Part shown: positions 1 through 33,678 of the stretch, piece after piece
Position numbering within the stretch: position 1 is the stretch's first letter
Layout of the letters: every line of letters starts with the position of its first letter
Source of the DNA: Deltaproteobacteria bacterium
GTDB taxonomy: Bacteria > Desulfobacterota > BSN033 > UBA1163
Direction: 5' to 3'
Assembly: GCA_020059605.1 (NCBI GenBank)
Contig: JAGVBT010000144.1
Coordinates: 1-33,678, forward strand
DNA: 33,678 nucleotides
The notes under the pieces: generated by a model
The model's input: the letters and a program-made list of their open reading frames with translations, nothing else
What the model was told of the DNA's origin: nothing
Databases searched by the model: none
Program-made: the position numbers and the translations under genes

Positions 1-8
1 TCCAATTG

Positions 9-1304
9 TCAAACCACATGAGTTGCCTGGACCTTCTCAAAAACACGGTCCAGAATCTGAGCTGCCCGTATGATCTCTCCCTTCTCAATCGTCAGCGGCG
101 GCGTGATGCGGATCACATTCCCGTAGAGACCGCCCCGTCCGATGAGAAGTCCTTCCTTTCTCGTTTCTTCAAAGATGTCGTTCACCAGGTCCGGGGCCGG
201 CTCCTCACCCTGCTTGACGATCTCCATGCCCTGGAGCAAGCCCATGCCACGGACCTCGCCGATCATCTGGAACCTCTCTTTCAAGCCTTCCAAACGGTCT
301 CGTAAGAAACGGCCCATCTCCTCAGCATTCTGAACCAGTCCTCTCTTCTCAATGGCATCGATCGTGGTTAAGACCGCCGTAGCGGTGACCGGATTTCCTC
401 CGAAAGTGGAAAGGTGAGAACCCGCGAGGGCATCAGCCACTTCCGGTGTCGCAATGGTGATTCCAATAGGGGAGCCATTAGCCGCCCCTTTTGCCATGAC
501 CATGATATCCGGCACCACTCCCCAGTGTTCGATGCCGAACATCTTGCCCCCAGTTCTTCCCCAGCCTGTCTGGACCTCGTCACAGATAAAGAGTCCCCCG
601 TAGGTTTTCATAATGGAGACAACCTCTTTGAAATATTCCTTCGGCGGAGTGATGAAACCTCCCACACCCTGAATCGGTTCCGCGATGAAGGCTGAGGGGC
701 GGCCCGAGGTGGTCGTCTCGATCAACTCTTTCACATCCTTCGCACATTCGAGATCGCAATCGGGAAACTCCTTGCCAAAGGCGCATCGAAAACAGTAAGC
801 GTTATGAGCATGCTTGATCCCGGGGATGAGGCTTCCTCCGAGACGCCATTTCTGATGTCCGGTAATGTTCATCGTCAGAAGTGACGATCCGCTGTAGCAA
901 TGGCGAAGGGCAATCACTTCATTGCTTTTTGTATAAAGCTGGGCGATGAGGATAGCGGTCTCAACGGCCTCTGTCCCGCTGCTGGTGAAGAAGGACTTCT
1001 GCAATCTTCCCGGAGTGACCTGAGCCAGTTTTTCTGCGAGAGAGATGGCGGGAAGGGTGGGATAAAGGGTCGAGGTATGCTGAAGTTTCCTCATCTGCTG
1101 ACAGGTCTTTTCGGTGATCTCCTCGTCACAATGGCCCACGCTGATCGTGACAATCCCGCCGAAAAAGTCCAGATACTCCTTCCCGTCGATGTCGTAAAGA
1201 TATTTTCCTTTTCCCCGATCAAAGATCACAGGTTCCTGATAGTAATGGCTCACACAAGGGGCTAAATATTTTTGATATTTCTCGTAAATCTCCTTTTTAT
1301 CCAT
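9..1304 (-). CDS. Class III (AGXT2/GabT-like) aminotransferase
   Basis: This is a PLP-dependent fold-type I aminotransferase of 431 residues, complete at the left edge of the window. Visible motifs are SSGTEA (about 108-113, phosphate cup), the PLP-ring aspartate in CDEVQTGWGRTG (D242), the Schiff-base lysine in MAKGAANG (K272), and STFGGNPV. Length and motifs fit alanine-glyoxylate aminotransferase 2 or 4-aminobutyrate aminotransferase types, which move an amino group from an omega- or alpha-amino acid to pyruvate, glyoxylate or 2-oxoglutarate. Substrate cannot be told from sequence. I chose the ATG at 1304 over an in-frame start at 1343 because an AAAGGGA ribosome site precedes it and the extra 13 residues look non-coding. 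An insert with four cysteines (C-x2-C-x8-C-x3-C, residues 171-187) is shared with the second aminotransferase at 13327-14661. Confidence 0.9.
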   Translation of the reverse strand: MDKKEIYEKYQKYLAPCVSHYYQEPVIFDRGKGKYLYDIDGKEYLDFFGGIVTISVGHCDEEITEKTCQQMRKLQHTSTLYPTLPAISLAEKLAQVTPGRLQKSFFTSSGTEAVETAILIAQLYTKSNEVIALRHCYSGSSLLTMNITGHQKWRLGGSLIPGIKHAHNAYCFRCAFGKEFPDCDLECAKDVKELIETTTSGRPSAFIAEPIQGVGGFITPPKEYFKEVVSIMKTYGGLFICDEVQTGWGRTGGKMFGIEHWGVVPDIMVMAKGAANGSPIGITIATPEVADALAGSHLSTFGGNPVTATAVLTTIDAIEKRGLVQNAEEMGRFLRDRLEGLKERFQMIGEVRGMGLLQGMEIVKQGEEPAPDLVNDIFEETRKEGLLIGRGGLYGNVIRITPPLTIEKGEIIRAAQILDRVFEKVQATHVV

Positions 1305-1330
1305 TGGGTGTCCCTTTCTGGTTCGAGATT

Positions 1331-1385
1331 GTAGCGCCCTCATTTACTGGGGGCGAATTCCGTCCCGACTAAATCGGGACGCTAC
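1331..1385. repeat. Palindromic three-way repeat element
   Basis: GTAGCG (1331-1336) pairs with CGCTAC (1380-1385) and encloses two smaller hairpins. One is GCGCCC...GGGGGC around 1334-1354. The other is GTCCCGA-CTAAA-TCGGGAC at 1362-1380. The folded form is a cloverleaf-like junction. It lies just upstream of the aminotransferase start and matches no coding frame. It resembles the intergenic palindromes common in genomes of this kind; its copy number in the genome is unknown. Confidence 0.6.
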
Positions 1386-1491
1386 ATTTCTATTAAAGAC
1401 TGTGGAGAATTATACCTGATAACCAAAAATGATTTCCAATATTTTCTCCTCCATTTTGCAAAAGGGAGGCGGGGAGGGATTTAGACAATCA

Positions 1492-2283
1492 TTAAAGGGC
1501 TGCCAACTCCTCATTGAGCAGATCAGAGATAAACATATGTCCGGGGCTGTGGGTGATGCAGAGATCGGGTTTGACCTTCATCACAACGGCCTGCGGCGTG
1601 ACGCCGCACGCCCAGAAGACTGGAACTTCATCTTTTTTAATAGTCACCGGATCTCCGAAATCCGGTTTCCTGAGGTTCTTGATCCCGATCTTTACCGGAT
1701 CGCCGAAATGGACAGGAGCGCCATGAACTGAGGCATACCGGGAGGTGATCTGGACAGCCCGGCTCACCTTGTCCGGAGGAATGGGCCTCATCGTGACGAC
1801 CATCGGGCCGTGAAACCCTCCGGCGGGCTTGCAAGGGATGTTGGTGATGAACATGGGAACATTCTTATTCTCCTCGATATGGCGAACAGGAATCTTTGCC
1901 CGTAGCATCGCTTCTTCAAAAGAGAAACTGCAGCCCAAAAGAAAGCTGACAAAATCCTTTTCCCAGAGATTTTTAATCTCTTTGACGGTCGCTTCCAATC
2001 TGCCTTTCCGGTAGATATTGTAGCGGGGGAGATCGGTCCGGAGATCGGCATTGGAAGACAAAAACTCTGTCCGGTAGATTCCTGGTTCGAGGACTTCTAA
2101 CAGGGGACAGGGTTTCGGATTTCTCTGGCAGAAGAGAAGAAAGTCAAAAGCGTTTTTTTCGGGGAGGATGACGAGGTTGGCCTGGGCATACCCCATGGCC
2201 AGCCCCGCGGTGGGCATGGTCCATTTTGCTTTCCGGATGAGGCTCCGGATGTCTTTGGGAAAACCCTTGACGATATCCTTCAT
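1492..2283 (-). CDS. DUF1445/YcsI-family protein (D-glutamate cyclase-like putative hydro-lyase)
   Basis: This 263-residue protein matches the DUF1445 (YcsI) family by length and by family blocks: the N-terminal AMGYAQANLVILP, the internal NIPCKPAGGFHGPMVV, the WACGVTPQ block and the C-terminal THSPGHMFISDL. The family is known as putative hydro-lyases, and the mammalian relative is D-glutamate cyclase (5-oxo-D-proline hydrolase). The bacterial reaction is not established. It is probably soluble: no signal peptide or membrane segment is visible. It starts with ATG at 2283, divergent from the lipoprotein gene across a gap of about 100 bp, and sits next to an aminotransferase, which agrees with an amino-acid role. 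That link is inference. Confidence 0.85.
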   Translation of the reverse strand: MKDIVKGFPKDIRSLIRKAKWTMPTAGLAMGYAQANLVILPEKNAFDFLLFCQRNPKPCPLLEVLEPGIYRTEFLSSNADLRTDLPRYNIYRKGRLEATVKEIKNLWEKDFVSFLLGCSFSFEEAMLRAKIPVRHIEENKNVPMFITNIPCKPAGGFHGPMVVTMRPIPPDKVSRAVQITSRYASVHGAPVHFGDPVKIGIKNLRKPDFGDPVTIKKDEVPVFWACGVTPQAVVMKVKPDLCITHSPGHMFISDLLNEELAAL

Positions 2284-2384
2284 GTCGGGAATAATGTAAT
2301 AGAAAAATAAGATGGTTTCAATAGGTTAAATCTGCAAGTTGTTTTAGAACCAACGTCCCCTTTTTCGGTTGGAAGGAGGTCTGT

Positions 2385-3518
2385 ATGAAACCGAAGGCAG
2401 TGGTGGTTTTGGCATTCGTTTTGATCACGGCAGGTGTTTTGGGATTTTCGGGGTGTACTGTGAGTGTCCAACCCACATACGAAACAGATCGGCCAGGGCG
2501 TTATCACCAACCTCCCCCGGGCCGGGCCCAAGCGGACATAAGTTTTTTCTATGATCAATTGGCGCCCTATGGTGAGTGGTTCCAGCTACCAAGTCATGGC
2601 TGGGTCTGGACCCCCAACGATGTTCATTATGGATGGCGGCCTTATACCCATGGAAGGTGGGTCTATACGGATTTCGGCTTGACCTGGGTTTCGGATTGGG
2701 AATGGGGTTGGGCTCCCTTCCATTACGGGCGATGGCTTTTTGAACCTTATTACGGCTGGGTTTGGATCCCGGGCAGAGAGTGGGCGCCCGCCTGGGTTGC
2801 CTGGCACTACGGCAGCGGTTGGGTCGGCTGGGTTCCTCTTCCTCCTGGCGTGAGTTTACAGATAGGAGTGAACATCAGTGCTTATGTCAAACCACATTGG
2901 TGGTGCTTTACGGAAGAAAGGTTTTTGTTTGAACCCAACCTTAGAACCAGCATCGTTCTTCCTGCCCGGAATGTTACCTTTCTCAATATAACCCGGAATG
3001 TGACAAATTATACGATTATCCAGAACCGGGTGGTCAATCGCAGCTTGAATATTGAGCAGATTGAAAGGGCGATAAGGCGCCCCGTCCCCCGTTACAATAT
3101 CGTGGATCGCGAAACGGCCCCGACGGGCCGTGATCGCATGAGAGGCAATGAAATTCAAATGTTCCGCCAACAGCTTGCAGAGACACCTCCTACGAAGACT
3201 CCTCCCAGGATGGAGCCTTCCCAACCGGCAGAGAGACCGGGCCAAAGACCCGGGGTGGGCGCCCGTCCAGGGGAGCGTGTTTCCAGGACAGAAATCCTGC
3301 AACGTCAGGAAAATGATCGCCGTCAGTTGAATACACAGCATCACGAGGAGCGTACAAAGTTGGAAGAAATTCATCGCGGGGAGGTACAACGGCCTCCCGC
3401 CTGGATGTCCATCCGGGAAATGCGCAGGCAACACGAAGAAGAACGGCGGGCTCTCGACGAGCAGCAGGACCAGGAGAGAAAGTCTATACAGCAGCGGTAT
3501 GAGCGGCAGCAGAGGTAA
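2385..3518 (+). CDS. DUF6600-domain envelope lipoprotein
   Basis: This 377-residue protein begins with a signal peptide ending in a lipobox-like FSGC (Cys24), so it is probably lipid-anchored. Residues about 50-150 carry the Trp/Tyr/Gly-rich DUF6600 pattern: FYDQLAPYGEW, then repeated W-x-W, YGRW and GWVW units. The rest is Pro/Arg-rich and ends in an Arg/Glu/Gln-rich coiled coil from about residue 300. The family has no assigned biochemical role; an envelope structural role is inference. The start is fixed by a strong GGAAGGAGGT site 6 nt before the ATG. The gene stands alone, with a hairpin directly after its stop codon. Confidence 0.85.
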   Translation: MKPKAVVVLAFVLITAGVLGFSGCTVSVQPTYETDRPGRYHQPPPGRAQADISFFYDQLAPYGEWFQLPSHGWVWTPNDVHYGWRPYTHGRWVYTDFGLTWVSDWEWGWAPFHYGRWLFEPYYGWVWIPGREWAPAWVAWHYGSGWVGWVPLPPGVSLQIGVNISAYVKPHWWCFTEERFLFEPNLRTSIVLPARNVTFLNITRNVTNYTIIQNRVVNRSLNIEQIERAIRRPVPRYNIVDRETAPTGRDRMRGNEIQMFRQQLAETPPTKTPPRMEPSQPAERPGQRPGVGARPGERVSRTEILQRQENDRRQLNTQHHEERTKLEEIHRGEVQRPPAWMSIREMRRQHEEERRALDEQQDQERKSIQQRYERQQR

Positions 3519-3520
3519 GG

Positions 3521-3537
3521 CCGGCGCCATGCGCCGG
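3521..3537 (+). terminator. Hairpin after the DUF6600 gene
   Basis: A perfect 7-bp stem CCGGCGC/GCGCCGG with a CAT loop begins 2 bp after the stop codon at 3518. No T-run follows, so it is not a classic intrinsic terminator. It may stabilise the 3' end or act with Rho. Confidence 0.45.
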
Positions 3538-3609
3538 TATCCCGAAATGTTTAAATGATTGGGGGGGATCATCCTGGTTCTCCTGAGAAAGAGGGTGAAG
3601 TCCGGAAAT

Positions 3610-4092
3610 TCATTTCCAGGCGAAAGATTTGTTGTCAATCGCCCGCTGGATGGCCAGGATCCCATCTAAATGGTCGACTTCGTGTTGAAGAAGTTCGGAG
3701 AGATCGTCCTCCATCTCCCATATTTTTTCTTGCCAGTCCTGATTTAGAAATTTCAGCTTGCACCGCTTATGTCTTCGGACCCTTACCAATAAGTTTGGGA
3801 AACACATGCAGTCGTCCCACAATTCGATCCTCTCCCGGCTGAAATCAAACAGCTCGGGATTGATGAGGACGACCGGCCGGGTGATATTGATGTAAATAAA
3901 CCGCTTCATCACACCCATTTGAGGGGCTGCGATTGCCCTCCCTGCTCCATAGGTTGACCTGAACTCCATGAGGATATCGTTCAATTCCTTCACGATTTTT
4001 TCCAGGCCTTTTAAGTCCCCTTGGACAACGGGTTCCGAAATCTCATAAAGTTTTGGATCACCCAATTTTAAAACCTCACTGAGCTTTGTCAT
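3610..4092 (-). CDS. Divergent peptide deformylase-family metalloprotease
   Basis: This 160-residue protein of the Def fold keeps the metal ligands: Cys95 in WDDCMCFP, and His137 and His141 in QHEVDH with catalytic Glu138. Family motif 1, normally GxGLAAPQ, reads GRAIAAPQ (51-58), so the middle glycine is alanine. Motif 2, normally EGCLS, reads DDCMC. Peptide deformylases remove the formyl group from nascent N-terminal methionine. These changes suggest a paralogue that may act on other formyl or peptide substrates. The ATG at 4092 is chosen for its GAGGA site and family length; a longer reading to 4152 would run into the upstream gene. It is the last gene of a leftward set with the EamA and ABM genes, 22 bp after the former. 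Confidence 0.85.
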   Translation of the reverse strand: MTKLSEVLKLGDPKLYEISEPVVQGDLKGLEKIVKELNDILMEFRSTYGAGRAIAAPQMGVMKRFIYINITRPVVLINPELFDFSRERIELWDDCMCFPNLLVRVRRHKRCKLKFLNQDWQEKIWEMEDDLSELLQHEVDHLDGILAIQRAIDNKSFAWK

Positions 4093-4114
4093 AGGAATCC
4101 TCAACGGGAAGCTT

Positions 4115-4960
4115 TTAAAATTCGTTTTTGGCCAACAGGATGACCGCGACAAGAATAAGAATGCCCCCGAGGATCCTCATCGGTCCGATCTCTTCTCCGA
4201 GAAAGAGAAAAGCAAGAATTACCGTTGTGATAGGTTCAAAGGTCGAGAGGATCGATGCATTCGTGGGCCCCACTCGCTTAAGGCCTGCGAAAAAAGTGTT
4301 CACAGCAATGACCGTTGACCCGAGGGCAATGGCCAGAACGCTTCCCCAGCCTGCCAGCGTTCGGGGTAGTTTTAACCCTTCGATGAGGACAAGGAGGCCA
4401 AAGACAACACTTGCAGAAAGGATGACCAATGTCGAGGTCGATAAAACGCCTGCCTGTTTCGTAAACTTACTTCCAGCCAGGATATATGCGGAGTAGATAA
4501 AAGGGGCGGTCATGGCCAATGCAATGCCAAGCGGCCGGCCTCCTCCACTGAGTCCGATCGTAAGAAAAGTTCCGGCTAATGCCAGAACAAGCGCAAGAAT
4601 TTTTAGGCCTTTGATGCTTTCTTTGAAGAGAAAGGCTGAAAGGATGGTGACGATCGCTGGATAGAGATAGAGTAAGATGGCAACCAGACCCGCGGAAGCC
4701 ATTGTCAGGGCAGTGAAATAACAGAACGACATACCGACATACCCGATTCCCCCCATCAACATCAAACCGAAGAGTGTTTGGCCTCGAGGGAAAGGGATGT
4801 TTCGGGCGATCATCAGCGGGACCATGACAAGGGAGGCAATCGAAAACCGGAAGAAGAGCACGCTGATCGGATCTGACCCTGCGCTGTAAGCCGTCTTTGC
4901 AAAAACGGCGATGGCCCCGAAAGCGATTGCCGAAATGATAATTAAGAACATGCCTTTCAA
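4115..4960 (-). CDS. EamA/DMT-family transporter
   Basis: This 281-residue integral membrane protein has about ten hydrophobic segments arranged as two EamA repeats (roughly 5-135 and 150-280). It has the family's typical second-half ending, in which a PTNASILSTFEPITTVILA stretch precedes a LGEEIG loop and a last helix. DMT members export amino acids, metabolites or drugs; no substrate is evident. The start is probably the TTG at 4960, one base after the ABM stop codon, because GAAGGAAG lies 6 nt upstream inside the ABM gene. An ATG three codons later has its purine tract too close. The arrangement implies translational coupling to the ABM gene. Confidence 0.9.
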   Translation of the reverse strand: MKGMFLIIISAIAFGAIAVFAKTAYSAGSDPISVLFFRFSIASLVMVPLMIARNIPFPRGQTLFGLMLMGGIGYVGMSFCYFTALTMASAGLVAILLYLYPAIVTILSAFLFKESIKGLKILALVLALAGTFLTIGLSGGGRPLGIALAMTAPFIYSAYILAGSKFTKQAGVLSTSTLVILSASVVFGLLVLIEGLKLPRTLAGWGSVLAIALGSTVIAVNTFFAGLKRVGPTNASILSTFEPITTVILAFLFLGEEIGPMRILGGILILVAVILLAKNEF

Positions 4961-4961
4961 T

Positions 4962-5267
4962 TTAGGCTTCCTTCAGGACTTTGATGGAGACGTTCCCGAC
5001 GATCTCCTTGACTTTATCTTTGTAGGCCAACATATGGGGCGAGACAAGATGATCCCTAAGTGCTTCCAGGCTCTCCCATTTCTCGATGACGGTGATCATA
5101 TTTTCATCCAGAACCTGGGGAGGCAAGCCGGAATCGACATCGACCGCAGGGAAATACTCGATGTACCCCTTCTCGCTCCTGACCTTCGGGACATTGGCCT
5201 TAAATATCTCGAGAAACTCCGGCATTTTTCCTTCTTTCACACGGATTGACGCGATGACACTGATCAT
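4962..5267 (-). CDS. ABM-domain (antibiotic biosynthesis monooxygenase-like) protein
   Basis: This 101-residue single-domain ferredoxin-like protein has the ABM pattern: an N-terminal strand (MISVIASIRVKEGK), a YIEYFP strand, the VIEKWESLEALRDHLVSPHM block typical of the dimeric alpha-beta barrel, and a short C-terminal strand. Members include quinol monooxygenases (YgiN type) and heme-degrading enzymes; many are uncharacterised. The start ATG at 5267 has an AGGGAGG site. It is first in the ABM-EamA-deformylase leftward operon. Confidence 0.85.
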   Translation of the reverse strand: MISVIASIRVKEGKMPEFLEIFKANVPKVRSEKGYIEYFPAVDVDSGLPPQVLDENMITVIEKWESLEALRDHLVSPHMLAYKDKVKEIVGNVSIKVLKEA

Positions 5268-5300
5268 TTTCAGCCTCCCTTCACTGATGCTATAGGTTAG

Positions 5301-5409
5301 GGCTACGGTGACGAAGCCCGTTTCGGTTATCGGTTGCGGTTAGGTGTAAAGAGAAAAGAAACGGCAAACGTAACCTTTTATTGACGATACGGGCCTCGTT
5401 ACCATAGCC
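5301..5409. repeat. MITE-like element, copy A
   Basis: The ends form 25-bp terminal inverted repeats (5301-5325 and 5385-5409) matching at 21 of 25 positions, with core ACGAAGCCCG on the left. The interior is about 60 bp and non-coding. Left end, right end and an internal ACGGCAAACGTA-type word recur in copy B at 13172-13301. It encodes no protein, so movement would need a transposase elsewhere. Confidence 0.65.
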
Positions 5410-5643
5410 ATTAGACGATGTCCTTAATTTCTTGAGTATTTTATATCGTTAAACCACCCTATCGTCAAGATACCAACGAGCAGAAATCCTTCAGGCTTTA
5501 TCGAAGGTCCGATCCGGTTTTTTGAAAAAAAGTGGAAATACGATGGCAAAAATAGGAATACTTTTTCCTTCTCCTCAGAAGAATTCGATGATTTCCGATA
5601 AACCCGGGCTAAATCGAATCAATTCCCATAAAAAATTCTTTTT

Positions 5644-5658
5644 TGGCACAAAATTTGT
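5644..5658 (+). promoter_or_regulatory. Sigma-54-like promoter
   Basis: TGGCACAAAATTTGT has the -24 GG and the -12 G separated by the required 10 bp; the only departure at the key dinucleotides is GT instead of GC at -12. Transcription would start near 5669, giving a leader of about 190 nt to the DUF5658 gene. Known sigma-54 genes need an activator; no clear upstream activator site was recognised. Confidence 0.5.
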
Positions 5659-5857
5659 AGCCCTTCAGCATCATGCGAAGTTTTTTAATTAACAAGAACC
5701 TTTGTCTCTATTACTGGCTTAGAAAAAAAGTAGGAAAGGTCTGGGCCTTCAGGGTGGCAAACAGGCTTGAGAAGATTCTCCTTGTCTGTGGAAGGGAAAA
5801 TTGGATGAAAGAGCCTTGAACCCATCACGGATGGCCTAGCTTCAGTGAGGTTTCGAT

Positions 5858-6295
5858 TTGAAAGAATCAAGTAGACGGATCCTTAAAGACCGGCGACAGC
5901 AACCCACTTCCGCCCTGGGCAGGTTTACCCTTTGGGGGAGAAGGCAATCCTTCCGACGAAAAAAGGATCAAGAGAGGGGCGGTTATGTGGACCGGTATAG
6001 CCCGGGATTACTTTTCATCCTTGTGTTGATTGTGGGGTTAAACGTCCTGGATGCCTTGTTTACCATGATGATCCTGGACGATGGAGGAAGGGAGATCAAC
6101 CCGGTGGTCCGTTCTGTCATTCAGCTTTATGGGGAGGGGTTCTGGATCTGGAAATTTTTTATTGTTACTGTTCCCTTAATCCTATTATGCCTCCACAGTC
6201 AATTCAGACAGGTCAGAACGATTCTTATATTTATTAGCGCTATTTATTTAGGTATTGTTTTATACCAGATTTCTCTGATGGTTTACTTCGGTTAG
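5858..6295 (+). CDS. DUF5658-domain small membrane protein
   Basis: This protein has 145 residues. Residues 1-45 are basic and polar with many Arg/Lys. A DUF5658-like membrane domain follows, with helices at about 50-70, 97-113 and 119-142. The first helix carries LNVLDALFTMMIL and leads into a GGREINPVVR loop characteristic of the family. Its function is unknown. The start is TTG at 5858 with GTGAGG 7 nt upstream; no in-frame ATG precedes the first helix. The gene is convergent with livF, 5 bp away, and sits behind a sigma-54-like promoter. Confidence 0.75.
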   Translation: MKESSRRILKDRRQQPTSALGRFTLWGRRQSFRRKKDQERGGYVDRYSPGLLFILVLIVGLNVLDALFTMMILDDGGREINPVVRSVIQLYGEGFWIWKFFIVTVPLILLCLHSQFRQVRTILIFISAIYLGIVLYQISLMVYFG

Positions 6296-6300
6296 GGCCG

Positions 6301-7005
6301 TTACAACCCGAGGAAGGCCTTTCTAACGATATCGGATTCGAGCAGTTTTTTCCCTTCCCCCATGTGGACGGTTCGGCCGGTCTGCAGGACATATCCCCGG
6401 TCCGCTAATTCCAGGGCTTCTTTCACATTCTGTTCGACAAGAAGAATCGTATAGCCTTCTTTTTTCAAGAGGGCGATGGTGTTAAAGAGTTCGGTCACCA
6501 GTTTCGGCATCAATCCGAGGGAGGGTTCGTCGAGCATGAGCAACTTCGGCCTGATCATCAGCCCCCTGCCGATGGCCAACATCTGTTGCTCCCCGCCGCT
6601 CAGGGTTTCTCCCCTCTGCCTGTAACGTTCTTTCAATCTCGGGAAAAGCTGATAGACATGGTACAAGTGTTCTCTGACCTCTTTGTCCGAATCGGTCGTA
6701 AAGGCGCCTAAGAGAAGGTTCTCCTCCACGGTCAATGGACCGAAGATATGCCTTGACTCAGGAACATAGACAATGCCCTGTCTCACAATGCCTGGGGTTT
6801 CCTGGTGGGTGATGTTCTTCCCGTTGAAGACGATATTTCCGGAAACCGGATTGACCGTTCCGATAATGGCCTTGAGGGCGGTGCTTTTCCCGGCTCCATT
6901 CGCCCCCACGATGGCAACCATTTCCCCCTGGTTGACCTGAAAGCTCACCTCGTGAAGGGCGGGAATACCTTCGTAATGAACCCTGATTTTATCTACCTTT
7001 AGCAT
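6301..7005 (-). CDS. livF: Branched-chain amino-acid ABC transporter ATP-binding protein LivF
   Basis: This 234-residue ATPase has Walker A GANGAGKS (34-41), the signature LSGGEQQMLAIGR, Walker B LLMLDEPSLGL and a switch His replaced in the usual LivF way (LVEQN). Length and the C-terminal GLxPxLVxELF pattern place it as LivF, the second ATPase of the HAAT (LIV-I) importer family. It overlaps livG by 17 bp and is the last gene of the leftward operon. The transporter imports branched-chain or other amino acids, amides or urea; which one is not readable here. Confidence 0.93.
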   Translation of the reverse strand: MLKVDKIRVHYEGIPALHEVSFQVNQGEMVAIVGANGAGKSTALKAIIGTVNPVSGNIVFNGKNITHQETPGIVRQGIVYVPESRHIFGPLTVEENLLLGAFTTDSDKEVREHLYHVYQLFPRLKERYRQRGETLSGGEQQMLAIGRGLMIRPKLLMLDEPSLGLMPKLVTELFNTIALLKKEGYTILLVEQNVKEALELADRGYVLQTGRTVHMGEGKKLLESDIVRKAFLGL

Positions 7006-7717
7006 ATCTCTCCCCGAGGTATGCCTCGATCACCTTCTCCTGACGGGCGACCTCTGCGGGCGGTCCCTCTGTGATCTTCTGTCCAGCGGACATGACGATC
7101 ACCCTTTGGGAGACCGTCATGACAAACTCCATCACATGTTCGGTCAGAAAGAGGGTCAATTGCCTCTGCTCCTTAATCCTCTGCAGAATTTGAATGATCT
7201 CTTTGGTCTCGAGGGGATTGAGACCGGCTGCCATCTCGTCGAGCATCAAGAGTTTGGGCTTCGTAGCGATGGCCCGGGCCAGTTCGATCCTCTTCTGCGA
7301 GGCAATGGGAAGTTCCGCCGGATATGCCTCTGTCTCTCCATCGAGACCCATCAGGTCTAAAATCTCCCCGGCCTCTTTTAAGGCGATTCGTCGATCGCCG
7401 GTCCGGCAGAATGCTCCGATCATTACATTCTCCCCCACGGTCAGATTGGCCATGATCTTCATCCCCTGGAAGGTCCTGGCAATTCCCTCCCGGGCGACCA
7501 GATGGGAAGGCCAACCCGTAATCTCTTTTCCTTCGAATAGAATCTGTCCACCGGTCGGTTTATAATAGCCGGCGATGCAGTTGAAAAGGGTGGACTTGCC
7601 GGCGCCGTTCGGACCGATCAGGCCCAGGACCTCTCCCTGTTGCAGTTCAAAAGAGATGTCGGCATTGGCCACCAGGCCGCCGAATTCTTTTACAAGATTC
7701 TTTACCTCGAGCATCAT
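6989..7717 (-). CDS. livG: Branched-chain amino-acid ABC transporter ATP-binding protein LivG
   Basis: This 242-residue ATPase has Walker A GPNGAGKS (35-42), a Q-loop in GIARTFQ and a C-terminal FLTEHVMEFVM block. It ends with the typical LivG tail (GPPAEVARQEKVIEAYLGE). The family signature LPYGxQR reads LPIASQK, with the glycine changed to alanine, and Walker B LDEPAAGLNP reads LDEMAAGLNP. It should pair with LivF on the cytoplasmic face of LivHM. The start is one of two adjacent ATG codons (7717 or 7714), 4 bp from the livM stop. Confidence 0.92.
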   Translation of the reverse strand: MMLEVKNLVKEFGGLVANADISFELQQGEVLGLIGPNGAGKSTLFNCIAGYYKPTGGQILFEGKEITGWPSHLVAREGIARTFQGMKIMANLTVGENVMIGAFCRTGDRRIALKEAGEILDLMGLDGETEAYPAELPIASQKRIELARAIATKPKLLMLDEMAAGLNPLETKEIIQILQRIKEQRQLTLFLTEHVMEFVMTVSQRVIVMSAGQKITEGPPAEVARQEKVIEAYLGERYAKGR

Positions 7718-7721
7718 GTGC

Positions 7722-8723
7722 CTATCTCGACCTCTTCTTTCTCACCCGCTCGATGATTCCCCAGATCCCCCTCGGTTCTTTGGCGGCAATGACCATCATG
7801 ATCATTGCATAAATCATAAAATCGATCCCCAATCGCTTCTGCGCTCCCAGCCAGGCTCCGAGGTACATATCCAGAGGGATGAGAATGGCCGCTCCGATGA
7901 TGGGACCCCAGATGGAACCCGCTCCGCCTACCATCACGGTCATCGCGATCAGGATGGAGAGATCCAGGGGCATGACCGCATCGGGGTCGATGTAAAGATA
8001 GTAAACCGCCATGAAGCTCCCGCCGACCGCGCCCAGAGCCGCCGCAATGCAATAAGCCTTGACTTTGGTATTGGTCACATTGATGCCCAGGCTGGCTGCG
8101 GCCTCCTCGTTATCCCTGACCGCCTGGACCCAGTAACCCATTTTCGACTTCCTGAACCAGTTCATAAAAAGAAGCTGTGTGAGAAAGAGGAATAGAATAA
8201 AGTAATGGTAATAAATAGCAGAGTTAAACTGCATATAGGCGAAATCAACGCCGGTCCGGATCGGTATCTCCACGCCCCGGGCGCCTCCTGTCCAGTCCCA
8301 GAAAATAAAGAGTTCTTTCCACACCAGGGCGACACAGAGCGTGGCAATGGCAAAATAGTGACCCTTGAGCCGGAACATGGGATAGGCCACCGCAAAAGAT
8401 TCCAGCACGGCGAAGAACACCCCCACCGGGATGGTGACCCAGAAGGGAATCTTCCACCAGACGATCATCAGTGCGGTGGCGTAGGCTCCGAAACCGACAT
8501 TTTTTGCCTGGCCGAGATCGACCTGGCCCCCATAGCCGCCGATCAGGTTCCAGCCCAGGCCGAAGAGGGCAAAGAGGAGAAACTTGATCATGACCGCCCT
8601 GCCATAGGCAGAGGTGACAATCCAGGGAAAGATGAAGACGATGAGGATAAAGATGAGAAACCCGATTTTCTCGAAACGGGGTCTGTCCCCAAACGAGAAA
8701 ATGTCGATCAATAACTGCCGCAT
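7722..8723 (-). CDS. livM: Branched-chain amino-acid ABC transporter permease LivM
   Basis: This is a 333-residue permease with about ten membrane helices. It carries the LivM hallmarks GWNLIGGYGGQVDLGQ (early loop), FRLKGHYFAIATL and the cytoplasmic coupling segment AVRDNEEAAASLGIN. I chose the ATG at 8723 rather than a reading from 8777. It follows the livH stop by one base (TGA-G-ATG) and is preceded by a GGGTGGTG site, while the longer form would overlap livH by 53 bp. It forms the membrane channel with LivH. Confidence 0.92.
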   Translation of the reverse strand: MRQLLIDIFSFGDRPRFEKIGFLIFILIVFIFPWIVTSAYGRAVMIKFLLFALFGLGWNLIGGYGGQVDLGQAKNVGFGAYATALMIVWWKIPFWVTIPVGVFFAVLESFAVAYPMFRLKGHYFAIATLCVALVWKELFIFWDWTGGARGVEIPIRTGVDFAYMQFNSAIYYHYFILFLFLTQLLFMNWFRKSKMGYWVQAVRDNEEAAASLGINVTNTKVKAYCIAAALGAVGGSFMAVYYLYIDPDAVMPLDLSILIAMTVMVGGAGSIWGPIIGAAILIPLDMYLGAWLGAQKRLGIDFMIYAMIMMVIAAKEPRGIWGIIERVRKKRSR

Positions 8724-8724
8724 C

Positions 8725-9582
8725 TCACCACCCGAAGAGACCCCGGGGTCTGAAGACCACCACCAGAAAATAGACAATATAGATAAATGAGAATTTCAAT
8801 TCGCTCACAAATTGACCGCTGATGACCATGATCAATCCGATGACAATCCCGGCAATAAAGGCTCCGACAATGCTTCCAAATCCGCCCAGGGCCACCGTGG
8901 CAAAGGCGATGAGAGTGAACAACATGCCTACGGTGGGGGTTACGTAATAGAAGTGGGCCAGGAGCGCGCCCGCCAGGGCTACGGTTGCCCCTCCGATTCC
9001 CCAGGCAAGGGCATTCATTCCCTTGGTGTCGATCCCCATATATTTTGCCGCTTCGGAATCGATGGAGGTTGCCCTCAACGCCCTTCCCAGCTTTGTCCGG
9101 TAAATCATCCAGTAAATCACCGCAAAGGCGAGAAGGCAGACCCCTGCCGAGAAAACTTTGCTCGCATCGACGTTGATCCAACCCATAGAAAGCGTCTTCC
9201 CGACGAGAATCCCCTCTTTTATGGACCGCACATCCGGAGTGAAAATATACATGGCCAGATAGCGGAGAAAGAGCATAAGACCGAATGTTCCGAAGAGTTG
9301 GGCCACCATCGGGCCCCTGAGAATATGATGAATGAGGAGGCGGTAACTCACGATACCCAGCAGGTACCCGGCTCCTGCGGCAAACGGCAGGGAGAGGAGG
9401 GGATCGAGAGGGAGGTAGGTGGAAAGGAGGTAGGCGATATACATTCCCACCATCATAAATTCACCGTGTGCAAAATTGACGATGTTCATCACGCCAAAGA
9501 TAAGCGAAAGGCCCAGGGCAATCAGGGCAAAGACCAATCCCATCAGGATGCCGTAGACGAGTAATTGGACGGTTAATTCCAT
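8725..9582 (-). CDS. livH: Branched-chain amino-acid ABC transporter permease LivH
   Basis: This 285-residue permease has about eight helices. The LivH signatures LSLIFGVMNIVNFAHGEFMM near residue 30 and the coupling region RALRATSIDSEAAKYMGI are both clear. It starts with ATG at 9582 behind a weak GATGGAA site. It is separated from the upstream binding-protein gene by 120 bp that contain two strong hairpins, which probably set lower expression of the permease/ATPase genes than of the binding protein. Confidence 0.92.
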   Translation of the reverse strand: MELTVQLLVYGILMGLVFALIALGLSLIFGVMNIVNFAHGEFMMVGMYIAYLLSTYLPLDPLLSLPFAAGAGYLLGIVSYRLLIHHILRGPMVAQLFGTFGLMLFLRYLAMYIFTPDVRSIKEGILVGKTLSMGWINVDASKVFSAGVCLLAFAVIYWMIYRTKLGRALRATSIDSEAAKYMGIDTKGMNALAWGIGGATVALAGALLAHFYYVTPTVGMLFTLIAFATVALGGFGSIVGAFIAGIVIGLIMVISGQFVSELKFSFIYIVYFLVVVFRPRGLFGW

Positions 9583-9602
9583 TTCATTTCCATCTTTAAA
9601 AT

Positions 9603-9656
9603 AATCCTCCCCCCCTTTCCTGCCTCAGGCAGGCATGAAGGGAGAATAGGAGGATT
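9603..9656 (-). repeat. Long imperfect hairpin between binding protein and livH
   Basis: AATCCTCC (9603-9610) pairs with GGAGGATT (9649-9656). CCCTTT pairs with GAAGGG further in, and the core CCTGCC-TCA-GGCAGG closes the structure. It lies inside the presumed livK-livH transcript. The GGCAGGCA word recurs at about 26150 and 31840. Confidence 0.6.
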
Positions 9657-9664
9657 TAAAATCT

Positions 9665-9693
9665 GTAGGGAACGGTTTCAAACCGTTCCCTAC
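9665..9693. repeat. Perfect 14-bp-arm palindrome
   Basis: GTAGGGAACGGTTT (9665-9678), one C, and the exact reverse complement of the first arm (9680-9693). There is no flanking T-run. It sits 10 bp beyond the end of the binding-protein gene and could act as an RNA 3'-end stabiliser or attenuator in the liv operon. Confidence 0.7.
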
Positions 9694-9702
9694 CCATGGG
9701 AA

Positions 9703-11013
9703 TTACTTCCACCCCGGGAAGGGGTAGATGAGCTTGCTTGTGGCCATTTCAAATGGGAAGACAATTTCGGGTTTCCCATCCGGATATCCCTGATACTGGA
9801 TAATGATTCCGCTTCCCAGCTCATTCTGATTGGTATCTCCCGGGAAAGGAGATCCGAACTTCACGCCTTTCCAGGGCATAATCAGTTCCTTCCCAGGGAT
9901 ATTCAGCTCATTGAGGGCCTTCTGAAGCGCCTTTGGATCCGTCGATTTTGCCTTGTCCAGGGCATGAGCCCAGACCTGAACACCGATGAAATCCCGCGCC
10001 GAACTTCCGTCAAAATCGAAGCCACTGCGTTCCTTATAGATTTTGTTAATCCGCTCAGCCTCCGGTTTCACCTTTCCAAGGACAGCCGCGAAAACGTCAC
10101 GGCTCAAAATTCCGTTCACATCTCCTCCCAGGGTCTTCCAGAAATCCGGCGCGATGAATCCGGCATTCTGTCCCCAGATGAGGCGCGGTGCAGCCTTCAT
10201 CTCCTTCATCGCTTTGACTAATAGGATCGCATCGGACACATAAGATGCAAACAAGAAGGTGGGGGCTTTGGAACCGGTGAGCCTCCGCGATTCGCTGGTC
10301 AAGTCTGTAGCTTTGTGTGCATACTTGAACGCTTCGGCAATCTTCCATCCCCTTTCTTTAGCGAACTTTTCAATTTCTGTTAAAGACGCCGCGCCCCATT
10401 CCGTATTCTCGGCTGCCACGGCCAGGGGCTCCAGTTCGCTTTTGGAAATCGCTTTTACCCCAGGCGCCTTTCCCGCCACCAGGCCGTCCAGAAAATCGAA
10501 CAGATCCCTTGTAAACCAGGTCTCATGGGGAGTGACCCTCCAGAACCATTTAAATCCTCTCTTGCTCAGGTCCGGGGAGGTGGAATCCGGATTGACAAAA
10601 GGAATGCCTGCCCGCTCCGCTTCGACAGAGGCCGTCTTCGTAACGGCGCTCTGATAAGCGCCGAGAAGCCCGACGACTTTCTCATCTTCAATGAGTCTTT
10701 TTGCCTGCTCCGCTCCCCAGGCGGGATCTCCACGGGAGTCAGAGAAGACAAGCTTGATCTTGGCGCCACCCAGTCCAGGAATGCCTTCCCAATCCGCAAT
10801 GGGAATTCCTATGCCGGGATACTTCTTGTTCACGATATCGGCCGCCAGTTCTGCTCCGTCCTTTAAGCTCTTTCCGATCGGGGCCAGGGGCCCGGAAAGG
10901 GGGAGGATCACACCAATCTTCACTTCCTTCTGGGCAAAAGAGTGATTCGGTAAAAGGATTAATAGAGACAAGATAACGACAAAAGACGATATTCCTAATT
11001 TTTTGATTCCCAT
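9703..11013 (-). CDS. LivK-like periplasmic amino-acid-binding protein
   Basis: This 436-residue type I periplasmic binding protein (Peripla_BP_6) has a signal peptide at 1-27 with likely cleavage after SFA. The mature start KEVKIGVILPLSG is typical, as are the KSLKDGAELA helix and the GLLGAYQSAVTKTASVEAE segment. It captures the substrate for the LivHMGF importer; the family also binds amides, urea and aromatic acids, so specificity is open. The ATG at 11013 is chosen because GAAAGGAGGG precedes it; an in-frame start six codons upstream overlaps that site. It is the first gene of the leftward liv operon. Confidence 0.92.
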   Translation of the reverse strand: MGIKKLGISSFVVILSLLILLPNHSFAQKEVKIGVILPLSGPLAPIGKSLKDGAELAADIVNKKYPGIGIPIADWEGIPGLGGAKIKLVFSDSRGDPAWGAEQAKRLIEDEKVVGLLGAYQSAVTKTASVEAERAGIPFVNPDSTSPDLSKRGFKWFWRVTPHETWFTRDLFDFLDGLVAGKAPGVKAISKSELEPLAVAAENTEWGAASLTEIEKFAKERGWKIAEAFKYAHKATDLTSESRRLTGSKAPTFLFASYVSDAILLVKAMKEMKAAPRLIWGQNAGFIAPDFWKTLGGDVNGILSRDVFAAVLGKVKPEAERINKIYKERSGFDFDGSSARDFIGVQVWAHALDKAKSTDPKALQKALNELNIPGKELIMPWKGVKFGSPFPGDTNQNELGSGIIIQYQGYPDGKPEIVFPFEMATSKLIYPFPGWK

Positions 11014-11105
11014 ACTCTTCCCTCCTTTCAAATTATCGATAGGTTTTTAACCGAATTCTTCACCTCCTTTTTGCCTTTATTGTTTCCTTTTCAGGAATGA
11101 AGTTA

Positions 11106-11134
11106 TTCTTACCCATACACATCAAAAATGTCAA
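11106..11134 (-). promoter_or_regulatory. Sigma-70-type promoter of the liv operon
   Basis: On the minus strand TTGACA (11134-11129) is followed after exactly 17 bp by TAAGAA (11111-11106). Transcription would begin near 11099, about 85 nt before the binding-protein start codon. Confidence 0.6.
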
Positions 11135-11217
11135 CGTTAATTTTTCATTGCCTTCCTTTCCTTTTCACTGTAAGATTAAAGCGATGTGTCTATATAGAGG
11201 TTTGAAACAAGCTTTTT

Positions 11218-11325
11218 AAATCCCTCCCCCCCTCCCTTTGCCCTCCGGGTCAGAGACCGCTCTGGGTCGGAGACCAAAGGAAGGGGGAATACCCCTCTTT
11301 GGAAAAGAGGGGGAAGGGGAGATTT
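11218..11325. repeat. GC-rich inverted-repeat element
   Basis: An AAATCCCTCCCC-type left end is mirrored by GGGGAAGGGGAGATTT on the right. CTCCCTTTG pairs with CAAAGGAAG, and a separate perfect hairpin CCCCTCTTT-GGA-AAAGAGGGG lies at 11292-11312. It is non-coding and resembles the short dispersed palindromes seen elsewhere in this window. Confidence 0.55.
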
Positions 11326-11376
11326 TGTGAACAATGTCCATTCAATTTTGAGACTCTTAATAAATAATACAAAACG

Positions 11377-12552
11377 ATGAAACTGGACCGCTTCATAAAA
11401 AAGAAAGATCTGGTAGATTTAACCAGCCGTTTAATTCAGATTCCCACAGAGAACCCTCCGGGAAATGAGAAAAAGGCCGTCCTCTTTTTAAAACCACTCC
11501 TGTCCAAGATGGGATTTCGGGTCATCATCCTTTTCTCCCCTGAAGGAAGATACAATATCGTGGCTGAAAAAAGTTGGGGAAAAGGAGGGCGAACCCTCCT
11601 CTTCAACGGGCATCTCGATGTCGTCCCATCGGGAGATCCTGCTCTATGGAAATACCCTCCTTTTGGCGGAAAACTCTCGAAGGGTAGAATTTATGGCCGT
11701 GGGGCGTCGGATATGAAGGGAGGAATTGCATCCTTCCTGCATGCCATTTCCATGGTCGACCGTTCAAACATTCCTCTCCAGCAAGGAAGTCTCATTCTTC
11801 ATCTTGTCTCCGACGAAGAATCCCACGGCCATCAGGGCATGGGTTTCCTCGCTCAAAAGATGAGGATCAGGGGAGACGCCGCCCTTGTCGGAGAACCGAC
11901 CAACCTCGACCTGGTTATTGCTCAGAAAGGCGCTCTCTGGCTCAGGATCGCCACATTCGGAAAATCCGCGCATGGTTCAAGGCCTGCACAGGGCATCAAT
12001 GCCATTGAGAAGATGATGCATCTGGTCGCCCGTTTGAAATCCATTCCATCGGTGAAAGAGCATCCCTTGCTCGGCAAACCGACGATTAATATCGGAACGA
12101 TTCAGGGCGGGTCAAAGATTAATGTTGTCCCGGACCGGTGCGAGATCGAAGTGGACCGGAGATTATTGCCCAATGAGAAAAAGGAGGAAGTTTTAAAAGA
12201 GATCAAAGTGGCCATTGACTTCATTCAAGCCCAAGACCCGCTCTTTAAATATCAGATTGAAGAGATCGATTATGCGGAACCCTCCGAGATTCATCCGGAA
12301 GAAGAGATCATCCGGATCGGTCTCGAAGCGTGCCGGGAGGTGAGGGGCAAAAAGCCCGCAGTAAGAGGGTTTTCCGGATTCACGGATGGACGTTTCTATA
12401 TCAATCCATTTCGCATCCCGGCGCTCATCTTCGGCCCGGGAGGAGCAGATCAATCCCATACCACAGATGAATCCGTGGAGGTGGATAACTTAATCCATGC
12501 CGCCAAGATCTATGGGTTGATCCTGATTAACTATTTATCCCTTCATCGGTGA
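11377..12552 (+). CDS. M20-family metallopeptidase/deacylase (ArgE/DapE-like)
   Basis: This 391-residue zinc amidohydrolase keeps all M20 motifs: GHLDVVP (His79 ligand, Asp81), GRGASDMKGG (bridging Asp112), SDEESHG (catalytic Glu147, Glu148 ligand), GEPT (about 176-179) and the C-terminal ligand His in QSHTTDESV. The dimerisation domain lies between about residues 185 and 295. The family hydrolyses N-acyl amino acids (acetylornithine, succinyl-diaminopimelate), dipeptides or N-carbamoyl amino acids. The neighbouring cysteine hydrolase 13 bp downstream suggests a catabolic amidohydrolase pair rather than arginine or lysine synthesis; that is inference. Confidence 0.9.
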   Translation: MKLDRFIKKKDLVDLTSRLIQIPTENPPGNEKKAVLFLKPLLSKMGFRVIILFSPEGRYNIVAEKSWGKGGRTLLFNGHLDVVPSGDPALWKYPPFGGKLSKGRIYGRGASDMKGGIASFLHAISMVDRSNIPLQQGSLILHLVSDEESHGHQGMGFLAQKMRIRGDAALVGEPTNLDLVIAQKGALWLRIATFGKSAHGSRPAQGINAIEKMMHLVARLKSIPSVKEHPLLGKPTINIGTIQGGSKINVVPDRCEIEVDRRLLPNEKKEEVLKEIKVAIDFIQAQDPLFKYQIEEIDYAEPSEIHPEEEIIRIGLEACREVRGKKPAVRGFSGFTDGRFYINPFRIPALIFGPGGADQSHTTDESVEVDNLIHAAKIYGLILINYLSLHR

Positions 12553-12565
12553 TGGTGGAATAAGG

Positions 12566-13168
12566 ATGCGGCTTGATCCTAAGAAAATTTTGAATGAATT
12601 GAAACCCTACCGGGAAAGGAAAGCAGCGGTCAATCCGGAACAGGCTGTCCTCCTTGCCATTGATCTACAGAACTATTTCAAACCGATTGTTCAACCTATC
12701 CTTGGGAATATCCTAAGAGTGATCCGATCCTGCCGGCAGGTGAAGCTTCCCATCATCTTCACCCAGCACGGCCATACGGATCCCCCCTTAGATGGAGGGG
12801 GGTTGCAGAGGTGGTGGGGGGAGTTGATCATGGCCGGAACCGAAGATTGGAAATTTCTTCCGGAGGTCATCATCAAGGAGGAGGACATCATCCTTCCGAA
12901 GAAACGTTATAGTGCCTTTTTTGAGACCGATCTGTATGAGACTCTTCGATCAAGAGGGATTAAAGATTTGATCATCTCAGGCGTGATGACCAACCTCTGC
13001 TGTGAGACTACGGCCCGTGACGCCTTTATGAGGGACTACCGGGTCTTTATGCTCATCGATGGGACCGCCACCCGAAAGAGCGAACTCCACCTGGCGACCC
13101 TGAAGAACCTTGGCTTCGGGTTCGCCTACCTCCTCACCTGCGACGAATTGATCCAAACATTAAAGTAA
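12566..13168 (+). CDS. Isochorismatase-family cysteine hydrolase
   Basis: This 200-residue alpha/beta hydrolase has the expected catalytic triad: Asp33 in LAIDLQNYF, Lys113 in the PKKRYSAFF segment and Cys145 in GVMTNLCCETTARDAF, next to the family cis-peptide region. Members split amide or ether bonds: nicotinamidase, N-carbamoylsarcosine amidase, isochorismatase, ureidoacrylate and biuret hydrolases. The absence of nicotinamidase metal-site residues argues against nicotinamidase. It follows the M20 gene by 13 bp with a GGAATAAGG site, so the two are probably co-transcribed. Confidence 0.88.
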   Translation: MRLDPKKILNELKPYRERKAAVNPEQAVLLAIDLQNYFKPIVQPILGNILRVIRSCRQVKLPIIFTQHGHTDPPLDGGGLQRWWGELIMAGTEDWKFLPEVIIKEEDIILPKKRYSAFFETDLYETLRSRGIKDLIISGVMTNLCCETTARDAFMRDYRVFMLIDGTATRKSELHLATLKNLGFGFAYLLTCDELIQTLK

Positions 13169-13171
13169 ATG

Positions 13172-13301
13172 GGTTACGGTGACGAAGCCCGTTTCGTCCC
13201 GTGGTCGGGTCTTATCGACATTCGGTAACGGTTTCGTATAAAAGAATTAAACACGGCAGACGTACCCTTTTATAAGCGATACGGGCATCCTAACCCTAAC
13301 C
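13172..13301. repeat. MITE-like element, copy B
   Basis: The left end at 13172-13196 is nearly identical to that of copy A. The right end at 13277-13301 begins with the same CGATACGGGC and pairs imperfectly with the left. It fills the gap between the convergent cysteine hydrolase and aminotransferase genes. Spacing between the ends is about 20 bp longer than in copy A. Confidence 0.6.
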
Positions 13302-13326
13302 GTTAGACTTTCTATTTTCTGAACGA

Positions 13327-14661
13327 TTAGCTTTTCTCCACCTTGTTGAATACCTCTTCCAGGATGGTGAGGGCGGTGTCGGCTTCATTCCGGGTGATGA
13401 TCAAGGGTGGGACAAGACGGACCACATTCTCTCCGCAGCCCAGAATGAGGAGCCCCTTCTCAAAACAGGACTGAATGACGGCGTTTCTCTCTTCAGCCGC
13501 TTTCTTTTTTGACTCCCGATCTTTAATCAATTCTATTCCGACCATCAATCCCTTGCCCCTTACATCACCGATCATCTGGAATCGTTTCTGAAGTTCTCTT
13601 AGCCGGTCGAAGATATACTCTCCAAGTCGGACCGCATTTTCAATCAGCCCTTCTTCAAGGAGGGCGATGGTGGTCAGGGCGGCCTGGCAACTGATCGGGT
13701 TTCCACCGAAGGTGCTTGCATGAGAACCGGGAACCCAGTTCATGACCTCAGTCTGAGAGACCGTGGCTCCCAAAGGCATGCCTGATGCGATGCCTTTCGC
13801 TAAGGCGATGATATCAGGAATGACCCCCCAGTGTTCGATCGCCATCATCCTGCCCGTCCTGCCCATTCCGGTTTGAACCTCATCGGCGACGAAGAGAATC
13901 CCAAACTCCTTTGCCAGTTCATAAAGTTTTTGATGAAATTCCGGCGGGGGCACGATATAGCCGCCCTCGCCCTGAATTGGTTCAACGAAGATGGCGGCTA
14001 CCTCCTCAGGAGGGATGCTCCGCGTGAAAAGGTCTTCACGAATCCATTCCACGCAGGCGATCTCGCATTTCGGGTATTGTAGGTGATAGGGACAGCGGTA
14101 ACAGTAAGCGTACGGGATATGGGTGACTCCGGGGACAAGGGGAGAAAAACCTCTCTCATGAATCACCTTGCTCGCCGTCAGGGAGAGAGCGCCCATGGTT
14201 CGTCCATGAAAGGCTCCCAAGAAGGCAAGGATTCGAGGCCGTTTGGTATGATACCGCGCCAGTTTCAGGGCAGCCTCAATGGCCTCTGCTCCAGAATTTC
14301 CGAAGAAGACCCTCTTCTCCGTCGGCCCCGGCGTGATTTCACCCAGTTTCTGGGCAAGCGCGGATTGGGCATCATAGTAAAAATCTGTCCCTGACATGTG
14401 AATGAACTGTTCTGCCTGGTGATGGATGGCCTCGACGATCCGTGGATGGCAATGACCCGTGTTGCAAACGGCGATTCCCGAAGTGAAATCGAGGAACCGA
14501 TTCGAATCGACATCCTCTACCACGGCCCCCTTTGCTCTTTTTACGACAAGGGGGTAAACACGAGTATAAGATTGAGAGACAAACCTCTGGTCCTTTTCCA
14601 GAACTTGTTTCGCCTCCGGCCCCGGAAGCTCGGTCGTGATCAATGGGGTTTTATCCTTCAT
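13327..14661 (-). CDS. Class III aminotransferase (acetylornithine/4-aminobutyrate family)
   Basis: This 444-residue PLP enzyme has GNSGAEA (121-127), AFHGRT (150-155), the PLP-ring Asp260 in VADEVQTGMGRTG, the Schiff-base Lys289 in LAKGIASGMPLG and HASTFGGNP. It fits the branch often called acetylornithine aminotransferase family proteins, which holds GabT-like enzymes and some amino-acid racemases. Exact substrate is open. The ATG at 14661 is selected for its AAAGGAGG site; a start nine codons upstream lacks one. It shares the C-x2-C-x8-C-x3-C insert (187-203) with the aminotransferase at 9-1304. It lies 128 bp downstream of rex and could be in its transcript. Confidence 0.9.
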   Translation of the reverse strand: MKDKTPLITTELPGPEAKQVLEKDQRFVSQSYTRVYPLVVKRAKGAVVEDVDSNRFLDFTSGIAVCNTGHCHPRIVEAIHHQAEQFIHMSGTDFYYDAQSALAQKLGEITPGPTEKRVFFGNSGAEAIEAALKLARYHTKRPRILAFLGAFHGRTMGALSLTASKVIHERGFSPLVPGVTHIPYAYCYRCPYHLQYPKCEIACVEWIREDLFTRSIPPEEVAAIFVEPIQGEGGYIVPPPEFHQKLYELAKEFGILFVADEVQTGMGRTGRMMAIEHWGVIPDIIALAKGIASGMPLGATVSQTEVMNWVPGSHASTFGGNPISCQAALTTIALLEEGLIENAVRLGEYIFDRLRELQKRFQMIGDVRGKGLMVGIELIKDRESKKKAAEERNAVIQSCFEKGLLILGCGENVVRLVPPLIITRNEADTALTILEEVFNKVEKS

Positions 14662-14789
14662 CAGCTCTTCCTCCTTTCGGACGGGCAAGGTCCTCAGCCA
14701 TGCAGACTTTTACCCACCTGCCCTTCTTTTTATCATAAGGGATTTGAGAAATTAAGAAAAGAAATTTTTTTGAAAGAGGGTGGCTTCCC

Positions 14790-15431
14790 TTAAGGATTGG
14801 ATAAAAGATAGGCCAGGTTATCCAGGATGGTAGTGAAAAAAACATCCTTTGCCATAAATCCTTCGGGGACCACGATCTGCGTGGGGGCAAAGTTCAAAAG
14901 GCCCCTCACTCCCGCCTCCACCAGAAGGTTGGCAACAACCTGGGCCTCTGACGGAGGAGTGGTAATGAGGCCGATTTCAATTCTTCTCTCCCGGGCGACT
15001 TCTTTGAGGTGGTTGATATGAAGGACCTCGACGGGCTTTCCTAACTTTTCAGAGACCCTTCCGATCACCTTTGGAGGATCGATGTCGAAGGCAGCCACGA
15101 TCTTGTAATTCTGTTTTAAAAAATCTTTATAAGAAAGTAGAGCGGACCCCAAATTCCCGATGCCGATGAGCGCCATTCTCCATTCCTTGTTTGATCCCAG
15201 AATTTTCTTGATATCGTTGTGAAGGTCCTTCACGTAATAACCTACCCCGCGAATGCCAAACTCACCGAAATAGGCCAGGTCTTTTCTCACCTGGGCGGCA
15301 TTGACCATGCACCGGGTTGCCAATTGAGCCGAAGAGACGACTTCTTCTCCGGCCTGCTCCATTTCTTCGAGGCATCTCGAATATCTCGATAATCTTCTGA
15401 TTGTTGCCTCCGGTATCTTTGAATATTTCAA
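14790..15431 (-). CDS. rex: Redox-sensing transcriptional repressor Rex
   Basis: This 213-residue protein has the Rex layout. There is an N-terminal winged helix (about 1-80, with AAQVRKDLAYFGEFG as recognition region). A Rossmann domain follows with GIGNLG (90-95) and the FDIDPPKVIG strand, and then a C-terminal swapped helix ending ILDNLAYLL. Rex binds NAD(H) and leaves DNA when NADH rises, relieving repression of respiratory and fermentative genes. The TTG at 15431 is the start: AAAGGGG lies 7 nt upstream and no better in-frame codon exists. Its ribosome site lies inside a perfect Rex-type operator, so it should repress itself. The large cytochrome gene is directly upstream. Confidence 0.95.
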   Translation of the reverse strand: MKYSKIPEATIRRLSRYSRCLEEMEQAGEEVVSSAQLATRCMVNAAQVRKDLAYFGEFGIRGVGYYVKDLHNDIKKILGSNKEWRMALIGIGNLGSALLSYKDFLKQNYKIVAAFDIDPPKVIGRVSEKLGKPVEVLHINHLKEVARERRIEIGLITTPPSEAQVVANLLVEAGVRGLLNFAPTQIVVPEGFMAKDVFFTTILDNLAYLLSNP

Positions 15432-15451
15432 TTTGTGACCCCTTTCACAAA
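15432..15451 (-). promoter_or_regulatory. Rex operator overlapping the rex ribosome site
   Basis: TTTGTGA-N6-TCACAAA is a perfect palindrome matching the known Rex consensus core TTGTGA-N6-TCACAA. It begins one base before the rex start codon and ends a few bases after the predicted transcription start, so bound Rex would block initiation or early elongation. Confidence 0.85.
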
Positions 15452-15461
15452 GGATGTAATG

Positions 15462-15490
15462 AATTTATTAGATTCCAATGCCTTTGTCAA
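15462..15490 (-). promoter_or_regulatory. Sigma-70-type promoter of rex
   Basis: On the minus strand TTGACA (15490-15485), 17 bp, then TAAATT (15467-15462). The predicted start near 15455 falls directly before the Rex operator. Confidence 0.65.
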
Positions 15491-15518
15491 GTCTTTCATT
15501 TGCCGGCATTGACATCGG

Positions 15519-15561
15519 CAAAAAAGAAGGCCCCATACCAGAAAGATATGAGGCCTTCTTT
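15519..15561 (-). terminator. Intrinsic terminator after the multiheme cytochrome gene
   Basis: A 15-bp stem with one mismatch (arms 15523-15537 and 15547-15561, core AAGAAGGCC/GGCCTTCTT) and a 9-nt loop. Read on the minus strand it ends in TTCTTTTTT. It separates the leftward cytochrome transcript from the rex promoter, and could also work in the other direction. Confidence 0.8.
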
Positions 15562-15607
15562 CTAACTCATTAAATTCAATAAATATTTATATTTAAGCTC
15601 TTCCTCT

Positions 15608-17809
15608 CTACTTCTTTTTAGATAACTGTTTCGTAGCCTCATCAAGCCGGCTATTTGCAAATTCTATTAACTCCTCCAAATATTCCAGGTTGTGAACACC
15701 ATTGCCTTTCTTTGCCAGATTGTAATTGAACTCCGCCTCTCCGAAGGGTTTTCGATAGACAAAGGTATGGCCTCCCCGGGATTCGATTCTTCTGATCTCT
15801 TCCCTCACCTTTTCGACCTTAGGATCCAACTTTGTTAACAATCCCTCTGACGTTGCTTTCCAACGGGTGAGCATCTCTCCGTAACTCTGGTCATGACACT
15901 CGATACACCGTTTCTTGATATCATCAAAGGAATCCCTCTTCTTGGCAGGCACCCCGCGATGGCAATCGATGCATTCAACCACGTCTAACTTATTACTCGG
16001 CCTCTCTTTAACGCCAATGCCGCCTTTCCCATGGACCAACCGTTTCACCGAGACATGGCAGTCTTCACATTTGACCTTCTTGATCTGTTTTCCGTGATGA
16101 CAGTCTTTGCAATTCTTATGAAAGGTCTTCCCGTGATTGTCACGGGGGGTATGGCAATCCATGCATTTCAACTTTTTCCCCAGCACATGGGTCTGATGAG
16201 AGAATTTGATGTCGTTGAAAGGAACGGCCTGTTTTTCGATCCCGATATGGCAGAGGGTCGTACAGGTCATCTCGGTCTTAAACTCCTTTGACTTATAATT
16301 CCTGTCGAGGACGGTTAGGGCTTGCTCGGTCTTATTGTTCGCCGCGTTAAGGAGTTTGATCGCGTATTCAATGTTGTGTGCGCCCTTTCCGAGGTGGACA
16401 AAGTTGTAATTGTGGCGCGCCTCGTTCAGGAAGTTCTGGGCCTTTTTAAGTTCGGAGGCTCTCGTCCGGTCCCCTTCGGCTTCGTGGAGAATCTCCTGGA
16501 TATTGGAGATTCGTTGATTCGTATCCCTCTTCGCTCTGGAGAGAAGAAGCTGCCATTGTTTCAAGGTCTCATCAAACCCCTCCCCATGGCAACTCACGCA
16601 GGCCTCCCCCATGGCCCTTTCAACATATTTCGTGGTGTAAAGCGCGGCGCGGCTTTCCTCTCCCTTGCGATGGCATGCGATACAGTCCACATTGGTCGTA
16701 AACATGAGGCTGGGAGAATCCGGAACCCCGATCCCCCCCACTCCCCGGTAAAAATCCCTCGGCGCCAGGTGCATCTCCTTGCTGTGGCACTTATCGCAGA
16801 CCGTGGGAGAATGAACCATCGTAAGGATGGGACCGATCTCATGCCGGATGTGGGTGTGGCAATCCGCACATTCGATCTTGCTGTCGGTGACATGTTTTTT
16901 ATGCATGAATTGAGCGGTGTATTTGGTTGCAAGGATATCCGGTTCGTTATGGCATTGGAGGCATTTCCCCTCCGGGACATGGCCATCCCCCTGAACCACG
17001 TTGACATGACATCTCTCGCATTCCACTCCTCTCGCAATATACTTTTGATGGTTGAAATTCCAGCCTTTGACCTTGATATCTCCCTTTGGCTCCACATGGC
17101 AGGAAACACAGCTTCCCACGGCGCATGAAATGCACTCTTCCTCTCCTTTCGGACCGGCCTGATAGTAGTGACAGATGAAGCAGTTGGTCTCATGAACGGT
17201 GAGATGGGCTCCCTGAACGAGCTGGGCATGGCAGGAGGTGCAGCGAAGCTTCATCCCCCTTCTCAGTTCACCCAAGTGCTGCCCGTGGGAAAAGGCCACG
17301 TTCTTGTAGACCATATCTCCCTGAAGATCCTCTATCTTATGGCACCCCTTCTGGAGGCAACTTGCATCGCTAATTTCCGCATGAGGCTTGCTGGGCCTCT
17401 TTCCGGATAGGAAGTAGGCGAGCGATACCTGGCCGTCCACCCATTTCCCCTTAAGATGGTTGATAAGGCCGGGCTCGTAATGGCATTTGGTGCAGGCGAC
17501 GTGGCGATGGCTGGATGTGCTCCACGATTCCATATAAACATTCATCTGGTGACACAGGCCGCAGAAGGTGGAGCTCTCCGTAAATCTGAGAAGGGCCAGC
17601 GAAAGGACGGTAAAAACGAGAATGCATAAAACCAGGGAGGTTTTGATCGCTCTCTTGTGCTCGGTCGTTCCCTTTTTAAAGTCCAAAAAAACTTGAACCC
17701 AAAATCCATTGATTAAATGATAAAGGTCTTTTAGATTCTCCCTGCCGAAGAAATCGTTTAACTTTTTAAGCATTGAATAAGGGAACGATTTAATTTTAAT
17801 CCATTTCAT
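15608..17809 (-). CDS. NapC/NirT-anchored multiheme cytochrome c (about 18 hemes)
   Basis: This 733-residue protein has a basic cytoplasmic N-terminus, one membrane helix at about 55-75, then a periplasmic part starting with CGLCH (83-87) in the NapC/NirT style. I count 16 CxxCH motifs plus CLQKGCH (CX4CH, 151-157) and CTTLCH (CX3CH, 516-521), so up to 18 covalent hemes. Two helical segments are related: residues 358-491 and 596-720 share a GGIGV start, CxxCHR, a CxxCH followed by a W-containing helix, and a NYN...GxHNxEY motif. It probably takes electrons from the quinone pool or an inner-membrane partner to periplasmic acceptors; the exact partner is unknown. The ATG at 17809 is preceded by GGGGGGG at 6 nt; an in-frame TTG at 17815 has no usable spacing. 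Confidence 0.88.
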   Translation of the reverse strand: MKWIKIKSFPYSMLKKLNDFFGRENLKDLYHLINGFWVQVFLDFKKGTTEHKRAIKTSLVLCILVFTVLSLALLRFTESSTFCGLCHQMNVYMESWSTSSHRHVACTKCHYEPGLINHLKGKWVDGQVSLAYFLSGKRPSKPHAEISDASCLQKGCHKIEDLQGDMVYKNVAFSHGQHLGELRRGMKLRCTSCHAQLVQGAHLTVHETNCFICHYYQAGPKGEEECISCAVGSCVSCHVEPKGDIKVKGWNFNHQKYIARGVECERCHVNVVQGDGHVPEGKCLQCHNEPDILATKYTAQFMHKKHVTDSKIECADCHTHIRHEIGPILTMVHSPTVCDKCHSKEMHLAPRDFYRGVGGIGVPDSPSLMFTTNVDCIACHRKGEESRAALYTTKYVERAMGEACVSCHGEGFDETLKQWQLLLSRAKRDTNQRISNIQEILHEAEGDRTRASELKKAQNFLNEARHNYNFVHLGKGAHNIEYAIKLLNAANNKTEQALTVLDRNYKSKEFKTEMTCTTLCHIGIEKQAVPFNDIKFSHQTHVLGKKLKCMDCHTPRDNHGKTFHKNCKDCHHGKQIKKVKCEDCHVSVKRLVHGKGGIGVKERPSNKLDVVECIDCHRGVPAKKRDSFDDIKKRCIECHDQSYGEMLTRWKATSEGLLTKLDPKVEKVREEIRRIESRGGHTFVYRKPFGEAEFNYNLAKKGNGVHNLEYLEELIEFANSRLDEATKQLSKKK

Positions 17810-17868
17810 CGTCAACCCCCCCCATGGAAATGATACATCATGTTATAATGTTGTTGACAATTTTTCAA

Positions 17869-17904
17869 GTTACTTTTTTGAGGTCTGTTACTTTTTTGAG
17901 GTCA
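17869..17904. repeat. Tandem 18-bp direct repeat, candidate operator
   Basis: GTTACTTTTTTGAGGTC occurs twice head to tail (17869-17885 and 17887-17903), differing only in the base after each copy. It lies about 60 bp upstream of the large cytochrome start and upstream of the rightward operon. A repeat of this size between divergent genes often binds a response regulator; no known consensus was recognised. Confidence 0.6.
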
Positions 17905-17923
17905 GAAAATTTCATTCTCAGTA

Positions 17924-17952
17924 TTGATTTTTTTAAGCCCTTTCTATATAAG
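17924..17952 (+). promoter_or_regulatory. Possible promoter of the selenoprotein operon
   Basis: TTGATT (17924-17929), 17 bp, TATAAG (17947-17952). It would give a leader of about 195 nt containing the 17983-18110 inverted repeat. Confidence 0.4.
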
Positions 17953-17982
17953 TATACTCAATATCGTTTAAACTTGCCCCGT

Positions 17983-18110
17983 TGTTGCAAAAAATGATAG
18001 GAAAAAGTGGGGGGGGTATGCTGGATAGCCTTTACAGCGGAACCTTTAAACGGTTTGCTGCTAAGCTTTCAAGCATCATCCAAAGGTCACCACAGGCCTT
18101 TTTTGCAACA
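17983..18110. repeat. Inverted-repeat-bounded segment
   Basis: TGTTGCAAAAAA (17983-17994) and its exact reverse complement TTTTTTGCAACA (18099-18110) bound a 104-bp non-coding interior. It may be a mobile-element remnant or a long-range stem in the leader of the following operon. Confidence 0.5.
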
Positions 18111-18154
18111 TTGAGGTTCATACTTTCATAATATATCCACAAGATGGAGGGGTT

Positions 18155-18310
18155 ATGTCAAATCTCATTATGGGCCTGCTTATCATCGGTGTTCTCATCC
18201 TCGCCTTTCTCTTATTCTGGATTGTCATATTGAGCGCCGCCTTACTCTTTTTTGGGAAAGAGGAGGGCCGTGAAAAGAAACGTTTTACCGAAAAACCGGA
18301 GACCGCCTGA
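18155..18310 (+). CDS. 51-residue single-pass membrane peptide
   Basis: The ORF encodes a short N-terminus (MSNLIMG), one hydrophobic helix at about 5-33 and a charged C-tail (KEEGREKKRFTEKPE). A good GATGGAGGGG site lies 4 nt before the ATG, and the stop codon abuts the ATG of the DUF1684 gene, which supports real translation and coupling. I do not recognise a family. As first gene of the operon with a DUF1684 protein and a recoded cytochrome it may be an anchor or assembly subunit; that is inference. Confidence 0.7.
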   Translation: MSNLIMGLLIIGVLILAFLLFWIVILSAALLFFGKEEGREKKRFTEKPETA

Positions 18311-18961
18311 ATGAGCCGATCTGTTGGAATTGACCGGAAAGAGATCCTTGTCCCATTCACCTGCATCCTTCTCTTGTTTTTAACCGGAGGTTCGGATTTG
18401 TCCTTTTCAAAAGAGGAAGGGCATCCCATGGAGAAGAAGGAGGAGAAGATCCGGGCTTTTCGGGAAAAGAGGGACCGTTTCTTCAAAGAGGACTCGTCTT
18501 CTCCCTTAAAAGAGAGCGCCAAAAAAAAATTCAAAGGCCTCCTCTATTATCCGATCGACCTGAAATGTATGGTGACCGGAGGGATTGAAAAATATCCCAC
18601 CGATCCGAAATCCATTTATGTGAACCTTCCGACGAACAAAGAGAGGGAGAAGAAATATGTGAAATACGGCCGTTTCAAGTTTAAACTGGACAACAAGGAA
18701 TACGTCCTTCACATTTACAGACCCCTCGGAGGGGGAGACCTTTTCCTGCCCTTTAAAGACAAGACCTCAGAGACGGAGACCTATCCGGAAGGGCGTTATC
18801 TCCCTATCGAATTCATGCCCGGCGAAAAGGTGCTCATCGATTTCAACCGGGCGAGCAACCCTTTCTGCGAATACAATGAAAAATACCTCTGCCCCTTTGC
18901 ACCCAGAGAGAACTGGCTTGGCATCGAGATCAGGGCAGGGGAGAAAAGGTTTCGAAATTGA
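18311..18961 (+). CDS. DUF1684-domain exported protein
   Basis: This 216-residue protein has a hydrophobic N-terminal segment (about 14-27) acting as signal peptide or anchor, then a charged helix. The DUF1684 domain follows, with FKGLLYYPIDL, YGRFKFKLDNKEYVLHIYR, LFLPFKDKT, ETYPEGRYLPIEF and DFNRASNPFCEYNEKYLCPFAPRENWL. The family has no proven function. The conserved two-Cys segment (Cys at NPFCEYN and YLCPF) is present. It starts at the base after the upstream stop and ends 15 bp before the TTG of the UshA-like selenoprotein. Confidence 0.85.
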   Translation: MSRSVGIDRKEILVPFTCILLLFLTGGSDLSFSKEEGHPMEKKEEKIRAFREKRDRFFKEDSSSPLKESAKKKFKGLLYYPIDLKCMVTGGIEKYPTDPKSIYVNLPTNKEREKKYVKYGRFKFKLDNKEYVLHIYRPLGGGDLFLPFKDKTSETETYPEGRYLPIEFMPGEKVLIDFNRASNPFCEYNEKYLCPFAPRENWLGIEIRAGEKRFRN

Positions 18962-18976
18962 GGATCGGAGGACTTG

Positions 18977-20560
18977 TTGGAATTAAAAACAAAGGTCATT
19001 CTTGGGTGCACCATTTTTTTTCTGAATCTGATCTGGATTTCAACTCTCCACCCTTCTTCCGGGACGCGGTTCAGCGTTGTCTATACCAATGATGTGATGG
19101 GTGAAGTTGAGCCCTGCGGGTGATTTCGAAAGCCCCTTGGCGGTGTCGCCAAGAGATCGACGCTGCTCTCCCAAATCCGAAAGGAAAGCGCCCCGATTCT
19201 TCTCCTCGATACCGGGAATCTCTTCTTTCGAAAGCCTCTCCAGACAGAAACCAGGCGGAAGGATGCCCTCCTACGGATTGCTCTCCTCCTCCAGTCCTAT
19301 GATGAGATGGGATACGATGCGGTCAATGTAGGGGAGAAGGATCTGATGATGGGAAGTCGATTTCTCACCGATTTGACACAAAAGGCAAAATTCCAATTGG
19401 TTTCGGCCAATCTGGTGGAAAAGAAGAATCATCAACCATTTTTTAAACCCTATGTGATCAAAGAGATCTCAGGGCTAAAGGTTGGGATCTTCGGGCTCCT
19501 CGATGATCGGTTCCGCCCGGCCCTCCAGGAGAAGGATCCTGGTTTGACCATTCTCGATCCCTTCATGACATCGAAGTCCGTCACCCAGAGTATAAGAAAA
19601 AATTGCGACCTGATCGTCCTCCTTTCTCAGCTGGGCGAATCGAAAGACAGGAAGCTGGCTCGTGAAAATCCGCAGATCGACCTCATCCTCGGAGGAGGGG
19701 GAGAAGCTCTGAGGGCGGTAATGGAGAGGGTAAATGAAACCCTCATTTATCGGCTGGAGCCCAGAGGGGGGTATCTGGGCCGGGTGGACTATTCCATCCC
19801 CGACATTAAAAGGCCGATTCAATTTTTGATTTCGAGTGAACGGGATGAACTGGAGAAACGATTGGGACGGCTGATCACCCGCACGATTCAGATCAAAGCC
19901 GAAATAGCAAAAGCGGGCAGACCGGACGAGATGAAAGCCAAGGAGCTTAAATTTTTGGAATCGAAACAGAAGGAAATCGAAAAAAACCTCATGGCCTTCC
20001 AGGATAAAAACTTCTACAAACACATTGCCATCCCTGTCCAGCTCTCTGTGGAAGATGATCCTAAGATCATGAAGGGAATAGATCAATACCGCACTGAGTC
20101 GGCGAAATTATATCAGCCCAGAGCGCCGTCCTTGCCTGAGAAGGGGTTGTCGGAGAAGGAGATGCTTGCCCGGATTCCCAAAGACAGTCCTTTTGTCGGG
20201 GCGATCAGCTGTAAAAAATGCCATGAGGCGAACTACCGGAACTGGCTGAAAACCAAACACGCCAAAGCCTCCGAAACCATCGTGGCTTCTCCCAGATATG
20301 CGCAGGAGGAGTGCCTCATCTGCCATTCCACGGGTTATGGAAAAATAGGGGAGTATGCCACGGTTGATGAAATACCGTTCTATCTGAAAGGTGTCCAGTG
20401 CGAAACCTGTCATGGGTCCGGAAGAGGACATCCGGAAAAAGGAAGGATGCAAAGTAAAGTGACTCTCGGCGTCTGCAGAAATTGCCACACCAAAGACCAG
20501 AGCCCCACCTTTAACTACGTGGCCTATCTTGAAAAGATCGGCTGCAACCTCAAGAAATAA
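18977..20560 (+). CDS. UshA-like/tetraheme cytochrome c with in-frame TGA (probable selenoprotein)
   Basis: This reads as one 527-residue protein if the TGA at 19121-19123 (residue 49) is decoded. Residues 1-28 are a signal peptide. Residues 32-49 read FSVVYTNDVMGEVEPCG then TGA, and the same frame continues without a stop through FRKPLGGVAKRSTLL, LLLDTGNLFF (75-84) and NVGEKDL. This is a 5'-nucleotidase/metallophosphoesterase-like domain in which several metal ligands are replaced. As I recall, relatives have EPCGC at this point, so the TGA stands where a cysteine is usual. A charged coiled coil spans about 290-345. The C-terminus is a cytochrome c554-like domain with CKKCH (412-416), CLICH (446-450), CETCH (475-479) and CRNCH (500-504). 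A SECIS-like hairpin follows the TGA. The start is TTG at 18977 with CGGAGG 5 nt upstream. Alternative: a nonsense mutation. But the downstream ORF alone would be a c-type cytochrome lacking an export signal. Confidence 0.8.
19121..19153 (+). promoter_or_regulatory. UGA selenocysteine codon and SECIS-like hairpin
   Basis: After the TGA come 12 nt, then a perfect 7-bp stem CTTGGCG/CGCCAAG (19136-19142 with 19147-19153) closed by the 4-nt loop GTGT. The loop begins 20 nt after the TGA. The published bacterial SECIS model asks for an apical loop about 16-37 nt downstream with a G in its first positions; both hold. The stem lies wholly in coding sequence, as bacterial SECIS elements do. Confidence 0.78.
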
Positions 20561-20566
20561 GGGTTC

Positions 20567-20651
20567 AAGGATTCAAGGGTTCCAGGGGTCAAGGATAAGA
20601 CTATTTAAGAATTTCTCTTGAACCCTTGAACACTTGCCCCCTTGAATCCTT
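20567..20651. terminator. Hairpin-forming repeat between convergent cytochrome genes
   Basis: AAGGATTCAAGGG (20567-20579) pairs exactly with CCCTTGAATCCTT (20639-20651); a second pairing, GGGTTCAA with TTGAACCC, is possible inside. It begins 6 bp after the UshA-like stop codon and its right arm covers the CbcL-like stop codon, so it could end transcription from both sides. The first 28 bp (20560-20587) recur exactly at 29788-29815. Confidence 0.5.
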
Positions 20652-22629
20652 AACCTAAAAATTCCCAGGCAATCAGGAAGATGCAGAACAGCCCTAAAGC
20701 CAGCATGGCGAATCCCACAACATTGGAGAAAAGATCTGTCCATGCGCTCGGATATTTTGATCGATAAGTCTCAAGTTTTTTCTGTGCCAACAGCCTCTTA
20801 TACTGTTCCGGCCGCTCTTCAACCAGTTCGTATTTGGGCAGCCTACCTGTAAAGATTACCGGATCGAAAGGAAACTTCGACGGTCGGAAATGTGTATTAA
20901 AGAAATGAACCGTGAAGATAAAGCCGGAAGCGAGCAGGGCTTCGTCCGAATGAACGATATGGGCAATATTGAGCGCCCAGCCCGGCAGGAAGATACAGAA
21001 GGTTTCCGGAAACCAGAGCATCAGGCCGGAGAACCCGATCGCAAACATTCCCCAGAAGACAGCTAGGAAGTCAAATTTTTCCCAGTAAGTCCAACGGTCA
21101 AACTGTGGTTTAGGCCCTTGATTAAAGAACCACCGGATCATTCCCACAATGTCCTGAACATCCTTCCAGCGCGGGCAGAGGGAATCCGGACCGAAAAGCT
21201 TCTGGAGCGGATTGGGATTCCCAGGCAGTTTTTTATAAAACAGGAAGTAGAAGATATAGGCGAGAGCCGCTCCGAAATAGAGAAAGGTAATGGCTGCCGC
21301 GATCCGGTGGATCAGCCCCGCCATTTCGGCTCCGCCTAAGAAGGCCATTAGGCCTCTGGCCCACGGAGCATGAGAGAATTTCAACGGCAGTCCGGTGAGG
21401 ACAAGGGCGATGAAGGTCACCATCATAGTAAAATGAAGGATGATATCAAAGGTGCTGAAGCGGCGATACATCAGGCCTGCCTCTTCGGGTTTGACATGCT
21501 GGTGGAAGAAAATTCCCTGAGCTCTCAATTCCCGTTTCTCCCAGAAATCCCTTCGCCACCAGAGAATCGTATGGAGCCAGAACATGCCGAACACTGAAAC
21601 CAATAATGCGGTCATAATGATAAACGTCCCGTAGAAAACAGGATGCCTTTCCGGATCATTATGGGTGGCATGGGCAATCCACATCACGAAATTCGAATTT
21701 GCTCCGGGGTGGCATTTTCCGCAGGTCTCGACAAGACGAGCGTCGGAGATAAGAGATTTTGGGTCATCCCTGGGAAGAATGCTATGAAATCCATGGCAGT
21801 CGGCACAACCGGCCACCAACTTAGGATATCCTAAATGTTCCACTTTTCCATGGTAACTTTCGTAATAAGTCTCAGTAGCGATGAGGAAAACTTTATTCCG
21901 TTCCATCATCTCCTTGTCCCCGTGGCACTTTTGACAGGCCTCCGTATGAAACTCTTTCCGGAATTGGACCACCTTGGGCTCATCCCCCTTCAAGATGGGA
22001 ACCTTATGGAGACCGTGACAATCGCTGCAATCGGGAGAATCGGGGTTTCCTGCGAGAACGGATTTGCCATGGACGCTCTCCAGGTAGCCGTCATCAGAAT
22101 GGCAGGTCGTGCATTTCTCGATCACTCTCGTCTTGTCCCCTTTCCAGGGGGTCATCTCGTGAATATCTTTATGGCAGTCTTTGCATTGAATGTCGTTGAT
22201 GAAATGGGCGCTTGCGTAATGTTCCGCCCCTTCCTTCTTATGACAGCGATGGCAGGTCACGGGCTCCACATGAATTCTTGCGCCCTTTGCCTTCATATGG
22301 GAGGTCACATCCGTAATGTCCCAGTGACAGCCATTGCAGGAGTTTGCCCCGTGAACGGACTGGGCAAATTTTCTTTCGTTAATTTTATCGCTATGGCATT
22401 TAAGGCACTCGGAATTGTCGATGCACTCATAACAGTATTCCCTGCCCCTTACGATGAACGTTTCCCCCTTCTTTGCAGATTCGGGAGGTTTGGTCACTGC
22501 CGCGGGCTTGGATTCCTCTTTTTTCTCCGGAGTGGGTGTAGCTGCCCACATAATGCTCAGGCTCAAAAAGAGCGCCAAGGAAAAGGCGACAAGAAGAATA
22601 ATAATTGGTCTTCTAAATTTTGTTTTCAT
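20650..22629 (-). CDS. CbcL-like fusion: nonaheme cytochrome c plus cytochrome b
   Basis: This 659-residue protein has an N-terminal signal/anchor (8-29). A periplasmic domain follows with nine CxxCH motifs, at 75, 98, 126, 149, 173, 201, 232, 275 and 303. Next is a membrane domain with about six helices from 332 to 656, of the HydC/FdnI cytochrome b type. Candidate b-heme histidines include H399, H441, H560 and H575. Nine c-hemes joined to a HydC/FdnI-like domain is the architecture of Geobacter CbcL, an inner-membrane quinol oxidase used with low-potential extracellular acceptors. I infer quinol:periplasmic cytochrome electron transfer here. The start ATG at 22629 follows GGGGGG. A CYEC pair at 66-69 lacks the heme histidine. 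Confidence 0.85.
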   Translation of the reverse strand: MKTKFRRPIIILLVAFSLALFLSLSIMWAATPTPEKKEESKPAAVTKPPESAKKGETFIVRGREYCYECIDNSECLKCHSDKINERKFAQSVHGANSCNGCHWDITDVTSHMKAKGARIHVEPVTCHRCHKKEGAEHYASAHFINDIQCKDCHKDIHEMTPWKGDKTRVIEKCTTCHSDDGYLESVHGKSVLAGNPDSPDCSDCHGLHKVPILKGDEPKVVQFRKEFHTEACQKCHGDKEMMERNKVFLIATETYYESYHGKVEHLGYPKLVAGCADCHGFHSILPRDDPKSLISDARLVETCGKCHPGANSNFVMWIAHATHNDPERHPVFYGTFIIMTALLVSVFGMFWLHTILWWRRDFWEKRELRAQGIFFHQHVKPEEAGLMYRRFSTFDIILHFTMMVTFIALVLTGLPLKFSHAPWARGLMAFLGGAEMAGLIHRIAAAITFLYFGAALAYIFYFLFYKKLPGNPNPLQKLFGPDSLCPRWKDVQDIVGMIRWFFNQGPKPQFDRWTYWEKFDFLAVFWGMFAIGFSGLMLWFPETFCIFLPGWALNIAHIVHSDEALLASGFIFTVHFFNTHFRPSKFPFDPVIFTGRLPKYELVEERPEQYKRLLAQKKLETYRSKYPSAWTDLFSNVVGFAMLALGLFCIFLIAWEFLG

Positions 22630-22784
22630 ACTCCCCCCATCCCCAAATGATATGGATATTCACTTAAATTTTAAGAAGATTTTTATTTTTTGGATTTTTC
22701 GAGAAGGTAAAATGTGATTTTTTTAACATAACAAAAAAATGAAGTCAACAGTTTTTTGGACAAGCTTTAGATTCGGTTTAGGGC

Positions 22785-22814
22785 TTGACAATTTCGTGAA
22801 AGATATTATCTATT
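22785..22814 (+). promoter_or_regulatory. Possible promoter of the FmdB-like gene
   Basis: TTGACA (22785-22790) is consensus; an 18-bp spacer leads to TCTATT (22809-22814), a weak -10. The gene starts about 20 nt downstream of it with a GCGGAGG site. Confidence 0.35.
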
Positions 22815-22833
22815 TAAGCGGAGGTTATCTTTT

Positions 22834-23190
22834 ATGTCCACTTATGCCTACAGGGCTGTTGTTCCGGGTAAGAGTTGTGATCACTGCCGTCAGGGTTTTG
22901 AGATCATCCAGAGGATCATCGAGCCGGCTCTGATCAAATGCCCTCATTGTAAGAATCCGATCTCCAGAATTCTCTTTGCACCAGCAGTGGTGATCAAGGG
23001 AAACCCAGTCACCGAAACGGACCGTAAAATCAAGGAGTACGAAAGAGAAGGAAAATGGAGCCATGCGGCCGAACTCGCTGATAAAGAGGCTGAAAAAACG
23101 AAGAGGAAAGACCTGAAGGTTCGCGCTCTCGAAGATTACAAAAAAGCCGGATATGATTTTGATAAGTACGATAAGAAAGATAATTCTTAA
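22834..23190 (+). CDS. FmdB-like zinc-ribbon protein
   Basis: This 118-residue protein begins with the FmdB-family zinc ribbon. CDHC (Cys15, Cys18) and CPHC (Cys36, Cys39) flank the GFEIIQRI segment, followed by ISRILF, which matches the family pattern. The remainder is a highly charged Lys/Glu helical tail with no recognised domain. FmdB-type proteins are called regulatory from one early study, but their job is unsettled. It stands alone, divergent from the CbcL-like gene. Confidence 0.8.
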   Translation: MSTYAYRAVVPGKSCDHCRQGFEIIQRIIEPALIKCPHCKNPISRILFAPAVVIKGNPVTETDRKIKEYEREGKWSHAAELADKEAEKTKRKDLKVRALEDYKKAGYDFDKYDKKDNS

Positions 23191-23334
23191 TCCCTCCCGA
23201 TAACGGCTTTCTTCCTAACGATAATCCGATAAAATTCATTCGTGTAATTCGTTTCTAAAAAGGCTACTTTATTTCAATAACCAACCTTTGTAATTATGGG
23301 GTTCCTTTTTTTATCTGTTATCATAGAATAGATA

Positions 23335-23363
23335 TTGACTAACATTTTTTTAAATGGTATATA
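23335..23363 (+). promoter_or_regulatory. Promoter of the toxin-antitoxin pair
   Basis: TTGACT (23335-23340), exactly 17 bp, TATATA (23358-23363), about 30 bp before the antitoxin ATG. AbrB-type antitoxins usually bind their own promoter, so autoregulation here is likely. Confidence 0.7.
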
Positions 23364-23393
23364 TATTTTGCAAGTATCATAAGAGGAGGCGTC

Positions 23394-23624
23394 ATGGATA
23401 AGGCAGTTGTTACATTAAAAGGTCAGGTTGTGATTCCTTCTAAGCTTCGAAGGAGATTCGGCATCAAAAAGGGTACGCAGGTCTCCCTTTTTGAAAGAAA
23501 TGGAGAAATCATTATCAAACCCATTACGGATGAATACATTCGAAGCATGGCAGGGATAACAGGGACAAAGGGGAAACTACTCAAGGCCCTAAAGGAAGAA
23601 AAGGCAAGGGAGCGGGCATTATGA
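23394..23624 (+). CDS. AbrB/MazE-family antitoxin (VapB-like)
   Basis: This 76-residue protein has a swapped-hairpin SpoVT/AbrB DNA-binding domain in residues 1-45. It shows the typical VTLKGQVVIPSKLRRRFGIKKGTQV run and the strand pair around IIIKP. The basic, charged C-terminus would wrap and inhibit the toxin. It starts behind AAGAGGAGG. Its stop overlaps the toxin start as ATGA, giving tight translational coupling. Confidence 0.88.
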   Translation: MDKAVVTLKGQVVIPSKLRRRFGIKKGTQVSLFERNGEIIIKPITDEYIRSMAGITGTKGKLLKALKEEKARERAL

Positions 23625-24028
23625 GGCCAGCACTCAGAGTGTTAGACTCCTATAGTCTTATCGCTTATCTTGAGAAAGAAAACGGGGCTGAAAAAATGAT
23701 CGAAGTTTTCCGAGTAGGGAGAGACTCGGGGAAAGCCCTTCTTCTCTCAGTAGTGAACTGGGGAGAAGTCTATTATATCACTCTTAGAGAAGCAGGCCGG
23801 GAGCGAGCCGAAGCAGTGGCACAACTCATCTCAACCCTCCCAATCCAGATCATTTCTGCGGATTTAGAACTGACCAAACAGGCCGCTGAGTTCAAAGCGA
23901 TTAAAAAGATGTCTTACGGCGATTGTTTTGCTGCGGCCTTGGCAAAACTTCGCAAGGCTGAACTGGTCACAGGAGATGAGGAATTTAAACAAGTGGAGGG
24001 AGAAGTAAAAATTCTTTGGATCGCTTAA
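23621..24028 (+). CDS. PIN-domain ribonuclease toxin (VapC-like)
   Basis: This 135-residue PIN-domain protein has the four acidic residues expected for Mg2+-dependent RNA cleavage: Asp9 in VLDSYSLIAYLE, Glu49 in NWGEVYY, Asp101 in YGDCFAAALA and Asp119 in LVTGDEEF. VapC toxins cut tRNA or rRNA when freed from the antitoxin. It overlaps the antitoxin gene by 4 bp, the usual order for this pair. Confidence 0.88.
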   Translation: MRPALRVLDSYSLIAYLEKENGAEKMIEVFRVGRDSGKALLLSVVNWGEVYYITLREAGRERAEAVAQLISTLPIQIISADLELTKQAAEFKAIKKMSYGDCFAAALAKLRKAELVTGDEEFKQVEGEVKILWIA

Positions 24029-24095
24029 ACACCACCCCTTGACGCCTCTGCTTGCAACCCATTAATGTTACAAAACCCTTTTTCCTAAACGCACT

Positions 24096-24493
24096 ATGTT
24101 TGGCAAACTCCTCTTCGTATTTATTATTACTCCACTGGTGGAATTGATGCTTCTCATTGAGATCGGGAAGGCTATCGGAACCCTTGAGGTCATCATGCTC
24201 ACGATTGTCACCGGCGTTGCGGGTGCGGCGCTGGCAAAATGGCAGGGTCTCTCCGTTCTGAGAAAGATGCAACAGGAGATGGCAGAGGGAAGGATACCCG
24301 CTTCCAACCTGATCGATGGCGTGATGATCCTCATCGGAGGCATCCTCCTTCTCACCCCCGGAGTCCTGACCGATCTGTTCGGGCTGTTTCTCCTCATCCC
24401 GTGGACCCGGGTCCTGATGAAAAAACTTCTCATCAAATGGATGTCTGATAAGATCCAGAGAGGTCAGGTTCGTATCCACATCAACCATCACTT

Positions 24494-24497
<4 letters not shown>
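24096..24497 (+). CDS. fxsA: FxsA-family membrane protein
   Basis: This 133-residue protein has about four hydrophobic segments. FxsA-family landmarks are the N-terminal FxxxPLVELMLLIEIG, TGVAGAALAKWQG in the first loop and the LLTPGVLTDLFGLFLLIPWTR block. E. coli FxsA modifies phage F exclusion, but the general role is unknown. Its stop codon overlaps the ATG of the ABC-F gene (ATGA), so the two are translated together. Confidence 0.88.
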
Positions 24498-26509
<2,012 letters not shown>

Positions 26510-26534
26510 AGTAAAACATTAAGGAGAAGGCACG

Positions 26535-26879
26535 ATGCAGACCAAGAACTTTCCGCAAGAGGTTAAGAAGTTTGAAATAGAGGCTTATGAAAGGCCAAAA
26601 AATTTGAAGGGATTGGGAAGAACCCATGTTCCTTTTTCCGGATCGCCCCTCAAGCACCCCTATCATCCCAACAAGGTGATTTTGGTGCCGGATCCTTATG
26701 GCAGCAATCCCCTCTACTATGAATTTAACGGCAGCGACATCACTTTTGCCGAAGAGCTTCCGAGCATTGTGAACCTGGAAGGGAAAACGATCCCCATGGT
26801 CAGATTCTGGGTGAAGAAGATGAGCAAGGGAATGGTCTGTACCCCTTTCTTGGTAGAGGAGATGAACTCTCAGGGCTAA
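26535..26879 (+). CDS. Small protein of unknown function next to acyl-CoA synthetase
   Basis: This 114-residue soluble protein has no signal peptide and no recognised domain. Readable blocks are SPLKHPYHPNKVILVPDPYG, an NPLYYEFNGSDI strand, EELPSIVNLEGK and PMVRFWVKKMSKG. The composition and dense conserved-looking blocks suggest a real folded protein. A GGAGAAGG site precedes the ATG. It lies 76 bp before an AMP-dependent acyl-CoA synthetase on the same strand, so it may work with it; function not assigned. Confidence 0.7.
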   Translation: MQTKNFPQEVKKFEIEAYERPKNLKGLGRTHVPFSGSPLKHPYHPNKVILVPDPYGSNPLYYEFNGSDITFAEELPSIVNLEGKTIPMVRFWVKKMSKGMVCTPFLVEEMNSQG

Positions 26880-26955
26880 ACCGGCTCCTCTATCTGCGCG
26901 CCCGTCCGCACCGGGAAGAAAGCAATCAAACTCCTTCGGTAAGCAAGGTGATCCC

Positions 26956-28623
26956 ATGATAAATCCACCCCCCAACCTGGTCGATTACGAAAAAACCTAC
27001 CGTGAATTTAAATGGGAGGTCCCTGAATATTACAATTTCGGTTTTGACGGGATTGACCGGTGGGCCGAGGACCGGACCAAGCTGGCCCTCATCTCGGTCG
27101 ATGACACTGGCCTTCATGCGGTCCGCCACACCTTCTACGATTTGATGAGGCTTTCCGATCAGTTTGCCAATGTCCTGCTAACCATGGGGATCAAGAAGGG
27201 CGACCGGGTTCTGCTGATGCTTCCCCGTATCCCGGAATGGTATGTGGCCATGATGGGCATGATTAAATTAGGAGTGGTCCCTATGCCCACTTCCGTCTTG
27301 GTGACGTCGGAGGATGTCAAGTTCAGGCTCAACCAATCCGGGGCCATTTTAGCCATCACCACCCTGGAAGAGGTCACCAAGATTGCAGAAGTGAAACATG
27401 AATGTCCCTCGATCAGACAGGCGATCGTCGTGGGAGGCCGGTGCCACGGATGGACCGAATATGAGGGAGCGATGAACAGCGCTTCGCCCAAACTGAACCG
27501 GAAGGGCGTGGCCGGAACAAAAAGCACAGATCCGCTCCTGATCTTTTTCACCTCCGGGACGGAATCGTATCCCAAGATGGTCCTTCACACCCACGCCTAT
27601 CCCCTGGCCCATATCGTGACGGCAAAATATGTGGACGACCTCCGCTCCACGGACCTTCATATGGCGGTGGCGGACACCGGATGGGCCAAGACCGCATTTG
27701 GAAAGCTTTTTGGCCAATGGATCTGCGGGGCCGCAGTGCTGCAGAGAAATCCCGTCGGTGGTTTTAACCCGAAGATCACCCTCGGCGTGATCGAACGGTT
27801 CGGGGTGACCACCTTCTGCGCCTCTCCGAGCGTCTATCGCATGCTCATCCAGGAAGATCTCAGGGGGTTTGATCTCGAGAATCTTCGGTTTAGCCTCTGC
27901 GCAGGAGAGCCCTTGACTCCCGAAATCGTAAAAGCCTGGAAAGAAGGAACAAGACTGGACCTCTACGAGTTTTACGGACAATCGGAGACAGTGGCCCTTC
28001 TCGCCAATTTTCGATGCAAGCCGATCAAGTATGGGTCCATCGGCCTTCCAACCCCCGGCCATACCATGGCCGTGGTGGATGAGGAGGGAAGAGAGATGCC
28101 TCCCTTGACCGAAGGCTATGTCGCGCTGAAGATCAAACCCGAAAGACCTCCAGGATTGATGCTGGAATACTGGAAAAACCCCCAGGCGATGGCCAGGGCA
28201 TTCCGGGGAGATTGGTATTTTACAGGAGACAAAGCTTACCGGGATGAGGAGGGGTATTTCTGGTTCATCGGGAGAGACAAGGAGATCATCAAAAGCGCCG
28301 GGCAGAACGTGGCGCCGCTGGAGATCGAGAAAATCCTCCTTGAACATCCTGCGGTGATGGAAGCCGCCGTGATCGGCATCCCGGAGGAGGGGGTAGGCGA
28401 GAGGATCAAGGCTTTTGTTGCCCTCCGTTCCCCTCATTCGCCTTCGGAGGACCTTTCGCGGGAGCTTTTGGGGTACCTTGGGCAACGGTTGGAATCCCGC
28501 AGATGTCCGGGGGAGGTGGAGTTTTTAAAAGAACTGCCCAAGACAACCACCGGCAAGATCAGGAGGGCCGAATTAAAAAGCAGGGAGACGGAAAGACGGG
28601 GCTCTCGTCCTCTCTCCATTTGA
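26956..28623 (+). CDS. AMP-dependent acyl-CoA synthetase (MACS-like)
   Basis: This 555-residue ANL-superfamily enzyme activates a carboxylic acid with ATP and joins it to CoA. The P-loop reads TSGTESYPK (about 198-206) instead of the usual TSGTTGxPK. A5 is EFYGQSET, A7 is YFTGDKAYRDEEGYFWFIGR, A8 contains IKSAGQNVAPLEIE, and the A10 lysine is in PKTTTGKIRR near the C-terminus. Length and motifs fit medium-chain or aryl acyl-CoA synthetases. The acid substrate is not evident. A CAAGGTGAT site precedes the ATG. Confidence 0.88.
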   Translation: MINPPPNLVDYEKTYREFKWEVPEYYNFGFDGIDRWAEDRTKLALISVDDTGLHAVRHTFYDLMRLSDQFANVLLTMGIKKGDRVLLMLPRIPEWYVAMMGMIKLGVVPMPTSVLVTSEDVKFRLNQSGAILAITTLEEVTKIAEVKHECPSIRQAIVVGGRCHGWTEYEGAMNSASPKLNRKGVAGTKSTDPLLIFFTSGTESYPKMVLHTHAYPLAHIVTAKYVDDLRSTDLHMAVADTGWAKTAFGKLFGQWICGAAVLQRNPVGGFNPKITLGVIERFGVTTFCASPSVYRMLIQEDLRGFDLENLRFSLCAGEPLTPEIVKAWKEGTRLDLYEFYGQSETVALLANFRCKPIKYGSIGLPTPGHTMAVVDEEGREMPPLTEGYVALKIKPERPPGLMLEYWKNPQAMARAFRGDWYFTGDKAYRDEEGYFWFIGRDKEIIKSAGQNVAPLEIEKILLEHPAVMEAAVIGIPEEGVGERIKAFVALRSPHSPSEDLSRELLGYLGQRLESRRCPGEVEFLKELPKTTTGKIRRAELKSRETERRGSRPLSI

Positions 28624-28641
28624 ACCGTACCTCTGCAGGCT

Positions 28642-29772
28642 CTAAATCAGGGAAAGTCGATCGGCCAGGGCAAAGCCTGATTGGGTTGGGACGAGTTGAT
28701 CGCCCCGGATGGAGATCAATCCCTCTTCCACGAGTTTTGTCAAGATCTCCTTTTTTTCAGCGAAGAGATCGAAATGATAACGGGTTTTAAAATCCTCGAG
28801 CGCAATCCCCTTTTTTGTCCGGAGGCCGAGATAGAGCGCTTCCAGCCGGAGTTGCTCCATGGTCAGAATCTCCGTGTCTTCAACAGGGCGTTTCCCTTCG
28901 TGAACCGCTGCGAGGTATCGATCAAGAGAACGACGGTTCCACCAGCGTTGATTTCCCTGGAAGGAGTGGGCCGAAGGACCAAGGCCGAGAAAAGGGGAGT
29001 GGTCCCAGTATTTCTGGTTGTGCCGAGAGGTATGCTCGTGTCCTCTTGCAAAGTTCGACACTTCGTAATGAATATACCCGGCATCTTCGAGGAGTTCGGA
29101 GGTCTTCGTAAAGTATTCAAGCTGCAATGCTTCGACGGGGACGGAAAATTCTCCTTTTCGGTGTCTTATCCCCAGGGGCGTTTTTGCCTCAAGGGTTAAT
29201 TGATAACAGGAGAGATGTTCCGGTGAGAAAACGAGCGCCTGCTTCAGGGTGTCGCGCCATGACTCCATGTCCTGCCCCGGGATACCATAGATCAGATCCA
29301 ACCCCATATTCTTAAACCCGGCTTTTCTTGAGGCCTCAACCGAAGAAAAGGCTTGCCTCACGGAATGCCTTCTTCCCAGGAAGTTCAATGCCTTCTCATC
29401 AAAAGATTGGACGCCGATATTGATTCGATTGATGCCAATCTCACGGATCGATTCAAGGAAAGATCGGTTAAGATCAGCCGGATTAGCCTCGATGGTGATT
29501 TCTGCATCCGATATCAGATCAAAATTTTTCCGTGCTTTTATCAGGATGTTTTCCAATTGCTTGGAGCTGAGAAGAGAGGGGGTTCCGCCGCCGATGTAGA
29601 CCGTGTCAAAAGGGTTAAATTGGTTAAGATACATCTCCATCTCCTTGAAGAGTCCATTTAGAAAATCAGGGACAGCAGAGATGGACGTCGACGAATAGAA
29701 ATCGCAATAAAGACATTTACTCAGGCAAAAAGGAATGTGGATATAGAGACCGGGAATCTTCTCCGAGTTCAT
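28642..29772 (-). CDS. hemW: Radical SAM protein HemW
   Basis: This 376-residue radical SAM protein has the CxxxCxxC cluster site at Cys16, Cys20 and Cys23 (PFCLSKCLYCDFYS), GGGTPSLLS (SAM site), and the VQSFDEKALNFLGRRHS and LDLIYGIPGQ blocks. The length and the lack of HemN's extra N-terminal residues identify HemW, a heme chaperone rather than coproporphyrinogen dehydrogenase. A heme-handling protein fits this cytochrome-rich genome. No clear ribosome site precedes the ATG. It lies downstream of lepA on the same strand, a common bacterial pairing. Confidence 0.92.
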   Translation of the reverse strand: MNSEKIPGLYIHIPFCLSKCLYCDFYSSTSISAVPDFLNGLFKEMEMYLNQFNPFDTVYIGGGTPSLLSSKQLENILIKARKNFDLISDAEITIEANPADLNRSFLESIREIGINRINIGVQSFDEKALNFLGRRHSVRQAFSSVEASRKAGFKNMGLDLIYGIPGQDMESWRDTLKQALVFSPEHLSCYQLTLEAKTPLGIRHRKGEFSVPVEALQLEYFTKTSELLEDAGYIHYEVSNFARGHEHTSRHNQKYWDHSPFLGLGPSAHSFQGNQRWWNRRSLDRYLAAVHEGKRPVEDTEILTMEQLRLEALYLGLRTKKGIALEDFKTRYHFDLFAEKKEILTKLVEEGLISIRGDQLVPTQSGFALADRLSLI

Positions 29773-29787
29773 ATGGGAAGCCTAATT

Positions 29788-29876
29788 AGGGTTCAAGGAT
29801 TCAAGGGTTCCAGGGTTCGAGTACTTCTGCTTACTGCCTTCTGCCTACTGATCACTGATAACTGATTACTTGTTTT
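29788..29876. repeat. Dispersed repeat between lepA and hemW
   Basis: The first 28 bp (29788-29815) are identical to 20560-20587. They are followed by short tandem-like words around CTGCTTACTGCC, CTGCCTACTG, ATCACTGATAACTG and ATTACTTG. It fills the gap between lepA and hemW and encodes nothing. Confidence 0.6.
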
Positions 29877-29877
29877 T

Positions 29878-31677
29878 TTAATTATCCGTGTCCGATTTTA
29901 AAACCGCAAGAAAGGCGCTCTGGGGGATGGAGACCGACCCGATCGTCTTCATCCTCTTTTTGCCTTTCTTCTGCTTCTCGAGAAGCTTTCGCTTGCGGGT
30001 AATATCGCCTCCGTAACACTTTGCCGTCACATCCTTACGAAAGGGAGAGATCGTCGTACGGGAGATGATCTCTCCGCCGATCGCTCCCTGAATCGCTATC
30101 TTAAACATCTGCCGAGGAATTTCTTCCTTCAATCTTTCACAGGCCCGCAGGGCACGGGGACGGGCTTGATCGCGATGGACAATTTGTGACAGGGCATCCA
30201 CCTTCTCGCCGTTGACCAGGATGTCCACCAGGACCAGGGTGCTCTCTCTGTAGTCAAGGACCTCGTAGTCAAAGGACCCGTATCCCTGGGTGACGGATTT
30301 GAAACGATCATAAAAATCATAAATCACGTCGGCCAGAGGCATCTCATAACTTAGCTCCACGCGGCCCGGACCCAGGTAACCAAGCCTTGAGTTTTCCCCT
30401 CGCTTCTCCATGCAGAGTTTCATCACAGAGCCGAGATATCTCTCCGGAAAAAGCAGCATGGCGCGAATATAGGGTTCTTCTCCTTTTTCAATGGAAAGAG
30501 AATCCGGGTAGTGAGCAGGATTATCGACGAAGATGATGCTTCCGTCCTTCAATGTAAACCGGTAACGCACGCTTGGAACGGAGAGAATGATGGAAAGATC
30601 ATATTCCCGTTCCACCCTTTCCTGGACGATTTCGAGATGGAGAAGGCCGAGAAACCCGCATCGGAAGCCCTGTCCCAAGGCAATCGACGAATCTTTCTGA
30701 TAGACAAAGGCCGCATCATTCAACTTATATTTCTCAAGGGCAACGGCCAGGTCTTCGTAGTCTTCCGGAGCGATGGGATAAATGGAAGAGAAGACCACCG
30801 GCTTGAATTCCTTAAAGCCGGGGAGGGGCTTATCGCAGGGCCGGTCATCGAGCGTAAGCGTATCGCCGATGTGCACGTCCGACACCGTCTTGACTCCTGC
30901 AAAAATGTAACCCACCTCTCCTGCGGAGATCCTGTCCCGTTTTTCTCTGGCGAGCAGGAATCGCCCTACCTCCTCGACCTTATAAGTTGCCTGATTGGAC
31001 ATCAAACGGATAAAATCTCCAGGCTTCACGGTCCCGTCAAAGACCCGGCAGTGGATGATTGTCCCACGAAAAGGATCATACTGGGCATCGAAGATCAAGG
31101 CGGCCAGCGGTCCTTCGGGATCGCCTTTCGGAGAAGGGATTCTCTTGACAATGGCCTCAAAAATCTCTTCGATCCCTATCCCTTCTTTGGCCGAACATTT
31201 TAGAGAACCGAAAGGGTCCAGTCCTAACTCCGAATCGATCTGTTCATTCACCCGGTCCACATCTGCCGTGGGAAGATCGATCTTATTGATAACCGGGATG
31301 ATTTCCAGGTTATTTTCCATGGCGAGATAAAGATTGGCAATCGTCTGAGCCTGCACACCCTGACCCGCATCGATCAGAAGAAGGACGCCTTCACAAGAGG
31401 CCAGGGAGCGGGAAACCTCGTAAGAAAAGTCGACATGACCCGGCGTATCGATTAAATTGAGAATATACTCCTCTCCGTCTCTAGTCTGATAGGGTAGGCA
31501 AATAGCCTGACTCTTGATGGTGATCCCCCGCTCGCGCTCGATGTCCATATTATCCAGGATCTGGTTCTTGAAGTTTCGTTCGTTGACCATGCCGGTATAT
31601 TGAATGAGGCGGTCTGCCAGGGTCGATTTTCCGTGATCGATGTGTGCGATGATGCTGAAATTCCGTATGTTTTTCAT
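29878..31677 (-). CDS. lepA: Translation elongation factor 4 (LepA)
   Basis: This 599-residue ribosomal GTPase has G1 AHIDHGKST (11-19), the switch region ERERGITIKSQ, DTPGHVDF, NKIDLP and SAKEGIG. It has EF-G-like domains II, III and V and the LepA-specific C-terminal domain with KKGKKRMKTIGSV. It acts on the ribosome in back-translocation or in initiation/assembly. The length is that of the family. The ATG at 31677 has no strong ribosome site. The gene heads the lepA-hemW unit. Confidence 0.96.
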   Translation of the reverse strand: MKNIRNFSIIAHIDHGKSTLADRLIQYTGMVNERNFKNQILDNMDIERERGITIKSQAICLPYQTRDGEEYILNLIDTPGHVDFSYEVSRSLASCEGVLLLIDAGQGVQAQTIANLYLAMENNLEIIPVINKIDLPTADVDRVNEQIDSELGLDPFGSLKCSAKEGIGIEEIFEAIVKRIPSPKGDPEGPLAALIFDAQYDPFRGTIIHCRVFDGTVKPGDFIRLMSNQATYKVEEVGRFLLAREKRDRISAGEVGYIFAGVKTVSDVHIGDTLTLDDRPCDKPLPGFKEFKPVVFSSIYPIAPEDYEDLAVALEKYKLNDAAFVYQKDSSIALGQGFRCGFLGLLHLEIVQERVEREYDLSIILSVPSVRYRFTLKDGSIIFVDNPAHYPDSLSIEKGEEPYIRAMLLFPERYLGSVMKLCMEKRGENSRLGYLGPGRVELSYEMPLADVIYDFYDRFKSVTQGYGSFDYEVLDYRESTLVLVDILVNGEKVDALSQIVHRDQARPRALRACERLKEEIPRQMFKIAIQGAIGGEIISRTTISPFRKDVTAKCYGGDITRKRKLLEKQKKGKKRMKTIGSVSIPQSAFLAVLKSDTDN

Positions 31678-31760
31678 GGATTTGTTTTAGAAATCTTGCG
31701 TCTTTCTCAAAGCGGTATTTAAGGAATAAAGGAACCTCTCAGAGAAGTCAAAACCATTAT

Positions 31761-31801
31761 GAGGTCTCTGAAAAACCCTTCAAATCCTTAGCAGAGACCT
31801 C
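31761..31801. repeat. 10-bp-arm hairpin upstream of lepA
   Basis: GAGGTCTCTG (31761-31770) pairs exactly with CAGAGACCTC (31792-31801) across a 21-nt loop. It has no T-run. It lies about 85 bp upstream of the lepA start. Confidence 0.5.
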
Positions 31802-31832
31802 TACAATCCGTGTAATCGTTTCAAAATCCCTG

Positions 31833-31851
31833 CCTACCGGCAGGCAGGGAT
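31833..31851. repeat. GGCAGGCA-family palindrome
   Basis: CCTGCC-TACC-GGCAGG with flanking purines, containing the GGCAGGCAGG word seen near 9628 and 26150. A short intergenic palindrome of the same general type. Confidence 0.5.
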
Positions 31852-31958
31852 GGAATCAGAGATTTCTGGACTTTTTCAAAAAACTAATTATAACCTATTT
31901 TTAACGATTTTCCCTTCCTACCATTCTGAAGGGGTCTGCGACAAAAATATGGGCAGAT

Positions 31959-31987
31959 TTGACAATTCTTTTTATTTGGCCTATAAT
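31959..31987 (+). promoter_or_regulatory. Perfect-consensus sigma-70 promoter of the IS
   Basis: TTGACA (31959-31964), exactly 17 bp, TATAAT (31982-31987): all twelve consensus bases and optimal spacing. The start of transcription would be about 31994, inside the hairpin at 31980-32018. Confidence 0.85.
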
Positions 31988-32018
31988 CTGAATGCTTGAT
32001 AAGCATACAGATTATAGG
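31980..32018 (+). promoter_or_regulatory. Hairpin controlling translation start of the IS ORF
   Basis: CCTATAATCTG (31980-31990) pairs with CAGATTATAGG (32008-32018), and ATGCTT (31992-31997) with AAGCAT (32001-32006), leaving one A-A mismatch and a GAT loop. The right arm ends in the first bases of the AGGAGG ribosome site of the ATG at 32028. Transcripts from the element's own promoter begin inside the structure and lack the left arm. Confidence 0.75.
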
Positions 32019-32027
32019 AGGTGGGCT

Positions 32028-32441
32028 ATGGAGGAGACACTGGAAAGCTTGGAGGCCAAGAGAAAGTCTTTGTACCAGAAGTTGGAAGAGATCGGGGATT
32101 TCAGGCGCGGGATCATTTCGGTTAATTATCGAAAGTGCGGAAAGAAAAACTGCGCTTGCGCCAAGCCAGGGCGCTTGGGCCATGGTCCCCAGTATCTGTG
32201 GAACACGACGATCAAGGGCAAAAGCTATGCGAAAGGCTTGAGATTGGGTCAGGAGTTACAGAAGTACATGGAAGAGACTGTGAGGTATCGGGAATTTCGG
32301 AGGCTTTGCGAAGAGCTTGTTCAACTGAACGAGAAGATCAGTAATTTGCGGCCTGTTGTCGAGATACAAGACAAAGATGAACGGGAGGCGTTGAAAAAAA
32401 AATTACAAATGATCTTCAGGAAGAGATCGAAAAGGAGTTAA
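32028..32441 (+). CDS. DUF6788 protein, upstream ORF of the ISKra4 element
   Basis: This 137-residue protein has a DUF6788 core: IISVNYRKCGKKNCACAKPG (Cys37, Cys42, Cys44), GHGPQYLWNTTIKGK and a C-terminal coiled coil. Such ORFs precede or form the N-terminus of ISKra4-type transposases. The ATG at 32028 follows AGGAGG by 6 nt; an in-frame ATG at 31992 lies in the hairpin and has no ribosome site. Near the end it crosses a run of nine A (32394-32402), from which a -1 slip enters the transposase frame. Confidence 0.8.
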   Translation: MEETLESLEAKRKSLYQKLEEIGDFRRGIISVNYRKCGKKNCACAKPGRLGHGPQYLWNTTIKGKSYAKGLRLGQELQKYMEETVRYREFRRLCEELVQLNEKISNLRPVVEIQDKDEREALKKKLQMIFRKRSKRS

Positions 32442-33678
32442 GCCGTCTGGTCATTTTATCTTTGAGAGACAAAGAGAGACAAGGCCACGTTGACCTGGAG
32501 GCTTTGGAGGTTCATATTCGTTCTTCCATGCATTCAGTAGGCAGCAAGCTCCTGGAGAGATTGATCAATTCCGACGGGGGTGATTACCGAGGGAGAACGA
32601 TACGTTCCGAAAAGGGGGAGATATTTGAATTCAAAGAGTATCGGGACAAGAACCTGCTGACCGTTCTGGGTCCCGTGATTGTACAACGGGCTTACTATTA
32701 TGATCAGGATTCTGGAGAGGGGTATTGCCCGAAGGATGTGGCTTTGGACATTGCAGAAACCTCCTTTAGTCCTGGAGTGAGGCGGATGATGGCAAGAGTA
32801 GGGGCCTATCGGCCCTTCGGGTTGGGACACGAGGACATCAAGGAGATGGCAGGCATCGAAGTGGGTCCCAAAGCCATTGAAAGGATTTCTCATCAAATAG
32901 GAGAAGAGGTGGAGGGGTTTTACCAAAGGGAAGGTAGCCAGTTTCTATCGGGCAAGATTGTCCCTCTTCGGCCCGTTGGGACGATCTATATTTGCATGGA
33001 TGGGACGGGGGTGCCTGTGGTCAAGGCAGAGACGGCGAATCGAAAGGGCAAGGGACAACAAGGGCAAGCCAAGACCCGAGAGGCCAAGTTAGGTTGTGTC
33101 TTTACCCAGACCACCGTCGATGAAAAAGGCTATCCGAAACGGGATGAGGATTCGACCAGTTATGTCGGGGCCATTGAGGGGACGGAGACCTTTGGCAATA
33201 GGATTTACCAAGAGGCATTGGGTCGGGGATTAGAGCGGGCTCAAAAAGTTTGTGTCATTGGAGATGCTGCTCCCTGGATATGGAATATTACAGAGGAACA
33301 CTTTTATGGAGCGATTCAAATCATCGATCTTTATCATGCAAGGCAACATTACTGGACTGCTGCCCGGGCAGCCTTTGGTAGCCATCAGAAGAAATTAAAT
33401 CAGTGGACAGAGAGGCGGCACAAGGAATTAGATGAAGGGAAAGTAGAAGAGGTCATTAAGGCGATCCAGCGCCTGGTGGTCTCCACCCCCGAACAGAAGG
33501 AAATCTTGGAGGGTGAGATCGCCTATTTTGACAAAAACAAGGCCAGAATGCGTTACGCGGACTTTAGAAGGCAAAGCTTATTCGTAGGCTCCGGAGTGGT
33601 AGAGGCGGGTTGTCGAACGGTGATTGGCCAACGGCTCAAACAGTCCGGAATGCATTGGACGGTAAAGGGGGCAAACAA
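32381..33678 (+). CDS. ISKra4-family transposase (partial, runs off window)
   Basis: About 430 residues are open to the window edge in the -1 frame relative to the DUF6788 ORF, beginning after a stop at 32378-32380. DDE-type acidic residues are visible: Asp in CMDGTGVP (32999-33001), Asp in VIGDAAPW (33263-33265) and Glu in GSGVVEAGCRT (33602-33604), followed by QRLKQSGMHW, typical of ISKra4. There is no good start codon in this frame near the beginning; entry by -1 frameshift at the nine-A run is the likeliest route. A coupled start after AAAAGGAG at 32431 is the alternative. The 3' end is missing. Confidence 0.85.

Follow-up and report, generated by a model that had tools for sequence, protein, structure and literature searches.

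The gene at positions 18,977 to 20,560 (forward strand) of the window, i.e. the whole stretch of 33,678 nucleotides which was analysed, codes for a protein of 527 amino acids, very probably with selenocysteine at codon 49. It is a new member of an already named selenoprotein family without an explained function. Probably, the protein is a periplasmic redox enzyme with a C-G-U site, in which the histidines for hydrolysis are gone and which is wired by its own tetraheme domain to quinol-linked cytochromes. This reading was built on computed observations: the reading frame and its conservation, a family-wide SECIS signal, the presence of selA, selB and selD, missing metal-site histidines, the fold, heme motifs and gene linkage.

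Re-reading of the sequence placed the start codon, TTG, at 18,977, the terminal TAA at 20,558–20,560 and a GGAGG, the likely Shine-Dalgarno sequence, ahead of the start at 18,967–18,971 (forward strand). The only interruption before the TAA is an in-frame TGA at 19,121–19,123 (forward strand), read as selenocysteine in C47-G48-U49. Its context is T-N-D-V-M-G-E-V-E-P-C-G-(TGA). A signal-peptide-like N-terminus is followed by a phosphoesterase-type domain devoid of the metal-site histidines and by a C-terminal tetraheme cytochrome domain. The four CxxCH heme c sites, Cytochrome_C554-like, cover 20,210–20,488 (forward strand) with starts at 20,210, 20,312, 20,399 and 20,474; the Pfam match to Cytochrome_C554 spans residues 411–480. 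Thus, the initial annotation was correct in claiming a frame broken by this TGA alone, within C-G-(TGA), and four CxxCH motifs downstream of it. The 'TND motif' which it had seen before the TGA is present as well and can be refined: T-N-D-V-M (19,085–19,099, forward strand) aligns with the metal motif D-x-H but carries Met at the His position.

The protein translated across the TGA matched the NCBIfam profile NF041198, 'UshA-like (seleno)protein', with 484.3 bits (cut-off 275). The family name given in the initial annotation was right. The match extends over profile positions 4–518 of 519, heme region included, and the P-C-G-[UC] motif in the name of the model is found as C47-G48-TGA. Nothing basic sets the protein apart from this family. 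The profile of NF049981, 'UshA-like (seleno)protein family 2', scored 70.2 bits, below its cut-off of 140, and the SoxB profile 69.1 bits, below its cut-off of 550. UshA-like CxU selenoproteins (COG0737) have been listed since 2008 (PMC2398784) and are again listed in two later reviews (PMC9312934; PMC13188914), the last of which names NF041198. In the available portions of these three sources no function is given, and metal-site residues or cytochrome neighbours are not discussed. The corresponding portion of PMC2398784 places UshA-like proteins among families lacking a conserved Cys-based redox motif; its own table gives CxU.

The TGA is conserved beyond what chance would give. It is present in 10 of 11 near orthologues (11 of 12 with the window gene); the twelfth, L060, has CGA. 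In a wider alignment of 65 rows, 43 sequences, the window included, carry TGA at the motif and 10 carry Cys. The 12 rows classed as 'other' are 2z1a, seven ordinary paralogues, L060, L093 and the fragments L064 and L071; L093 (SGCC) was counted as the eleventh Cys sequence in the hairpin test and in the tree. The initial annotation had named relatives with cysteine at this position, and almost all relatives of this type indeed have Sec or Cys in the column; L060 has Arg. A survey of 395 genomes of the phylum found UshA matches at E <= 1e-60 in 81. Among the 99 matches listed, 88 had one TGA in frame, accompanied in one case by a TAG, one had two and 10 had none, where TGA was counted anywhere in the frame and not specifically at the motif. 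In two close pairs dN was low compared with dS on both sides of the TGA (L023/L024, dN/dS 0.02/0.22 before and 0.07/0.59 after; L061/L063, 0.06/0.22 before and 0.05/0.19 after); in other pairs dS was large or not estimable. Judged from these substitutions, the codons on either side of the TGA are under constraint in both pairs.

Selenocysteine machinery, for which the initial annotation had proposed a genome check, was found in large part. Genome profile searches identified selB (371.7 bits), selA (622.4 bits) and selD (391.7 bits), all above cut-off. The selD gene carries a TGA of its own, at KAG-U, and a second UshA-like TGA gene (PCPV-U) is located on contig C91. A tRNA-Sec was not found in the 93.7% complete assembly by RF01852, ARAGORN, pattern and BLAST searches. 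The best RF01852 match (47 bits) was rejected; ARAGORN calls it a tRNA-Ser(TGA). A tRNA-Sec of 65–83 bits is present in 14 of 20 relatives, including eight of nine genomes of the same genus. In both relatives examined it comes after selA-rluD-pgeF-yggU, the genes other than selA being named by eye. This block is kept in the window genome, G000, and the assembly breaks just after yggU. Most likely, an assembly gap is the reason for the missing tRNA-Sec. Two relatives, L083 and L084, combine an UshA-like CPx-U gene, a B12-radical-SAM-like gene, selA, rluD-like, pgeF-like and yggU-like genes and tRNA-Sec in one block, again with all but selA and the tRNA named by eye. At L080 (1496–1558) a fluoride riboswitch (RF01734, 59.2 bits) was noted where an ORF of G000:C91 begins.

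A general reading of TGA as an amino acid was discarded: the DUF1684 gene just upstream ends at a TGA (18,959–18,961), and its relatives at L026, L028 and L113 are 212–215 amino acids long as compared to 216. The data support the interpretation of the TGA at codon 49 as selenocysteine, which is very probably correct, and we infer that selenium actually is inserted at this position.

The SECIS-like hairpin starts 12 nt after the TGA (spacer TTTCGAAAGCCC). It occupies 19,136–19,153 (forward strand) and consists of a 7-bp stem, CTTGGCG paired with CGCCAAG, and the loop GTGT (19,143–19,146), exactly as initially described. It is the minimum-energy fold of 33- and 45-nt segments; in a 48-nt segment another hairpin was formed. 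Compared to shuffled sequences the hairpin had a z of -1.16, with 29 of 200 shuffles equally good, and 43 of 300 synonymous recodings were equally good. Taken alone, the hairpin of the window gene is weak, i.e. only moderately unusual, and an Rfam search of 19,050–19,300 returned no match up to E 5. Most Sec relatives are able to form a hairpin around G-G-x-A codons. Several of them have the loop GGTCT, which we take to resemble the loop of E. coli fdhF. Each of 43 Sec and 11 Cys genes was compared with 300 synonymous recodings of itself. The mean z was -1.47 in the Sec set, with 31 genes below -1, and +0.79 in the Cys set, with none below -1 (Mann-Whitney p 7e-7, a value which overstates independence because the sequences are related; nine of the 11 Cys rows are one clade in the tree). 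The evidence for a SECIS signal, which the initial annotation had seen in the single hairpin, lies at the level of the family, where the hairpin beats synonymous recodings in the Sec set only.

That the TGA is a true stop, a sequencing error or the mark of a decayed allele, with a separate or dead protein downstream, agrees with the missing tRNA-Sec, with the weak hairpin of the window gene and with a program-made ORF list that opens the downstream frame at ATG 19,307, yet it is most improbable and was rejected because of the conservation of the TGA; against it are also the low dN on both sides, the family-wide SECIS signal and the lack of a signal peptide, as needed for heme c attachment, in a product begun downstream.

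What, then, is the protein around the selenocysteine? An AlphaFold2 model was computed from 40 sequences (mean pLDDT 83.4, pTM 0.76); the heme part is less certain (pLDDT 47–82 per ten-residue block). The best Foldseek matches were 5'-nucleotidases, i.e. E. coli UshA, CD73 and 2z1a, with a best E of 1.3e-21 and TM scores mostly of 0.46–0.49 of the query. The predicted fold is of the UshA/5'-nucleotidase type. In this respect the label 'UshA-like' and the phosphoesterase-like domain of the initial annotation were upheld. The metal site, however, differs: all five aligned metal or catalytic histidines are replaced in the window protein, by Met, Lys, Gln, Gly and Glu. In detail, the His of D-x-H is Met, Asn and His of GNHE are Glu and Lys, the His of SHLG is Gln, and the two His of GGHSH are Gly and Glu. 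Both site aspartates are retained.

Throughout the family the D-x-H histidine is absent (kept in 0/43 Sec and 0/10 Cys rows), as is the GNHE histidine (0/53 Sec plus Cys rows), and the last histidine of GGHSH is kept in one of 53. The SHLG histidine is kept in 18/43 Sec and 9/10 Cys rows and the first GGHSH histidine in 18/43 and 1/10, respectively. In the seven ordinary paralogues plus 2z1a the GNHE and the last GGHSH histidines were present in 8/8 and the D-x-H histidine in 7/8, with one alignment gap; the LDAGD column was left out because of poor alignment in the ordinary paralogues. In the tree, which is unrooted and has weak deep forks, the ordinary paralogues are one well-supported group (100/99), drawn among the Sec rows beside L062. 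With this placement and without a root, the tree alone cannot tell a loss of the metal site from a gain; from the presence of the site in the wider UshA/SoxB superfamily it probably was lost. The Sec motif sits in the loop right after the first metal motif and may occupy the old metal pocket. Compared with the UshA, 5'-nucleotidase and SoxB metallophosphoesterases the window protein thus shares the fold, whereas the metal and catalytic histidines are replaced and C-G-U and hemes are added.

Could the protein still be a two-metal phosphoesterase or nucleotidase, or a SoxB-like hydrolase, with selenocysteine in a structural role? The fold and the remote similarity to UshA, SoxB and CD73, the two aspartates and the two site histidines persisting in part of the family would be compatible with this. 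However, the histidines of D-x-H, GNHE, SHLG and GGHSH are all replaced in the window protein. This disfavours an active phosphoesterase, which we consider quite unlikely.

The redox reading is in line with the genes nearby. The stop codon of the DUF1684 protein gene (18,311–18,961, forward strand) is located 15 nt ahead of TTG 18,977; therefore both genes probably are on one transcript. A DUF1684 gene adjoins the selenoprotein gene in eight of nine other loci of the same family (in L027 on the opposite strand), and its product possibly is a partner of the selenoprotein. Two cytochrome genes on the reverse strand are recurrent neighbours. One (15,608–17,815) codes for a 16-heme cytochrome with an NrfH-like N-terminal region. 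The other (20,650–22,629) codes for a fusion of a 9-heme cytochrome c, with nine CxxCH motifs, and a cytochrome b561-like membrane domain; the protein has a Ni_hydr_CYTB match of 30.2 bits (cut-off 30.1). Its layout is like that of CbcL from Geobacter, a quinone oxidoreductase with nine c hemes and a b-type membrane domain according to the available part of PMC9129911; the two are likened by layout alone.

The 9-heme/cytochrome b gene accompanies the selenoprotein gene in eight of nine other same-family loci and the 16-heme gene in five of nine, within the available flank. The ninth locus, L060/L085, whose sequence starts at the end of a contig, has none of DUF1684, 9-heme and 16-heme genes as neighbours. 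In loci outside this closer set, both cytochromes occur at L106 and L108, the 16-heme gene at L109 and the 9-heme gene at L063 and L113; ORF clustering detected neither at L104, L110, L111, L112, L114, L121 and L030, and the contigs of L105 and L107 are short. At L108 (G033:C97, 6038–8564) two UshA-like TGA genes stand in tandem between the 9-heme/b and the 16-heme genes, one with PCA-U and no CxxCH, the other with PCG-U and four.

In the 395 genomes the 16-heme protein was found in 53 and UshA in 81 at E <= 1e-60, and both in 32 (odds ratio 9.1). In 17 of these 32 the two genes are less than 8 kb apart, in five families; G033 and G042, with weaker UshA matches, add two, so that the 16-heme linkage is seen in seven families of the phylum. 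The 9-heme protein is present in 96 of the 395 genomes. Among the best 60 nine-heme rows an UshA gene lies within 10 kb in 21; of these, G005 has a 60-aa fragment and G033 a match weaker than 1e-60. A 16-heme gene is near in 23 rows. In 15 of these UshA is near, including the G005 fragment, and in eight no UshA was near at the threshold of E 1e-60. Hence, the two cytochromes apparently also occur as a pair where UshA is missing, and the UshA gene looks like an add-on to the pair. The G005 fragment (C11:24002–24160), about 60 amino acids similar to the C-terminal end of the UshA gene product, is located between the two cytochrome genes and probably is a decayed copy.

We also searched the neighbours for a clue to the substrate. 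Apart from cytochromes and DUF1684, a few loci have molybdopterin- or formate-dehydrogenase-like ORFs nearby (named by eye); the neighbours are too varied to name one substrate.

The initial annotation knew of no characterised combination of a thiol/selenol site with cytochrome electron transfer. The pairing of selenocysteine with multiple hemes does have precedents, because the heme region is already covered by the NF041198 profile and because ExtKL of Geobacter is a predicted selenocysteine-containing multiheme cytochrome, clustered with a b-type cytochrome (PMC5877670, available part). ExtKL resembles the window protein in combining Sec with a multiheme cytochrome c and in its clustering with a b-type cytochrome. 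The two differ in that an UshA-like domain is reported for the window protein only, none being mentioned for ExtKL in that part of PMC5877670, and in that NF040886, the ExtKL profile according to the available part of PMC13188914, is absent among the matches listed for the window protein at E <= 0.01.

Selenocysteine and hemes do not always go together. In many UshA-like proteins with Sec, CxxCH is absent. At L060/L085 (G010:C168) P-S-G-R replaces P-C-G-U and the four CxxCH are retained; ORFs beside it are ferredoxin-like, NrfD-like and molybdopterin-type (names by eye from ORF starts). From L060, with hemes and without C or U, and from the heme-less Sec paralogues it follows that the two redox parts are separable in evolution, and this weighs somewhat against a strict interdependence.

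Close Cys/Sec pairs can bind metals. Instead of converting a small substrate, the C-G-U site might act on a metal or metalloid or be a redox chaperone for the maturation of cytochromes. The repeated linkage to very heme-rich neighbours would fit. Yet, heme-less Sec paralogues occur elsewhere too, e.g. near selA, where no cytochrome was recognised by eye, and the protein's own tetraheme domain suggests electron transfer. We regard such a role as unlikely, although less so than that of a hydrolase.

For the preferred reading, a periplasmic redox enzyme, the following arrangement is probable. Selenocysteine would be inserted at the UGA of codon 49, and the adjacent downstream hairpin would be the signal for SelB. 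This would place the C-G-U thiol/selenol pair in the loop by the first metal motif of a phosphoesterase-type fold. The C-terminal tetraheme domain may exchange electrons with this pair and would be linked to the quinone pool via the 9-heme/cytochrome b and the NrfH-like 16-heme neighbours. The former phosphoester pocket might bind a small sulfur, selenium or disulfide-type substrate of the periplasm. Most likely the protein would operate as a reductase, less likely as an oxidase. The electron flow from heme to selenol, its direction and the substrate are inferred.

As far as the available portions of the family literature go, the replacement of the metal-site histidines and the recurrent 16-heme linkage are additions to it. 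The label 'UshA-like' may point to the wrong chemistry. Taken with the absent metal-site histidines, the four-heme tail and the quinol-type cytochromes that recur nearby, it becomes a testable redox hypothesis. Tentatively, and with less confidence than we have in a redox role as such, one may envisage a phosphoesterase fold rebuilt as a new class of Sec-dependent terminal oxidoreductase, with C-G-U in place of metals and a tetraheme wire to a module of CbcL-like 9-heme/b and NrfH-like 16-heme cytochromes, which might respire or detoxify a periplasmic substrate in uncultured Thermodesulfobacteriota.
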